A stretch of DNA of 64,000 nucleotides from Nocardioides humi (lineage in GTDB: Bacteria > Actinomycetota > Actinomycetes > Propionibacteriales > Nocardioidaceae), in NCBI RefSeq assembly GCF_006494775.1, contig NZ_CP041146.1, forward strand, positions 1,674,001 through 1,738,000. Reading direction: 5' to 3'. The notes beneath the pieces were generated by a model. That model worked only from the letters and a program-made list of their open reading frames with translations. It was not told the origin of the DNA and ran no database searches. Shown piece after piece: positions 1 to 64,000 of this stretch. Numbering within the stretch: the first letter of the stretch is position 1; each line of letters begins with the position of its first letter. Made by a program: the position numbers and the translations under genes.

Positions 1-50
1 TGCGAGCGGGGGCTGCGAGCCGGGGGCGAGCGGGGGGCGAGCCGGGGGGT

Positions 51-204
51 GCTGTAACACGTTGTTCGCCGCACTACCCGCCTGAAGACATCGATTTCCG
101 GGCCCTGTACAGGGCTCCAACCACAGGCATGCGGCTGGGAGGCGTCCGAACTACGTGTTACAGCAGTCACGTGGCTGCCGCAGCCGCGAACTACGTGTTA
201 CAGC
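51..204. repeat. Three copies of a 19-bp motif plus a palindrome in gene-free DNA
   Basis: The gene-free stretch 1-337 opens with degenerate G-rich repeats (1-50). The motif GCGAACTACGTGTTACAGC then occurs at 186-204, as an 18-base copy at 147-164, and in inverted form with one mismatch at 51-69. A perfect 14-bp palindrome GCCCTGTACAGGGC lies at 102-115. The spacing and inversion resemble a multi-site operator region, but no gene start is visible beside it in this window. Function is unknown. Confidence 0.5.
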
Positions 205-288
205 GCGCCGCACGAGCTGCCGCCCAGCGAGCCCTCGACGAGGTACGTCGGCACCAGCCACGTCGGGCACCAAGCACGTCAACCGCGT

Positions 289-341
289 GCGCGGCAGCGC
301 GGCGCGAGGAACGAGCGACGCGCTCGCGCCAGCCAGCTCAG
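289..341. repeat. 53-bp stop-codon-associated repeat, copy 1
   Basis: This 53-bp element is repeated with one mismatch at 13714-13766. In both places it covers the last bases and the TGA stop of a minus-strand gene. It contains the inverted repeat GGCGCGAG (301-308) and CTCGCGCC (323-330), plus an alternative inner hairpin CGAGCG-ACG-CGCTCG (312-326). It could act as a transcript-end hairpin or be a REP-type mobile palindrome. There is no T-tract, so a classical terminator is unproven. Confidence 0.6.
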
Positions 342-1000
342 TACCAGCCGTGGGACTGGCTGTGGCCCCAGGCGCCGCAGGGGCTGCCGTAGCGACCCTT
401 GATGTAGCCCAGTCCCCAGCGGATCTGGGTGGCCGGGTTGGTGGCCCAGTCGGCGCCGGCGGAGGACATCTTGGAGCCGGGCAGGGCCTGCGGGATGCCG
501 TAGGCGCTGGAGCGCGGGTTGTCGGCGTTCCAGCGCCAGTTGGACTCCCGGGTCCACAGGGAGTCGAGGCAGCCGAACTGGTCGGCGGAGAACCCGAACT
601 CGCCGAGGAGCGCGCGGGCGATGTCGCGCGGGTCGGAGTCGGAGAGCTTGCGGCTGTCGGTCATCGCGGCGGTGCCGGACCCGGCGAGGTCGACCGACTT
701 GGCCGGCACCGCCTCGGGACGGCGGTCGTCGCGCGAGACGACGGCCTCGCGGCGCTCGGTGGTCGGGGCGGTGAGGGCGCTGGCGCCCACGGTGGCGAAG
801 CCGTCGGCCTCCGCGGCTCCGGCGGCGGCCGGCGTCGCCTGCTGTCCGGCCAGGCCGGCGGCGACGGAGACGCCCGTGACGGCCGCGGCGACCGACGAGA
901 GCAGGACGATATTGCGCGCGGCCCGGCGCGGCGCCTGTGCGATGTGGGCGTGCTTCGGCGCGCCGCGGTGCTTGGGCGCCTGCTTCGCGTGATTCGACAA
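338..1000 (-). CDS. Secreted lytic-transglycosylase-like protein
   Basis: Predicted exported peptidoglycan-cleaving enzyme of the SLT / transglycosylase-like type. The N-terminus is basic (His, Lys, Arg rich), followed by a hydrophobic stretch (about residues 22-45) that looks like a signal peptide or anchor. A low-complexity Ala/Thr linker follows. The C-terminal ~90 residues carry the lysozyme-like pattern CLDSLWTRESNWRW with the likely catalytic Glu, then SSAYGIPQALPGSKM and the terminal GAWGHSQSHGWY. The frame stays open upstream to an ATG at 1114, but that extension does not look like protein, so I prefer the TTG at 1000 (LSNHAKQAPKH, 220 aa). No clear ribosome site precedes it. The start is uncertain; the fold assignment is solid. 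Confidence 0.75.
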   Translation of the reverse strand: MSNHAKQAPKHRGAPKHAHIAQAPRRAARNIVLLSSVAAAVTGVSVAAGLAGQQATPAAAGAAEADGFATVGASALTAPTTERREAVVSRDDRRPEAVPAKSVDLAGSGTAAMTDSRKLSDSDPRDIARALLGEFGFSADQFGCLDSLWTRESNWRWNADNPRSSAYGIPQALPGSKMSSAGADWATNPATQIRWGLGYIKGRYGSPCGAWGHSQSHGWY

Positions 1001-1207
1001 GTGCTCGGATCTGGGCTCGACGACGGGGGACGGCCGCCTCCCGATCGGGCCGACTTCGCTGTCACACCGCCGGCGGCCAGCGACCACCCTGCCTGACGGG
1101 CAGGACTCACGCAAACCGAACCGCGGATTTCCCCCGGCTTCTCAGGGACCTCACGCCCCGCCCTTCACATGAGTCACACCAGTCCCAGGCATCGGGAGCC
1201 ACCGACG

Positions 1208-2533
1208 TCACACGACGACGTTCTCCAGCATCTCGGTGACCAGCGCGGCGATCGGCGAGCGCTCGGAGCGGGTCAGCGTGACGTGCGCGAAGAGCGGGTG
1301 GCCCTTGAGCTTCTCCACGACCGCGACGACGCCGTCGTGCCGGCCGACGCGCAGGTTGTCGCGCTGGGCCACGTCGTGGGTCAGCACCACCTTGGAGTTC
1401 GCGCCGATCCGGGAGAGCACGGTCAGCAGCACGTTGCGCTCCAGCGACTGCGCCTCGTCGACGATGACGAACGAGTCGTGCAGCGAGCGGCCGCGGATAT
1501 GGGTCAGCGGGAGCACCTCGAGCATGCCGCGGTCGAGGATCTCGTCGACCACGTCGCGCGAGGTGAGGGCGCCGAGGGTGTCGAAGACCGCCTGGGCCCA
1601 GGGCGACATCTTCTCCGACTCCGAGCCGGGGAGGTAGCCGAGCTCCTGGCCGCCGACGGCGAAGAGCGGGCGGAAGACGACGACCTTCTTGTGCTGCTGG
1701 CGCTCCATCACGGCCTCGAGGCCGGCGCACAGGGCGAGCGCGGACTTGCCGGTGCCGGCCCGGCCGCCGAGCGAGACGATGCCGACCTCCGGGTCCAGCA
1801 GCAGGTCGAGCGCGACCCGCTGCTCGGCGCTGCGGCCGTGGATGCCGAACGCCTCGCGGTCGCCGCGCACCAGGTGGACCTGCTTGTCGGGCCCGACCCG
1901 GCCCAGGGCGGTGCCGCGCTCGGAGAGCAGCACCAGGCCGGTGTGGCAGGGCAGCTCGCGGGCGTCGGCGAGGTCGAGCGTGCCGTCGTCGTACAGCTCG
2001 TCGAGGTCGGCGGCCGCGACCTCCATCTCGGCCATGCCGGAGTAGCCGGTGTCGGAGTCGCTGATCGTCTCCCCGCGGTACTCCTCGGCCGCGAGACCGA
2101 CCGCCGAGGCCTTGATCCGCATCGGCAGGTCCTTGGAGACCAGGGTGACGTCGTGGCCCTCGTCGGCGAGGTTGCGGGCGACCGCGAGGATGCGCGTGTC
2201 GTTGTCGCCGAGGCGAAAGCCCGACGGCAGCGAGGAGGCGTCGGTGTGGTTGAGCTCCACCCGGACGCTGCCGCCCTCCTCGCCGACGGGGACGGGCGTG
2301 TCGAGCCGGCCGTGGCTGACCCGCATCTCGTCCAGCATCCGCAGTGCGCTGCGGGCGAAGTAGCCCAGCTCGGGATGGTGCCGCTTGCCCTCGAGCTCGG
2401 TGATCACGACCACCGGCAGCACCACCTCGTGCTCGGCGAACCGGCGCAGCGCGGCCGGGTCGGCCAGCAGGACGCTGGTGTCGAGAACATAGGTACGGCG
2501 CTCGGCGCTGGGCTGTGCCTTCGTGTTCGCCAC
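1208..2533 (-). CDS. phoH2: PIN-PhoH family ATPase/ribonuclease
   Basis: 441-aa two-domain protein. The PIN domain (about 14-145) starts with [12 protein letters not shown], which carries a metal-binding acid. The PhoH-type P-loop domain (about 230-440) has Walker [10 protein letters not shown] at 256-264 and Walker B VIVDEAQ near 356-362. PIN-PhoH proteins are described as RNA-unwinding ribonucleases, often linked to a toxin-antitoxin arrangement in mycobacteria. No antitoxin-like gene is adjacent here. The GTG start follows a GAGGTGA ribosome site. The gene is minus strand and separated by ~205 bp without features from trmB. Confidence 0.9.
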
Positions 2534-2738
2534 GATTCACCTCACCGGACCGCGCACCCCTAGGGCCGCCCGGCCCTATCCCTTGGAGTTGACGGACCGG
2601 GCTGCGCGTTCGCGGTTGCTCACGTTCGGCCTCCCGATGTGGCCGGCTTCCCCACCTGCCACTGCTTCGGAACGTACGCCTCGGAGACAACCGATCCGGG
2701 AGACACGCCCGAACGCGTGGATGAACTTCACACGGCGT

Positions 2739-3482
2739 TCACACTGCCTCCTGCGAACGCACAGGCCTGCGGTAGCAGAGGTCGGTGATCGTGCGGTCGA
2801 CGGCGACGCCCTTGCGCTCGAACTTGGTCACCGGGCGCTCCGCCCAACGCTCGACGACACCGCCCTCGAGCAGCGGCTCGGCGTCGAGGACCTCGACCAT
2901 CTGCTCGGCGTAGTCGGCCCAGTCGGTGGCCAGTCGCCACCGCGCGCCCGGCGCGAGCCGCGAGGCGATCATGGCGGCGTTCCCACGGTTGACCAGGCGC
3001 CGCTTGTGGTGCCGCGTCTTGTGCCACGGGTCGGGGAAGAAGGTCCACAGCTCGCTGACGGAGTCCGGCGCGATCAGGTGCTCCAGGGTCCACACGGCGT
3101 CGACGCTGCAGAACCGCACGTTCGTCGCGCCCGCCTCGCCCACCCGGCCCAGGCTCTCCGCGACTCCGGGCAGCCACACCTCCAGCGCCAGCACGTCGAC
3201 CTCGGGGCGGGCCGCCGCCAGCGCCGCGGCGGCCTCGCCGACCCCGCCGCCGATCTCCACGACCAGCGGCGCCTCGCGGCCGAACCACCGCGCCCAGGAG
3301 AAGTCCGGCGCGTCGACCGCCTCGTCGGGGATGACCCATTCGGCGGCGTACCTGTCCCAGGCGGCCTGCTGCCGGGGCGTGAAGCGACTGCCCCGCCGGG
3401 AGTAGGTGAGCACCTCGCGCAGCCGGCGGCCGTCCTCGGTGAGCTTGTGGTGCGGGCGCGCCGGGGTCACCCCACCGTTCAC
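2739..3482 (-). CDS. trmB: tRNA (guanine-N7-)-methyltransferase
   Basis: Makes 7-methylguanosine at position 46 of the tRNA variable loop using S-adenosylmethionine. The SAM-binding site is LVVEIGGGVGEAAAAL. The family signature WTFFPDPWHKTRHHKRRL and the C-terminal TKFERKG are both present. 247 aa from GTG 3482. That start overlaps the stop of the upstream DUF4190 gene in a GTGA arrangement, so the two are probably translationally coupled. A longer reading frame runs through the DUF4190 gene but is not credible as TrmB. Confidence 0.9.
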   Translation of the reverse strand: MNGGVTPARPHHKLTEDGRRLREVLTYSRRGSRFTPRQQAAWDRYAAEWVIPDEAVDAPDFSWARWFGREAPLVVEIGGGVGEAAAALAAARPEVDVLALEVWLPGVAESLGRVGEAGATNVRFCSVDAVWTLEHLIAPDSVSELWTFFPDPWHKTRHHKRRLVNRGNAAMIASRLAPGARWRLATDWADYAEQMVEVLDAEPLLEGGVVERWAERPVTKFERKGVAVDRTITDLCYRRPVRSQEAV

Positions 3483-3826
3483 GCCGACGCCCCGATCGCC
3501 ACGATGATGATCACGATGTAGATCACGAAGAGCGCCAGCAGGGCGAGCAGCAGGCAGCTCCCCACGATGCCGAGCACCCACCCGATGGTGACCATCTGGC
3601 CGCCGCCGAGCGTGCCGTTGGACGCGGCGATCTCCTTGCGCACACGGCCGCCGATCACCCACGCGAAGGGCGACACCGCCTGGCACAGCACCAGCCCGAG
3701 GATCCCGAGGATGAGCACCATGGTCGCCTGCGGGTGGTCCGGCGGCGGTCCGTAGAACGGTCCGCCCTGGCCGTACGCCGGGTACGGGCGCGGGTCGTAG
3801 GGGTTGGGACCGGGCTGCTGGCTCAC
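3479..3826 (-). CDS. DUF4190 small membrane protein
   Basis: 115 aa. A Pro/Tyr/Gly-rich cytoplasmic N-terminus (about 1-33) precedes two hydrophobic helices (about 35-58 and 80-112) separated by a short basic loop with RVRKEI. This is the usual DUF4190 layout. The function is unknown; the family is common in actinobacteria. It is the first gene of a two-gene unit with trmB, overlapping it by 4 nt. The start is GTG at 3826. Confidence 0.75.
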   Translation of the reverse strand: MSQQPGPNPYDPRPYPAYGQGGPFYGPPPDHPQATMVLILGILGLVLCQAVSPFAWVIGGRVRKEIAASNGTLGGGQMVTIGWVLGIVGSCLLLALLALFVIYIVIIIVAIGASA

Positions 3827-3866
3827 GCGGCCATGGTCCCACGCGAGGTGGGGCGCCCGAAAAGCA

Positions 3867-3900
3867 GGAGCGCCCCGCTGCCGAAGCAGCGGGGCGCTCC
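3867..3900 (-). terminator. Rho-independent terminator of tuf
   Basis: Perfect 15-bp stem (3867-3881 with 3886-3900) around a CGAA loop, 15 nt beyond the tuf stop on the minus strand. It is followed on that strand by CTGCTTTTC, a short T-run. This is the strongest terminator in the window and closes the str operon. Confidence 0.9.
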
Positions 3901-3915
3901 CCGAAGCAGGTCAGA

Positions 3916-5109
<1,194 letters not shown>

Positions 5110-5191
5110 TGGGGCTCCTCCTGGTGTGTTGTTACTTGACTCGTACTAAAGGGGTGGTGCGCCGAGGGTCTGCGATGAGGTCCCGGAGGGA

Positions 5192-7314
<2,123 letters not shown>

Positions 7315-7405
7315 GTGAGTCAGCGTTCCTTAGGTCGGTGCTTGTTGATGGGGAGGATGACGCCGGTGGGGTACGGCGGAGCCGGGCGGCCCCGCCGTAC
7401 GGGCG

Positions 7406-7876
7406 TCACCAGCGGTAGTGGGCGAAGGCCTTGTTGGACTCGGCCATCTTGTGGGTGTCCTCGCGCTTCTTCACCGCGGCACCGAGGCCGTTGGCAGCGT
7501 CGAGGATCTCGTTCTGCAGGCGCTCGGCCATGGTCTTCTCGCGACGCTCCTGGGCGTAGCCGACCAGCCAGCGCAGCGACAGCGTCGTGCCGCGGTTGCC
7601 CTTGACCTCGACGGGGACCTGGTAGGTCGCGCCGCCGACGCGGCGGGACTTGACCTCGAGCGCGGGGCGCACGTTGTCGAGCGCGCGCTTGAGGGTGATG
7701 ACCGGGTCGGTGCCGGTCTTCTCGCGGGTGCCCTCGAGAGCGGCGTACACGATCCGCTGAGCGACCTGCTTCTTGCCATCCTGGAGCACCTTCGAGACCA
7801 GCTGGCTCACCAGCTGCGATCCGTAGACCGGGTCGACGTCGACGGGGCGCTTCGGCGCGGGGCCCTTGCGCGGCAT
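7406..7876 (-). CDS. rpsG: 30S ribosomal protein S7 (uS7)
   Basis: 156 aa, full length. Primary 16S rRNA-binding protein that nucleates assembly of the 30S head. It begins [20 protein letters not shown] and ends in AFAHYRW. ATG 7876 lies one base beyond the rpsL stop, so it is tightly coupled to rpsL. fusA follows after a 91-bp gap. Confidence 0.98.
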
Positions 7877-7877
7877 G

Positions 7878-8251
7878 TCAGCTCTTCTCCTTCTTGGCGC
7901 CGTAGCGGCTGCGAGCCTGCTTGCGGTTCTTCACGGCCTGCGTGTCGAGCGCGCCGCGGATGACCTTGTAGCGAACACCGGGCAGGTCCTTCACACGACC
8001 GCCGCGGACGAGCACGATCGAGTGCTCCTGGAGGTTGTGGCCCTCACCGGGGATGTAGGCGGTGACCTCGACGCCGCTGCTCAGGCGCACGCGGGCGACC
8101 TTGCGCAGGGCGGAGTTCGGCTTCTTGGGGTGGTGGTGTAGACGCGGGTGCACACACCGCGCCGCTGGGGCGAACCCTTCAGGGCAGGCGTCTTGGTCTT
8201 CGACACCTTGTCCTGGCGGCCCTTGCGGACCAACTGCTGAATGGTGGGCAC
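7878..8251 (-). CDS. rpsL: 30S ribosomal protein S12 (uS12; frame broken by an apparent 1-nt deletion)
   Basis: Decoding-centre protein. The N-terminal frame reads [16 protein letters not shown] to CTRVYTTTP. The C-terminal frame reads [18 protein letters not shown] to YGAKKEKS. The two join if one C is added at the run 8127-8130, giving 124 aa, the expected length. The loop containing the classical streptomycin-resistance lysine (TPKKPNS) sits exactly at the break, so this position should not be used for resistance calls. The GTG start at 8251 follows an AAAGGGA ribosome site. The gene must be functional in a living cell. Confidence 0.95.
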
Positions 8252-8415
8252 CTGGTGGTTCCCTTTCGTCCTGTTCTCACGGCCCGGCACGGTGCCGGGC
8301 TCGGGGTGAAGCGATGATGCTGAGTGCCGGAGCGCTCCCCCGCTCACCGCGCCCGAGCGGGCGGCCGATGTGAGGGCAGGCTCGACGTGCCGGGTAGCCC
8401 CAGACACGAAGTTCG

Positions 8416-8444
8416 AGATTACCGGCCGCCCATAGGCGGGTCAA
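8416..8444 (-). promoter_or_regulatory. Probable sigma-70-type promoter of the str operon
   Basis: On the minus strand, TTGACC (8444-8439) and TAATCT (8421-8416) are 17 bp apart and lie about 165 bp upstream of rpsL. This leaves a long leader, usual for this operon. The match is by eye. Confidence 0.6.
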
Positions 8445-8471
8445 AATGCGGAGCGCACGCCTGGGGACGGC

Positions 8472-8528
8472 GGGCTCAGGCGTGGGCTCAGGCGTGGGCT
8501 CAGGCGTGGGCTCAGGCGTGGGCTCAGG
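8472..8528. repeat. 12-bp tandem repeat, 4.75 units, at the end of the permease gene
   Basis: GGGCTCAGGCGT is repeated exactly four times plus nine bases. The last partial unit contains the TGA stop of the NCS2 permease (8524-8526). The copies therefore extend immediately downstream of the gene. The array is probably length-variable; no function is evident. Confidence 0.85.
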
Positions 8529-9981
8529 TCAGCCAGCGGGTGATCGGGTCGATCGCGAAGTAGATCACGAACAGGCCGGCCACGACCCACAGCAGCGGGT
8601 GCAGCTCGCGCGCCTTGCCGCGCACCAGCTTGAGGAAGGCGAAGGACACGAAGCCCGCCCCGATGCCGACCGTGATCGAGTAGGTGAACGGCATCAGCAC
8701 GATGGTCAGGAAGGCGGGCACCGCGATCTCCACGTCGCTCCAGGAGATGCCGGTGATCTGCTGCATCATCAAGAAGCCCACCAGCACCAGCGCCGGGACG
8801 GCGGCCTCGGAGGGGATCATCGCGACCAGCGGCGACAAGAAGATGGTCGCCAGGAAGAGCAGGCCGGTCACGACCGACGCGAGACCGGTCCGCGCGCCCT
8901 CGCCGACGCCCGAGGCCGACTCGATGTACGACGTGTTCGACGAGACGCCGGCCGCGCCGCCGGCGATCGCGGCGACCGAGTCGACGACCAGGATCCGCTC
9001 CGCGTGCGGCGGCACGCCGTCCTCGTCGAGCAGCTTCGCCTCCGCGCCGATCGCGGTCATCGTGCCCATGGTGTCGAAGAAGTCGGCCAGCATCAGCGAG
9101 AAGACGAGCAGCAGGACGGTGACCACGCCCGCCTTGTCCCACGAGCCCAGCAGGTTGAACTCGCCGAGGGTACCGAAGTCGGGGGCGTGGAACTCGTCGG
9201 GCCAGGCGGGGACGGTGAGCGCCCAGCCGCCGGCCCGCTCCGCGGAGCTGCCCAGGTCGCCGATCGCCTCGACCACGACGGCGAGCACGGTCGTCGCGAC
9301 GATGGAGATCAGGATCGCGCCGCGCACCTGGCGCACCCACAGCGCCAGCATCAGCAGCAGGCCCACCACGAACACCAGCACCGGCCAGCCGCTGAGGTTG
9401 CCGTCCGCGCCGAGCTGGACCGGGACGGTCGTCTGCGCCGCGTCGGGGATCCGCTTGACGACGCCGGCGTCGACGAAGCCGATCAGGGCGATGAACAGGC
9501 CGATGCCGACGGAGATCGCGACCTTGAGCTGCGCGGGGACGGCGCGGAAGACCGCCGTACGGAAGCCGGTGAGGACCAGCACGAGGATGAGGACGCCCTC
9601 GATCACCACCAGGCCCATCGCGTCGGCCCAGGTCATCTGGCTGGCGACGGAGAAGGCGAGGAACGCGTTGAGGCCGAGCCCGGTCGCCAGGGCGAGCGGG
9701 AAGTTCGCGACGACGCCCATCAGGATGGTCAGGACGCCGGCCACCAGGGCGGTGCCCGCGGCCATCGCCGCCAGGTTGGGGGCGCTGCCGCCGCCGAGGA
9801 ACTCGCCGTCGACGTCGGTCGCGTAGCCGAGGATGAGCGGGTTCAGCACGACGATGTAGGCCATCGTGAAGAACGTGACCACGCCACCGCGCAGCTCGCG
9901 GCCGAGGCTGGAGCCGCGCTCGGTGATGCGGAAGTAGCGGTCGAGCGGGTTCGTGGGAGCGAGGGGTGCGGCCGAGTTCAC
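8524..9981 (-). CDS. NCS2/AzgA-type purine permease
   Basis: 485-aa polytopic membrane protein, probably a proton-coupled hypoxanthine/guanine/adenine importer. Family signatures include the N-terminal TERGSSLGRELRGGVVTFFTMAYI, NPLILGYA, ATGLGLNAFLAF and the central DFFDTMGTMTAIGAEAKLLD. Roughly 12-14 hydrophobic segments are visible. GTG 9981 overlaps the stop of the upstream MFS gene (GTGA). The two may form one unit with marR, although their substrates need not be related. Confidence 0.85.
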   Translation of the reverse strand: MNSAAPLAPTNPLDRYFRITERGSSLGRELRGGVVTFFTMAYIVVLNPLILGYATDVDGEFLGGGSAPNLAAMAAGTALVAGVLTILMGVVANFPLALATGLGLNAFLAFSVASQMTWADAMGLVVIEGVLILVLVLTGFRTAVFRAVPAQLKVAISVGIGLFIALIGFVDAGVVKRIPDAAQTTVPVQLGADGNLSGWPVLVFVVGLLLMLALWVRQVRGAILISIVATTVLAVVVEAIGDLGSSAERAGGWALTVPAWPDEFHAPDFGTLGEFNLLGSWDKAGVVTVLLLVFSLMLADFFDTMGTMTAIGAEAKLLDEDGVPPHAERILVVDSVAAIAGGAAGVSSNTSYIESASGVGEGARTGLASVVTGLLFLATIFLSPLVAMIPSEAAVPALVLVGFLMMQQITGISWSDVEIAVPAFLTIVLMPFTYSITVGIGAGFVSFAFLKLVRGKARELHPLLWVVAGLFVIYFAIDPITRWLT

Positions 9982-11165
9982 GGCCGAAGCATGACAGGAG
10001 CGGCGACCGGGGTCGACCCCGCCACCGGCTCGATGCCTCGCCCCGCGGCCCGGCGGACCAGCACGGCCAGCGCGACGCCGGCCAGCACGAGCGCTCCCCC
10101 GATGATCAGCGTCCAGCGGGCGCCGAACTGCTCGCCGACCCAGCCGATCAGCGGTGCGCCCAGCGGGGTGCCGCCCATCACGATCGTCATGTAGATGGCC
10201 ATCACCCGCCCGCGCAGCGCCGGGTCGGACTCGATCTGGAGCAGGGCGTTGCAGGAGTTGAGGACGGTGATCGTCGAGAAGCCGAGCAGCGGGCACAGCA
10301 GCACGAAGGCGACGTACGACGGCGCGAGGCCGGCCGCCATCTCCAGCACGCCGAACGCCACCGCGGCGCCCATCAGCAGCCGGACCCGGACCCGGACGCG
10401 GCCCGCCGCGGCCAGGGCGCCGGCCAGGGAGCCGATCGCGAGCACGGAGCCGAGCACGCCGTACTCCCTCGCGCCCTTGCCGAAGACCTCGGTGGCCATG
10501 AGTGCGGAGGTGATCTGGAAGTTCATCCCGAAGGTGCCGACGAAGAAGACGAGCACCAGGATCATCAGCATCTTCGGCTGGCTGCGCAGGTAGACGATGC
10601 CCTCGCGCAGCATGCCGGGCGTGCGGCCGGCCGGGCGCGGCGAGTGCAGGGCCGCCTCGTCCATCCGGCGCAGCTGGGCGATGACGGCGAGGTAGGACAG
10701 AGCGTTGGCGAGGATCACCCAGCCGGTGGCGCGCATCCCGCCGCCGCCGAGGGCGATGAGCAGGCCGGCGAGACCGGGGCCGACGAGGCGGGCGGTGTTG
10801 AACGCGGCCGAGTTGAGGCTGACCGCGTTGGCGACGTCGTCGGCGCCGACCATCTCCGAGACGAAGGCCTGGCGGGCGGGCGCGTCGAAGGCGGCGCCGA
10901 TGCCGAAGACGAAGGCGATCAGGTAGACGTGCCAGGTCTGGGCGACGCCGAGGGCCGCGACGACGCCGAGGGCGAGCGAGGCGAGGGCCATCACCGCCTG
11001 GGTGATCTGCAGCAGGACCCGCTTCGGGATCCGGTCGGCCACCACTCCGGCGTACGGGGAGAGCAGCAGCACGGGCAGGAACTGGAGGCCGGTGGTGATG
11101 CCGAGCGCGGCGCCGCCGTTGCCGGGGATGGTGAGGACCAGCCAGTCCTGGGCGACGCGCTGCAT
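9978..11165 (-). CDS. MFS transporter (true start upstream, not resolved)
   Basis: Major facilitator, probably a drug or metabolite exporter (enterobactin-exporter-like MFS_3 type). From ATG 11165 it is 395 aa, but this lacks part of helix 1. The same frame continues upstream without a stop through FRSLAHPNYRLYFAGSLVSN to the marR stop at 11274-11276, which matches the usual family N-terminus. No ATG or GTG exists there. A CTG at 11267 or a sequence error are the options. It lies behind a MarR regulator that probably controls it. Confidence 0.8.
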   Translation of the reverse strand: MQRVAQDWLVLTIPGNGGAALGITTGLQFLPVLLLSPYAGVVADRIPKRVLLQITQAVMALASLALGVVAALGVAQTWHVYLIAFVFGIGAAFDAPARQAFVSEMVGADDVANAVSLNSAAFNTARLVGPGLAGLLIALGGGGMRATGWVILANALSYLAVIAQLRRMDEAALHSPRPAGRTPGMLREGIVYLRSQPKMLMILVLVFFVGTFGMNFQITSALMATEVFGKGAREYGVLGSVLAIGSLAGALAAAGRVRVRVRLLMGAAVAFGVLEMAAGLAPSYVAFVLLCPLLGFSTITVLNSCNALLQIESDPALRGRVMAIYMTIVMGGTPLGAPLIGWVGEQFGARWTLIIGGALVLAGVALAVLVRRAAGRGIEPVAGSTPVAAPVMLRP

Positions 11166-11273
11166 CCACGTGCCGATGTTGGAGACGAGGCTGCCGGCGA
11201 AGTACAGGCGGTAGTTGGGATGGGCCAGGGAGCGGAATCGGGGACTCGTGGGGACTCCTTCGGTCAGTGGGGG

Positions 11274-11693
11274 TCAGTCGGCCTCGGCGAGGCGCTGCAG
11301 GAGGGGGGCCGCGCGGCGGAGCACGTCGCGCTCGTCGGCGGTCAGCTCCTCGAGGCGGCGGGAGAGCCAGCGGTCGCGGCGGGCCACGTCGGCGCTGACG
11401 ACCGCCCGCCCCTCGTCCGTCAGGCGTACGACGACCTGGCGGCCGTCGCTCGGATGCGCGCAGCGCTCGACCAGCCCGACGTCGGCCAGCGCCGTCACGG
11501 TCCGGGTCATGCTCGGCGGCTGCACCTGCTCCCGGCCCGCGAGCGCACCGACCGTGAGGTCGCCGGACCGGTTGAGCGCGTAGAGCACGGCCATCGAGGA
11601 GACGCTGAGGTCGTTGTCGGGGTGCCGCTCGCGCGCGAGTCGCCGGCGCAGGCGCATGACCGCGAACCGGAGCTCGGTCGCAACCGCTCCCAC
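11274..11693 (-). CDS. MarR family transcriptional regulator
   Basis: 139 aa from GTG 11693. The winged-helix core has LSVSSMAVLYAL, LTVGALAGREQVQPPSMTRTV as the recognition region, and HPSDGRQVVVRLT as the wing. It probably represses itself and the MFS transporter directly downstream. A better start may be ATG 11752 (MPTLEKHVRPAGGELT). That ATG sits six bases after a TATGCT -10 box, and its frame joins the MarR frame if one G is added at 11705. Confidence 0.85.
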   Translation of the reverse strand: MGAVATELRFAVMRLRRRLARERHPDNDLSVSSMAVLYALNRSGDLTVGALAGREQVQPPSMTRTVTALADVGLVERCAHPSDGRQVVVRLTDEGRAVVSADVARRDRWLSRRLEELTADERDVLRRAAPLLQRLAEAD

Positions 11694-11758
11694 AGGATCG
11701 GCTACGTCAGTTCGCCGCCGGCGGGGCGCACGTGCTTCTCGAGAGTCGGCATATCGTT

Positions 11759-11782
11759 AGCATAAGTCATTACCTCCGGTAA
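11759..11782. promoter_or_regulatory. marR promoter and probable MarR operator
   Basis: The perfect inverted repeat TTACC-TCC-GGTAA lies at 11770-11782, directly upstream of a minus-strand -10 box TATGCT (11764-11759). The box is six bases from ATG 11752. Its placement fits autorepression by the adjacent MarR protein. Confidence 0.55.
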
Positions 11783-11843
11783 CTATTCCGCGGAGGGAGG
11801 GGTCGGCGCTCGGGGTTTCTCGAGCCTGGCGGGCCGGCCGACG

Positions 11844-11849
11844 TACGAT
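11844..11849 (+). promoter_or_regulatory. -10 box for a leaderless DUF2530 transcript
   Basis: TACGAT is followed by six bases and then GTG 11856. The transcript would begin at or next to the start codon. Confidence 0.5.
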
Positions 11850-11855
11850 CGTGGT

Positions 11856-12143
11856 GTGGAGCTCCGCGACGACCAGCCGACCCAGCACGAGTTCGGCAAC
11901 CGGACCTACCTGATCGCGCCGGTCGAGCCGCTCGACGTCGACGGCGTGCGGACCGTCCAGGTCGGCACCCTCCTGTTCCTCGTCGCGTTCGTCGGGCTGC
12001 TGCCGTTCTACGGGCGCCTCGAGGAGGACAACCGCACCTGGCTGCTGTGGATGTGCCTGACCGGGGTCGGGCTCGGCCTGCTCGGGACGGAGTACTGCAA
12101 GCGCCGTCGCCAGGTCCGCGCCGCCCGCGACCACGATGAGTGA
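11856..12143 (+). CDS. DUF2530 two-helix membrane protein
   Basis: 95 aa. A soluble N-terminus (ELRDDQPTQHEFGNRTYLIAPVEPL in part) precedes two hydrophobic helices (about 36-55 and 66-83). It ends in a basic tail YCKRRRQVRAARDHDE. This is the DUF2530 layout, of unknown function. The gene overlaps the following methyltransferase gene by 8 nt (ATGAGTGA). Confidence 0.75.
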   Translation: MELRDDQPTQHEFGNRTYLIAPVEPLDVDGVRTVQVGTLLFLVAFVGLLPFYGRLEEDNRTWLLWMCLTGVGLGLLGTEYCKRRRQVRAARDHDE

Positions 12144-12762
12144 GTCCCCGCTCCCGCCGACCCGGTGGGCCCTCGGCGGGGCCGAGCACGCCGGGTACGG
12201 CACGCGGTTCGCCGAGCTGATCGCCGACGGGGCCGACGTCGTCGGCGAGGCCCGGCTGGCCGACGTGCTCGTCGAGCGCGACGCCCGGATCCTGGACGCC
12301 GGCTCCGGGATGGGCCGGATCGGCGCCCATCTGCTCGCGCAGGGCCACCGGGTCACCGCCGCGGAGCCCGACCCGGCGCTGGTGGAGCAGTCCCGGCGCA
12401 TGTTCCCGGACCTGCCGGTCGTACCTCTGGAGATCCTCGCCCTGACGCCCGAGGCGCTGACCGCGGCCGGCGCCCCCACGGCGTACGACCTCGTCGTCTG
12501 CGTCGGCAACGTGCTCGCGTTCGTCGCCGAGGACACCGAGGTCGACGTGCTGCGCCGGCTCGGCTCGCTGCTCGCCCCCGGCGGCCGGATCCTGGTCGGC
12601 TACCACCTCGCCGGCGGCCCGTCGACCGCGCGCCCCTACCCGCCCGAGGAGCTCGTCGCCGACGTCGAGGCGGCGGGGCTGCGGGTGCAGCACCGGTTCG
12701 GGGGCTACGACCTGCGCCCGCCCGACGACCGGTACGCCGTCTGGGTGCTCGCCCGCGACTGA
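12136..12762 (+). CDS. Class I SAM-dependent methyltransferase
   Basis: 208 aa. The SAM-binding motif I is ILDAGSGMGRIGAHLL and the acidic loop TAAEPDPALVEQ follows. YDLVVCVGNVLAFV and LLAPGGRILVGYH are motifs II-III. The substrate is unknown; small-molecule and ubiquinone-type methyltransferases share this fold. It is coupled to DUF2530 by an 8-nt overlap. Confidence 0.8.
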   Translation: MSESPLPPTRWALGGAEHAGYGTRFAELIADGADVVGEARLADVLVERDARILDAGSGMGRIGAHLLAQGHRVTAAEPDPALVEQSRRMFPDLPVVPLEILALTPEALTAAGAPTAYDLVVCVGNVLAFVAEDTEVDVLRRLGSLLAPGGRILVGYHLAGGPSTARPYPPEELVADVEAAGLRVQHRFGGYDLRPPDDRYAVWVLARD

Positions 12763-12778
12763 GCCCGACCCTCGAGTG

Positions 12779-12822
12779 TGTCAACCGTGATTGACATCCT
12801 GGCGATGTCAACCTAGATTGAC
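12779..12822 (+). promoter_or_regulatory. Promoter with duplicated palindromic operator for the HTH/Clp-N pair
   Basis: Two near-identical sites, TGTCAACCGTGATTGAC (12779-12795) and TGTCAACCTAGATTGAC (12806-12822), lie 27 bp apart. Each is a GTCAA/TTGAC-type inverted repeat. They are woven into a strong promoter: -35 TTGACA at 12791-12796, a 17-bp spacer and -10 TAGATT at 12814-12819. ATG 12826 follows six bases later. A protein bound to the repeats would block RNA polymerase. Autoregulation by the encoded HTH protein is the simplest reading. Confidence 0.75.
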
Positions 12823-12825
12823 GCC

Positions 12826-13028
12826 ATGACCCCGCTCGTCGACACCGCCGCCTCGGACGACCCCGCCGAGGGACTGCGCGCGGTCGTCGCGCTGCGCAAG
12901 CTCGCCGACCGGCTCGAGGCGATCCAGGTGGAGAACGCCCGCCGGCTCGGCTGGTCGTGGCAGGAGATCGCCGACGTGCTCGGGTCAGTCGTCAGGCGAT
13001 GCACAAGAAGCACGGACCCGGGAGGTAG
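12826..13028 (+). CDS. Small helix-turn-helix protein (frame broken by an apparent 1-nt deletion)
   Basis: 67 aa once one G is added at the run 12982-12984. It then reads SWQEIADVLGVSRQAMHKKHG, a textbook helix-turn-helix, and stops at 13026-13028. Without the added base the frame runs into the next gene. Such mini-HTH genes commonly precede a Clp N-terminal-domain gene in actinobacteria. It likely binds the duplicated operator in its own promoter. It is leaderless and lies 3 bp upstream of the Clp-N gene. Confidence 0.75.
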
Positions 13029-13031
13029 GCC

Positions 13032-13568
13032 ATGTTCGAACGGTTCAGCAAGGACGCCCGCGCCGCCGTCGTCCTCGCTCAGGAGCACGCGCGGGACGCC
13101 GGCGCCGACCGGGTCGCGGCGACCCACCTGCTGAGCGCGGTGCTGGCCTCGCTCGACGAGCCCGCACGCGCCGCGCTCGCCGCGCTGGGCCTGACGGCCG
13201 AGCGCGCCCGCACCCTCTCCGGCACGGTCTTCAGCGCCGCGGAGGAGGACGCCCTGCGCGGACTGGGCATCGACCTCGACTCCGTCGCGGACGCGGTCCG
13301 CGACCGGTTCGGCGCGGACCTACGGCGCCGGCCCGGCGGCCGGCGCCGCAGCGGCCACCTGCCCTTCACCCGGGACGCGAAGAAGTCGCTCGAGCTCGCC
13401 CTGCGCGAGGCGATCCGGCTCAAGGCCGGCTCGATCCGCGGCGAGCACGTGCTGCTCGGCGCACTGCGCAGCGACGACGCCGAGGTACGGGCCGTCGTCG
13501 ACGCGGTCAGCAGCGTCCCCGAGGTCCGGGCCCGGCTGGTCGAGCTGCTCGGCCACGACGCCGCCTGA
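13032..13568 (+). CDS. Clp N-terminal repeat protein (no ATPase domain)
   Basis: 178 aa with two Clp-N repeats: FSKDARAAVVLAQEHARDAG with THLLSAVLA (about 4-70), then FTRDAKKSLELALREAIRLK with GEHVLLGALR (about 112-175). A basic RRRPGGRRRSG linker separates them. ClpC/ClpB use this domain to bind adaptors or substrates. A free-standing copy could act as an adaptor or as a decoy in proteolysis control. It is co-transcribed with the HTH gene. Confidence 0.8.
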   Translation: MFERFSKDARAAVVLAQEHARDAGADRVAATHLLSAVLASLDEPARAALAALGLTAERARTLSGTVFSAAEEDALRGLGIDLDSVADAVRDRFGADLRRRPGGRRRSGHLPFTRDAKKSLELALREAIRLKAGSIRGEHVLLGALRSDDAEVRAVVDAVSSVPEVRARLVELLGHDAA

Positions 13569-13713
13569 GCCAGCAGCCGGCTGCGGCGGGAACGCCGGGC
13601 GAGGAGGCGCAGGGAGCGAGGAACGAGCGACCGGAGCCGAGGAGACCGGTGCTTTCCGCCGCGCCGGGCAGATGGCCGCCAGGCAACCTGGCACTCAGCG
13701 AACCTCGACCGCG

Positions 13714-13766
13714 GCGCGGCAGCGCGGCGCGAGGAACGAGCGACGCGCTCGCGCCATCCAGCTCAG
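13714..13766. repeat. 53-bp stop-codon-associated repeat, copy 2
   Basis: Identical to 289-341 except for one base. It again includes the stop codon of a minus-strand gene (DUF3027, stop at 13763-13765). A 16-bp partial copy (GCGAGGAACGAGCGAC) lies at 13616-13631, in the otherwise gene-free 13569-13762. Confidence 0.6.
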
Positions 13767-14557
13767 AACTTCTCGAGGTCGTCCAGCGAGACGGTGTCGA
13801 CGACCGGCGGGGCGGGCGGCTGGGGCTGCTGGCGCTTGGTCAGCCGCACCTCGGAGTGACCGCCGCAGCCGTGCTGGAAGGCGACCACGCGGCCGTCGTC
13901 GTTGGCGTCGCCGTTGGCGCACACGCCGAAGGTCTCCGACAGGGGGCCGCTGAGGCGGACCAGGAAGCCGCAGGAGTAGCAGTGGTGCGGCGCGGACTTG
14001 GCGATCGGCGCGTCGGGGCCGGCCTGACCGTCGTACCAGCGCTCGGCGGCGGCGTCGCGGCCCTCCGGGGACAGCACCCGGACCCGGCCGAGGCCGAGGT
14101 CCTTGGCGACCTGGCGGATCTGCGCCTTCTCGTCGGTGTCGAGCGGGTCGTCGCCGAAGGAGTACGTCGGCACCAGCCGCGGGTCGTCGTCGGTGACGGG
14201 CAGCAGGTCGCCGGGCGACATGTCGCCGGGCTGGAGGCGGTCGCGGTAGGGCACCCACGCGGGCGCGACGATCGCGTCGGTGCCGGGCAGCAGCACGACC
14301 TCGACCACGGTGACCTTGCGCTGGCGCGACGCCCGGGTGAGCGTGACCGCCCACTGCCAGCCGCGGTAGCCCCGGCGGGTGCACTCGAAGAGGTGGGTGA
14401 CGACCCGGAGACCGTCGACCTGGTGACCGAGGTGGTCGCCGACGTCGGAGGCGTCGACCTCCTCGAGCAGCGCCGAGCGGGCAGCGTCGATGGCGTCGGC
14501 GGTGGCGGCGTCGGTCAGCTTGCGCTCCAGGGTGGACACGGGCACAGCATCCCCCAT
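13763..14557 (-). CDS. DUF3027 family protein
   Basis: 264 aa from ATG 14557, or slightly shorter from GTG at VSTLERKL. It has the two conserved blocks of the family: HLFECTRRGYRGWQWAVTLTR near residues 48-68, and a C-terminal zinc-ribbon-like segment HHCYSCGFLVRL ... FGVCANGDANDDGRVV. A Pro-rich tail follows. The actinobacterial family has no settled function. It is divergent from the MFS gene at 14625. Confidence 0.8.
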   Translation of the reverse strand: MGDAVPVSTLERKLTDAATADAIDAARSALLEEVDASDVGDHLGHQVDGLRVVTHLFECTRRGYRGWQWAVTLTRASRQRKVTVVEVVLLPGTDAIVAPAWVPYRDRLQPGDMSPGDLLPVTDDDPRLVPTYSFGDDPLDTDEKAQIRQVAKDLGLGRVRVLSPEGRDAAAERWYDGQAGPDAPIAKSAPHHCYSCGFLVRLSGPLSETFGVCANGDANDDGRVVAFQHGCGGHSEVRLTKRQQPQPPAPPVVDTVSLDDLEKF

Positions 14558-14624
14558 GGTGGCGACGCTCGTCACGTCGGGGCGGCACACCGGCCGTGTC
14601 GGGAGCAACAGGCAAGATAGGGGG

Positions 14625-16067
14625 GTGAGCACCGACGGCCCCGATCCGAGCACTCCGCCCGAGCGCGGACCCGCCGGGGAGGCGCCTGCCGAGACGGGCT
14701 CGGTCCGGGCCGCCAAGGCGACCGCGCGCGGGGTGAAGGGCTTCGCCCGGGTCACCGGCCGGGCCAGCAGGGCGACGGTCCGCACGGCCCGCAAGGCCGC
14801 TGGGGCGCAGGGGGCGGAGCGCTCAGGTCTCAACCGGCTCATCGAGCTGCACGCCGCGAACGCCGCCGGCGACTCGGCGTTCGCGATCGCCCTGGCCGGC
14901 ACGGTGTTCTTCGCGGGCGCCACCAGCGGCGAGCGCGGCCCGGTGCTGCTGTTCCTGGGGCTCACCATGGTCCCGTTCGCCATCGTGGCGCCGCTGATCG
15001 GCCCGTTCCTCGACCGGTTCAGCCACGGCCGCCGCTGGGCGATCGGCGCGACCTTCGCGCTGCGCGCGTTCCTGTGCTGGGTGCTGGCCGGGACGCTGGA
15101 CGACGGCTCGCCCTGGTTCTACGTCGCCGCGCTCGGCGTCCTCGTCTCCTCGAAGGCGTACGGCGTCGCCAAGGCCGCCGCGGTCCCCCGGCTGCTCCCG
15201 CAGGAGATCACCCTCGTCAAGGCCAACGGCCGCGTCGCCCTGGCCGGCGTGGTCGGCGCCTGCGTCTCGGGACCGCTCGCGGGCGCGGCGTACTGGATCG
15301 GTCCCGAGTGGGCCTGTCGCTACGCCTTCCTGGTGTTCACCGTCGGCACGGTCGCCGCGATCCTGCTCCCCGGCCGGGTCGACTCCTCGGCCGGCGAGGA
15401 GTCCGTCGACGCCCCGCGGGGCTCCGCCACCGGCCCGCGGCGCGGGCTGCCGCCGCGGGTCGCGTTCGCCCTGCGCGCCAACTGCGGTCCGCGCCTGCTC
15501 TCGGGCTTCCTCACCATGTTCATGACGTTCGTGCTGCTCACCGAGCCGCTCGACGGCTGGGAGAGCAAGACCCGGGCCACGCTGCTGGTGGGTCTGGTCG
15601 TCGGCGCCGCCGGGCTCGGCAACACGGTCGGGATCGTGGTCGCCTCGCTGGCGCGCAGGATCAACCCCGCCGTCATGGTGGTGATCGCGCTGATCGCCGA
15701 CATCGTCGCGCTCGTGTTCGCCACCCTCTTCTACGGCCTGGTGCCGCTGGTGGCGCTGGGCCTGACCGTCGGCCTGATGCAGTACCTCGCGAAGGTCTCG
15801 CTCGACTCCACCATCCAGAGCGGCGTCCCGGTGCGGGCCCACGCCAGCGCGTTCGCCAAGGGCGACACCACCCTGCAGCTGGCCTGGGTGTTCGGCGGCT
15901 TCCTCGGCGTCGTCATGTCCTATCCCGCCGTCAACGGGATCGGCCTGGCCTTCGCCGCGGTGCTGCTCACCGCGTGGGCGGTGTTCGTGCTGCGCACCCG
16001 GCCGAAGCCGAAGACGGCGAGGTCGGCCGCCGCGACCACGCCCTCCGGAGCGGCTCCGCGCGGCTAG
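14625..16067 (+). CDS. MFS transporter
   Basis: 480 aa from GTG 14625. A long charged cytoplasmic N-terminus (about 1-65) precedes around 12 membrane segments. The first has AIALAGTVFFAGATSGERGPV, and the motif FLDRFSHGRRWAIG corresponds to the MFS loop 2-3. The substrate cannot be predicted. GTG is preceded by CAAGAT and six bases, a weak leaderless promoter. It converges with the cold-shock gene. Confidence 0.75.
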   Translation: MSTDGPDPSTPPERGPAGEAPAETGSVRAAKATARGVKGFARVTGRASRATVRTARKAAGAQGAERSGLNRLIELHAANAAGDSAFAIALAGTVFFAGATSGERGPVLLFLGLTMVPFAIVAPLIGPFLDRFSHGRRWAIGATFALRAFLCWVLAGTLDDGSPWFYVAALGVLVSSKAYGVAKAAAVPRLLPQEITLVKANGRVALAGVVGACVSGPLAGAAYWIGPEWACRYAFLVFTVGTVAAILLPGRVDSSAGEESVDAPRGSATGPRRGLPPRVAFALRANCGPRLLSGFLTMFMTFVLLTEPLDGWESKTRATLLVGLVVGAAGLGNTVGIVVASLARRINPAVMVVIALIADIVALVFATLFYGLVPLVALGLTVGLMQYLAKVSLDSTIQSGVPVRAHASAFAKGDTTLQLAWVFGGFLGVVMSYPAVNGIGLAFAAVLLTAWAVFVLRTRPKPKTARSAAATTPSGAAPRG

Positions 16068-16093
16068 CCCTCGGGCTCAGCTTGGATCGAGGC

Positions 16094-16489
16094 TCAGGAC
16101 TCCAGCTCGTCGGCGAGCGCGCGCAGCAGCTTGGCCACCGGCTGCGCCGTACGGCGGTCAGGGTGGCGGCCGTGGCGGTAGGCCTCGCCGACGCCGTCGA
16201 GCAGGCGGATCAGGTCCTCGACGATCGGGACCATCTCCTCGGGCTTCTTGCGCTTGGCCTGCTGCTGGTTGCGGGCGACCGAGGCGGGGGCGTCGAGGAT
16301 CCGGACCTGGAGGGCCTGCTCGCCGCGGCGGCCCTGGGCGATCCCGAACTCGACCCGGGTCCCCGCCTTGAGGGTGGTCACGCCGTCGGGCAGCGCGTCG
16401 GCCCGGACGTAGACGTCCTCCCCGCCCTGCTGGGAGAGGAAGCCGAAGCCCTTCTCCGCGTCGTACCACTTCACCTTGCCAGTCGGCAC
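16094..16489 (-). CDS. Cold-shock domain protein
   Basis: 131 aa from GTG 16489. The N-terminal CSD (about 1-67) has [17 protein letters not shown] (RNP-1) and [10 protein letters not shown] (RNP-2 region). The C-terminal half is a charged actinobacterial extension with [15 protein letters not shown]/ssDNA chaperone; the extended form is typical of this phylum. It is divergent from the GNAT gene. Confidence 0.85.
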
Positions 16490-16573
16490 GGGTCCGCCCA
16501 ACCTCTCTGATCGCACGCGGGCGCCCGGTCGGGCGCACGCGCCGCACATCGTAGGACATGCGGTGTCAGCACC

Positions 16574-16579
16574 TATTCT
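16574..16579 (+). promoter_or_regulatory. -10 box for a leaderless GNAT transcript
   Basis: TATTCT is followed by seven bases and GTG 16587. It lies within the 97-bp divergent region shared with the cold-shock gene. Confidence 0.5.
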
Positions 16580-16586
16580 CACCGAC

Positions 16587-17186
16587 GTGGCAACCGAATT
16601 GACGCCCCCGGTGCTGCCGGCACCGCCCCTGCCGATCCGTACCGAGCGCCTGGTGCTGCGCGCCGTCGTACCCGATGACAGCGCGGCGATCGGCGCCTAC
16701 TGCGCGGACCCCGAGGTGACCCGGTACCTGCCCTTCCCCGCCCTGGACGCCGACGGCCTGGCCCGGCGGATGGAGCGGCTGGTGGCCGGCACGGCGCCGT
16801 CGGCGCCGGAGGAGATGCTGGCGCTCGCGGTCGAGCACGAGGGCGTGCTCGTCGGAGACCTGATGCTGCGGCTCACCGACCGGCACGGACCGGCGGACCC
16901 GCCGGCGATCGCCGAGCTGGGCTGGGTGTTCGCGCCGGAGTACGCCGGGCGCGGGTTCGCGACCGAGGCGGCCCGGGCGCTGGTCGACCTGGCGTTCACG
17001 CACTACCCGCTGCACCGGCTGATGGCGCGGCTCGACCCGCGCAATGTCACGTCGGCGCGGCTGTGCGAGCGGCTGGGGATGCGGCACGAGGCGCACACCC
17101 GCCAGGACTTCCCGGAGCGGGACGGGACGTGGAGCGACACCGCGGTCTACGGGCTGCTGCGACCGGAGTGGGCCGCGGCGTTCTGA
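16587..17186 (+). CDS. GNAT family N-acetyltransferase (RimJ/RimL type)
   Basis: 199 aa from GTG 16587. The fold begins with [38 protein letters not shown] is the acetyl-CoA pyrophosphate loop. [22 protein letters not shown] is the end of the domain. This is the RimJ/RimL-like subgroup that acetylates protein N-termini or small amines; the substrate is unknown. Its 3' end overlaps the convergent RDD-FHA gene by 40 bp. Confidence 0.8.
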
Positions 17187-18391
17187 GGGGGCTCGGCCCG
17201 CTCGACGCGCATGCTGCGGTCGCCGAACCGGACCACGTCGCCGGCCAGCAGCGTGCTCGGGCGGCCCGGGGACAACGAGCGGGACATCCCCTTGCGGATG
17301 ACATAGGAGCCGTTGGTCGACCCGCGGTCCATCACGACGAGCGCGCCGTCGGGGGCGACCTGGAACTGCGCGTGCGTCTTCGACAGGGACATGTCGGAGG
17401 AGCGCAGCGGTACGACATGCTTCACCGGCTCCCCCGGCCGCGGCTCGGGCCGCCGGCCGACGAGGGCGAGTCCCTCCACGACGAACGCCTCTCCGGTGTC
17501 GAACTCCACCCGCCAGCGCACCGTGGCCGGGCTCGGCGGCGTCGTCGCCGGCTCGCTGCCCGGTGCCGGGCGGACCCGGGTCTGCTCGACCGGCAGGCGC
17601 GGGGTCGCTGCGGGCGGGGCCGCAGGGGCGGCCGGGGTCGGGGGTGCGGCCGGCGGGGTCGACGGGGTCGCGGGCACGGGGGCGGCGGGAGCGGGAGCGG
17701 GGACCGCCGGTGCCGGCGCTGCGGGGGTGCGGACCACCGGCGGCGTGGGAGCCGGGGCGGGGGGCGGCACCGGCGCGGAGGTCGCCGCAGGGGTCGGTGC
17801 AGGGGTCGACGTGGGCGTGGGGGTGTGCTCCTCGACCGGCGACGGGAGCAGCCGCATCGCCGTGAGGTTCACGATCTGCCGGGGCTGCTCGACCTCCGGG
17901 GCGGCCTCGACCGGACGCGGCCGGACGTCGACGACGACCGCGTCACCGATCCGGTCGTGGAGCGCGCGACGCTGCCGGGAGGGGTCCATCGCCGCGGTCC
18001 AGGCGAGGGTGGCCAGGCCCAGGCCCGCGGTGGGCAGGCCCGCGATCCCGAGCACGATCGTGCGCAGCAGGGCGGCGCCGAGGCCGATCGGGCGGCCCGT
18101 CGTACGCCGCACCACCCGCAGGCCGGTGGCGGCCTTGCCGGGCGTGAGGCCCGTCGTACCGACGAGGACGGCGAGCACCAGCCCGACCAGGACCGCGACG
18201 CCGGCGAAGGCGAGGACCACGACGGCGCCGCTGTCGGGCTCGACGACCTTCCAGACCACGAACGCCGCGGCGGCCGCGATGCCCCAGCCCACCGCGCGGT
18301 CGATGACGAACGCGGTGAACCGTCGCTCCATCTCGGCCGGGGGGAAGGCGCCGGCGCCGGGAGGCAGCGGCGGGGTGGGGAGGTGCGTCAT
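17147..18391 (-). CDS. RDD-FHA membrane signalling protein
   Basis: 414 aa. The N-terminal RDD domain (about 15-145) has RRFTAFVIDRAVGW, several hydrophobic helices and GLTPGKAATGLRVVRR. A ~130-residue Pro/Ala/Thr linker follows. The C-terminal FHA domain (about 310-400) has LVGRRPEP, SLSKTHAQF and DRGSTNGSYV, which bind phosphothreonine. It probably brings a phosphoprotein to the membrane. It is last in the operon PP2C-FHA-RDD/FHA, 28 bp after the FHA gene. ATG 18391 was chosen over the longer frame because MTHLPTPPLPPG is the usual beginning. Confidence 0.8.
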   Translation of the reverse strand: MTHLPTPPLPPGAGAFPPAEMERRFTAFVIDRAVGWGIAAAAAFVVWKVVEPDSGAVVVLAFAGVAVLVGLVLAVLVGTTGLTPGKAATGLRVVRRTTGRPIGLGAALLRTIVLGIAGLPTAGLGLATLAWTAAMDPSRQRRALHDRIGDAVVVDVRPRPVEAAPEVEQPRQIVNLTAMRLLPSPVEEHTPTPTSTPAPTPAATSAPVPPPAPAPTPPVVRTPAAPAPAVPAPAPAAPVPATPSTPPAAPPTPAAPAAPPAATPRLPVEQTRVRPAPGSEPATTPPSPATVRWRVEFDTGEAFVVEGLALVGRRPEPRPGEPVKHVVPLRSSDMSLSKTHAQFQVAPDGALVVMDRGSTNGSYVIRKGMSRSLSPGRPSTLLAGDVVRFGDRSMRVERAEPPQNAAAHSGRSSP

Positions 18392-18419
18392 GCAGGGCGC
18401 TCCGAGTACGCGGGCGGGG

Positions 18420-19937
18420 TCAGGGACGGGTGACCTGGATGGTGATCCCGTCACCGAGGTTGATGGTCGCGCCGGGGATCAGCTGGACGGCGATGCCGGG
18501 CTTGAGGTCCTCCGGCCCCAGGCCCGGCTGCACCAGGACGGTGCCGTTGGTCGAGCCCATGTCGGTCACGACGGCGGTGCCGAGGTCGGCGCCGGTGCCC
18601 GGACGCACCTCGACGTGCGTGGACGAGATCTCGTGGAGCCGGCTCGGGACCGTGACGAGGACGGGCTGCTCGGTCGAGGTGAACCGGCGGGCCTCCGGCG
18701 CGCGGCCGATGAGCACGGCCCGGTCGACGATGATCGACTGCCCGTCGGAGACCAGCAGCTTCGCGACCGGCTGGGTGACGGGCGGGGCGGCCGGCGTACC
18801 GGGGACGGGCTGGACCAGCGGCGCGGGCGGCTCGCCGGCGCCCGCGACGGTGAAGCCGTCGTGCTCCACACCGGGTCCGGGCGGCGGCGCCACGCCGCCC
18901 ACCGGCTCCCACGAGCCGATCGGCAGCGGCGGGGCGTCCGGGGCCTCGGGGGCGGGGACGCCCGGCGGCGGAGGCGGGACCCATCCCGGCGGCGCCACCT
19001 CGGTCGCACCGCCCAGCGGCGGGAACGCCGGCGCGGGAACGGCCGGCGTCGCCGGCTCGTCGAGCGACTCCACCGGTGGAGTGGTCGGGGCATCGCCGCC
19101 CACCGGCGGGGGCGCGGGGCTGTCCCAGGGGGTCACCCAGCCGTCCGGCGCCGGTTCCTGCGGGGCCTCCGCCAGCGGCTCCTCGGCGGACTCGGGCTCC
19201 TCGGCCGGCGTCTCGTCGAGGGTCTCCATGACCTCGGTGGCCGGGCCGTCGTCGAGGTACGCCGCCTCGGTCACCGCCGACGCGCGGTCGTCCAGCGGGC
19301 TGGGCTCGTCGAGGGGTGCGGGCTCCTCGGCGGCGAGGTGGGCGCCGCCGACCATGGGCGCCATCTCCGCGGCGGGCGGCTCCATGACCGGCTCCATGAC
19401 CGGCTCCATGACCGGCTCCATGACCGGCTCCTCGGCTGGCTCGGCGACCGGCTCGGCGACCATGTCCGCGGCGGGCTCGGCGACGGGAGCGGCCGCCGGC
19501 CGGTCGATCCGGCCGACCCGGACCAGGCCGGTGACGATCGGGAAGTCCACGTCGGCGGCCCCGGTCTCGTGCTCGCCCGCGGGCAGGCCGATGCTCAGCG
19601 CGGTGACGTCGTCCAGGCTGCGCTCGACCCAGGTGTGGCTCGCGCCGCCGTCGACGGTGACGGTCTCGCCGGCGGCGGTGACCGTGGCGACCACGCCGGT
19701 GCCGCGGAGCAGGAAGCGGGTCGGCCCCTCGCCGTTGCTGACCAGCACGAAGCCGGGGATCCGGCTCAGCCCGGAGGCGAGCAGGCCGTCGAGGACCTCG
19801 TCGAACCCGGCCCCGCCGTCGACCAGCGCCCAGAGGCCGACGACCTGGTCCTTCTGCGTCTCCGGCAGGACGATGGCGGCCTCGGTCCCGAACACCGCGA
19901 ACCATGCACCACTGCGGTACGACCAGGCGTCGCTCAT
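18420..19937 (-). CDS. FHA domain protein with repetitive linker
   Basis: 505 aa. An unassigned N-terminal domain (about 1-140) begins [17 protein letters not shown]. It is followed by an acidic, Pro-rich linker and a C-terminal FHA domain (about 405-505) with [17 protein letters not shown] and [10 protein letters not shown]. The linker holds four perfect VMEP repeats encoded by a 12-bp tandem repeat (19382-19429). It likely docks a phosphothreonine-bearing partner of a Ser/Thr kinase. No kinase gene is in the window. ATG overlaps the PP2C stop (ATGA). Confidence 0.8.
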
Positions 19938-20773
19938 GGGAGGGCCCCCAACTTCTGCTCCAGACTCAGCCGCTGCGCGTGCGAGTCGTACGGGTCTTCG
20001 TTCGCCAATCCCACCACATCCACCACGACCGCCGTCGCGTTGTCGTGCCCGCCCGCGGCCACCGCGGCGGCGACCAGTGCGTCGGCGGCGTCGCGCGGGT
20101 CGTCGTACCGGGCCAGGGTGGAGGCGATGGTCACGTCGTCCACCATGCCACTGACGCCGTCGGAGCACAGCAGCAGGCGCTCGGCGGCGGCCAGCGGCAG
20201 GAGGTAGTAGTCGGCCGCGCCGCTCACGGCGCCCGGCATCGCCGCTCCCCCGAGCGCCCGGGTGACGACATTGCGGCTGGGGTGGACGGCGGCCGCGTCG
20301 GGGGTGATCCGGCCGGAGTCGACGAGCTCCTGGACCAGGCTGTGATCGACGCTCACCTGCTCCAGCTCGCCCTCGGTGAAGCGGTAGATCCGGGAGTCGC
20401 CGACATTGGCCAGCAGCCAGTGCGGCCCGTCGGGCGACTGCACCAGCAGCGCGAGGACGACGGTCGTGCCGGCCGCGAAGGAGTCGGCCGCCCCCGCGGC
20501 GCGCTGCTCCTCGTCGTAGGCCAGGAGCCGGTCCTGCGCCGCCTGGAGCGCGGCGTCGACGGCGGCGGTGCCCTCCTCGAGGCCGTAGTCGCCGTGGGCG
20601 AGGCGGGCCAGCTCCTCGACGGCATAGGCGCTGGCGATGTCACCCCGATCGTGGCCGCCCATGCCGTCGGCGACGACGAAGACCGGCGGATCGGCGAGGA
20701 AGGCGTCCTCGTTGACCTCGCGGACCAGGCCGACATCGGTGGCGGCCCCGTGGTGCAGCTCGACCCGGTTCAT
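19934..20773 (-). CDS. PP2C-type serine/threonine phosphatase
   Basis: 279 aa, metal-dependent phosphatase. The signature motifs are all present: [58 protein letters not shown] and [12 protein letters not shown], so it should be active. It is the first gene of the operon with the two FHA proteins and would reverse phosphorylation that the FHA domains read. It starts 21 bp from the divergent helicase-associated gene. Confidence 0.9.
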
Positions 20774-20781
20774 CGATGTCC

Positions 20782-20787
20782 TAGCGT
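20782..20787 (+). promoter_or_regulatory. -10 box for a leaderless helicase-associated transcript
   Basis: TAGCGT, then seven bases, then GTG 20795. It sits in the very short divergent region with the PP2C operon. Confidence 0.45.
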
Positions 20788-20794
20788 TGATCCC

Positions 20795-23083
20795 GTGGGA
20801 GCGGGACCGAGCGGACACCGGTCGTTGGCCGACCAGCTGCGGTCGTGGCCTGACGAGCGGCTCCAGCGCCTGCTCACCGAACGTCCCGACCTGGCCACCC
20901 CTGCCCCTCACGACTTCGGACAACTCGCGTCCCGCGCTGCGGTGAGGAACTCGATCGCACGCGCTCTCGACGGCCTCACCCGAGGCGAGCTCTCGGTGCT
21001 AGATGCCCTCGTCGTCGCGGGCCAAACCACGGATCCCGAAGTCGCCGGGATCGTGCGTGCCGAGCCGTCGTACGTCACCGCGACCCTGGCCCGGCTGCGG
21101 GACCTCGCCGTCGCCTGGGACTCCCCCGAGGGGCTGCGCGCGCTGAGCGGCGTGGCCGACGCGCTGGCCGGTGGACCGGACGCCGGGGTGAGCGGTCTGC
21201 GCCCCCGCTCTGCCTCGCCGCGCCCGGCCGAGGAGATCGCGGAGGCGCTGGCGTCCCTGCCGGCCGGGGCGCGGGCGCTGCTGGACCACGTGATCGCCGA
21301 GGGCGGTACGGCGAAGTCCGGGTCGGTCCGGGTCGGGCTGCGGCCCGAGGACGCGGAGACGCCCGCCGAGCTGCTCGTCGCCCACCGGCTGCTCGTCCCG
21401 GGCGGCTCGCTGATGCCGGAGCTGCTCGTCGTGCCCGGCGAGGTGGGGCTGGTGGTGCGCGACGGCCGGACGACGGCCGAGCCGGTCGACGTCCCGCCGG
21501 CGGTCGCGGCGGAGGAGCGCTCGCCGCGGCTCGCGGTGAGTGCTGCGCTGGGCGCCGCCACGGACGTCGTACGACGGGTCGGGCTGCTCCTCGAGTGGTG
21601 GGGCAGCCGCCCGGCGGCGGCGCTGCGGACCACCGGCCTGGGCGTGCGCGAGCTGCGGGCGACCGCCGCGCACCTGCAGGTCGGCGAGGGAGAGGCGGCG
21701 CTGCTGGTCGAGCTCGCGCACGAGGCCGGGCTGGCGGGCACCCGCGCGGACGCCGACGGCAACCCGGTGTGGGTGCCGTCGACGGCGTTCGACGCGTGGG
21801 CGGAGCTCCCGGTGGCCGAGCGGTGGACCGTGCTCGCCCGGGCCTGGCTGTCCAGCTCCCGACTGCCCTCGCTCGTCGGCGAGCGGGGTCCGGACCAGAA
21901 GCCCTGGAACGCGCTGAGCCCGGAGCTGTCCGCGGCCGGGATGCCCGAGGCGAAGGCGATGGCGCTGGGGCTGCTCGCCGAGCTGCCCGAGGGGCACGGC
22001 CTGGCGGCCGGCACCGGCCTGCCCTCGCTCGTCGCCCGGGTCGCGTGGGAGCGGCCCCGCCGGCCCCGCACCCGGCCGGACCTGGTGGCGTGGGCGGTCG
22101 CCGAGGCCGCCGCGCTCGGCATCACGGGGGCGGACGTGCTGGCGTCGTACGCCCGGCCGCTGCTGGCCGGCGCCGACCCGGCGCCCGCGCTGGCGGAGCT
22201 GCTGCCGCCGCCCGTCGACCACGTCCTCGTCCAGGCCGACCTGACCGCGGTGGCCCCGGGCCCGCTGGAGCCGGAGCTGGCCCGCCGGCTGCAGCAGGTC
22301 GCGGACGTCGACTCGCACGGCGCGGCGACGGTGTACCGCTTCACCGCGGACTCGGTACGCCGCGCGCTGGACGCCGGCTGGACAGCGGCCGAGCTGCACG
22401 CCTTCGTGCTGGCGGCCTCGCGCACGCCGGTCCCCCAGCCGCTGACCTACCTGATCGACGACGTGGTCCGCTCGTTCGGCCGGCTGCGGGTCGGGATGGC
22501 GTCGTCCTTCGTCCGCTCGGAGGACGAGGCCGCCCTCGCCGCGCTGGTCAACCACCCCAGGGCCGCCGGGCTGGACCTCCAGCGGATCGCCCCCACCGTC
22601 GTGGTGTCCGGCCTGCCCATCGACGTGCTGCTCCCCCGGCTCCGCGAGCTCGGGCTGGCTCCGGTCGTGGAGGGTCCCGACGGCGTGGTCCGGGTGGGCG
22701 CCGCCGAGTCGCTGCGCGCGCGGGCGCCGCGGGCCCGCGAGGTCGCCGACGCCGCCCGCTCCGCCGCGCGGCAGGCCGCCCAGGTGGTCGCCGCCGTCGC
22801 CACCCTGCGCGAGGGCGAGGAGGCCGCGCGGTCGCGGCCCGCGTCGGCCTCGGCCGCGGGGGGTGGCGTGCTGTCGGCGCTGCGGGAGGCGATCGAGCGG
22901 CGCGGCGTCGTACTGATCGGGTTCACGGACAACCAGGGCGTCGTCTCGGAGCGCGCGGTGCTGCCCCTCGTCGTGGAGGGCGGCCAGCTCACCGCCCTCG
23001 ACGCCGACGCCGAGGACGACGACCCGGACGCCGAGCGGAGGTATGCGGTGCACCGGATCAGCCGCGTGGTGCCGGTCTCGTAA
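20795..23083 (+). CDS. Helicase-associated protein (Helicase_C_3 / XPB-Ssl2-like)
   Basis: 762 aa from GTG 20795. It begins [29 protein letters not shown] in part and has winged-helix-like repeats ([31 protein letters not shown]). A C-terminal domain contains [18 protein letters not shown] and [12 protein letters not shown]. Walker motifs are absent, so it is not itself a helicase. The family is almost always next to the XPB-like helicase, as here, and is presumed to be its DNA-repair partner. The final ~40 residues ([21 protein letters not shown]) resemble a WYL-like sheet. Confidence 0.8.
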
Positions 23084-23086
23084 ACT
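23081..23086 (+). promoter_or_regulatory. -10 box overlapping the upstream stop codon
   Basis: TAAACT shares its TAA with the stop of the helicase-associated gene. Six bases later comes GTG 23093. The XPB gene could thus be read from its own leaderless transcript as well as by readthrough. Confidence 0.5.
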
Positions 23087-23092
23087 CGTGCG

Positions 23093-24766
23093 GTGACCGA
23101 GGGACCGTTGATCGTGCAGTCCGACAAGTCGCTGCTGCTGGAGGTCGACCACCCGCAGGCGGCGGAGTGCCGGAAGGCGATCGCGCCGTTCGCGGAGCTG
23201 GAGCGCTCGCCCGAGCACATCCACACCTACCGGCTGACGCCGCTGGGGCTGTGGAACGCGCGGGCGGCGGGGCACGACGCCGAGCAGGTCGTCGACACGC
23301 TGCTGACCTTCTCGCGCTATCCGGTCCCGCACGCGCTGCTGGTCGACGTCGCCGAGACGATGGCGCGCTACGGCCGGCTCCGGCTGGAGAAGCACCCGGT
23401 GCACGGGCTGGTCCTCGCCTCCAGCGACCGGCCGGTGCTGGAGGAGGTGCTGCGCGCCAAGAAGGTCGCCGGGATGCTCGGCGCGCGGATCGACGACGAC
23501 ACCGTGGCCGTGCATCCCTCGGAGCGCGGCAACCTCAAGCAGGCGCTGCTCAAGCTCGGCTGGCCGGCCGAGGACTATGCCGGGTACGTCGACGGGGAGG
23601 CGCACCCGATCGAGCTCGCCGAGGAGGACTGGTCGCTGCGGGACTACCAGCGCGACGCGGCGGAGTCGTTCTGGCACGGCGGGTCCGGCGTCGTCGTCCT
23701 CCCCTGCGGCGCGGGCAAGACGCTCGTCGGCGCGGCGGCGATGGCGCACGCCCAGGCGACCACGCTGATCCTGGTGACCAACACCGTGAGCGCCCGGCAG
23801 TGGAAGGACGAGCTGGTCCGTCGTACCTCCCTGACGGAGGAGGAGATCGGCGAGTACTCCGGCACCGTCAAGGAGATCCGCCCGGTCACCATCGCGACGT
23901 ACCAGGTCGTCACGACCAAGCGGAAGGGCGTCTACCCGCACCTCGAGCTGTTCGACGCGCGCGACTGGGGCCTGATCGTGTACGACGAGGTGCACCTCCT
24001 GCCCGCGCCGATCTTCCGGATGACCGCGGACCTGCAGGCGCGGCGGCGGATCGGGCTGACCGCGACCCTGGTGCGCGAGGACGGCCGCGAGGGCGACGTG
24101 TTCTCGCTGATCGGCCCGAAGCGGTACGACGCGCCGTGGAAGGACATCGAGGCACAGGGCTGGATCGCCCCGGCCGACTGCATCGAGGTGCGGGTCTCGC
24201 TGCCCGACGCCTCCCGGATGGTCTACGCCACCGCCGACCCGGAGGAGCGCTACCGGCTGGCCGCGTGCACGCCGGAGAAGCTCTCCGTGGTCAAGGACCT
24301 CGTCGACCGGCACGCCGGACAGCCGACGCTGGTGATCGGCCAGTATCTCGAGCAGCTCGCCGAGCTCGGTCTCGCCTTGGACGCTCCCGTGATCACCGGG
24401 CAGACCACGGTGAAGGAGCGGCAGCGTCTCTTCGACGCCTTCCGCTCCGGCGAGCTCGGCCTGCTGGTCGTCTCGAAGGTCGCGAACTTCTCGATCGACC
24501 TGCCGACCGCCGAGGTCGCCATCCAGGTCTCCGGCTCGTTCGGGTCGCGACAGGAGGAGGCGCAGCGGCTGGGCCGGCTGCTCCGCCCGGGCTCACCGGG
24601 GCCGGACGGGGAGCGGAAGGTCGCGCACTTCTACACGATCGTCTCCCGCGACACCGTGGACGCCGAGTTCGCGCAGAACCGGCAGCGGTTCCTGGCCGAG
24701 CAGGGGTACGCCTACCGGATCATCGATGCCGAGGACCTCGGCACGCCGTCAGCGGACCAGGCGTGA
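23093..24766 (+). CDS. XPB/Ssl2-type DNA repair helicase
   Basis: 557-aa SF2 helicase. An N-terminal damage-recognition region has PLIVQSDKSLLLEVDHP. The core follows: Q/I motif LRDYQRDA, Walker A LPCGAGKTLVGA (near 200-211), DEVH box YDEVHLLPA, GLTATLVREDGREGDVF and C-terminal motif VI EEAQRLGRLLRP. 3'-5' DNA unwinding in excision repair is the known role of XPB. Bacterial versions are common in actinobacteria. It overlaps the convergent Uma2 gene by 18 bp. Confidence 0.9.
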   Translation: MTEGPLIVQSDKSLLLEVDHPQAAECRKAIAPFAELERSPEHIHTYRLTPLGLWNARAAGHDAEQVVDTLLTFSRYPVPHALLVDVAETMARYGRLRLEKHPVHGLVLASSDRPVLEEVLRAKKVAGMLGARIDDDTVAVHPSERGNLKQALLKLGWPAEDYAGYVDGEAHPIELAEEDWSLRDYQRDAAESFWHGGSGVVVLPCGAGKTLVGAAAMAHAQATTLILVTNTVSARQWKDELVRRTSLTEEEIGEYSGTVKEIRPVTIATYQVVTTKRKGVYPHLELFDARDWGLIVYDEVHLLPAPIFRMTADLQARRRIGLTATLVREDGREGDVFSLIGPKRYDAPWKDIEAQGWIAPADCIEVRVSLPDASRMVYATADPEERYRLAACTPEKLSVVKDLVDRHAGQPTLVIGQYLEQLAELGLALDAPVITGQTTVKERQRLFDAFRSGELGLLVVSKVANFSIDLPTAEVAIQVSGSFGSRQEEAQRLGRLLRPGSPGPDGERKVAHFYTIVSRDTVDAEFAQNRQRFLAEQGYAYRIIDAEDLGTPSADQA

Positions 24767-25294
24767 CGGGACGACAGTGACCTCGAAGGGCACCGTCGCG
24801 GTCCACTCCTCGTCACCGGCGATTGCGGCGACGACCTCGTAGCGACCGTCCCGCAGCTCCCACGCCGTCAGCGCGAGCCCCTCGGTCTCGGCGTCGACGA
24901 CCCAGTAGGCGGCAACGCCCGCCTGCTCGTAGAGGCGCTTCTTGACGGTCAGGTCGCGCCGGCGGGTGGTCGGCGAGAGCACCTCGACGGCGAGGAGCGG
25001 CGGGGTGTTGAGGGCACGCTCGTCGAGCCCTTCCGGGTCCAGCACGAGGACGTCAGGCTGCACGACATCGAACTCGCTGAGCACCACGTCGAACGGCGCC
25101 TGCGAGACGCGAAGGTGCTCGGGGCAGGCGGCGTCGAGCAACACGATCAGGCGCGTGACGGCGAGTTGGTGACGCGAGCGGGGCGACGGCGACACGACGA
25201 TCTCACCCTCGATGAGCTCGTAGCGGTTGCCGTCGTCCGGCATCGCGTCGAGATCCTCGCGCGTCAACATCTCCACCGCGGCCATGCTCACCAT
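24749..25294 (-). CDS. Uma2 family (DUF820) restriction-endonuclease-like protein
   Basis: 181 aa. The PD-(D/E)XK fold is seen as YELIEGEIVVSPSP, VVQPDVLVLD and PPLLAVEVLSPTTRRRDLTVKKRLYEQAGVAAYWVVD in order, the last carrying the ExK catalytic pattern. Family members are putative nucleases of unknown role, frequent in cyanobacteria and actinobacteria. ATG 25294 or ATG 25285 could be the start. It lies between lon and the helicase. Confidence 0.8.
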   Translation of the reverse strand: MVSMAAVEMLTREDLDAMPDDGNRYELIEGEIVVSPSPRSRHQLAVTRLIVLLDAACPEHLRVSQAPFDVVLSEFDVVQPDVLVLDPEGLDERALNTPPLLAVEVLSPTTRRRDLTVKKRLYEQAGVAAYWVVDAETEGLALTAWELRDGRYEVVAAIAGDEEWTATVPFEVTVVPSRLVR

Positions 25295-25398
25295 GGTGCC
25301 TCACTTCCCCGAGACGACTGAAGGTCCATGCCGACGATCATCCGCACAGTTCGCGGATTCGCCGAACATGGACCTCCAGCCTGTGGAGAACTTCGCCG

Positions 25399-27735
<2,337 letters not shown>

Positions 27736-27849
27736 TGCCCCTTCATTCATGCATCGTCCAATGCGTTCCGGGTTCACCCTGTTCCGGCGTTCGCGGTGGG
27801 CGAAAACCCGCGGACGAGCCGCGCGAACCGCCCGACGACCCGGCACCGG

Positions 27850-27909
27850 GTAACAAGAACCTTACGGACCAGGTAGCACCCCGTATTCCTGGCGAAACCA
27901 GAGCGAAAC
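27850..27909 (+). promoter_or_regulatory. Candidate GlnR-type nitrogen-control sites upstream of the Nit1C-type cluster
   Basis: GTATT (27883-27887), six bases, GAAAC (27894-27898), six bases, GAAAC (27905-27909) has the 11-bp periodicity of actinobacterial GlnR boxes (GTnAC-N6-GAAAC). The second upstream pair GTAAC (27850-27854), six bases, CTTAC (27861-27865) has the same spacing in inverted form. The first amidohydrolase codon is at 27933. Only partial consensus matches are present, and the link to GlnR is inference from position and cluster type. Confidence 0.45.
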
Positions 27910-27932
27910 AACCGGCTTGTGGACTTCTCTGC

Positions 27933-28760
27933 ATGGACAGGCCCACCCACGACGCCCACCGGCACATCGGCCGCCTGCCGTCGTACGGCTTCTACGGCGG
28001 ACCACCGGTCAGCCCCGACACGACGGCGCGGGCGACGGTCCGGGAGCTCTTCGCCGACCTCGACGCCGAGCGCACCGAGCGTGCCCTGGTCCTCCCGAAC
28101 TACGGGGTCCCCGACCCCGATGTCGCCTTCGACCTCAACCAGCTCGCGATCGAGGCCGCCCAGGCCGACGACAGGGTGCGCTGCGGCCTGTGGGTCTCTC
28201 CCCGGGCCTCCGACAGCGCCCGCAACGACAAGGCGCTGGCCCTTGCCGCAGAGGCCGGCGTGGTCGCCCTGAAGACCAGCTTCCTGCTGGGCGGCGCGGT
28301 GGACGCGCCGGACTCGGCCGCCGAGCTGCACAAGATCTTCACCACCGCCGCCGAGCGCGACCTGGTGGTGCACGTGCACACGTCGCCCGGCGCGGCATCC
28401 GATGTCGACCAGGTCGGCAAGCTCGTCGAGCAGTACGGCGCCTCGACGCGGATCCACCTCGTGCACCTCGGCGGCGGCATGAGCGGCCACCTCAAGCTGA
28501 TCGGCGGCCGGTTCTTCGACTGGATCGAGCGCGGTCTCCAGGTCTACACCGACACCAGCTGGGCGATCGGCTTCGCCCCCGCATGGCTGTGTCAGGAGAT
28601 CCAGCGCCGCGGCGTCGGCCACGACCGGGTCCTCTTCGCGACCGACACCCCCTGGGGCGACCACGCCGGCGAGTACGCCCGGCTGGCCGCCGCCACCGAC
28701 GACCCCGAGCTCACCGACGCGCTCTTCCGGGGCAACTTCGAGTCCCTCTACGGGGCCTGA
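27933..28760 (+). CDS. Amidohydrolase-2 family metal-dependent hydrolase
   Basis: 275 aa from ATG 27933. TIM-barrel hydrolase features: N-terminal HDAHRHIG (HxH metal site), VVALKTSFLLGG, LVVHVHTSPGA, IHLVHLGGGMSGH and the C-terminal ATDTPWGDHAGEY with the catalytic Asp. Members hydrolyse or decarboxylate amide- and carboxylate-bearing rings or small molecules. It is the first gene after the putative nitrogen-control site, 47 bp ahead of nitB, so it probably belongs to the cluster. It is not one of the seven classical Nit1C genes. A hydrolytic step on the cluster's product or substrate is a guess. Confidence 0.75.
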   Translation: MDRPTHDAHRHIGRLPSYGFYGGPPVSPDTTARATVRELFADLDAERTERALVLPNYGVPDPDVAFDLNQLAIEAAQADDRVRCGLWVSPRASDSARNDKALALAAEAGVVALKTSFLLGGAVDAPDSAAELHKIFTTAAERDLVVHVHTSPGAASDVDQVGKLVEQYGASTRIHLVHLGGGMSGHLKLIGGRFFDWIERGLQVYTDTSWAIGFAPAWLCQEIQRRGVGHDRVLFATDTPWGDHAGEYARLAAATDDPELTDALFRGNFESLYGA

Positions 28761-28807
28761 CCGCACACCCTCATCCCGCTGCACCGCCTCGCCACAAGGA
28801 GATTCCC

Positions 28808-29332
28808 ATGACCGACCTCGACGCACAGATCAAGGCCAACATGGAGGCCTCGCTCGCCGAGATCCCCCACCCGTCCCAGCCCAAGGGCACCAACCTCTAC
28901 GGGTCGACCAAGGTCTTCCCCGACTTCCAGGCCGAGGAGGGCGAGACCTACTTCACCCTGGTCCACGGGATCCCGCACGAGTCCTCGGTGAGCTTCGTCG
29001 CGATCCTCCAGGCCACCCGCGCCCTGAGGAAGGGCTTCGAGTCGGCGATCTACTTCTACGGCCCCGGCACGCTGGCGTGCATGTCGACCCGCGGCTTCCC
29101 GACGACGGGCGACTCCGGCTTCCCCGGCGAGCAGAACACGAACGGGTCCATCGAGACCTTCATCGCCGAGGGCGGGACCGTCTACTGCTGCCGGTTCGGC
29201 ATGGGCCTGCACGGCCTGCGCGAGGAGGACCTGATCGAGGGCGTGGTGCCGACGCATCCCCTGGATGTCCAGGACGCCCTCATCTACTACGCCCGCAAGG
29301 GCGCCATCATCAACTCCACCTACAACCTCTGA
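28808..29332 (+). CDS. nitB: MSMEG_0572/Sll0783 family nitrogen-starvation protein (NitB)
   Basis: 174 aa. ATG follows AAGGAGA. The conserved core is LYGSTKVFPDFQAEEGETYFTL, SAIYFYGPGTLACMSTRGFPTTGDSGFPGE in part and CCRFGMGLHGLREEDLIEGV. This is the marker protein of the Nit1C cluster. The Synechocystis homologue Sll0783 is strongly nitrogen-starvation induced and needed for normal polyhydroxybutyrate accumulation. The fold is probably DsrE-like with two adjacent Cys (YCCRF). The biochemical role is unknown. radical SAM nitD follows after 16 bp. Confidence 0.9.
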   Translation: MTDLDAQIKANMEASLAEIPHPSQPKGTNLYGSTKVFPDFQAEEGETYFTLVHGIPHESSVSFVAILQATRALRKGFESAIYFYGPGTLACMSTRGFPTTGDSGFPGEQNTNGSIETFIAEGGTVYCCRFGMGLHGLREEDLIEGVVPTHPLDVQDALIYYARKGAIINSTYNL

Positions 29333-29348
29333 ACGGGCGGACCGGATC

Positions 29349-30440
29349 ATGGCCGCGCCGGGTCTCCCGACGACCACTCCGGCGACCAGCTCCACCCGCG
29401 TGGACCTGGCCATCCAGGGCATCCGGCTCGCCGACGCGCCGGTGTCCCGCCGTGCGGGCGCCGGGCCGAGCGACGACGGGCACCTGCTGCTCGACGGCGT
29501 CGGCGCGGCCATCCCGCTCAACCCCCGCAGCCCCTACACCGTCCAGGGCGGCAAGCTCCTGCTCGACGGCGCCGACACCGGCATGGGCGTGGAGACCATC
29601 ACCCGTCCGCGGTTCTACGACCTGAACACCGCGGACGGCGTGCCCTACGAGAAGATCGCCCGCCTGCACTCGGCCCGCGTCCTCGCGACGACCGTCGTGC
29701 AGACCTGCGTCCGCTACGAGGAGTCGCAGCGCTGCCGGTTCTGCGCGATCGAGGAGTCGCTGCGCCAGGGCAGCACGATCGCGGTGAAGAGCCCAGCACA
29801 GATCGCCGAGGTCGCGCGCGCTGCGTACGAGCTCGACGGCATCACGCAGATGGTGATGACGACGGGGACGTCCAACGGCCGTGACCGGGGAGCGGTGCAC
29901 CTCGCGCGCTGCACCCGCGCCGTCCGGGAAGTGCTGCCGGACCTGCCGATCCAGGTCCAGTGCGAGCCGCCCGGCGACCTCGCCGTCATCCAGGACCTGT
30001 ACGACGCGGGCGCGCGCTCGATCGGCATCCACGTCGAGTCCCTCGACGACGCCGTGCGCCGGCACTGGATGCCCGGCAAGGGCGCGGTGCCGATGGAAGA
30101 GTACCGCGCGGCGTGGGCCGAGGCGGTCCGCGTGTTCGGCTGGAACGAGGTCTCGACCTACCTGCTGGTCGGCCTCGGCGAGGACCCCGACGAGATGATC
30201 GCCGGGGCCGAGGAGCTGATCGCGATGGGCGTCTATCCCTTCGTCGTCCCCTTCCGGCCGCTCGCGGGGACCCTCGCCACCGATGTCGACCGGGTGCCCT
30301 CGCCCGACCCGCGCGTGGTCGCGAAGGTGACCGGCCGGGTCGCCGCCGCGCTGCGCAGCGCCGGGATGCTCGGCTCGGCGCAGTCGGCCGGCTGCGCCGC
30401 GTGCGGGGCGTGCTCGGCCCTGTCCTGCGAAGGAGCCTGA
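29349..30440 (+). CDS. nitD: MSMEG_0568 family radical SAM enzyme (NitD)
   Basis: 363 aa from ATG 29349. The Fe-S cluster site is unusual: Cys120, Cys129, Cys132 (C-x8-C-x2-C) in TCVRYEESQRCRFCA, rather than C-x3-C-x2-C. The TIM-barrel strands follow, with MVMTTGTSNGRDRG as the likely SAM-contact strand. A second Cys group sits at the C-terminus (C349, C352, C355, C360) and could hold an auxiliary cluster. The reaction is not known. The position between nitB and the nitE-nitF fusion is conserved in the cluster type. Confidence 0.9.
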   Translation: MAAPGLPTTTPATSSTRVDLAIQGIRLADAPVSRRAGAGPSDDGHLLLDGVGAAIPLNPRSPYTVQGGKLLLDGADTGMGVETITRPRFYDLNTADGVPYEKIARLHSARVLATTVVQTCVRYEESQRCRFCAIEESLRQGSTIAVKSPAQIAEVARAAYELDGITQMVMTTGTSNGRDRGAVHLARCTRAVREVLPDLPIQVQCEPPGDLAVIQDLYDAGARSIGIHVESLDDAVRRHWMPGKGAVPMEEYRAAWAEAVRVFGWNEVSTYLLVGLGEDPDEMIAGAEELIAMGVYPFVVPFRPLAGTLATDVDRVPSPDPRVVAKVTGRVAAALRSAGMLGSAQSAGCAACGACSALSCEGA

Positions 30441-30442
30441 CC

Positions 30443-31873
30443 ATGACCCTCGACGTCTCCGTCCTCACCGGCCTGGCCCGCCAGGCCCCGCCGGACCGGC
30501 TCCGCGACCCGTCGTACGTCGTCGTGGAGGCCGGGCGCGCCGAGCTGGCGTCGTACCGGGCGCTGCGCCACGAGGTCTTCGTCCGCGAGCAGGGCCTGTT
30601 CGCGGACGAAGACACCGACCCGGTCGACGACGACCCGCGGACGGTGGTCCTCCTCGCCCGCGCCCACGACGGCGAGGCGCTCGGCGGCGTGCGCCTGCAC
30701 CCCGCCCCTGCCGCCGACGGCAGCCAGCCCGCCCGCGATCTCGGCTGGTGGCGCGGCAGCCGCCTGGCGGTCACCGCCGACGCCCGCCTGCACCTCGGCG
30801 TCGGCGCCGCACTCGTCCGGGCCGCGTGCGCCCGGGCGGAGGCGGAGGGGGCGCTCCGGTTCGACGCGGAGATCCAGGCCCAGCACCGCCGCCTCTTCGA
30901 GAGGCTCGGCTGGCGGGTCCGCTCCGAGCGCGTCCTGCACGGCCGTCCCCATCTCGTCGTCGACTTCCCGGTCACCCGGATCCAACGGCTGGCCGACGCG
31001 ACGAAGGCGCCGCTCGGCGGGCTGCTCGCCGAGCTCGCCGCGGGCGTGCCGGCCGGCTTCCTCGGCGACGACGCGGCGCCCGTGCCCGGCAGCGATCTGG
31101 TCGCCGCGTGCGACGCGATCCTGCCGGCGATGGTCGAGCGGGACCCCGAGTGGGCCGGCTGGTGCAGCGTGCTGGTCAACCTCAACGACCTCGCTGCCAT
31201 GGGCGCCGCGCCCGTGGGACTGCTCGACGCCGTCGGCGCCCGCGACGCTTCCTTCGCCCGCCGGATCGTGCGCGGCATCGCCGATGCCGCGGCCGCCTGG
31301 GGCGTGCCCGTCCTCGGCGGCCACACCCAGCTCGGCGTCCCGGGCGCCCTGGCCGTGACGGCCCTCGGCCGCACCGCGACGCCGGTGCCCGGCGCGGGCG
31401 GGGCTCCCGGCCAGCAGGTCCGGGTCACCGCCGATCTCGGCGGCGGCTGGCGCCACGGCTACACGGGCTCCCAGTGGGACTCGACCTCGCACCGGAGCCC
31501 GGGCGAGCTGCGGGCCCAGGCGTCCGTCGTCCCCGCCCTGCGGCCGCGGGCCGCCAAGGACGTCAGCATGAGCGGGCTCGTCGGCAGCACCGGGATGCTC
31601 GCCGAGGCGAGCGGCTGCCGGGCCGTCCTCGACGTCGCGGCGGTGCCGGCTCCCGCCACCGCCGGCACCGCCGACTGGCTCACCTGCTTCCCCGGGTTCG
31701 CGATCGTCTCGACCGAGGACCGGGCTCCCGACAACGTCCGGCTGCCGGGCCACCTCGCCAGCGCCGTCTGCGGCGAGCTCGTCCCCGGGACCGGGGTCGG
31801 CCTGCGCTGGCCCGACGGCACCGTCACCGACGCCATCACGCACACCGTCACCGGATTGGGGACCGCCTCATGA
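30443..31873 (+). CDS. MSMEG_0567 family GNAT-AIR synthase fusion (NitE-NitF)
   Basis: 476 aa. The N-terminal GNAT domain (about 20-165) has YRALRHEVFVREQGLF, ALGGVRLHP and LGVGAALVRAACARAEAEG. The C-terminal AIR synthase (PurM)-like domain (about 175-475) has FLGDDAAPVPGSD with the metal/ATP acids, LVNLNDLAAMGAAPVGLLDAV and VPVLGGHTQLGVPGALAVTALG. Many bacteria encode the two halves as separate nitE and nitF; mycobacteria and this strain fuse them. ATP-dependent activation of an amide after acyl transfer is plausible but undemonstrated. ATG lies 2 bp after the nitD stop; the 3' end overlaps nitC by 4 nt. Confidence 0.9.
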   Translation: MTLDVSVLTGLARQAPPDRLRDPSYVVVEAGRAELASYRALRHEVFVREQGLFADEDTDPVDDDPRTVVLLARAHDGEALGGVRLHPAPAADGSQPARDLGWWRGSRLAVTADARLHLGVGAALVRAACARAEAEGALRFDAEIQAQHRRLFERLGWRVRSERVLHGRPHLVVDFPVTRIQRLADATKAPLGGLLAELAAGVPAGFLGDDAAPVPGSDLVAACDAILPAMVERDPEWAGWCSVLVNLNDLAAMGAAPVGLLDAVGARDASFARRIVRGIADAAAAWGVPVLGGHTQLGVPGALAVTALGRTATPVPGAGGAPGQQVRVTADLGGGWRHGYTGSQWDSTSHRSPGELRAQASVVPALRPRAAKDVSMSGLVGSTGMLAEASGCRAVLDVAAVPAPATAGTADWLTCFPGFAIVSTEDRAPDNVRLPGHLASAVCGELVPGTGVGLRWPDGTVTDAITHTVTGLGTAS

Positions 31874-32772
31874 CCCTGATGAACCCTCCACTCGGCTCCG
31901 CCGTGGCCGCCGTCTGCGCCGGCTTCGGGCGCGACGTCGAGGAGAACCTCGCCCAGATCGCCGACCTGATCGAGCAGGCGCGCGCCGAGGGGGTCAGCCT
32001 GCTGGCCCTGCCGGAGGCCTGCCTCGGCGGCTACCTATCGGTGCTCGGCGCCGGGCGCGACGGCAGCCACGACGAGCAGCCCGAGGACCTGCCCCCGGTG
32101 ATGGACGTCGACGGCCCCGAGCTGCGCCGGGTCGCGGCCCTCGCCGGCGACATGACGGTCGTGGTCGGCCTCTGCGAGTCCGACGGGACCGACCGCTACA
32201 ACACCGCGGCGATCGTCACCGGCTCCGGCGTGCTCGGCGTACACCGCAAGGTCCACCAGCCGCTGGGCGAGTCGATGTTCTACGCCGCCGGCAGCGAGTT
32301 CGGCTGCGTGGACACGCCGGCAGGACGGGTGGGCGCGCTGATCTGCTACGACAAGGCATTCCCCGAGGCGGCCCGCGCACTGGCCGTCGACGGCGCCGAG
32401 GTGATCGCGTGCATCTCCGCGTGGCCCGCCTCGCGCACCGCCACCGGGGAGTCGATCGCCGAGGACCGGTGGACCAAGCGGTTCAACCTCTTCGACGCCG
32501 CCCGCGCCCTGGAGAACCAGGTCGTCTGGCTCGCCGCCAACCAGCACGGCACCTTCGGCAAGCTGCGCTTCGTCGCCAACGCGAAGGTCGTCGGACCGGG
32601 CGGCGACGTGCTCGCCACCACCGGCATCCGCTCCGGGATGGCCGTCGCGGAGATCGACGTGCCGAGCGCCCTGGAGACCGCCCGCCGGGCGATGTTCCAC
32701 CTGCGCGACCGCCGTCCCGACACCTACGGCGCGGTGGCCGGCGCCCCGCTCCGGGAGCCGGTCCGTGCCTGA
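31870..32772 (+). CDS. nitC: Nit1C-type nitrilase (NitC)
   Basis: 300 aa, carbon-nitrogen hydrolase superfamily. The catalytic set is intact: Glu49 in LLALPEACLGG, Lys127 in HRKVHQPLGE, Glu134, and nucleophile Cys159 in GALICYDKAFPEA. The branch-1 nitrilases of this cluster (Sll0784 type) hydrolyse nitriles to acids plus ammonia. In pseudomonads nitC is needed to grow on cyanide as a nitrogen source. The natural substrate here is unknown. It overlaps neighbours on both sides (4 and 8 nt), showing tight operon coupling. Confidence 0.9.
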   Translation: MTLMNPPLGSAVAAVCAGFGRDVEENLAQIADLIEQARAEGVSLLALPEACLGGYLSVLGAGRDGSHDEQPEDLPPVMDVDGPELRRVAALAGDMTVVVGLCESDGTDRYNTAAIVTGSGVLGVHRKVHQPLGESMFYAAGSEFGCVDTPAGRVGALICYDKAFPEAARALAVDGAEVIACISAWPASRTATGESIAEDRWTKRFNLFDAARALENQVVWLAANQHGTFGKLRFVANAKVVGPGGDVLATTGIRSGMAVAEIDVPSALETARRAMFHLRDRRPDTYGAVAGAPLREPVRA

Positions 32773-33070
32773 GATGACCTTCACGGTGCGGTGGCCCGAC
32801 GGCCGGGTCGCCGAGCACTACTCGCCCTCGCTGGTGGTGCACGACCACCTCGACGTGGGCGCGACCTACCCGGTCGCCGAGTTCCGCGACCGCTCCGCCA
32901 GAGCACTCGGCATCGCGAGCGACCGGGTCCGGGCCCGCTTCGGCTTCGCGTGCACCTCCGCCGCGGCCAGCCTCGCCGGCATCGACGAGCTCGCGGCGTC
33001 GTACCCCGCCGACGCGGCCGTCACCGTCCTCCGCCTCCACCCGCCTCTCCCCGAGGAGAACCCGTCATGA
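32765..33070 (+). CDS. nitG: MSMEG_0570 family nitrogen-starvation protein (NitG)
   Basis: 101 aa from GTG 32765, or 98 aa from ATG 32774. The conserved core is FTVRWPDGRVAEHYSPSLVV, then LDVGATYPVAEF and DRVRARFGFACTSAAASL. It is a small cluster-specific protein of unknown function with one conserved Cys in FACTSA. It overlaps nitC by 8 nt and nitH by 4 nt. Confidence 0.88.
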   Translation: MPEMTFTVRWPDGRVAEHYSPSLVVHDHLDVGATYPVAEFRDRSARALGIASDRVRARFGFACTSAAASLAGIDELAASYPADAAVTVLRLHPPLPEENPS

Positions 33071-34410
33071 GCAGCACGACCCCCACCCTCCACCGCGCCA
33101 CCGTCGCCGTCGTCGGCGGCGGCCAGGCCGGCCTGTCCGCCAGCTGGTTCCTGGTCCGCGACGGCGTCGACCACGTCGTCCTCGAGACCGGGACCGCCGG
33201 CCACGAGTGGGCCGACACCCGCTGGGACAACTTCACGCTGGTGACGCCGAACTGGCACTGCCGCCTCCCCGGCTACGAGTACGACGGACCGGACCCCGAC
33301 GGCTTCATGACCCGCGACGAGGTGGTCGCCTGGCTGTCCGGCTACGCGCCGACCTTCGGCCCACCGCTGCGCGAGCACACCCGGGTGACCGCGCTGACCG
33401 AGCGCGACGGCGGCGGCTTCCGGCTCGAGGCGACCGGCCCGGACGGGCCGGAGGTCTGGGAGGCCGACCACGTGGTGGTCGCCACCGGCGGCTACCACGT
33501 GCCGATCGTCCCGTCCTGGGCGCCGGCGCTCAACGCCTCGATCACCCAGCTGCACTCGGCCGACTACAAGTCCCCCGGGCAGCTGCCGGCGGGCGAGGTG
33601 CTGGTGGTGGGCTCCGGCCAGTCCGGCGCGCAGATCGCCGAGGACCTGCACCTCGCCGGGCGCCGGGTGCACCTCGCGCTCGGCGACGCCCCGCGGGTCG
33701 CCCGCTTCCACCGCGGACGCGACTCCATGACCTGGCTGGCCGAGATGGGGCTCTACGACACCGGTGTCGCGCAGTACCCCGGCGGCCTCGCCGCCCGGGA
33801 GAAGACCAACCACTACGTCACCGGCCGCGACGGCGGTCGCGACATCGACCTGCGCCAGTTCGCGGCCGAGGGCATGCGGCTCTACGGGCTCCTGGACTCG
33901 GGCGCCGGGACGCAGCTCTCGTTCCTGCCGAGCCTGCGCCAGGCGCTTGACAGTGCCGACGAGGTCTACCGCTCGATCTGCCGCGACATCGACCGCCACA
34001 TCGACGCGCAGGGCATCGACGCTCCCCCGGCGACGCCGTACGTCCCCGTCTGGGAGCCGGCCGAGGACCCGACGTCGCTCGACCTGGCCGCGGCCGGGAT
34101 CTCCACCGTCGTCTGGGCGATCGGCTACCGGCCCGACTACCGCTGGGTGGGTGCCGGGGTCTTCGACGGCAGCGGCCGCCCGACGCACACCCGCGGCGTG
34201 ACCTCGCTGCCCGGGCTGTACTTCCTCGGCCTGCCCTGGCTGCACACCTGGGGTTCGGGTCGCTACCTCGGCATCGCCGCGGACGCCGAGCACGTCGCCG
34301 GCGCGATCACCGGCCGGACCGGCGCCACCATCGAGAGCGCTGCGGACCTCGCCCGGCGGCGGTCGCCCGGGAGCGGCGCACGGCTCGCGGACGTCGCGCT
34401 GGCGGGCTGA
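33067..34410 (+). CDS. nitH: MSMEG_0569 family flavin-dependent oxidoreductase (NitH)
   Basis: 447 aa with two dinucleotide folds. The FAD site is VAVVGGGQAG (GGGQAG at 17-22) and VVVATGGYHVP near 137-147. The NAD(P)H site is VLVVGSGQSGAQIAEDL (GSGQSG at 182-187). The FMO-like segment IGYRPDYRWV and the C-terminal YFLGLPWLHTWGSG complete the family. It resembles flavin monooxygenases that oxygenate a nitrogen or sulfur atom. It closes the co-directional, overlapping nit core (ATGA with nitG). Confidence 0.9.
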   Translation: MSSTTPTLHRATVAVVGGGQAGLSASWFLVRDGVDHVVLETGTAGHEWADTRWDNFTLVTPNWHCRLPGYEYDGPDPDGFMTRDEVVAWLSGYAPTFGPPLREHTRVTALTERDGGGFRLEATGPDGPEVWEADHVVVATGGYHVPIVPSWAPALNASITQLHSADYKSPGQLPAGEVLVVGSGQSGAQIAEDLHLAGRRVHLALGDAPRVARFHRGRDSMTWLAEMGLYDTGVAQYPGGLAAREKTNHYVTGRDGGRDIDLRQFAAEGMRLYGLLDSGAGTQLSFLPSLRQALDSADEVYRSICRDIDRHIDAQGIDAPPATPYVPVWEPAEDPTSLDLAAAGISTVVWAIGYRPDYRWVGAGVFDGSGRPTHTRGVTSLPGLYFLGLPWLHTWGSGRYLGIAADAEHVAGAITGRTGATIESAADLARRRSPGSGARLADVALAG

Positions 34411-34418
34411 GCCCGGGA

Positions 34419-34424
34419 TAGGTT
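34419..34424 (+). promoter_or_regulatory. -10 box for the second nitrilase-like gene
   Basis: TAGGTT, seven bases, then GTG 34432. This suggests a separate leaderless transcript for the nitrilase-like and glycosyltransferase genes within the cluster. Confidence 0.5.
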
Positions 34425-34431
34425 GACGCCC

Positions 34432-35304
34432 GTGGGAGTCCAGCGCATCGGTGCCGTCGCGGCGCACTTCGGCCGCGACCTGGCGCGGGCGCTGGCGAAG
34501 ATCGAGGGCATCGTGGCCGACGCGCGCGCGGCCGGCGTCGGGCTCCTGGTGCTGCCCGACGCCACCCTCGGCGGCTACCTGTCCGACCTGCGCCGGCCCG
34601 ACCCCGCGGCACTGCCGCCCGGGCTGACCGAGGACTCGTGGGAGGTGCAGCGGATCGCGGCGCTGGCCGGCGACATGGTCGTCTGCCTCGGCTACACCGA
34701 GGAGGCCGTCCTCGACGGGCAGCCGCGGCTGTTCAACACCGCCCTGTGTGTGCACGGCTCGGGGGTGCTCGGGCGCCACCGCAAGGTGCACCAGCCCGCC
34801 GGCGAGTCCCTCGTGTACGACGCCGGGGACTCCTTCGCCGCCTTCGACACCCCCGTCGGCCGGCTCGGCCTGCTCATCGACTACGACAAGACCTTTCCCG
34901 AGGCGGCGCGTTCCCTGGCCCTGGACGGCGCCACCACGCTGGCGTGCCTGTCGGCGTGGCCCGCGTCGGTCACCGACCGCGCCTCACGGCTCCCGCAGGA
35001 CCGCCAATCACGGCTCTTCGACCTCTACGACTGCGCCCGCGCGGCGGAGAACCAGGTGATCTGGGTGTCCTCCAACCAGACCGGCGTGATGGGCGGCCTG
35101 CGCTTCCTCGGGCAGGCGAAGGTGGTCGGCCCGGGCGGCGACATCCTCGCCCGGACGTCGTCCAAGGGCGGCCTGGCCGTCGCCGAGGTGGACGTCGAGG
35201 CCGAGGTGGCCCGGGCCCGGCGGGTGCTCCACCACCTCGAGGAGCGCACGCCCGCCGCCTACCGGGCGATGCGGTCCACCGACTGCGGCCCGCAGCCGGG
35301 ATGA
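34432..35304 (+). CDS. Nitrilase-superfamily protein lacking the catalytic Cys and Glu
   Basis: 290 aa from GTG 34432 (a TTG at 34423 is possible). It aligns along its length with NitC: LLVLPDATLGGYLS against LLALPEACLGGYLS, HRKVHQPAGES against HRKVHQPLGES, and LLIDYDKTFPEAARSL against ALICYDKAFPEAARAL. The catalytic Glu is Asp43 and the nucleophile Cys is Asp150, while Lys118 and Glu125 are kept. Without the nucleophile it cannot do nitrilase chemistry. It may be a regulatory or structural partner of NitC or a changed enzyme. Its stop overlaps the glycosyltransferase start (ATGA). Confidence 0.85.
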   Translation: MGVQRIGAVAAHFGRDLARALAKIEGIVADARAAGVGLLVLPDATLGGYLSDLRRPDPAALPPGLTEDSWEVQRIAALAGDMVVCLGYTEEAVLDGQPRLFNTALCVHGSGVLGRHRKVHQPAGESLVYDAGDSFAAFDTPVGRLGLLIDYDKTFPEAARSLALDGATTLACLSAWPASVTDRASRLPQDRQSRLFDLYDCARAAENQVIWVSSNQTGVMGGLRFLGQAKVVGPGGDILARTSSKGGLAVAEVDVEAEVARARRVLHHLEERTPAAYRAMRSTDCGPQPG

Positions 35305-36407
35305 GCATGCGGATCGCGCTGCTGACCTACTCCACGAAGCCGCGCGGCGGGGTGGTGCACACCCTCGCCCTCGCCGAGGCGCTGGCCGATCTGGGCGCTG
35401 CCGTCGACGTGTGGACGCTCGCACGCGACGGCGACACCGCCTTCTTCCGCGCGGTCGACCCGCGGGTCGGGGTCCGGGCGGTGCCCTTCCCGCCCGTCGA
35501 GGACGAGGAGGTGGGCGAGCGGATCGTGCGGTCGATCGCAGTGCTCCGTGACGCCTTCGCGGCCGAGCGGGCGTCGTACGACGTCGTGCACGCGCAGGAC
35601 TGCATCAGCGCCAACGCCGCCCTCCCCTGCGTGCGCACCATCCACCACCTCGACCAGTTCACCACGCCCCAGCTGGCGGCCTGCCACGAGCGGGCCGTCG
35701 TGGAGCCGATCGCGCGGATCTGCGTGTCGGCGGCGGTCGCCGCCGAGGTCGAGGCCGGCTGGGGACTGGTCCCGACGGTCATCCCGAACGGTGTCGCCGC
35801 CGAGCGCTTCTCAGCCGGCGCCGCCGACACCGCCGGCCGGGGCCGGTGGCGCGAGCGGATCGGTGGCCGCTACCTGCTCGCGCTGGGCGGCATCGAGCCG
35901 CGCAAGGGCAGCATCGACCTGCTCGAGGCGCACGCGCTGCTGGTCGCGCGGGAGCCGGCCATGGCCGATGTCCGCCTGGTGTTCGGCGGTGGCGAGACGC
36001 TCTTCGACTACCGCGACTACCGCGCCGCCTTCGAGGCGCGGGCCGCGGAGCTCGGCACCGCTCCCGTCGTTCTCGGGCCGGTCGCCGATGACGAGCTGCC
36101 CGCGCTGGTCGGCGAGGCGGCCGCCCTCGGATTCGTGTCGACCAAGGAGGGCTTCGGGCTCGCCGCGATGGAAGGGCTCGCCGCCGGCGTGCCCGTGGTG
36201 GCGCGGGATCTGCCGGTGCTGCGCGAGGTCTTCGCCGACACCGTCGCGTACGCCGACGGCGTGCCCGCGATCGCCGATGCGCTGGGCGTCGCCCTCACCA
36301 CGCCGCCGACGCCCGCCGCCGGGCGTGACCTGGCGGCGCGGTACACCTGGCGGGCCGCCGCCGAGGCGCACCTCGGCTTCTACCGAGGGCTCGCGATCAG
36401 GCCCTGA
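35301..36407 (+). CDS. MSMEG_0565 family glycosyltransferase
   Basis: 368 aa, GT4/GT-B fold. The N-terminal IALLTYSTKPRGGVVHTLAL is the acceptor-side glycine loop. The C-terminal half has LLALGGIEPRKGSIDLLEA and the donor-binding EGFGLAAMEGLAAGVPVVARDLPVL with the E-x7-E pattern. The family is defined by its link with the nitrogen-starvation cluster, which suggests the pathway product is glycosylated. It overlaps the convergent lipoprotein gene by 11 bp. Confidence 0.88.
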   Translation: MSMRIALLTYSTKPRGGVVHTLALAEALADLGAAVDVWTLARDGDTAFFRAVDPRVGVRAVPFPPVEDEEVGERIVRSIAVLRDAFAAERASYDVVHAQDCISANAALPCVRTIHHLDQFTTPQLAACHERAVVEPIARICVSAAVAAEVEAGWGLVPTVIPNGVAAERFSAGAADTAGRGRWRERIGGRYLLALGGIEPRKGSIDLLEAHALLVAREPAMADVRLVFGGGETLFDYRDYRAAFEARAAELGTAPVVLGPVADDELPALVGEAAALGFVSTKEGFGLAAMEGLAAGVPVVARDLPVLREVFADTVAYADGVPAIADALGVALTTPPTPAAGRDLAARYTWRAAAEAHLGFYRGLAIRP

Positions 36408-37386
36408 CGCTGCGACAGTCGCGGCTCTGCAGCCCGACGCCCTCCCAGTCCCAGCCCGGGACGCCGATCTTCGTCGTCTGGAACTCCTCGTCGATGCGCG
36501 CCCGCTCGCCGGACTCCAGCGCCGCGAGCCGCTCGCCGTAGAGCCGCGCGCGGTCCTCGGCGAGCTGGAGGTCGCTCGCCCAGGCCTCGGCGATCCCGGC
36601 GTCGGCGACCCCGTCGGCGGGGACGGCGGCGAGGTCGTCGTACGTCGCCTGCCACTCGTCGCGCAGCGCGCGCAGGTCGCCGACCATCGCGTCGGTCACG
36701 TCGAGGTCGTCGCCCTGCCGGACCGCGAGCACCACCTCCAGCGACGTGGTGGCCGCGTCGTCGTATCCGCTGGTCCGGCGCCGGTCCACGATGGTGCCGC
36801 AGGCGACCGAGGCGGCCCGCACCAGCTCCTCCGCCTCTGCTGCCGGGCCGGCGACCGCCGCCAGCACCTCGCAGTCGCGGCCGGCAAGACCGCTCGCCTC
36901 CGCGGCGTCCCGGTCGGCCGAAGCGAACGGCGCGCCCAGGGAGAGCTCGTCCTTGCTGAGCGGCCACCGGCCCGACTCCAGGCCCTCGACGCGGCTGCCG
37001 AGCACCTCGATCGTCTCGTCCAGCGGCGCGAGCAGATCCTCCCAGCCATCCAGTGCGGAGGCATCGGCAAGCCGGTCTCGATCGGCCTGCAGCAGGTCGC
37101 GCACGGCAGACATGGCATCGACCAACTCGCTCCGCTCCGCCGCGGACGGCGCCTCATCCTTCAGGCTGAGGGTGAGCAGTTCGAACCCCGCATCCTGCCC
37201 GGCCCGGAAGACCGCCTCGTCGCGCTCGTTGAGCACGGCCGTGCACTGCGCGGCCGCTGCGGCGATGTCGTCGACCGGCTCCGCGGGCCTGGTCGGCTCC
37301 GCCCCGCCCGCGTCGTCGGAGCAGGCCGCGAGCGCGGGCGACAGGAGCAGCGGCACGACCAGCAGGGCACGACGGCGCGACTTCAT
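36397..37386 (-). CDS. Predicted lipoprotein, function unknown
   Basis: 329 aa. A signal peptide MKSRRRALLVVPLLLSPALA precedes the lipobox Cys (LAAC). The mature part is mostly charged alpha-helix with probable coiled-coil stretches and scattered Cys (QCTAVL, RDCEVL, VACGTI, SRDCRS), likely two disulfides. I do not recognise a family. It is monocistronic and convergent with the glycosyltransferase. Confidence 0.7.
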   Translation of the reverse strand: MKSRRRALLVVPLLLSPALAACSDDAGGAEPTRPAEPVDDIAAAAAQCTAVLNERDEAVFRAGQDAGFELLTLSLKDEAPSAAERSELVDAMSAVRDLLQADRDRLADASALDGWEDLLAPLDETIEVLGSRVEGLESGRWPLSKDELSLGAPFASADRDAAEASGLAGRDCEVLAAVAGPAAEAEELVRAASVACGTIVDRRRTSGYDDAATTSLEVVLAVRQGDDLDVTDAMVGDLRALRDEWQATYDDLAAVPADGVADAGIAEAWASDLQLAEDRARLYGERLAALESGERARIDEEFQTTKIGVPGWDWEGVGLQSRDCRSVRA

Positions 37387-37450
37387 GCGGCGTTCCTACC
37401 CGGTCGCGCAGGCACGAACCTCACCGGGTCCGAGGTCCGGCGTCGCGGGG

Positions 37451-38128
37451 TCAGGCCTCCTTCGCCGCCAGCGGCACGCCGAGCCGGTCGCGGAGCTCCG
37501 CCAGGCCGATCCCCCAGGTGGCGCGGACGACGACCTCCGGGCCGCCGAGCTCGAAGACGCCGTGGTCGGTATACACGCGGCTCACGCAGGCGACGCCGGT
37601 GAGCGGGTAGGTGCAGGCCGGGACCAGCTTGGGCGAGCCGTCCTTGCCGAACAGCGCCATCATCACCAGCACGTCCTTGGCGCCGATGGCGAGGTCCATC
37701 GCGCCGCCCACGGCGGGGATCGCGTCCGGCCGGCCGGTGTGCCAGTTGGCGAGGTCGCCGTTGGCGGCGACCTGGTAGGCGCCCAGCACGCAGACGTCGA
37801 GGTGACCGCCGCGCATCATCGCGAACGAGTCGGCGTGGTGGAAGTACGACGCCCCGGGCAGCTCGGTGACGGGCACCTTGCCGGCGTTGGTGAGGTCCGG
37901 GTCGACCTGGTCGCCGTGAGCGGCCGGCCCCATGCCGAGCATGCCGTTCTCGGTGTGCAGGACGACGCCTTGATCCGGGGTCAGGTGGTCGGCGATCTTG
38001 GTGGGCTGGCCGATGCCGAGGTTCACGAAGGAGCCCTCGGGGATGTCGCGGGCGATCACCACGGCGAGCTCGTCCATGGTCAGCGGGCCGCGGTCGAGGT
38101 TCTCGACGGTGGTGGCGAGCGTGGTCAT
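37451..38128 (-). CDS. pcaJ: 3-oxoadipate CoA-transferase subunit B
   Basis: 225 aa. Family I CoA-transferase beta subunit with the catalytic-Glu motif near HTENGMLGMGP (ENG), GSFVNLGIGQP near the start and GGAMDLAIGAKDVLVMMALF. With subunit A it moves CoA from succinyl-CoA to 3-oxoadipate. The catechol genes close by support this over acetoacetate transferase. ATG overlaps the subunit A stop (ATGA). Confidence 0.85.
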   Translation of the reverse strand: MTTLATTVENLDRGPLTMDELAVVIARDIPEGSFVNLGIGQPTKIADHLTPDQGVVLHTENGMLGMGPAAHGDQVDPDLTNAGKVPVTELPGASYFHHADSFAMMRGGHLDVCVLGAYQVAANGDLANWHTGRPDAIPAVGGAMDLAIGAKDVLVMMALFGKDGSPKLVPACTYPLTGVACVSRVYTDHGVFELGGPEVVVRATWGIGLAELRDRLGVPLAAKEA

Positions 38129-38820
38129 CGTGCCCCCTGCACGGTGTAGTGGCGCTCCTCCACGGCGACCACGCGGTCGACGTAGATGGAGGGCGTGACG
38201 ACGGCCTCGGGGTCGAGGGTGCCGGTGTCGACCACGCCGCTCACCTGGGCGATCGTGGTCGTCGCGGCAGCGGCCATCACCGGGCCGAAGTTGCGGGCGG
38301 TCTTGCGGTAGACGAGGTTGCCGAGGCGGTCGGCGCGGTGCGCGGAGATCAGGGCGTAGTCGCCCTTGACGGGGTACTCGAGCAGGTACTCCCGCCCGTC
38401 GATGACCCGCGACTCCTTGCCGTCGGCGAGCGGCGTGCCGACCGCGGTCGGGCTGTAGAAGGCGCCGATGCCGGCGCCCGCGGCGCGCATCCGCTCGGCG
38501 AGGTTGCCCTGCGGGACGACCTCCAGCTCCAGGCGCCCGGCGAGGTAGAGCTCGTCGAAGACGTACGAGTCGGCCTGGCGCGGGAAGGAGCAGACCACCT
38601 TGCGCACCCGGCCCGCCTTGAGCAGCGCCGCGAGCCCGACCTCGCCGTTGCCGGCGTTGTTGGACACGATCGTCAGGTCCGTCGCCCCCTGCCGGATGAG
38701 GGCGTCGATCAGGTCGAAGGGCATCCCGGCGAGCCCGAATCCCCCCACCAGGACGGTCGATCCGTCCTCGATCCCGGCGACGGCCTCGTCGGCGGTGTCG
38801 AGCAGTGCGGTGCGGGCCAT
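38125..38820 (-). CDS. pcaI: 3-oxoadipate CoA-transferase subunit A
   Basis: 231 aa. Alpha subunit with DGSTVLVGGFGLAGMPFDLI, VSNNAGNGEVGLAALLKAGRV and FYSPTAVGTPLADGKE. It pairs with PcaJ. It overlaps the thiolase stop by one base, so the order pcaF-pcaI-pcaJ is a single transcription unit read leftward, beginning near 40004. Confidence 0.85.
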   Translation of the reverse strand: MARTALLDTADEAVAGIEDGSTVLVGGFGLAGMPFDLIDALIRQGATDLTIVSNNAGNGEVGLAALLKAGRVRKVVCSFPRQADSYVFDELYLAGRLELEVVPQGNLAERMRAAGAGIGAFYSPTAVGTPLADGKESRVIDGREYLLEYPVKGDYALISAHRADRLGNLVYRKTARNFGPVMAAAATTTIAQVSGVVDTGTLDPEAVVTPSIYVDRVVAVEERHYTVQGAR

Positions 38821-40004
38821 CAGCGCGCCTCGAGGTTCTCGAGGACGACGGCGAGGCCCTGGCCGACGCCGATGCAGATGCCGGCGACGCCCCAGCGCTG
38901 GTTCGTCTCGCGCAGCACCTTGGCCAGGGTGCCGACCAGGCGGCCGCCGGACGCGCCCAGCGGGTGACCGAGGGCGATCGCGCCGCCGCGCCGATTGACG
39001 ATCTCGGGATCGATCGGCCACGCGTCGACGCAGGCGAGCGACTGCACCGCGAAGGCCTCGTTGAGCTCGACCGCCCCCACCTCGGACCAGCCGATCCCGG
39101 CCCGCTCCAGCGCCGCGTTGGCGGCCTCGACGGGGGCGTAGCCGAACGCCTGCGGCTCGAGGGCGTACGCCGCCCGGCCGGCCACGCGCGCCAGCGGCGC
39201 CGTACCGATCCGGTCGGCGGCCGCCTCCGAGCCCAGCAGGACCGCGGAGGCGCCGTCGCTGAGCGGCGAGGCGTTGCCGGCGGTGATCGTGCCGTCCTTG
39301 CGGAAGACCGGCGCGAGGCCCGCGAGGGAATCCGGTGTGCTGCCGGCCCGGATGCCCTCGTCGCGGGCGAGGTCGGTGCCCTCGACCGGGGCGACGAGGT
39401 CGTCGTAGAACCCGTCCTCCCAGGCCTGGTGCGCTCGCTGATGGGAGCGGGCCGCGAAGGCGTCCTGCCGCTCGCGGGAGATCCCGAACCGCTCCTGGAG
39501 CTGCTCGTTGGCCTCGCCGAGGCTGACCGTCCACTCCTCCGGCATCCGCGGGTTGACCAGCCGCCAGCCCAGCGCGGTCGAGACCGCGGTGACGTCGCCG
39601 ACGGGGAAGGCGCGGTCCGGCTTCGGGAGCACCCACGGGGCGCGGGTCATCGACTCGACGCCGCCGGTCAGGACGACGTCCGCGTCGCCGGTCTCGATGG
39701 CACGGGAGCCGGCCATGACCGCCTCGAGGCTGGAGCCGCAGAGGCGGTTGACCGTGACGGCGGGGACGCTCACCGGGACGCCGGCGAGCAGGGCGGCCAT
39801 CCGGCCGACGTTGCGGTTGTCCTCCCCGGCCCCGTTGGCGTTGCCCCAGACGATGTCGCCGATCGCGGCCGGGTCGAGCCCCGGCGTACGGGCGAGGACG
39901 GACGACACGACCGCGGCGCCCAGGTCGTCGGTGCGGACGCCCGCCAGGGCACCGTTGAACCGGCCGAAGGGCGTACGGACCGCTGCATAGACGAAGGCGC
40001 TCAC
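38820..40004 (-). CDS. pcaF: 3-oxoadipyl-CoA thiolase
   Basis: 394 aa from GTG 40004. Thiolase catalytic residues: Cys in VNRLCGSSLEAV, His in GGAIALGHPLGASGGRL and the C-terminal Cys in GVAGICIGVGQG. It cleaves 3-oxoadipyl-CoA to succinyl-CoA and acetyl-CoA, the last step of the beta-ketoadipate pathway. A generic acetyl-CoA acetyltransferase is possible by sequence alone; context favours PcaF. Confidence 0.85.
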   Translation of the reverse strand: MSAFVYAAVRTPFGRFNGALAGVRTDDLGAAVVSSVLARTPGLDPAAIGDIVWGNANGAGEDNRNVGRMAALLAGVPVSVPAVTVNRLCGSSLEAVMAGSRAIETGDADVVLTGGVESMTRAPWVLPKPDRAFPVGDVTAVSTALGWRLVNPRMPEEWTVSLGEANEQLQERFGISRERQDAFAARSHQRAHQAWEDGFYDDLVAPVEGTDLARDEGIRAGSTPDSLAGLAPVFRKDGTITAGNASPLSDGASAVLLGSEAAADRIGTAPLARVAGRAAYALEPQAFGYAPVEAANAALERAGIGWSEVGAVELNEAFAVQSLACVDAWPIDPEIVNRRGGAIALGHPLGASGGRLVGTLAKVLRETNQRWGVAGICIGVGQGLAVVLENLEAR

Positions 40005-40029
40005 GGATCCGACCGTAGGGCCGGGAGTT

Positions 40030-40051
40030 GATATTGTGAAGGATCAATATC
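40030..40051. promoter_or_regulatory. LysR-type palindrome between pcaF and the first LysR gene
   Basis: GATATTG (40030-40036), eight bases, CAATATC (40045-40051) is a perfect 7-bp inverted repeat in the 72-bp divergent region. Position and T-N11-A-like form fit a LysR operator controlling both directions. Confidence 0.6.
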
Positions 40052-40076
40052 TGACTCGATTGAGACGGTTATCGAT

Positions 40077-40970
40077 ATGGATCTGCTGCGCCACCTCCGG
40101 TACTTCGTGACCGTCGCCGAGGAGCGGCACTTCGGCCGCGCCGCCGAGCGGCTGCACATGGCGCAGCCCCCGCTCTCCCAGCAGATCCGCCGCCTGGAGG
40201 CCGAGGTCGGGGTCGCGCTGTTCGAGCGCACCACCCGGCGGGTCGACCTCACCCCGGCCGGCGCGGCCTACCTGGAGCGGGCGCGGGCGATCCTGGCGGA
40301 GGTCGACGACGCCGCCGGCGAGGCCCGGCGGGTCGCGGCCGGCACGGTCGGGCGGCTCGCCGTCGGCTGCGTCGGGTCCGCGACCTACAGCCTGCTGCCC
40401 GCGCTCTCGCGCCGGCTGGCCGAGGAGCTGCCCGGGATCGAGGTCGCGTTCCGCGGGGAGATGCTGGTCGCCGACCAGGTCGAGGCACTGCGGTCCGGCG
40501 GGATCGACCTCGCGCTGCTGCGCCCGCCGGTCGACGACCCCGGGCTGGCCGTCACGGCGCTGCGCGAGGAGCGGCTGGTCGTCGCCGTGCCCGCCGGCGA
40601 CCGGCTCGCGACGCGCCGGCAGGTCCGGGTCGCCGACCTCGCCGGCACCGACCTGATCGTGCACTCGGCCGGCCGCCGGTCCGCGATGTACGACGTCGTG
40701 CGGCGCCTGTTCGCCGACGCCGGCGTGACGCCGCGGATCCGGCACGAGGTGGGCGAGACCTCCACGCTCGTGACGCTGGTGGCGGGCGGGCTCGGCGCGG
40801 CCGTCGTACCGGAGCCGGTGGGGGCGCTCGCCCTCGACGGCGTCGCCTTTCGCCCGCTGGTGCGGCCCGCGCGATCCGTCGAGCTGGCCGTCGCGCACCG
40901 CGCCGGGCGCACCGAGCCGCACCTGCACCGCACCCTCGCCGTGCTCACCGAGGTCGTGCGCGACTCCTAG
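40077..40970 (+). CDS. LysR family regulator (pca side)
   Basis: 297 aa. The N-terminal HTH is LRYFVTVAEERHFGRAAERLHMAQPPLSQQIRRLE in part (about 4-55). The periplasmic-binding-protein-like effector domain is about 90-295. It is divergent from pcaF-pcaI-pcaJ with a palindrome between them, so it probably activates those genes in response to a pathway metabolite such as muconate or beta-ketoadipate. Confidence 0.85.
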   Translation: MDLLRHLRYFVTVAEERHFGRAAERLHMAQPPLSQQIRRLEAEVGVALFERTTRRVDLTPAGAAYLERARAILAEVDDAAGEARRVAAGTVGRLAVGCVGSATYSLLPALSRRLAEELPGIEVAFRGEMLVADQVEALRSGGIDLALLRPPVDDPGLAVTALREERLVVAVPAGDRLATRRQVRVADLAGTDLIVHSAGRRSAMYDVVRRLFADAGVTPRIRHEVGETSTLVTLVAGGLGAAVVPEPVGALALDGVAFRPLVRPARSVELAVAHRAGRTEPHLHRTLAVLTEVVRDS

Positions 40971-40986
40971 GGCCTGGCTCCGGACG

Positions 40987-41021
40987 GCGCTGATTCATAC
41001 GCTGTGCTTATGAATCAGCGC
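40987..41021. promoter_or_regulatory. 13-bp perfect inverted repeat upstream of the cat operon
   Basis: GCGCTGATTCATA (40987-40999) and TATGAATCAGCGC (41009-41021) flank a 9-base centre. It is unusually AT-rich for this genome. It contains ATTCATA-N9-TATGAAT, a plausible LysR/CatR operator for the gene at 41117. It lies just past the first LysR stop and is followed by a T-rich stretch, so it could instead be, or double as, a terminator. Confidence 0.6.
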
Positions 41022-41116
41022 ATTATTCGTCTTTGTGTTTCTGGATCCCTCCGTCCTAGCGTGAAGGGGCCGCGTGACGCCCGTCACGCCGCACCGGCCG
41101 GCAGGGGGAGGTGACC

Positions 41117-42022
41117 ATGGATCTCAAGCAGCTGCGCTACTTCGACGCCGTCGCGGAGACCTGTCACTTCGGCCAGGCCGCGGAGCGCCTGCACCTGGCC
41201 CAGCCCGCGCTCTCCCAGGCCGTCCGGCGGCTCGAGGCCGAGCTCGGCGTGCTCCTCCTCGCCCGGACGACCCGGCAGGTCGCGCTGACGCCGGCCGGCG
41301 AGTTCTTCCACCGCGAGGTGCGCCGGATCCTCGGCGATCTCGACGCCTGCGTGGTCGGCACCCGCAGCATCGCCGACGGCAGCCGCGGCCTGCTCCGGGT
41401 CGGGTTCACCGGGACCAGCGCCTTCACCCAGCTGGCCCGCCTCTCCCGGATGGTCCGCGCGGCGCTGCCCGGCGTCGCCCTGGAGGTGCAGGCCGACCTG
41501 CTGACGCCCGGCCAGGTGGAGCGGCTGCTCGACGGCCGCCTCGACCTCGGCGTGCTCCGCGGGCCGGTCGCCGACCCCGGCATCGAGACCCGCACCCTGA
41601 TGCAGGAGCCGCTCGTGCTGGCGCTGCCGGCCGACCACCGGCTGGTCCCGGAGCCCGCGCTCGAGGTGGTCGACGTCTCGGCCGAGGAGTTCGTCGCGTA
41701 CGCCGACGCCCGCTCCGCCGTCAACGAGGCGATGGTCTCCAGCTGCCTGCGCGCGGGCTTCTCGCCCAATGTCACCCACCGGGCGCCCGGCACGGCGGCG
41801 CTGCTGGCCCTGGTCGCCGCCCACCTCGGCGTCGCGCTGGTGCCCGAGTCGGTGCGCAGCATGCAGCTCAGGGGCGTGGTGTTCCGCGACGTCGCCGACG
41901 CCGCGACCATCGACCTCTCGCTGGCCTGGCGGGCCGACGAGCCGTCGGCCCTGGTGGCCGGGGCGCTCGGCGTACTCGACCGGCACGGCTTCTTCTCCCC
42001 GCAACCCTCCCCCACGAGCTGA
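41117..42022 (+). CDS. LysR family regulator (cat side)
   Basis: 301 aa from ATG 41117, which sits behind GGGGGAGG; an in-frame GTG is 6 bases earlier. HTH: LRYFDAVAETCHFGQAAERLHLAQPALSQAV in part. The effector domain starts near LLRVGFTGTSAFTQL. It is co-directional with catB, catA and catC, 7 bp before catB, so it is likely the CatR-like activator, with autocontrol through the 13-bp palindrome. Confidence 0.85.
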   Translation: MDLKQLRYFDAVAETCHFGQAAERLHLAQPALSQAVRRLEAELGVLLLARTTRQVALTPAGEFFHREVRRILGDLDACVVGTRSIADGSRGLLRVGFTGTSAFTQLARLSRMVRAALPGVALEVQADLLTPGQVERLLDGRLDLGVLRGPVADPGIETRTLMQEPLVLALPADHRLVPEPALEVVDVSAEEFVAYADARSAVNEAMVSSCLRAGFSPNVTHRAPGTAALLALVAAHLGVALVPESVRSMQLRGVVFRDVADAATIDLSLAWRADEPSALVAGALGVLDRHGFFSPQPSPTS

Positions 42023-42029
42023 GGACCCC

Positions 42030-43133
42030 GTGAAGATCACCGCGATCGAGGCGATCCCGTTCCGGATCCCGTACGTCAAGCCGCTGCGGTTCGCCAGCGG
42101 CGAGGTGCACGTCGCCGACCACGTGCTGGTCCGGGTGCACACCGACGACGGGGTCGTGGGCGTGGCCGAGGCGCCGCCGCGGCCGTTCACCTACGGCGAG
42201 ACCCAGCGCGGGATCATCGCGGTGATCGAGACGATCTTCGCGCCGCAGGTGGTCGGCCTGGCGCTGACCGACCGCGAGCAGATGGCCGCGCTGCTGGGCC
42301 GCACCGTCGGCAACCCCACCGCCAAGGCCGCGATCGACATGGCCGTGTGGGACGCCCTCGGCCGCACCCTCGGGCTGCCGGTCTCCGAGCTGCTCGGCGG
42401 CTACACCGACCGGATGCGGGTCTCCCACATGCTCGGCTTCGACCAGCCCGCCGCGATGGTCGACGAGGCCGAGCGGATGCGCGACGTGCACGGCATCACC
42501 ACGTTCAAGGTCAAGGTGGGGCGCCGGCCCGCATCGCTCGACGTCGCCGTGGTCCGCGCGCTGCGCGAGGGCCTCGGCCCCGACGTCGTGCTGTACGTCG
42601 ACGGCAACCGCGGCTGGACCGCGTCCGAGTCCGCGCGGGCGATGCGGCAGATGGCCGACCTCGACCTGGCCTTCGCCGAGGAGCTCAGCCCCGCCGACGA
42701 CGTGCTCGGGCGGCGCTGGCTGGTCGGGCAGCTCGACGTACCGTTCATCGCCGACGAGTCCGCCACGACGCCGGCCGAGGTGACCCGCGAGGTGCTCGGC
42801 GGCTCGGCCACGGCGCTCTCGGTCAAGACCGCGCGGACCGGCTTCACCGGCTCGCAGCGGGTGCTCCACCTCGCCGAGGGGCTCGGGCTCGAGGTGGTGA
42901 TGGGCAACCAGATCGACGGCCAGCTCGGCTCGATCTGCACCGTGGCGTTCGGGGCGGCGCATCAGCGCAGCAGCCTGCACGCCGGCGAGCTCTCGAACTT
43001 CCTCGACATGAGCGACGACCTGCTCACCGAGCCGCTGCGGATCGAGAACGGCGAGCTGGTCCTGCGCCCCGGCGCCGGCCTCGGCGTCCAGATCGACGAG
43101 GAGAGGCTGCGGCGCTACCGCTGCGACCGCTGA
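42030..43133 (+). CDS. catB: Muconate cycloisomerase
   Basis: 367 aa from GTG 42030. Enolase superfamily; converts cis,cis-muconate to muconolactone. Catalytic residues visible: Lys160/Lys162 in TFKVKVG, metal ligands Asp191 (DGNRGW), Glu217 (FAEELSP) and Asp242 (ADES), and Lys266 in SVKTARTGF. Chloromuconate cycloisomerases and some racemases share this layout; the catA/catC neighbours decide the assignment. Confidence 0.88.
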   Translation: MKITAIEAIPFRIPYVKPLRFASGEVHVADHVLVRVHTDDGVVGVAEAPPRPFTYGETQRGIIAVIETIFAPQVVGLALTDREQMAALLGRTVGNPTAKAAIDMAVWDALGRTLGLPVSELLGGYTDRMRVSHMLGFDQPAAMVDEAERMRDVHGITTFKVKVGRRPASLDVAVVRALREGLGPDVVLYVDGNRGWTASESARAMRQMADLDLAFAEELSPADDVLGRRWLVGQLDVPFIADESATTPAEVTREVLGGSATALSVKTARTGFTGSQRVLHLAEGLGLEVVMGNQIDGQLGSICTVAFGAAHQRSSLHAGELSNFLDMSDDLLTEPLRIENGELVLRPGAGLGVQIDEERLRRYRCDR

Positions 43134-43150
43134 CCCACCCGGACCACCCC

Positions 43151-43182
43151 AGACCACCCGACCACCAGACCACCCGACCACC
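43151..43182. repeat. 16-bp tandem duplication between catB and catA
   Basis: AGACCACCCGACCACC occurs twice head to tail within a wider pyrimidine-rich CCACC tract (about 43135-43190). It fills much of the 104-bp gap. It might bind a regulator or be a C-rich Rho-type site; no function is evident. Confidence 0.7.
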
Positions 43183-43237
43183 ACCGACCCTGGCAGGCAT
43201 GTGGCACTGCCAGTCCCCACCCGAGAGGAACCCGACA

Positions 43238-44104
43238 ATGTCCGTCGACACCACGCACGAGGTCGCGACCGCCGCGGCCTCGGGAGCCAGCGCCACCGAG
43301 CGCTTCCACACCGACAAGTCCCCCTTCGCCGCGGTCCGCGACACCCCGCCGGAGCGGGTCGACGCCCTGGCCCGCAAGGTGCTCGCCGCCGTCCACGCCA
43401 CCATCCGCGAGGAGCGGGTCAGCTACGACGAGTACAACGCCCTCAAGGCCTGGATGATCAACGTCGGCGAGGACGGCGAGTGGCCGCTCTTCCTCGACGT
43501 CTGGGTCGAGCACGTCGTCGAGGAGGTCAACACCGACCACCGCGAGGGCAGCAAGGGCACCATCGAGGGCCCCTACTACGTGCCGGACGCGCCCGAGCGC
43601 GGCGCCCGCGGCACCATCGCGATGCGCGACGGCGAGGCCGGCACCCCGATGCTCTGGTCGGGCCAGGTCACCTCCACCCACGGCAGCCCGCTCGGCGGCG
43701 CGGTCGTCGAGCTGTGGCACGCCGACAGCGACGGCTTCTACTCCCAGTTCGCGCCGGGCATCCCCGAGTGGAACCTGCGCGGCACGTTCACCACCGACGA
43801 GCAGGGCCGCTTCGAGATCACCTCGATCCGCCCGGCGCCGTACCAGATCCCGACCGACGGCTCCTGCGGCAAGCTGATCGCCGCGGCCGGCTGGCACGCC
43901 TGGCGACCCGCCCACCTGCACGTGAAGGTGTCCGCGCCCGGCCACGAGCTGCTCACCGCCCAGCTGTACTTCCCCGGCGACGAGCACAACGACGACGACA
44001 TCGCCGACGCCGTGAAGCCCGAGCTGATGCTCGCCCCGGTCGACCAGCCCGACGGCTCGATCACCGTCGACTACGGCTTCGTGCTGGACCCGGTGCGCGC
44101 CTGA
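43238..44104 (+). CDS. catA: Catechol 1,2-dioxygenase
   Basis: 288 aa, non-heme Fe(III) intradiol dioxygenase that opens catechol to cis,cis-muconate. The four iron ligands are seen: Tyr168 (DGFYSQF), Tyr202 (PYQIPTDG), His226 and His228 (WRPAHLHVKV). The N-terminal helical dimer domain is about 20-110, then GPYYVPDAP. GAGAGGAAC lies upstream of the ATG as a ribosome site. It is followed by catC with a 1-nt overlap. Confidence 0.93.
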   Translation: MSVDTTHEVATAAASGASATERFHTDKSPFAAVRDTPPERVDALARKVLAAVHATIREERVSYDEYNALKAWMINVGEDGEWPLFLDVWVEHVVEEVNTDHREGSKGTIEGPYYVPDAPERGARGTIAMRDGEAGTPMLWSGQVTSTHGSPLGGAVVELWHADSDGFYSQFAPGIPEWNLRGTFTTDEQGRFEITSIRPAPYQIPTDGSCGKLIAAAGWHAWRPAHLHVKVSAPGHELLTAQLYFPGDEHNDDDIADAVKPELMLAPVDQPDGSITVDYGFVLDPVRA

Positions 44105-44382
44105 TGCTCTTCGCGGTCCGGATGGACGTCGACCTCCCGCGCGACCTCGCCCCCGCCGAGCGCGAGGACCTGGTCGCGCGGGAACGGGCGTACTCCCAGG
44201 AGCTCCAGCGCGGCGGCGAGTGGGCGCACATCTGGCGCATCGTCGGGCTGTACTCGAACATCAGCATCTTCGACGTGGACTCCAACGCGCGGCTGCACGA
44301 GATCCTGTCCGGGCTCCCGCTGTTCCCCTTCCTGCGGATCGAGGTCACCCCACTGACCGCGCACCCGTCGGCGATCCGATGA
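44104..44382 (+). CDS. catC: Muconolactone delta-isomerase
   Basis: 92 aa, the family's normal size. Converts muconolactone to 3-oxoadipate enol-lactone. It begins MLFAVRMDVDLPRDL and has the conserved GEWAHIWRIVGLYSNISIFDV and LPLFPFLRIEVTPL. It overlaps catA by 1 nt and the enol-lactonase by 4 nt. Confidence 0.93.
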   Translation: MLFAVRMDVDLPRDLAPAEREDLVARERAYSQELQRGGEWAHIWRIVGLYSNISIFDVDSNARLHEILSGLPLFPFLRIEVTPLTAHPSAIR

Positions 44383-45214
44383 CCGCCCCGCTCCCGGTGA
44401 TCGCGCTGCGGCACCTCGCCGGCCTGCCCCGGCGGCCGCTGCTCGTCGTCGGCCCGTCGCTCGGCACCACGGCCGACCGGCTCTGGGGGCGGTGGCCGCC
44501 TCCCTGCCGGGCTGGAACCTCCTCGGCTGGGACCTGCCCGGCCACGGCGCCAGTCCGGCCGCGGACCGGCTGACGCCCGGCTTCTCGATGAGCGACCTGG
44601 CCGCGGCGGTCCTCGCGGCCGTCGACGAGGCGGTCGGCGACGACCTGCCGTTCGCGTACGCCGGCGACTCGGTCGGCGGCGCCGTCGGGCTCCAGCTCGC
44701 CCTGGACCACCCCGGCCGGGTGTGCTCGCTGACCGTGCTGTGCAGCGCCGCGTCCTTCGGCCCCCCGGCCGGCTGGCACGAGCGGGCGGCGCGGGTCCGC
44801 GCCGAGGGGATGGCGCCCATGGTCGCCTCCTCGCCGGCGCGCTGGTTCGGGTCGGCGATCCGCTCCGCGCCCGGCGAGCGCACGGCGGGGCCGCTGGCGG
44901 ACCTGGCGGAGGTGGACCCCGAGGGCTACGCCCGGGTCTGCGAGGCGCTGGCCGGCTTCGACGTCCGGGCACGGCTGGCGTCGGTGAGCGTTCCCCTGCT
45001 CGCCGTCGCCGGCGCCGAGGACGTCGCCACCCCGCCGGCCGTCCTGGCCGAGCTCGCCGACGGCGTACCCGAGGGACGGCTGGAGGTCCTCGACGGCGTG
45101 GGCCACCTGGCGCCGTACGAGGCGCCGGCCGAGGTCGCGGCGCTGCTCTCGTCAGCGCTGCGGGGTGAGCTCAGTCGTCGCTCTCCTCAGCGAACTGCTC
45201 GTGGTTGCGGATGA
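44379..45214 (+). CDS. pcaD: 3-oxoadipate enol-lactonase, alpha/beta hydrolase (frame broken by an apparent 1-nt deletion)
   Basis: It starts MTAPLPVIALRHLAGLPRRP in part, overlapping catC (ATGA). The frame changes at the G-run 44487-44491. Adding one G joins LLVVGPSLGTTADRLWG to AVAASLPGWNLLGWDLPGHG. The nucleophile elbow is AYAGDSVGGAVG and the final His is in GVGHLAPYEAP. The restored protein is up to 278 aa. A second missing G at 45161-45164 would end it just before the chorismate mutase stop instead of overlapping it by 44 bp. It yields 3-oxoadipate, the substrate of PcaIJ. Confidence 0.85.
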
Positions 45215-45482
45215 CCTCCGCGATGATCACGTTGAGGATCTTCTCGGCGAAGTGCGGGTCGAGCCCGGAGCTCTCCGCCATCGACCGCAGCCGCGCGATC
45301 TGAACCGCCTCGCGGGCGGGGTCGGCGGGCGGCATGCCGGCGCGCGCCTTGAGGCGCCCGACCGTCTCGGTGCACTTGAAGCGCTCGGCCAGCAGGTGCA
45401 CGAGGGCGGCGTCGAGGTTGTCGATGCTCGACCGGAGTCGGTGGAGCTCGGCCCGGGCGTCGTCTGCACTCACGTGCTCCAT
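45171..45482 (-). CDS. Chorismate mutase (AroQ class)
   Basis: 103 aa. All-helical AroQ fold: LHRLRSSIDNLDAALVHLLAERFKCTETVGRLKA in part, with the conserved Arg-Asp-Arg/Lys positions, then REAVQIARLRSMAE and the C-terminal IIAEVIRNHEQF. Converts chorismate to prephenate for Phe/Tyr synthesis. It has no secretion signal, so it is cytosolic. The start is ATG 45482 or GTG 45473. It is divergent from trpB2. Confidence 0.85.
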   Translation of the reverse strand: MEHVSADDARAELHRLRSSIDNLDAALVHLLAERFKCTETVGRLKARAGMPPADPAREAVQIARLRSMAESSGLDPHFAEKILNVIIAEVIRNHEQFAEESDD

Positions 45483-45538
45483 CCTGCCCTACGATCCGGG
45501 CAACCCTCCTTCGACAACCGCAGACCGAGAGGACGCCC

Positions 45539-46897
45539 ATGAGCGACGACCGGGTGACGTACACCCTCGAGCCGGACGAGCAGCCGACCCACTGGTACAA
45601 CATCGTGGCCGACCTGCCGACGCCTCCCCCGCCGCCGCTGCACCCGGCGACCCACGAGCCGGTCGGGCCGGACGACCTCGCGCCGCTGTTCCCGCCGGAG
45701 CTGATCGCCCAGGAGGTCACCGCCGAGCGGTACGTCGAGATCCCGGAGCCGGTCCTCGACGTCTACCGCCAGTACCGGCCCTCGCCGCTGTACCGGGCCC
45801 GCCGCTGGGAGGAACGGCTCGGCACGTCCGCGCGGATCTACTACAAGTACGAGGGCGTCTCGCCGGCCGGGTCACACAAGGTCAACACGGCCGTGCCGCA
45901 GGTCTACTACAACCGCCTCAACGGCATCACGCGCCTGACCACCGAGACCGGCGCCGGTCAGTGGGGCACCGCCCTGTCGTACGCCGCCGCGCTGTTCGGC
46001 GTCGAGTGCGAGGTCTGGCAGGTCGGGGCGTCGTACGACACCAAGCCGCAGCGACGCACCCTGATCGAGGTCTTCGGCGGCAGGGTGCACCGCTCGCCGA
46101 GCCGGCTCACCGAGTCGGGCAAGGCGTTCGCCGAGGAGCACCCGGGCTCGCTCGGCATCGCGATCTCCGAGGCGGTCGAGGTGGCGGCGCAGGATCCCGA
46201 GGCGAAGTACGCCCTCGGGTCGGTGCTCAACCACGTGCTGCTGCACCAGACGGTGATCGGCGAGGAGGCGCTGCGCCAGCTCGCCAAGGCCGGCGAGTCC
46301 GGCGCCGACCTGGTCGTCGGCTGCGCCGGTGGCGGCTCGAACTTCGCGGGGCTGTCCTTCCCGTTCCTGCGCGAGAGGCTGGCCGGCAACCAGGCGCCGC
46401 GGATCCTCGCCGTCGAGCCGAGCTCGTGCCCCACGCTGACCCGCGGCGAGTACCGCTACGACTTCGGCGACACCGCCGGCCTCACGCCGCTGATGAAGAT
46501 GCACACCCTCGGCCACGACTTCGTGCCCTCCCCCATCCACGCGGGCGGCCTGCGCTACCACGGCATGGCGCCGCTGGTCTCCCACGCCGTCAACGAGGGG
46601 CTGATCGACGCGGTCGCGCTGCACCAGAGCGAGTGCTTCGAGGCCGCCGTCGAGTTCGCCCGCACCCAGGGCGTCGTACCGGCCCCCGAGTCGTCGCACG
46701 CCCTCGCCCAGGTACGCCGCGAGGCGCTCGCCGCCACGGAGGCCGGTGCGTCGCCGGTCATCGTGGTCGGGCTGTCCGGGCACGGCCTGCTCGAGCTCGG
46801 CGCGTACGAGAGCTTCCTCGGCGGCCGGCTGGAGGACGACCCGCTCTCGGACGAGGCGCTGACCGCGGCGCTGGCGAACGTGCCGGTGGTCGGCTGA
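45539..46897 (+). CDS. trpB2: TrpB2-type tryptophan synthase beta-like enzyme
   Basis: 452 aa, longer than TrpB1 because of the N-terminal extension PTHWYNIVADLPTPPPPPLHP, which is diagnostic of TrpB2. The PLP lysine is in SPAGSHKVNTA and the phosphate loop is GCAGGGSNFAG. TrpB2 enzymes condense indole with serine and usually act without TrpA. Its role here is probably indole salvage. It faces chorismate mutase. Confidence 0.88.
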   Translation: MSDDRVTYTLEPDEQPTHWYNIVADLPTPPPPPLHPATHEPVGPDDLAPLFPPELIAQEVTAERYVEIPEPVLDVYRQYRPSPLYRARRWEERLGTSARIYYKYEGVSPAGSHKVNTAVPQVYYNRLNGITRLTTETGAGQWGTALSYAAALFGVECEVWQVGASYDTKPQRRTLIEVFGGRVHRSPSRLTESGKAFAEEHPGSLGIAISEAVEVAAQDPEAKYALGSVLNHVLLHQTVIGEEALRQLAKAGESGADLVVGCAGGGSNFAGLSFPFLRERLAGNQAPRILAVEPSSCPTLTRGEYRYDFGDTAGLTPLMKMHTLGHDFVPSPIHAGGLRYHGMAPLVSHAVNEGLIDAVALHQSECFEAAVEFARTQGVVPAPESSHALAQVRREALAATEAGASPVIVVGLSGHGLLELGAYESFLGGRLEDDPLSDEALTAALANVPVVG

Positions 46898-46911
46898 CCC
46901 GCCCCTCGTCG

Positions 46912-46955
46912 TACGGCCCGGTAAATGCGGTGTGCAACGCATTTACCGGGCCGTA
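46912..46955. terminator. 18-bp perfect hairpin between trpB2 and rtcB
   Basis: TACGGCCCGGTAAATGCG (46912-46929) and its exact complement (46938-46955) enclose GTGTGCAA. It starts 15 bp after the trpB2 stop and ends 72 bp before rtcB. It is strong enough to terminate, though without a T-tract. It may instead act in the rtcB leader. Confidence 0.6.
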
Positions 46956-47027
46956 GCGTTCCCGGCTGGCCGCGATCCCGCGGGCCGAGCAGAACACACG
47001 AGAAGGGCAACGACGCAGGACACCACG

Positions 47028-48209
47028 ATGGACAAGATCACCCCGAAGCTCCTCAGCTGGGCTTCGATCCTCGAGCAGGGCACGCGCGACCAGGCGATGA
47101 CCACGGCACGGATGCCGTTCATCCACCCGCACCTCGCGCTGATGCCCGACGCCCACCTGGGTCTGGGCGCGACGGTGGGCTCGGTCATCCCGACCCTCGG
47201 CGCGATCATCCCGGCCGCGGTCGGCGTCGACATCGGCTGCGGCATGATCGCCGTGCGCACCCGGTTCACCACCGACCAGCTGCCCGCCGACCGGCGACCG
47301 CTGCGGGAGGCCATCGAGCGGGCGGTCCCGCTCTCGGCCGGCGCGGCGAACCAGCGGATCAGCCGGGCGCACACCGAGCGCCGGCTCGCCGAGCTCACCG
47401 AGGCGGCGGAGAAGGCGGGATTCGAGCCCGGCCGCTACGCCGGGCGCTGGGAGCTCCAGCTCGGCACCCTCGGCTCGGGCAACCACTTCATCGAGGTCAC
47501 CGTCGACGAGGAGCAGCGGGTCTGGCTGTTCCTGCACTCCGGCTCGCGGGGTGTGGGCAACAAGATCGCGCAGAAGCACATCCAGGTCGCCCGCGAGCTG
47601 TGCGAGAAGTGGTGGATCAAGCTGCCGGACAAGGACCTCGCCTACCTCGCCGAGGGCACGGACGAGTTCTGGGCGTACATCCGCGAGATGCGGTGGGCGC
47701 AGCGCTACGCCCTGCTCAACCGCGAGGAGATGATGGACCGGGTGGTCCGGCAGTTCGCGGAGTGGGTGGGCCTCGGGTCCGCCGACGACGTCGAGCGGGT
47801 CGAGGAGATCAACTGCCACCACAACTACACCGAGCAGGAGCGCCACTTCGGGCGCGACGTCTGGCTCTCCCGCAAGGGCGCGATCAACGCGGAGCGGGGA
47901 CGGCCGGGCCTGATCCCGGGCTCGATGGGCACGGCGTCGTACGTCGTCAGCGGGCTCGGCAACCCGGTCGCGCTCAACTCGGCGCCGCACGGCGCGGGGC
48001 GGGAGTACTCCCGGTCCAAGGCCCGCCGGACGTTCACCCGCGAGCAGCTGCGGGAGGCGATGGCGGGCATCGAGTACCGCGACACGGACGCGTTCATCGA
48101 CGAGATCCCGGCGGCGTACAAGGACATCGACCGGGTGATGGCCGACGCCGCCGACCTCGTCGAGGTCCGGCACACGCTGCGCCAGGTCGTGAACGTCAAG
48201 GGTGACTGA
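47028..48209 (+). CDS. rtcB: RNA 3'-phosphate ligase RtcB
   Basis: 393 aa from ATG 47028. Joins 2',3'-cyclic-phosphate (or 3'-phosphate) RNA ends to 5'-OH ends using GTP and Mn. Metal and nucleotide motifs: MPDAHLGLGATVGSVIP, GVDIGCGMIAVRT, LGSGNHFIEV, HSGSRGVGN, and guanylylated His in SAPHGAGREYSRSKA. It is a solo gene; no archease gene is seen nearby. It likely repairs cleaved tRNA or mRNA after stress. Confidence 0.92.
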   Translation: MDKITPKLLSWASILEQGTRDQAMTTARMPFIHPHLALMPDAHLGLGATVGSVIPTLGAIIPAAVGVDIGCGMIAVRTRFTTDQLPADRRPLREAIERAVPLSAGAANQRISRAHTERRLAELTEAAEKAGFEPGRYAGRWELQLGTLGSGNHFIEVTVDEEQRVWLFLHSGSRGVGNKIAQKHIQVARELCEKWWIKLPDKDLAYLAEGTDEFWAYIREMRWAQRYALLNREEMMDRVVRQFAEWVGLGSADDVERVEEINCHHNYTEQERHFGRDVWLSRKGAINAERGRPGLIPGSMGTASYVVSGLGNPVALNSAPHGAGREYSRSKARRTFTREQLREAMAGIEYRDTDAFIDEIPAAYKDIDRVMADAADLVEVRHTLRQVVNVKGD

Positions 48210-48262
48210 CCGGAGGCACCCCGGCCGTGACAGCGGCGGGGCGGGTCGGTTTGAATACCGGG

Positions 48263-48880
48263 ATGGAGGACGACCATCCCGATCCGATCGACCTGCCCTG
48301 GCCGCTGACCGGAGCCGACGCCCTGCGTGACGAGCTGCTGGCGGCGTACGCCGAGCCGAGCCGCGGTCACCACGGCACCCGTCACCTCGCCGAGGTGCTC
48401 GCCCGCCTCGAGGAGCTGGCGGCAGCCGGCGCGAGCTACGACCGGACGCCGGTCCTGCTCGCGGCCTGGTTCCACGACGCCGTGTACGACGGCGAGCGGG
48501 ACGCCGAGGAGCGCTCGGCCACCTGGGCGGAGGACGCGCTGCCGGCGCACACCGACGCGGCCACGGTCGCCGAGGTCGCCCGGCTGGTGCGCCTCACCGA
48601 GCACCACCGCCCCGAGCCGGGCGACGCCAACGGCTGCGCGCTCTCCGACGCGGACCTGTCCATCCTGGCCGCCCCCCGGGAGCGGTACGACGAGTACGTC
48701 GCCGCGGTCCGCTCGGAGTACGCCCACCTCGCCGACGACGTGTTCGCCGCCGGTCGCGCCGAGGTGCTGCGCGCGCTGACGGACACCGAGGAGCTGTTCC
48801 GCACCGCCCACGGCCGCGAGCGGTGGGAACGGCCGGCCCGCGCCAATGTCGCGCGCGAGCTGGCGACGCTGCCCGCCTGA
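48263..48880 (+). CDS. HD-domain protein
   Basis: 205 aa from ATG 48263 (a GTG at 48227 would add 12 residues). The HD metal site is AWFHDAVYDG, preceded by YAEPSRGHHGTRHLAEVL and followed by LVRLTEHHRPEPGDAN. This is the layout of small HD predicted phosphohydrolases, substrate unknown. It lies 53 bp behind rtcB and may share its transcript. Confidence 0.75.
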   Translation: MEDDHPDPIDLPWPLTGADALRDELLAAYAEPSRGHHGTRHLAEVLARLEELAAAGASYDRTPVLLAAWFHDAVYDGERDAEERSATWAEDALPAHTDAATVAEVARLVRLTEHHRPEPGDANGCALSDADLSILAAPRERYDEYVAAVRSEYAHLADDVFAAGRAEVLRALTDTEELFRTAHGRERWERPARANVARELATLPA

Positions 48881-48894
48881 CCCCGTCCCCGGCG

Positions 48895-48947
48895 CCCCAT
48901 GCGAATTCGCGCGGCTTTCGACGTTTTCCCAACGATTTCGCATGGGG
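48895..48947. terminator. 11-bp inverted repeat after the HD gene
   Basis: CCCCATGCGAA (48895-48905) and TTCGCATGGGG (48937-48947) are perfect complements separated by 31 bases with T-runs. It may be a hairpin ending the rtcB-HD transcript. Confidence 0.4.
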
Positions 48948-49021
48948 CGGGCGGCGGGCCGTCGCGGGTCGGGAGCGGTGCCGGCTGCGATGCCCGGAAC
49001 CGGCCCGTCACCGAACCCGCG

Positions 49022-49027
49022 CACAAT
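49022..49027 (+). promoter_or_regulatory. -10 box for a leaderless small gene
   Basis: CACAAT, six bases, then GTG 49034. Confidence 0.4.
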
Positions 49028-49033
49028 GGACCT

Positions 49034-49399
49034 GTGGATGACAGCGTGATCTTCCGGGCCCGAGCGCAGGTTCTGGCCGACCTGCAGGCCCGCGCCCTCG
49101 GTACGCCGGACTCCGTGACCCTCCTCGAGGACGCCTGCTCCGAGCGCCGGTGGTGGCTCGGTCAGTGGCCCGAGGGAGCGCCGTTCATCGCCGGGCTGGT
49201 GGCCCAGGACGTCCAGGACGCGCTCGCCGACCGGTTCGGGCGGCAGGCGCGGGAGGGGCTGTGGCCGGTGTGCACCCGCTGCGGCGACGGACCCGTGCAC
49301 GCCCTGCACATCGAGCCCGATCTCGGCGGCCCGGACCCGGCCTGGGTCTGCGAGGAGTCCGGCACCGTCGTGGCGCCGCTCGGCGGCCTCGACACCTGA
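49034..49399 (+). CDS. Conserved hypothetical protein
   Basis: 121 aa from GTG 49034, chosen because coding character and a -10 box begin there; the longer frame upstream is not protein-like. It has an alpha-helical first half (FRARAQVLADLQARAL), then CTRCGDGPVHALHIEPDLGG in part and a late Cys (WVCEESG), suggesting a small zinc knuckle. I recognise no family. It is followed by the SOS-type gene. Confidence 0.6.
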   Translation: MDDSVIFRARAQVLADLQARALGTPDSVTLLEDACSERRWWLGQWPEGAPFIAGLVAQDVQDALADRFGRQAREGLWPVCTRCGDGPVHALHIEPDLGGPDPAWVCEESGTVVAPLGGLDT

Positions 49400-49407
49400 C
49401 CCGCCGT

Positions 49408-49437
49408 ACGAACATCTGTTCGAATCTGAGATATCCT
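49408..49437 (+). promoter_or_regulatory. LexA (SOS) box and promoter of the AlkB-type gene
   Basis: ACGAACATCTGTTCGA at 49408-49423 matches the actinobacterial LexA consensus TCGAAC-N4-GTTCGA at all but one position. It covers the expected -35 position of a promoter whose -10 is TATCCT (49432-49437). ATG 49444 follows six bases later. LexA binding there would block transcription until DNA damage. Confidence 0.8.
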
Positions 49438-49443
49438 CGATGC

Positions 49444-50067
49444 ATGCCGGTGGACTTCCAGACCAGCTTGTTCGACGCCGCCGCTCCGGCGAGCGAGGTC
49501 GCCACCGAGCGGCGGCGGCTGAGCGGCGGCGCCTGGGTCGACGTCGCGCGTGACTGGCTGCCCGATGCCGACGACGTCTTCGCCACGCTGGTCCGCGACG
49601 TCCCGTGGCGCGCGGAGCGGCGGGCGATGTACGACCGCGTCGTCGACGTACCCCGCCTGGTCTTCACCTACATGATCGGCGACGACCTCCCCCACCCGGC
49701 GCTCACCGCGGCGCGGGAGCGGCTGACGGCGCGGTACGCCGACGAGCTGGGCGAGCCGTTCCGGACCGCGGGCTGCTGCTACTACCGCGACGGTCGCGAC
49801 AGCGTCGCCTGGCACGGCGACACGATCGGCCGCGGGTCCACGCACGACACGATGGTCGCGATCGTCTCGGTCGGCGACCCGCGCCGGCTCCACCTGCGCC
49901 CCCGCGACCCGGACCGGCGCGAGGAGGCGTTCGCGGTCGAGATGGGGCACGGCGACCTGGTCGTCATGGGCGGGTCCTGCCAGCGGACGTGGGAGCACGC
50001 CGTGCCGAAGGTCGCCACCGCCGGGCCGCGGATCTCCGTGCAGTTCCGGCCCCTCAACGTCTTCTGA
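49444..50067 (+). CDS. AlkB-type 2-oxoglutarate/Fe(II) dioxygenase
   Basis: 207 aa. Oxidative demethylase fold: the iron site HxD in VAWHGDTIG, the distal His in TWEHAVPK, and the 2-oxoglutarate Arg in GPRISVQFRPL. CCYYRDGRDSVAWHGD is typical of the AlkB/ABH2 group that repairs N1-methyladenine and N3-methylcytosine. The leaderless start behind a LexA box fits an inducible DNA-repair role. The IS element begins 84 bp downstream. Confidence 0.88.
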   Translation: MPVDFQTSLFDAAAPASEVATERRRLSGGAWVDVARDWLPDADDVFATLVRDVPWRAERRAMYDRVVDVPRLVFTYMIGDDLPHPALTAARERLTARYADELGEPFRTAGCCYYRDGRDSVAWHGDTIGRGSTHDTMVAIVSVGDPRRLHLRPRDPDRREEAFAVEMGHGDLVVMGGSCQRTWEHAVPKVATAGPRISVQFRPLNVF

Positions 50068-50151
50068 TCCTCTTGGGCCGAGCGCGTCTCCGGCGACGAG
50101 AAAGCAAACAAGTTCCCGGAGGTCGCCTCCCGCCGCGCTGCCGGCCAAACC

Positions 50152-51595
50152 GGCTCATCGCAATCGAGGGTGTAGTTGGGGTCTGAAGCCGCCGGTCTCT
50201 AGCAGGGATCGGGCGATGTAGTTGGTCAGGTTGCGGAACCCGAGCGCTGAGCCGCGGAGGTGTTCGAGGCGGCCGTTGAGTGCCTCGGTCGGCCCGTTGG
50301 ACGTGCCGGGCCGGTCGAAGTAGGCCAGCACGTCAGCGGCGCGCTTCTTCAACGTCCGCCCCAGCCTGGTGACCTCGACCAGCGTCTTCGGCACACCGGT
50401 GCTGACCGACTCGATCAGCTTCACCATCAGGTCCCGGCCACGGCGGGGTCCTCGTGCCGGTAGGCCGCGATCATCCGCTGGTAGATCCCCCACGTCGCCT
50501 CGACCTCGACATGGGCATCCTCGGCGAACAGCGCGTTGAGCCTGGCGATCTGCTTGTCGGTGAGCAGGTCGGCACCGGTGGACAGGGTCCGTCGCGCAGC
50601 GTACAGCGGGTCGCCCTTCCTACCGCGGTGACCGTGGATCGCTTGCTGGATCCGGCGCCGGCACTCATCGAGAGCATCACCGGCCAGACGGACCACGTGG
50701 AACGGGTCCATCACCGCGACCGCGGCAGGGACCTCCTCCGCGGCGGCGGTCTTGAAGCCGGTGAACCCGTCCATCGCGACCACCTCGACACCGGCACGGA
50801 ACGCCTCGGTCTGCTCAGCGAGCCAGGTCTTGAACACCGACTTCGAGCGGCCCTCGACCATGTCCAACAGCCGTGCCGGGCCGGTGCCGTCGCGCACCGG
50901 GGTGAGATCGATGATCACGGTCACGTACTTGTCGCCGCGATCACCTGGCCGGGTGTGTCTCCACACGTGCTCGTCGATGCCGAGCACACGGACGCCGTCG
51001 AGGCGGTGCTCGTCGTTGATCAGCACCCGTCTGCCTTCGGCCAGGACCGCATCGTTCGCGGTGTTCCACGCGACCCCGAGACCCTCGGCGACACGTGCGA
51101 CGGTCAGGTGCTGCACCACGATCCCTTCCAGCGCCCACCGCAGCCCCCGACGCGACAGCTTCGCCCGCGGCTCGGCCGCCAAGCTGGTGTCCTGGCGCCA
51201 CACCTGGCCGCACTCGCGGCACCGGTAGCGACGGACCGCGACTTCGAGGGTGGTCGGGCGCCAACCGAGCGGCTCGTGCGCGAGTCGACGGACCACGGTG
51301 TCGCGTGCCAGTCCCTCCCCACCGCAACCGCGGCACCACCGGTCGTCATCGACGACCCGGCAGGCGAGGACAGCACGATCAGGTTCGAGCCGCTGCCCGA
51401 TCACAGCCAGGCCGAGGCCGTCGAGCCGGGCGAAGGTAGTCAGATCGGGGTGGCCGAACCCGGCCGGCGGGGTAGCGTCAGGCATGTCGAGGTCTTCTGG
51501 ATGGGCGGCGTAGGAACCTCCATCCTCGGGAGACCTCGACACCTATCCCAGGACCGACGCGCCGACCCGACCTACACCCTCATCTGCGAAGAGCC
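50152..51595 (-). mobile_element. ISL3-family insertion sequence with intact 8-bp target duplication
   Basis: 1444 bp. The two ends are related inverted repeats beginning GGCTC(A/T)TCGCA followed by GAGGGTGTAG: left end from 50152, right end reading inward from 51595. The flanks are exact 8-bp direct repeats GCCAAACC at 50144-50151 and 51596-51603, as expected for ISL3 transposition. It sits 84 bp after the AlkB gene and 1 bp beyond the duplication from the VOC stop, so no gene is interrupted. The intact duplication implies recent arrival. Confidence 0.9.
50155..51485 (-). CDS. ISL3-family transposase (frame broken by an apparent 1-nt deletion)
   Basis: 443 aa if one G is restored at 50438-50439. 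It then reads IAAYRHEDPAVGRDLMVKLI. The N-terminal zinc finger is CRGCGGEG ... CRECGQVW. The DDE domain begins VRVLGIDEHVWRH, continues VAMDGFTGFKTA and ends with TSNGPTEALNGRLEHLRGSA. Start MPDATPPAGFGHPDL at 51485. ISL3 transposases are normally single-frame, so a programmed frameshift is unlikely. The deletion may be an error or may have silenced the copy. Confidence 0.85.
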
Positions 51596-51604
51596 GCCAA
51601 ACCC

Positions 51605-52000
51605 CTACGACTCGGCGACCTCGGCGTCCGAGCGCAGGATGCAGAACTCGTTGCCCTCCGGGTCGGCCAGCACCACCCACCCGGAGCCGGGGCCGCGGAT
51701 GCCGCGATGGTCGGCGACCTGCGTGGCGCCGTACTGCAGCAGTCGGTCGACCTCCTCGTCCCGGGTGCCGGTGCGGGGGCGGAGGTCGAGGTGGATCCGG
51801 TTCTTGCCGGCCTTGCGCTCGGGGACCTCGATGAACAGCACCTGGTGGCCGGAGTCCGGGTCGACGATCATGCACTCCTCGTGCCCGGGCTCGTTGGGGT
51901 CGTCGGGAAGGTCGGTGTAGCCGAGCACCGGCTTCCACCACTCGGAGAGCTCGAAGGCGTTGGCGCAGTCGATGGTGGTGTGGGAGACGTACGACGTCAC
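51605..52000 (-). CDS. VOC (glyoxalase/bleomycin-resistance) family protein
   Basis: 131 aa. The beta-alpha-beta-beta-beta module is seen in HTTIDCANAFELSEWWKPVLGY in part, HQVLFIEVPERK, NRIHLDLRP and VLADPEGNEFCIL. This is the actinobacterial DUF/VOC subgroup of unknown substrate. It overlaps the upstream membrane-protein gene by 4 nt. The IS lies just downstream of the stop. Confidence 0.8.
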   Translation of the reverse strand: MTSYVSHTTIDCANAFELSEWWKPVLGYTDLPDDPNEPGHEECMIVDPDSGHQVLFIEVPERKAGKNRIHLDLRPRTGTRDEEVDRLLQYGATQVADHRGIRGPGSGWVVLADPEGNEFCILRSDAEVAES

Positions 52001-52830
52001 GGGCTCGCTCCTGGGGTCGGCGTCGGCGAGGGGGTGGGGGTCGGGGTGGGCGTGGCCGTCTCGGTCGCGGTGGCCGTGGCGGACGGGGACGCGGTCTCGG
52101 AGGGCGTGGGCGTCGTGGTGGCCTCGGTGGGGGCGGTGGTCGCGGTGTCGGTCGGGGACGGCGTGGGCGTGGGGGTCGGCGTCTCCTCGGCCGGCTCCTC
52201 CTGCTTCTTCTCGTCCTTGCTGCCGCCGCTGTTGCCGAAGATGCCGGAGAAGGAGGTGCGGTCCTTGCCGTCGGTGCCGCCGGTGATCGTCGAGACGCTC
52301 CTGCCGAGGACCAGCTCGACGGCGCCGATCACGAGCAGCGAGATCAGGAAGACGCCGACGGCCAGCACCGCGATCCGCTTCCAGGGCAGCATGGCCCAGC
52401 GGTTGGGTGCCTGCTCGGCGGACTCGTCCGCCTCGTCGTCCGCCTCGTCGTCCGCGGCGTCGCCCTCGTCCTCCCCTGGGGCATCGCCCTCCGCGGCGTC
52501 GAGGTGGCGGTGCGCGCGGTCCAGCTCGCGCTCGGCCGCCTGCGGGTCGGAGCGCCGCGCGGCGCGGCGTACGTTCTGCTCGGCGAGGTTGACCCGCTGC
52601 ATCGCCGCGGCCTGGACGTCGGCCATCCGGCGGCGGCTGGACTCGATGCCCTGCTTGTAGAGCGCGGTGCTGACGGTCGCGATGACGCTGCCGAGCGCGG
52701 CGCCGATCAGGGTGCCGGCCGCGCCGAGGGTGGAGAGCAGCACCGCGACCGTGACGGCCGCGCCAGCGCCCGCGGCGGTCGCCTGCCAGTCGATCCGGGC
52801 GGCCTTCTCATCGGTCTCCGTCTGTGCCAT
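51997..52830 (-). CDS. Membrane protein with Thr/Pro-rich tail
   Basis: 277 aa. A Gly/Ala-rich hydrophobic segment (about 18-50) is followed by a charged helical region (MQRVNLAEQNVRRAARR), an acidic stretch and a clear membrane helix near 152-174 (IAVLAVGVFLISLLVIGAV). The exterior tail is Thr/Pro/Ser-rich with TPTPTPTPS repeats, like cell-wall-spanning linkers. Not recognised as a named family. ATGA overlap with the VOC gene. Confidence 0.65.
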   Translation of the reverse strand: MAQTETDEKAARIDWQATAAGAGAAVTVAVLLSTLGAAGTLIGAALGSVIATVSTALYKQGIESSRRRMADVQAAAMQRVNLAEQNVRRAARRSDPQAAERELDRAHRHLDAAEGDAPGEDEGDAADDEADDEADESAEQAPNRWAMLPWKRIAVLAVGVFLISLLVIGAVELVLGRSVSTITGGTDGKDRTSFSGIFGNSGGSKDEKKQEEPAEETPTPTPTPSPTDTATTAPTEATTTPTPSETASPSATATATETATPTPTPTPSPTPTPGASP

Positions 52831-52843
52831 GGGCGACGCCGGG

Positions 52844-53633
52844 TCAGTCGGTGCCGTTCGCGGCGATGAACGCGAGGATCTTCTCGGACAGCTCGGGGCG
52901 GCACACGATCACGTCGGGCAGGTAGACGTCGGCCTGGTTGTAGACCAGCTCGCTGCCGTCGACCCGCGAGGTGAACAGGCCCGCGGCCCGGGCCACGGCG
53001 ACCGGCGCGGCGGAGTCCCACTCGTACTGGCCGCCCGCGTGGACGTAGGCGTCGGCCACGTCGCGCACCACCGACATCATCTTCACGCCGGCCGAGCCCA
53101 TCGGGACCAGCTCGGCGTCGAGCTCCTTCGCGAGGGCCTCGACGAAGGCGGGCGGGCGGGTGCGGGAGACGGCGATGCGGGGGCGCTGCGAGGTCCGGGG
53201 AGGTACGACGGGCGGCCGGCCGGTGTCGAAGGCCCCCCAGCGCCGGCTGGGCCACGGCCCCGGCGATCAGGTCGCCGTTCTGCCACAGCGCCACGTGCAC
53301 CGCCCAGTCGTCGCGCGGCGGCTCGGAGAACTCGCGGGTGCCGTCGAGGGGGTCGACGATCCAGGCGCGGGTCGCGCGCAGGCGGGCGTCCTTGTCGGCG
53401 GCGTTCTCGAGCGCCTCCTCGGAGAGGACCGCGTCGTCGGGCCGGTAGGTCGCCAGCAGCTCCATGAGCAGCTCGTGGGCGGCGCGGTCGCCGGCGTCCT
53501 TGAGCGCCTTGCCCTCCAGCCCCCCGGCCCGCACCTCGAGCAGGCGGCGGCCGGCCTCTTCGGCCAGCCAGGCGGCGAGGAGGTGGTCGTCGGCGACGAC
53601 CTCGGGGGCGGGGGTACCGGGCTCGAAGGTCAC
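52844..53633 (-). CDS. CysQ / inositol-monophosphatase family phosphatase (frame broken near a C-run)
   Basis: Lithium-sensitive phosphatase fold. LKDAGDRAAHELLMELL and VLSEEALENAADKDARL supply metal acids and AWIVDPLDGTREFSE is the DP(L/I)DGT signature. The C-terminal frame begins at or before MGSAGVKMMSVVRDVADAYVHAGGQYEWDSAAP. The frames differ across 53233-53238 (six C on the plus strand), needing two added bases or one removed. The full protein is about 263 aa. It probably removes the 3'-phosphate from PAP or acts on sugar phosphates. Substrate specificity is not decided by the sequence. Confidence 0.8.
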
Positions 53634-53670
53634 CGGGTCAGCCTAGTTGAGCCCCCTGACCGCGGCCCCA

Positions 53671-54009
53671 TCAGGAAGCGCGCGGCAGCGTGGCGTCCTG
53701 CGCGCAGCGCATCGGCGGCGAGGATGGTCCGAGCGAAGCGAGTGACCGTCCGCGGCCGTCGATCGGACGACACGCTCGCGCCATCAGGAAGCGCGCGGCA
53801 GCGTGGCGTCCTGCGCGCAGCGCATCGGCGGCAAGGATGGTCCGAGCGAAGCGAGTGACCGTCCGCGGCCGTCGATCGGACGACACGCTCGCGCCATCAG
53901 GAAGCGCGCGGCAGCGTGGCGTCCTGCGCGCAGCGCATCGGCGGCAAGGATGGTCCGAGCGAAGCGAGTGACCGTCCGCGGCCGTCGATCGGACGACACG
54001 CTCGCGCCA
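53671..54009. repeat. 113-bp tandem repeat, three copies, abutting the pth stop
   Basis: Units 53671-53783, 53784-53896 and 53897-54009. Copies 2 and 3 appear identical; copy 1 has one change (GGCGAGG for GGCAAGG). Each unit begins TCA, and the pth stop codon (TCA on this strand, 54010-54012) is where the fourth unit would begin. Each contains GGTCCGAGCGAAGCGAGTGACC-type dyad symmetry split by a short loop. The end CTCGCGCCAT resembles the 53-bp repeats at 289 and 13714. The gap 53634-54009 holds no gene. Confidence 0.92.
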
Positions 54010-54612
54010 TCAGGAGTTGAACCGCTGCTGGGTCTTCTCGAGGCCGTCGGCGATCAGGCTCTCGACGGCGTCGGCGGCGGTGTCGACCTGGAACGGCAGC
54101 TCCTTGCGCTCCTTGGCCGAGTAGTTGGAGAGCACGAAGTCGGCGACGTCCTGGCGGCCCGGCGGGCGGCCGATGCCGGCGCGGACCCGGTGGAAGTCGC
54201 CGGTGCCGAGGGAGGAGCGCATCGACTTCAGGCCGTTGTGGCCGTTGTCGCCGCCGCCCTTCTTGACGCGGAGGGTGCCGAAGTCGATGTCGAGCTCGTC
54301 GTGGATCGCGACGATCCGCTCGGCGGGGACCTTGTAGAAGGTCACGAGCGCCTTGATCGGGCCACCGGACTCGTTCATGTACGAGCGGGACTTGGCCAGC
54401 ACCACCCGCGGAGCGGCGGTGCCCGGAGCGCCGAGCCGGCCCTCGACGACCTCGGCGCGGCCGGACTTGTGGGCGCGGAAGCCGCTGCCCATCCGGCGGG
54501 CCAGCTCGTCGACCACCAGGTGGCCGACGTTGTGGCGGTGCCCGGCGTACGACGGGCCCGGGTTGCCGAGGCCGACCACGAGCCAGACGTCGGCGCTGTT
54601 CGCGTCGCTCAC
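54010..54612 (-). CDS. pth: Peptidyl-tRNA hydrolase
   Basis: 200 aa from GTG 54612. Recycles peptidyl-tRNA released from stalled ribosomes. Signatures: [20 protein letters not shown] with the catalytic His, [23 protein letters not shown] and [13 protein letters not shown]. It follows rplY, as is usual in actinobacteria, and its stop abuts the 113-bp repeat array. Confidence 0.95.
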
Positions 54613-54707
54613 GGAGGTCTCCTCGGCGTCAGGTACGGCGGTGCTCCCCGGCGCGAGAGCCCGCGCCGGGGAGATCAGTCGGCCCAGGAACCACCTGAGC
54701 CTGCCGA

Positions 54708-55348
54708 TCACTCGGTGTCGCCACCCTCGGCGGGCGCCTCGGGCTCGTCCTTCTCGATGCCGGCCTCGGCCTCGGCCTCCTCCAGCTCGGCCTCGACGGC
54801 CTCGGCGGTCGGGGCGGAGGTGACGTTGACGACGAGGGTCTCGGCGTCGGTGAGCAGCGTGGTGCCGGACGGCAGCGTGATCTGGCCCGCGAGGAACTGG
54901 GTGCCGGCCTCGGCGTCGGTGACGTCGATCTCGAACTGCTCGGGATGTGGGTGGCCTCGGCCTCGACCTGGATCGTGGCGTTCTCGCTGACGACCAGGGT
55001 CTCGGCGGCGGCGTCGCCCACGACGTGGACCGGGACGTCGACGGTGACCTTCTCGCCGCGCTTCACGGCGACGAAGTCGACGTGCTCGAGGACGCGGCGG
55101 ACCGGGTCGACCTGGACCTGCTTGGTCAGGGCGAGCTGCGAGGTGCCGTCGATGTCGAGCTCGAGCAGCGCGTTGGCGCCGCCGTGCTTGATCGCCATCA
55201 TCGTGTCGTGGCCCGGGAGGGTCAGGTGGATCGGGTCGTTGCCGTGGCCGTAGACGACGGCCGGGACCTTGTCCTCGCGGCGGATGCGGCGGGCGGCGCC
55301 CTTGCCGAACTCGGTGCGGACCTCGGCCTTGATCTTCTCGCTGCTCAT
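54708..55348 (-). CDS. rplY: 50S ribosomal protein bL25 (CTC form; frame broken by an apparent 1-nt deletion)
   Basis: 213 aa when one C is added at 54942-54944. It starts [20 protein letters not shown], has [12 protein letters not shown] and LLELDIDG, and joins EATHIP to [16 protein letters not shown]. The acidic tail ends [10 protein letters not shown]. The CTC-type extension is typical of actinobacteria. 5S rRNA-binding. It lies upstream of pth in the same direction. Confidence 0.92.
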
Positions 55349-55546
55349 GGGGCTCTCCTCGTCAGTGGTGGTGGGCGGATGCCCCGGGGACGAGGAACGC
55401 CGCGCTTCCCTCACCCGGTGACCGGCAGGGCGCGCGGCGTCGTGCAGACGAGCCGGCCCAGTCGATCACGGAGTCACAGAAGCGGGTGCTCCCTCGCCGA
55501 GGCAACCGCAGAAGGCTACCCGGGTACGCCGGACCGGGCGAAATCC

Positions 55547-55978
55547 TCACCGCCAGGGGTCGGTGATCTCGCGCAGGTCCGCCAGCGCCGACCTCAGGGC
55601 GGCCATCCGCTCGGCACCCAGGTGACGCGTCCACTCCCGCTCGATCGCCCGCTCCTCGCGGCGGGCCAGCCGCTGGGCCTCGCGTCCCCGCGGCGCGATC
55701 AGGACGAGCCGCGCCCGGGCGTCGGCGGGGTCGAGCACCCGCTCGACGTACGCCGCCCGCTCGAGCTGGTCGACGAGGACGCTGGCGCTCTGCTTGGTGA
55801 TCCGCGCCTGCTCGGCGAGGTCGGTGACCCGGATGCCGTCCTCGCTCAGCCGCGCCGCGACCCGGGCCATGGCGGGGGTCAGGTCGTCGTACCCGGCGGC
55901 GGCGAGGGCGTCGGCCACCCGCTGCTCGACGTACCGCGCGCCGATGAACATGAGCAGTGCGGGGTGCGGCTCGGCCAC
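55547..55978 (-). CDS. MarR family regulator
   Basis: 143 aa from GTG 55978, which follows GAGAGGGG. Winged helix: YDDLTPAMARVAARLSEDGIRVTDLAEQARITKQSASVLVDQLE in part, then DPADARARLVLIAPRG. It is divergent from the maleylpyruvate-isomerase-like gene with a palindrome between them. It probably represses both. Confidence 0.85.
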   Translation of the reverse strand: MAEPHPALLMFIGARYVEQRVADALAAAGYDDLTPAMARVAARLSEDGIRVTDLAEQARITKQSASVLVDQLERAAYVERVLDPADARARLVLIAPRGREAQRLARREERAIEREWTRHLGAERMAALRSALADLREITDPWR

Positions 55979-56025
55979 GCGGTCCCCTCTCCTCGCCGGA
56001 CGACCTTGACGAAACCGGTCAGTCA

Positions 56026-56046
56026 GGCTGACGATATCAGTCAGCC
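56026..56046. promoter_or_regulatory. Probable MarR operator
   Basis: GGCTGAC-GATATCA-GTCAGCC, a perfect 7-bp inverted repeat with a 7-base centre. It is flanked by further CAGTCAG/CTGACC half-sites, in the 94-bp region between the divergent MarR and DinB-like genes. Confidence 0.65.
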
Positions 56047-56072
56047 ATCCTGACCAGTTGGAGGGAGGCGCG

Positions 56073-56708
56073 ATGGACCGGCCGGAGCTGTGGCGGCACA
56101 TCCACGCCGAGCGGGCGGCGATCGCCGAGCTGCTGGCCGGGCTGACCGACGAGGAGTGGCAGCACCCCACCCTGTGCCCCGGCTGGACGGTCCACGACAT
56201 CGCCGCCCACGTGATCTCCACGCCGCAGATCGGGTGGCGCCAGCTGCCGGGCATGGTCGCGCGCAACCTCGGGCGCGGCTACAACACGATGATCTTCCGC
56301 GAAGTGAGGCGCCTCGGCGCCCGCGAGACCCGCGCGAGCATCCTCGGCGACTTCGAGAGGTACGCCGCCAGCACCCGCCACGTCCCCACGACCACCGCGG
56401 TCGAGCCGCTCGTCGACGCCCTCCTGCACCACCAGGACATCGCCCGGCCGCTCGGCCGACAGCACGCGATGGCGCCCGCGGCGGCGGTCGTCGCCGCGGA
56501 CCGGGTACGCCGGCTGGCGCCGCTCATGGGCACCCGGCGCCTGCTGCGGAGCATCCGGCTGGTCGCCACCGACGTCGACTGGGACCGCGGCACCGGGCCC
56601 ACCGTCACCGGGCCGATCCAGGAGCTGCTCATGATCGCCTCGGGCCGGGCGCCGGACCCGGATCTGGTCCGTGGCGACGGGCTGGCGGCGCTGGCGACAC
56701 GTGGTTGA
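56073..56708 (+). CDS. Maleylpyruvate isomerase / DinB-like fold protein
   Basis: 211 aa; ATG follows GGAGGGAGG. The N-terminal mycothiol-dependent isomerase-type domain has LLAGLTDEEWQHPTLCPGWTVHDIAAHV, with the His of HDIAAH and a later DALLHHQDIARPLG typical of the metal site. The usual Actinobacteria annotation is the TIGR03083 family. The role is unclear; mycothiol-dependent chemistry is likely. It is under the adjacent MarR operator. Confidence 0.8.
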   Translation: MDRPELWRHIHAERAAIAELLAGLTDEEWQHPTLCPGWTVHDIAAHVISTPQIGWRQLPGMVARNLGRGYNTMIFREVRRLGARETRASILGDFERYAASTRHVPTTTAVEPLVDALLHHQDIARPLGRQHAMAPAAAVVAADRVRRLAPLMGTRRLLRSIRLVATDVDWDRGTGPTVTGPIQELLMIASGRAPDPDLVRGDGLAALATRG

Positions 56709-56745
56709 TACCGACTTATACTTGACCGAAGTATAAAGACGTATC
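56707..56745. promoter_or_regulatory. Nested AT-rich palindrome at the ATPase promoter
   Basis: TTATACTT-GACCG-AAGTATAA (56716-56736) is centred inside a second symmetric pair, GATAC (56707-56711) and GTATC (56741-56745), all about one axis at 56726. It ends 18 bp before ATG 56764. This strongly AT-rich 39-bp element looks like a dimeric repressor site, but no regulator gene lies beside it. Confidence 0.65.
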
Positions 56746-56763
56746 ACACCACGGAGGCCGGCC

Positions 56764-57936
56764 ATGCCGAGCAATCCCTACACCCCCGGCCAGGTGCCGC
56801 GGATCCTCGCCGGCCGCGCCGTGGAGATGCGCCGGATCGAGGGCCTGCTCGCCCGAGTGGCGACGTACGGCGAGCTCGGCGGCCCCCTGCTGCTGTTCCA
56901 CGCGCCCCGCGGGATCGGCAAGACCTCGCTGCTGCGGGCCGGTCAACGCCGCGCCGTGGAGTCCGGGTTCGTGACCGCGTGGGTCGCGTGCTCGCGCCAG
57001 CAGCCGGTCCTGCCCGAGATCGCGCACGCCATCGGGCGCGCGCTCGACCGGGCGGACGCCGTACCGTCCGGCGCCGCCGGCAGCAGCTGGCGCGGCCAGC
57101 TCGAGCGGCTGACCGTCGAGGTGGGGATCCCGGGCGCGAAGGTGCAGGCGCAGGTCGGCCGCAAGGAGGCGACCGCTCCCCCGCAGGCGGCGATCGGGAT
57201 CCTCGAGTCGCTGCTGCACGACGCCTCGTCGTTGGTCCGGCAGCACGGCGGCGCGGGGCTGCTCCTCCTGCTCGACGAGCTCCACACGGCCTCGGCCGAC
57301 GAGATGTCCGTGCTCCTCAACACCCTGCAGAACCTCGACGGCGAGCGGACCGAGAACCCGCTCGCCACCGTCGCCGCCGGGCTGCCCGTCACCCCCGAGG
57401 CGCTCACCCGGGCCGCGACCTTCGGCGAGCGCAGCACCTTCGTCTCGCTCGACGTGCTCTCCGACGACGACGCCCGCGCGGCGCTGGTCGGGCCCGCCGA
57501 GGCCGAGGGCGTCGGGTGGTCCGACGCCGCGCTCACCGCGATCGTCGCCGAGTCGCGCGGCTACCCCTACCTCATCCAGCTGCTGGGCAGCACCACCTGG
57601 GACGCCGCCGCACCCGCCAGCGGCAGCCGGCTCACCCTCGCGGCCGTGAAGCGGGGACTGCCCGTCGCCCGCGACCAGCTCGCCGCCATGCACCGGGCAC
57701 GCTGGGGCGCGGCCACCCGCCTCGAGCAGCGGTTCCTCGCGGCGATGGCCGCCGCCGGCGAGGGCAATGTCACCCGGGCCGCGATCGCCGCCGGCATGGG
57801 GGTCGACTCCCGCGCCATCAGCGTCCCCCGCGAGCGGCTGATCGACAAGGGCGTGATCGAGCCGGTCGGTCACGGGCTGGTGCGGTTCACCCTGCCCGGG
57901 TTCGGCGCCTTCGTCCGGGGCTTGGACGACGCCTGA
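56764..57936 (+). CDS. AAA ATPase with C-terminal winged helix
   Basis: 390 aa. N-terminal FAGREVE-like start (ILAGRAVEMRRIEGLL), Walker A FHAPRGIGKTSLLRAG (about residues 42-57), Walker B LLLLLDELHTASADEM, sensor LATVAAGLP. C-terminal winged-helix domain (about 315-385): LEQRFLAAMAAAGEGNVTRAAIAAGMGVDSRAISVPRERL in part. It resembles ORC1/Cdc6-like or STAND-type ATPases seen in mobile or defence loci. Its role is unknown and it has no partner gene beside it. Confidence 0.75.
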   Translation: MPSNPYTPGQVPRILAGRAVEMRRIEGLLARVATYGELGGPLLLFHAPRGIGKTSLLRAGQRRAVESGFVTAWVACSRQQPVLPEIAHAIGRALDRADAVPSGAAGSSWRGQLERLTVEVGIPGAKVQAQVGRKEATAPPQAAIGILESLLHDASSLVRQHGGAGLLLLLDELHTASADEMSVLLNTLQNLDGERTENPLATVAAGLPVTPEALTRAATFGERSTFVSLDVLSDDDARAALVGPAEAEGVGWSDAALTAIVAESRGYPYLIQLLGSTTWDAAAPASGSRLTLAAVKRGLPVARDQLAAMHRARWGAATRLEQRFLAAMAAAGEGNVTRAAIAAGMGVDSRAISVPRERLIDKGVIEPVGHGLVRFTLPGFGAFVRGLDDA

Positions 57937-57994
57937 ACCGCGGTCTTGGTGAGGGTTCGATTGGGCAGAGACTGCATGCCCACGGCCCGAATTG

Positions 57995-58018
57995 CTGCGG
58001 TTTGGTCCCAAACCGCAG
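57995..58018. terminator. Bidirectional hairpin between the ATPase and prs genes
   Basis: CTGCGGTTTGG-TC-CCAAACCGCAG lies in the 102-bp gap between two convergent genes. The stem is 10-11 bp, suitable for ending both transcripts. Confidence 0.65.
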
Positions 58019-58038
58019 GGATTTGTGAACGGCGTTAA

Positions 58039-59019
58039 CTACGCGTGGCCGTCGAACATCGAGGTGACGGAGCCGTCCTCGAAGACCTCGCGGATGGCCC
58101 GGGCGACGAGGGGGGCGATCGACAGCGTGGTCAGCTTGTCGAACTGCTTCTCGGGCGGGACCGGGAGCGTGTTGGTGATGACGACCTCGGTGGCCGAGCA
58201 GTTCTTGAGCCGGTCGACGGCGGGGTCGGAGAGGATGGCGTGGGTGGCGGCGATGATCACGCCGGCCGCGCCGTCGGCCATCAGCGCCTCGGCGGCCTTC
58301 ACGATGGTGCCGCCGGTGTCGATCATGTCGTCGGTCAGCACGCACATGCGCCCGGAGACGTCGCCGACGACCCGGTTGGCGACGACCTCGTTGGCGACGT
58401 CGGTGCGCCGGCTCTTGTGGATGAACGCCAGCGGGGCGCCGCCGAGGCGGGCGGACCAGCGCTCGGCGACCTTGATCCGGCCGGCGTCCGGCGAGACGAC
58501 GGCGAGCGGCTGGTCGCCGTACTTGTCCTTGATGTAGTCGGTCAGCAGCGGCAGCGCCATCAGGTGGTCGACGGGGCCGTCGAAGAAGCCCTGGAGCTGG
58601 TCGGCGTGCAGGTCGACGGTGATGATCCGGTCGGCGCCGGCGGTCTTGAACAGGTCGGCCATGAGGCGGGCCGAGATCGGCTCGCGGCCGCGGTGCTTCT
58701 TGTCCTGGCGGCTGTAGCCCCAGAACGGCATGACCACGGTGATCCGCTTGGCGGAGGCGCGCTTGAGCGCGTCGACCATGATCAGGTGCTCCATGATCCA
58801 CTCGTTGATCGGAGTGGTGTGGCTCTGGATCACGAAGGCGTCGCAGCCGCGGACGGACTCCTCGTAGCGGACGTAGATCTCGCCGTTGGCGAACTCGTAC
58901 GCCGACGTCGGGACCAGCTCCTGGTCGAGGATCTGAGCGACCTCGTCGGCCAGCTCGGGGTGTGCTCGTCCGGAGAAGACCATCAGGTTCTTCTCGGTCG
59001 TCCGCTTCAGACCGCTCAC
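58039..59019 (-). CDS. prs: Ribose-phosphate pyrophosphokinase
   Basis: 326 aa from GTG 59019, preceded by AGGGGAG. Makes PRPP from ribose 5-phosphate and ATP. Motifs: MVFSGRAHPELADEVA, YGYSRQDKKHRGREPIS-like PFWGYSRQDKKHRGREPIS, VDLHADQLQGFF and the PRPP loop LTDDMIDTGGTI. It is normally between glmU and rplY; here the ATPase-DinB-MarR genes split it from rplY. Confidence 0.95.
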   Translation of the reverse strand: MSGLKRTTEKNLMVFSGRAHPELADEVAQILDQELVPTSAYEFANGEIYVRYEESVRGCDAFVIQSHTTPINEWIMEHLIMVDALKRASAKRITVVMPFWGYSRQDKKHRGREPISARLMADLFKTAGADRIITVDLHADQLQGFFDGPVDHLMALPLLTDYIKDKYGDQPLAVVSPDAGRIKVAERWSARLGGAPLAFIHKSRRTDVANEVVANRVVGDVSGRMCVLTDDMIDTGGTIVKAAEALMADGAAGVIIAATHAILSDPAVDRLKNCSATEVVITNTLPVPPEKQFDKLTTLSIAPLVARAIREVFEDGSVTSMFDGHA

Positions 59020-59179
59020 GCGCGTGACTCCCCTGGGTCGACGGAGGTGGTGCCCCCGATTCTGCCGCCTCGGTCGCCGAAGACCCAACTGGGGTTCACG
59101 CGCTGGTCACCCGCCGTGTCACCTGCGGGAGCCGCGGCGCGACGAGCCCCACCGGACGCCCCCTTGCCCGCCGCCTTCC

Positions 59180-59213
59180 GATGATGTTGACTGACCCAGC
59201 AGTCAACATCATC
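59180..59213. promoter_or_regulatory. 14-bp perfect inverted repeat just upstream of a ribosome site
   Basis: GATGATGTTGACTG (59180-59193) and CAGTCAACATCATC (59200-59213) enclose ACCCAG. GGGGAGG begins two or three bases later and GTG 59228 follows. It can act as an operator (TTGACTG/CAGTCAA, TetR-like) or as an RNA hairpin next to the ribosome site. Confidence 0.65.
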
Positions 59214-59227
59214 TCGGGGAGGTCCAC

Positions 59228-59761
59228 GTGGCCACGTCTACCGCGGGCGGCTTCGTCGCCACGCTCGTCAGGGGGCTGATCGGCAAGGCCGTCGCCTTCG
59301 TCGTCGGTCTCGCCGTGCTCGCCGGCGTCACGTACTTCTTCCTGCGGTCCGAGGCGGCCGCGGCACCCGACGTCGGCACCTGCGTCAACGTCACGGGCAG
59401 CATCGCCGACGCGGACACCGAGGAGCTCCCCTGCTCCGACCCCACGGCGACGTACGTCGTCCGCGCCGACAAGGGCACCTGCGACGAGACCGAGTTGACC
59501 TACGAGATCCGGGTCGGGAGGGGCAACGGCGCCAAGGCGGTCGGGCTGTGCCTCGACCTCAACGCGAAGAAGGGCGACTGCTTCGAGATCGAGATGATCT
59601 CCGCGGACAGCAAGATCGACTGCGCCGAGGCCACCGGGTCGAGCTCCGTCCGGGTCCTGGCCACCCGGGACAGCGCCGACGGCCCTTGTCCCAAGGCCAC
59701 GGTCGACCGGCGCGCCAACACGACCCGCGACACCCTCATCTGCCTGGGCAGCGCCGGCTGA
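59228..59761 (+). CDS. Membrane-anchored extracytoplasmic protein, LppU/SCO3897-like
   Basis: 177 aa from GTG 59228. One N-terminal membrane helix (about 14-40: GLIGKAVAFVVGLAVLAGV) precedes an exported domain with six or more Cys: VGTCVNVTG, ELPCSD, GTCDE, GLCLDL, GDCFEIE, KIDCAEA. The spacing VGTCVNV ... C ... YVV resembles actinobacterial LppU-like proteins, whose function is unknown. Several disulfides are likely. It is convergent with the TetR gene. Confidence 0.65.
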   Translation: MATSTAGGFVATLVRGLIGKAVAFVVGLAVLAGVTYFFLRSEAAAAPDVGTCVNVTGSIADADTEELPCSDPTATYVVRADKGTCDETELTYEIRVGRGNGAKAVGLCLDLNAKKGDCFEIEMISADSKIDCAEATGSSSVRVLATRDSADGPCPKATVDRRANTTRDTLICLGSAG

Positions 59762-59773
59762 TCCCGGCCGGGC

Positions 59774-60435
59774 TCAGCGACCGGCGTCGGCCCGCATCCG
59801 GATGGCCCACGGCTCCGGGTACGCCGGCCGCCGGCCAGGGCGGTCGCCGGCTCCGGGAGACCGTAGAGCGCGTGCAGGCGGCGGCGTACGTCCTCCAGCG
59901 GGTACGTGCGGCCGTAGATCGCGGCCTTGAGGATGGCGCCCTCCACGACGCTGCGCAGCAGCACCACCTCGAGCGCGGGGTCCTCGGCGCCGCGGCGCGC
60001 GAACACCTCGGCCAGCCGGTCCTCCGCGGCCCGCATCGCCGCGTCGGCGTCCCGCTCCACCTCGGCGAAGACCTCCCGCACCCCCGGCTGGATCATCAGC
60101 GAGAGCAGGAGCGCCTGTCCGTCGGGATCCTCGGCCACCGCCGCGAGGTGGACGTCGATCATCGTGGCGAGCGCCCGGTCCGGATCGTCGGGCAGCAGGT
60201 CGACCAGCGCGAGCATCTGGTCCAGGCGGGGCCGGATCACGGCCGCGAGGAGCGCCCGCTTGCTGCCGAAGTAGTAGTTCGCCAGCCCGTGGGACACCCC
60301 GGCCGCTGCGGTGATGGCGCTCAGCGAGGTCGTCTCGTAGCCCCGTTCGGCGAACAGCCGTCCCGCGGCCTCGACCAGCGCCCCACGCGAGCGGTCGCGG
60401 AGGTCGGCGTTGGTCGATGCGGCCCGGGGTGCCAT
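59774..60435 (-). CDS. TetR family regulator (C-terminal frame break)
   Basis: About 220 aa from ATG 60435. N-terminal [48 protein letters not shown] in part. The ligand domain ends [16 protein letters not shown] single missing base at 59823 (coding GGCCGGCG for GGCCGGCCG) gives [16 protein letters not shown] and a stop at 59774. Without it the frame overruns the convergent gene. This TetR is a usual inhabitant of the glmU-prs gap. Target unknown; possibly its own palindrome and the one at 59180. Confidence 0.85.
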
Positions 60436-60467
60436 GACCTCGGAGCCTACCCGGTACGTTGACCGGT

Positions 60468-60480
60468 CGTTCAGTGAACG
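60468..60480. promoter_or_regulatory. Probable TetR operator overlapping the glmU stop
   Basis: CGTTCA-G-TGAACG is a perfect 6-bp palindrome lying 33 bp upstream of the TetR ATG. It includes the glmU stop codon (60471-60473). A GACCGGTC palindrome adjoins it (60461-60468). Suited to autorepression. Confidence 0.55.
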
Positions 60481-61914
60481 CCCGGGCCCTCGTCGGCCGC
60501 CGAAGCGGCGGCCGCGGCCTCCGCCTGCGCCGTGCCCGCGCGCCGCGACAGGACCCAGCCCTCCAGGTTGCGCTGGGGGAGGCGCTGACGGCGAGCGCAC
60601 CCGCCGGCACGTCGCGTCGTACGACGGTCCCGCCGCCGGTCGAGGCTCCGTCGCCGATCGACACGGGCGCGACGAAGGTGTTGTTGGACCCGGTCCTCGC
60701 CTGCCGGCCGACGACGGTGCGGTGCTTGGCGACCCCGTCGTAGTTGGCGAAGATCGTGCCGGCGCCGATGTTGGTGCCCTCGCCGATCTCGGCGTCGCCG
60801 ACGTAGGAGAGGTGCGGGACCTTCGCGCCGTCGCCGATCCGGGCGTTCTTGGTCTCGACGAAGGTGCCGATCTTGCCGTCGGCGCCGAGCACGGTGCCGG
60901 GCCGCAGGTAGGCGAACGGGCCGACCGTCGCCGAGGCGCCGATGACCGCGAGCTGCCCGTGCGTCCGTACGACGCGCGCGCCGGCGCCGATCTCGCAGTC
61001 CTCGAGCGTGGTGTCGGGCCCGACCACGGCGTCCTCGGCGACGACCGTCGCCCCGAGGAGCTGGGTGCCGGGGAGGAGGGTGACGTCCGGGGCCAGCACG
61101 ACGTCGGCGTCGATCCAGGTGGTCGCGGGGTCCATGACCGAGACGCCCTCGCGCATCCAGCGGGTGACGATGCGGCGGTTGAGCTCGCGGCCCAGGTCGG
61201 CCAGCTGGGCGCGGTCGTTGGCGCCCTCGGTCTGCAGCGCGTCCTCGACGGGGTGGGCGGTGACGACCCGTCCGGCCGAGCGGGCCAGCCCGACGGCGTC
61301 GGTGAGGTAGTACTCCCCTTGGCGTTGTCGTTGCCGATCCGGCCGATCGCCTCGGCCAGGAAGGCGGCGTCGAAGGCGAGGATCCCGGAGTTGATCTCGG
61401 TGATCGCCCGCTGCTCGTCGGAGGCGTCCTTCTCCTCCACGATCGCCTGGACGACGCCGTCGCCGTCGCGGACGATCCGGCCGTACCCGGACGGGTCGGC
61501 GACGATCCCGCTGAGGATGCTCACCGCCGCGCCGGCGGACCGGTGCGACTCGGCGAAGCCCCGGAGGGTGGCGCCCTCGAGGAGCGGCGTGTCGCCGTAC
61601 GCGACGAGGACGGTGCCCTCCCGCGGCGCGTCGGCGAGCGCCTCCAGGGCCACCCGTACGGCGTGCCCGGTGCCGAGCTGCTCCTCCTGGACGGCCAGCA
61701 CGGCCTCGGGCCGCAGCTCGCTGACGTGCGGCCCGACCAGCTCGCGCTGGTGCCCGATCACGGTGACCACCCGGGCCGGCTCGAGCGCCGCCACGGCGGC
61801 CAGCACGTGGCCGATCATGCTGCGCCCGCCGATCCGGTGCAGCACCTTCGGGGTCTTCGACTTCATGCGGGTGCCACCGCCGGCGGCGAGGACGATCACG
61901 GTCAGGTCGGTCAC
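60471..61914 (-). CDS. glmU: Bifunctional UDP-GlcNAc pyrophosphorylase / glucosamine-1-P acetyltransferase (two frame breaks)
   Basis: 481 aa after restoring two bases. Uridylyltransferase half: [20 protein letters not shown], then EVKDAS-like [20 protein letters not shown] and [14 protein letters not shown]; the first break is at 61315-61318. Acetyltransferase left-handed helix: [46 protein letters not shown]. The second break at 60575-60579 restores [18 protein letters not shown]. Makes UDP-GlcNAc for peptidoglycan and mycothiol. Essential, so the breaks are presumably errors. Confidence 0.92.
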
Positions 61915-61920
61915 AGCACC

Positions 61921-61974
61921 ACCCTAGGGAACCCCTGATCAATCTCGCCTACTGCGCGCCGCGACATTGATCAG
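61921..61974. promoter_or_regulatory. glmU leaderless promoter and upstream inverted repeat
   Basis: On the minus strand TAGGGT (61926-61921) is six bases from GTG 61914. Just upstream, CTGATCAAT (61935-61943) and ATTGATCAG (61966-61974) are perfect 9-bp complements with a 22-base centre, a possible control site. The remaining 61975-62152 shows nothing else. Confidence 0.5.
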
Positions 61975-62152
61975 CGCTCCCTAGAACTCCACCGATCGAG
62001 TCGGGAATTTCCCCAAATCGATGGATCAGAAAGACCGACCGCCCGCACCAGTGGGGTGTCAGGAGGTCCGGCGACAGCGATGCGGACCTCCCTCAGCACC
62101 ACCAGCACAACCCGGACCGGGCCGGGTTCGGACCAGGGCGGGAACAGGGAAG

Positions 62153-62842
62153 ATGCAGTTCGAGCGGAGCACCGAGCACGACGCAGGTGTGCACGACGTG
62201 CGTGTCCACGACTACGAGGCGCGCCTGCACGAGGCCACCTCCATGGTGGCCGGGATCGCGTCGGCGGCGGAGCTGCTGCCGACGCTCGACGAGGGCGACC
62301 GCTCCGGACTGGAGTCGATGATGCTCGCCGAGCTGCGTCGGCTGCAACGCGTGCTCTCCGGCGCCGGGGGCGATCAGATCCAGTCCGTCGACGTCGACGA
62401 CGTCGTGGCACCGCTGGTGGCCACGCACCGCGCGCGGAGCCGGAAGGTCTCCTGGCGTCCCAGCGGCGCGCGGGCGCTCGGCAGTGCCGACGTGCTCGCG
62501 GAGGCGCTCAACGTCCTGCTGGACAATGCCGCCGCCCACGGCACGCCCGACGACATCCGCATCGAGGTCCGCACCGTCGACCATCGGCTCCAGGTGGCCG
62601 TCGTCGACGGCGGACCCGGGGTGGGCGATCGGATGCGCAGGCAGCTCTTCGCCCGGGGCGCGCGACGGCCGGGATCGACGGGCCGGGGCATCGGGCTCCA
62701 CGTCGCCCGGGCCCGGCTGCGCGACGGCGGCGGCGACCTCCGGCTGGACCGGGCGGCGCCGACGCGCTTCGTGATCGAGCTGCCCGCCGCCGGCCACCCG
62801 AGCCCGACCGGCCGGCGCCGTCACGAGGCATCGGTGGCGTGA
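62153..62842 (+). CDS. Soluble histidine-kinase-like ATPase
   Basis: 229 aa; ATG follows ACAGGGA. No membrane helix. A short H-box-like helix LHEATSMVAGIASAAELL with a candidate phospho-His precedes a HATPase domain: N-box ALNVLLDNAAAHG, G1 VDGGPGVGD, G2 TGRGIGLHVARA. The region 1-45 is too short for a full sensor domain, so it presumably relays or receives signals from a partner. The LuxR response regulator starts 37 bp on, forming a two-component pair. Confidence 0.8.
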   Translation: MQFERSTEHDAGVHDVRVHDYEARLHEATSMVAGIASAAELLPTLDEGDRSGLESMMLAELRRLQRVLSGAGGDQIQSVDVDDVVAPLVATHRARSRKVSWRPSGARALGSADVLAEALNVLLDNAAAHGTPDDIRIEVRTVDHRLQVAVVDGGPGVGDRMRRQLFARGARRPGSTGRGIGLHVARARLRDGGGDLRLDRAAPTRFVIELPAAGHPSPTGRRRHEASVA

Positions 62843-62879
62843 CCTCCATGGCCAGCATCGACCCCGCGCCCCCACCGAG

Positions 62880-63568
62880 GTGAACGGCCTGATCGACAGG
62901 CGGGTCGTCGTCGTCGACGACCACCAGCTGCTCTCCGAGTCCCTCGCTCTCGCCCTGTCCGTCCAGGGGTACGACGTGCGCCGCGTCCCGGTCCCCGCCC
63001 ACAGCGGCGCCCCGGCGGCACTGGTGACCGCGATCCTGCGGGTGCGCCCGCGCGTGGTGCTGCTGGACCTCGAGCTGGGCGCCTTCGGGACGGGAACCGG
63101 CTGATCGAGCCCCTGGCGCGGGCCGACGTACGGGTCGTCGTGATGACCGGCTCACCCGACCGCGCCCGCTGGGGCCGGGCGGTCCTCGCCGGGGCCCGCA
63201 AGGTCGTCTCGAAGGCACGACCGCTGTCCGAGCTGACCTCCGTGGTCCGGCGCGCCAACCAGGGGCTCGGTCTCATGGACGCCGCGGAGCGCGAGGAGCT
63301 GCTGGGCGCCTGGCACACCCGCCTGGTGGAGAACGACGACATCGATCGCCGCCTGGCCCAGCTGAGCCGCCGCGAGTCGGCGGTCCTGGGGCAGCTGATG
63401 GCGGGACTCAGCGTGCGCGACATCGCCGCGCGCGGCGTCGTCTCCGAGGCCACCGTGCGCACCCAGGTCAAGGCCGTGCTCACCAAGCTCGGGGTCTCCA
63501 CGCAGCTGGCCGCGGTCAGCGTGGCCAACCGCGCGTCGTGGCATCCACCCACCGAGCAGGCCAGCTGA
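62880..63568 (+). CDS. LuxR-type response regulator (frame broken by an apparent 1-nt deletion)
   Basis: 229 aa once one G is added at 63087-63089. Receiver: VVVVDDHQLLSESLALAL with the acid pair, phospho-Asp in VVLLDLELGAFGDG, VVVMTGSPDRARWGRAV, KVVSKARPLSEL with the conserved Lys. C-terminal LuxR HTH: LSRRESAVLGQLMAGLSVRDIAARGVVSEATVRTQVKAVLTKLGV in part. Partner of the kinase-like gene upstream. It likely controls the polysaccharide-type genes that begin at 63576. Confidence 0.85.
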
Positions 63569-63575
63569 CGAGACC

Positions 63576-64000
63576 ATGCCGAACGGAGAGCGGCACGCCA
63601 CAGACGTGCTCACCAACGACACCGGACGCGCCCGACCCGCGGAGATCCCTGCCGCCGGGCCTCGATCCGCGCCGGCGCTGCCGGCGTGGCCGGTCGCGGT
63701 CCTCTTCGGGGGTCTTCCGCTGTGGTGGGCGGCCGGCGTCCTCGACGTCATCACGATCCCCTTCGGGGTCCTGGCGTTCTGGCTCCTCGGCCGCGCCGAC
63801 CAGGTGCGGCTGCCCCGCGGCTTCGGGTGGTGGCTGTTCTTCTGCGCGTGGGTGGCCGCCTCGGTCGTGATGCTGGTCCAGCCCTCCGGCCTGCTCACCT
63901 TCGGCTATCGCTGGCTGCTGTACGCCGCCGCGGGCGTGCTCTTCGTCTACGTCTTCAACGCCGGCGCCACCCTCACCGCGCGCCGCCTGTCGGGGTGGCT
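63576..64000 (+). CDS. O-antigen-ligase/polymerase-like membrane protein, 5' part only
   Basis: An open frame from ATG 63576 runs off the window end (141 codons seen). After a polar N-terminus (about 1-42) there are hydrophobic helices: WPVAVLFGGLPLWWAAGVL, VITIPFGVLAFWLLG, GFGWWLFFCAWVAASVVML and WLLYAAAGVLFVYVF. The layout resembles Wzy/ligase-type polysaccharide proteins, but the diagnostic C-terminal loop is missing. It probably opens an exopolysaccharide locus lying beyond the window. Confidence 0.6.
   Translation, partial: MPNGERHATDVLTNDTGRARPAEIPAAGPRSAPALPAWPVAVLFGGLPLWWAAGVLDVITIPFGVLAFWLLGRADQVRLPRGFGWWLFFCAWVAASVVMLVQPSGLLTFGYRWLLYAAAGVLFVYVFNAGATLTARRLSGW

What the first reader, a model, noticed from the sequence alone, without database searches (positions are those of the whole stretch)
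27933..36407. Complete Nit1C / MSMEG_0565-0572-type cluster with two extra genes
All seven Nit1C functions are present in one direction (nitB, nitD, a nitE-nitF fusion, nitC, nitG, nitH), mostly with 4-8 nt overlaps. They are extended by an amidohydrolase at the front and a nitrilase-like protein plus family-specific glycosyltransferase at the end. Related clusters are linked to nitrogen starvation (cyanobacteria, mycobacteria) and to growth on cyanide as a nitrogen source (pseudomonads). Nitrilase, radical SAM, acyltransfer, AIR-synthase chemistry, flavin oxygenation and glycosyl transfer together look like a biosynthetic route to a nitrogen compound more than simple degradation.
Basis: partly seen in the sequence, partly recalled or inferred. 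Interest (0 to 1): 0.8.

Follow-up and report, generated by a model that had tools for sequence, protein, structure and literature searches.

The report
Nitrogen-starvation operon with non-thiol nitrilase twin
An actinobacterial nitrogen-starvation gene cluster carries, beside a normal nitrilase-type enzyme, a conserved twin in which the reactive cysteine is an aspartate in every copy examined, so a protein labelled as an amidase probably has a different job that can now be tested.

Summary
The nine-gene operon is real and its coordinates are exact, but it is not a 'complete Nit1C with two extra genes'. The nitrilase that defines Nit1C (TIGR04048) is absent: 'NitC' scores 55 bits against a cut-off of 502.6, and 0 of 21 nit-cluster genomes tested reach it. 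Another carbon-nitrogen hydrolase (CN1, Glu-Lys-Cys intact) takes its place. The glycosyltransferase and a second nitrilase-like gene belong to the known MSMEG_0565-0572 (gpr) cluster; the amidohydrolase is a common partner.

The new point is that second gene (CN2). Its nucleophile Cys is Asp and its general-base Glu is never Glu, in 105 of 105 distinct sequences from fetched loci; CN1 keeps both wherever readable. CN2 forms one clade (100/99), is more conserved than CN1 in the same 31 genomes, models as a full nitrilase fold (pLDDT 90), and neighbours the glycosyltransferase in 106 of 107 loci holding both. A GlnR-type box lies 39 nt upstream of the operon and recurs in relatives.

CN2 is thus a kept, non-thiol nitrilase-fold protein. 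Most likely it is a binding or specificity subunit of the glycosyltransferase step; partner and ligand are not shown.

The parts
27894..27910 (+). GlnR-type box GAAAC-N6-GAAACA, 39 nt upstream of the first gene
   Evidence: Matches the published M. smegmatis motif Gn2AC-n6-GnAACA (PMC3662644); motif in 46 of 95 distinct upstream regions, 37 of 95 at -42 to -38; controls 11 of 2970 random windows, shuffles mean 1.3 and at most 5 of 95. Binding not shown.
27933..28760 (+). amidohydrolase (PF04909)
   Evidence: Pfam 59.3 bits, cut-off 26.4; next to nitB in 80 of 80 CN2 loci holding both.
28808..29332 (+). NitB, MSMEG_0572/Sll0783 family
   Evidence: TIGR04044 240.4 bits.
29349..30440 (+). NitD, MSMEG_0568 family radical SAM protein with CX8CX2C cluster motif
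   Evidence: TIGR04043 502.5 bits; CX8CX2C spacing in 122 of 126 NitD matches.
30443..31873 (+). NitE-NitF fusion, GNAT + AIR-synthase-like, MSMEG_0567 family
   Evidence: TIGR04045 and TIGR04050 over cut-off.
31870..32772 (+). CN1, C-N hydrolase in the place of NitC; Glu-Lys-Cys intact
   Evidence: PF00795 130 bits; TIGR04048 55 bits, cut-off 502.6; E, K, second E and C kept in 48 of 48.
32765..33070 (+). NitG, MSMEG_0570 family
   Evidence: TIGR04042 116.9 bits.
33067..34410 (+). NitH, MSMEG_0569 family flavin-dependent oxidoreductase
   Evidence: TIGR04046 621.7 bits.
34423..35304 (+). CN2, nitrilase-fold paralogue of CN1 (52% identical) with Asp153 at the nucleophile position and Asp46 at the general-base position; K121 and E128 kept. 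TTG start as listed; a GTG start at 34432 is also possible.
35301..36407 (+). MSMEG_0565 family glycosyltransferase (GT4 type), 4-nt overlap with CN2
   Evidence: TIGR04047 434.5 bits; adjacent to CN2 in 106 of 107 loci holding both.

Best explanation
This is the actinobacterial form of the nit cluster: a nitrogen-starvation operon, probably switched on by GlnR, that makes or converts a small nitrogen-containing metabolite. CN1, not a Nit1C nitrilase, does the C-N hydrolysis. CN2 is a paralogue of CN1 with a single origin that lost thiol hydrolase chemistry: Asp stands for Cys, the general-base Glu is gone, and further conserved positions differ (Arg198 to Leu, Trp195 to Gln). It kept the fold, Lys121, Glu128 and many shared conserved residues. 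Shown here: the substitutions, their invariance in the sequences examined, single origin, stronger conservation than CN1, predicted fold, gene order. Inferred: D153 pairs with K121, so CN2 binds but does not hydrolyse. Proposed mechanism: CN2 is translated with the glycosyltransferase and serves its step as a ligand-binding or specificity subunit, holding the acceptor (perhaps the CN1 product) for glycosylation. My confidence is about 0.93 that CN2 is not a thiol hydrolase, 0.95 that it is functional, and 0.45 that its partner is the glycosyltransferase.
For: CN2/CN1 52% identical, with C to D and E to D visible in the alignment. D at the nucleophile in 240 of 240 proteins examined, the best 120 listed of each of two searches that found 5818 and 4359; 31 of 31 in the class survey including the window; 80 of 80 named loci; 105 of 105 distinct sequences from 111 matches in fetched loci (general base D 92, G 6, H 3, Q 2, Y 2). 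CN1: of 123 distinct pieces Cys was readable in 120 and Glu in 120, always present. CN2 clade 100/99. Same 31 genomes: mean pairwise identity CN2 0.671, CN1 0.626, CN2 higher in 382 of 465 pairs. CN2-GT adjacent in 106 of 107, median gap -4 nt, across several gene orders. In the class survey 32 of 33 CN2 genomes also have the glycosyltransferase over cut-off. AlphaFold2 pLDDT 89.8, best PDB matches carbamoylases and amidases. GlnR box.
Against: The glycosyltransferase occurs without CN2: 21 of 53 genomes with it over cut-off lack CN2, so it does not need CN2 everywhere. One genome has CN2 alone, without cluster or glycosyltransferase (L221). Other gene pairs are kept as strictly as CN2-GT. Partial correlation of distance matrices does not single out a partner: CN2 with GT 0.22, CN1 0.23, NitD 0.22. 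Adjacency does not prove a complex. No ligand, product or assay.
Confidence: 0.45

Rival explanations
1. CN2 is a regulatory or structural partner of CN1: a hetero-oligomer of an active and an inactive subunit, comparable to the paralogous nitrilase heteromers of sorghum (NIT4A/NIT4B).
For: CN1 and CN2 are paralogues and CN1 is present in 79 of 80 named CN2 loci. Heteromeric sorghum nitrilases are described (PMC5154151, passages read). CN1 directly precedes CN2 in 36 of 109 loci holding both.
Against: CN1 occurs without CN2 in 16 of the 21 CN2-less clusters of the class survey. CN1-CN2 adjacency is not kept across gene orders while CN2-GT is. The residue switches go beyond loss of activity. 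No interface test was possible.
Confidence: 0.3
2. CN2 is an enzyme with new chemistry: Asp153 with Lys121 and Glu128 acts as acid/base or nucleophile in a non-thiol reaction, for example an acyl or amide transfer or a ligase-like step.
For: Asp153 is invariant (105 of 105) instead of drifting as in a decayed site; K121 and E128 kept in 31 of 31; new conserved Q195 and L198.
Against: The general-base position varies (D, G, H, Q, Y), unlike a catalytic residue. No nitrilase-superfamily enzyme with an Asp nucleophile showed in the search listings.
Confidence: 0.2
3. CN2 is an ordinary active amidase feeding nitrogen assimilation, as the annotation 'aliphatic amidase' of MSMEG_0566 suggests.
For: PF00795 well over cut-off and published annotation and reading (PMC4222082, PMC4617892, PMC6039565).
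Against: Cys and Glu of the triad are missing in every CN2 examined. MSMEG_0566 itself was not fetched; it is taken as CN2 by gene order.
Confidence: 0.03
4. CN2 is a decaying pseudogene.
For: Loss of two catalytic residues.
Against: Open frame, 78 invariant positions, more conserved than CN1, one origin kept in many genera.
Confidence: 0.01

Closest known systems
MSMEG_0565-0572 (gpr) cluster of Mycobacterium smegmatis
   Same: Same families: glycosyltransferase, two C-N hydrolases, GNAT-AIRS fusion, radical SAM, flavin oxidoreductase, NitG, NitB; GlnR control published. The order NitB-CN1-NitG-NitH-NitD-NitEF-CN2-GT in four CN2 loci, two of Gordonia and two of the class-survey family that holds M. 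rutilum, fits 0572 to 0565, so MSMEG_0566 should be CN2 and 0571 CN1 (inferred; those two sequences were not fetched).
   Different: Gene order; amidohydrolase at the front here. [quoted passage not shown] 'catalytic' does not occur in that paper's text).
Nit1C cluster (Podar 2005; Pseudomonas, cyanobacteria, Burkholderia)
   Same: NitB, NitD, NitE, NitF, NitG and NitH families.
   Different: Subfamily 1 nitrilase absent, replaced by CN1; a CN2 is present. Cyanide growth is tied to NitC in Pseudomonas (PMC11049912, passages read).
N-carbamoylputrescine amidase / D-carbamoylase branch of the nitrilase superfamily
   Same: Fold and best structural matches of CN2 (6lei, 5h8l, 1j31/6ypa).
   Different: About 22-24% identical in those matches; catalytic Cys and Glu missing in CN2.

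Membership tests
Nit1C | subfamily 1 nitrilase (NitC; TIGR04048) | tested here: not met
   CN1 55.1 and CN2 22.6 bits against 502.6; no match over cut-off in the whole genome or in any of 21 nit-cluster genomes. Seven of the 21 carry a more distant relative (161-257 bits) elsewhere, none at the nit cluster.
Nit1C | NitB, NitD, NitE, NitG and NitH families | tested here: met
   TIGR04044, 04043, 04045, 04042, 04046 all over cut-off.
Nit1C | NitF, AIR-synthase-like (TIGR04049) | tested here: inconclusive
   TIGR04049 174.8 bits, under its cut-off 321.3; the sister model TIGR04050 446 bits, over its cut-off 312.2.
Nit1C | growth on cyanide or nitriles | not testable with these tools
   Needs an experiment.
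MSMEG_0565-0572 (gpr) cluster | 0565 glycosyltransferase, 0567 fusion, 0568, 0569, 0570, 0572 families | tested here: met
   TIGR04047, 04045+04050, 04043, 04046, 04042, 04044 over cut-off.
MSMEG_0565-0572 (gpr) cluster | two C-N hydrolases (0566, 0571) | tested here: met
   CN1 and CN2; the match to 0571 and 0566 is by gene order, not by comparing those two sequences.
MSMEG_0565-0572 (gpr) cluster | GlnR control | tested here: inconclusive
   Motif present and recurrent; binding and expression not tested.
active thiol C-N hydrolase (for CN1) | PF00795 fold and Glu-Lys-Cys triad | tested here: met
   activity not tested.
active thiol C-N hydrolase (for CN2) | PF00795 fold | tested here: met
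   109.8 bits; model pLDDT 89.8.
active thiol C-N hydrolase (for CN2) | catalytic Lys | tested here: met
   K121 in 31 of 31.
active thiol C-N hydrolase (for CN2) | catalytic Cys | tested here: not met
   Asp in 105 of 105 distinct sequences.
active thiol C-N hydrolase (for CN2) | catalytic Glu | tested here: not met
   D, G, H, Q or Y, never E, in 105 of 105.

The most novel reading that the evidence does not exclude
CN2 founds a branch of the nitrilase superfamily that works without the thiol: an invariant Asp-Lys-Glu pocket carries out a new, non-hydrolytic step (or hands an activated acyl or amide group to the neighbouring glycosyltransferase) in a nitrogen-starvation pathway shared by many actinobacteria.
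Probability: 0.25. Interest if true: 0.82.

Novelty: new variant of a known kind. Interest (0 to 1): 0.6.

Why it matters
The nit cluster is widespread, strongly induced by nitrogen starvation in M. smegmatis, and its product is not named in the papers I looked at. If the actinobacterial form uses a different hydrolase, and its supposed amidase cannot work as one, that changes which gene to test for what, and goes against the published suggestion that MSMEG_0566 contributes to nitrogen assimilation as an amidase (PMC6039565, PMC4617892). Deleting the cluster lowers the NADPH/NADP ratio in M. smegmatis biofilms (PMC6039565, passage read), and losing the NitB-family gene sll0783 stops the shift towards NADPH in Synechocystis (PMC3901256, passages read), so the genes that both share, not the nitrilase type, may explain the phenotype (inference). 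A conserved Cys-to-Asp nitrilase paralogue is also a clean case of how a hydrolase fold is reused.

Tried and rejected
Complete Nit1C: rejected on TIGR04048. Extra genes peculiar to this strain: rejected by the surveys. Distance-matrix partner test for CN2: inconclusive. Rooting CN1 against CN2 with six other C-N hydrolases of the same genome: outgroups too distant (end branches 4 to 10), so only the single origin of CN2 is used, not the direction; one CN1 from another class (L127) with a long branch falls next to the CN2 clade. A pattern hit in G516 is a chance low-complexity match and was dropped. Paper searches for a Nit1C product or a nitrilase pseudoenzyme found neither in the listings (open-access library only, some lists capped, most listed papers not opened, so absence is weak). 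The second structure job, pdb_via and the third protein search were not used.

Limits: one of the two patterns that fetched the 80 named loci contains the Asp motif, and only the best 80 of 580 relatives were kept, so that set is biased towards it; the set chosen by the glycosyltransferase family is not. CN1 and CN2 were told apart by best BLAST score, backed by the tree. The class-survey and named sets overlap in species, so the counts 31 and 80 are not independent; removes identical sequences only. The unreadable CN1 pieces come from split genes in L146 and L207. Random control windows for the GlnR motif are mostly coding DNA; the shuffle control uses the upstream regions themselves.
Full report
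What is there. Nine genes run in one direction from 27933 to 36407 in a 6.22 Mb genome; the window has 73% G+C and the first CN2 homologues listed with an organism name are Nocardioides. The genes are bounded by a divergent Lon protease gene (25399-27846, minus) and a convergent gene without a Pfam match (36397-37386, minus). Starts were read: amidohydrolase 27933, NitB 28808, NitD 29349, NitEF 30443, CN1 31870, NitG 32765, NitH 33067, CN2 34423, glycosyltransferase 35301. Curated models confirm NitB, NitD, both halves of NitEF, NitG, NitH and the glycosyltransferase.

The hydrolase is not NitC. Podar et al. [quoted passage not shown] The model for that family, TIGR04048, gives CN1 55 bits against a cut-off of 502.6. 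Over whole genomes, none of 21 nit-cluster genomes reaches the cut-off, the window's own included; one of 14 control genomes does. Seven of the 21 have a more distant relative of 161 to 257 bits, on another contig or more than 600 kb from the nit cluster. CN1 nevertheless keeps Glu, Lys, the second Glu and Cys in 48 of 48 sequences, so it should be an active hydrolase of another branch. Its best sequence matches in the PDB are PH0642, N-carbamoylputrescine amidohydrolase and a nitrilase (1j31, 5h8i, 3ivz).

The genes are not extras. In 394 genomes of the class, the glycosyltransferase passes its cut-off in 53. Gene maps of 51 fetched genomes of these and of 80 named loci show a recurring set; in the named loci CN2 80, CN1 79, NitEF 79, GT 78, NitH 76, NitD 73, NitB 72, amidohydrolase 58, NitG 53 of 80, several loci being cut by contig ends. 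Five of the 51 are of another kind, with a 39-41% identical glycosyltransferase and neither CN1 nor CN2. In more distant members of the phylum the amidohydrolase stands beside NitD in 6 of 9 short loci (L014-L022), and three longer ones also have a glycosyltransferase 7 to 8 kb from NitD (L222-L224).

CN2. CN1 and CN2 are 52% identical. At the nucleophile CN2 has Asp153, at the general base Asp46; Lys121 and Glu128 are kept. The PDB alignment shows the same: D153 lies on the mutated catalytic Cys (Ala) of 6ypa, and D46 on its Glu. The Asp holds in 120 of 120 listed homologues of the window protein, 120 of 120 listed homologues of a Mycolicibacterium rutilum protein, 31 of 31 in the class survey and 105 of 105 distinct sequences from all fetched loci with gene maps. 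The general base varies (D 92, G 6, H 3, Q 2, Y 2) but is never Glu. A negative charge at 153 next to Lys121 would make a second one at 46 unfavourable; this fits only in part, since Asp is still the commonest residue at 46 (inference).

CN2 is kept by selection. All 31 CN2 rows form one clade with support 100/99. Over the same 31 genomes CN2 is more conserved than CN1 (0.671 against 0.626; higher in 382 of 465 pairs). Beside C to D, positions 198 (R to L), 208 (L to A) and 274 (D to E) are fixed differences in these genomes, and W195 (30 of 31 in CN1) is Q in CN2. This looks like a changed role, not decay. The AlphaFold2 model is a full nitrilase fold (pLDDT 89.8, pTM 0.87), closest to D-carbamoylases and amidases.

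Partner. In 110 loci with CN2, CN2 and the glycosyltransferase are neighbours in 106 of 107 that hold both, median distance -4 nt, touching or overlapping in 79 of 106. The gene upstream of CN2 changes (NitH 65, CN1 36, NitEF 7 loci), so the pair is kept while the rest is reshuffled. Against this: other pairs are kept as strictly (amidohydrolase-NitB 80 of 80, NitG-NitH 68 of 68, NitD-NitEF 101 of 102), the glycosyltransferase lives without CN2 in 21 of 53 genomes, a lone CN2 exists (L221), and the distance-matrix test is undecided. Hence the modest confidence.

Regulation. The 17-bp GlnR motif of M. smegmatis is Gn2AC-n6-GnAACA (PMC3662644, passage read). The window has GAAACCAGAGCGAAACA at 27894-27910. 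The motif without its last base occurs in the 150 nt upstream of the amidohydrolase in 46 of 95 distinct regions, 37 of 95 at -42 to -38, against 11 of 2970 random windows of the same loci and a mean of 1.3, at most 5, of 95 in 50 dinucleotide shuffles. A related motif searched in 300 nt before the first gene was found in 36 of 64 loci that begin with the amidohydrolase but only 5 of 52 that begin with another gene, so the box is not seen in every lineage. GlnR control of the M. smegmatis operon and its effect on peroxide resistance are published (PMC6039565, passages and discussion read), and its deletion lowers the NADPH/NADP ratio in biofilms. In Synechocystis the sll0783 mutant (NitB family) no longer shifts towards NADPH under nitrogen starvation (PMC3901256, passages read). 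These agree although the nitrilase type differs, which points to the shared genes (inference).

Verdict. The operon is a member of the known actinobacterial nit/gpr kind and not a full Nit1C. The part that I found nowhere described, as far as these searches reach (passages on MSMEG_0566 read in all three papers that name it), is the Cys-to-Asp nitrilase paralogue tied to the glycosyltransferase.

Noticed in passing
window 29349-30440: NitD has a CX8CX2C iron-sulphur motif instead of the usual CX3CX2C; 122 of 126 NitD matches in the fetched loci share it. The usual spacing is recalled.
   Followed up: partly
L221:9342-10205: A lone CN2 (still with Asp) in G319 without any nit cluster, followed by a gene that looks like an aldose epimerase by eye.
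   Followed up: partly
L098:8018-9616: A cluster of one family (f86) that lacks CN2 has a different protein, FAD-dependent by eye, between CN1 and the glycosyltransferase.
   Followed up: no
L146, L207: In Nocardioides sp. TF02-7 and Streptomyces sp. P3 several nit genes appear as two or more pieces, as if split by frameshifts or duplicated.
   Followed up: no
window 24749-25294: Uma2-family putative endonuclease gene beside lon.
   Followed up: no
window 37451-40047: Two adjacent minus-strand frames with CoA-transferase domains downstream of the cluster.
   Followed up: no
window 32765-32772 (and PMC6039565, discussion): The paper proposes selenocysteine read-through of the MSMEG_0571 stop into 0569; in the window the equivalent CN1 stop overlaps the start of the conserved NitG family gene, so an ordinary stop is the simpler reading.
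   Followed up: partly
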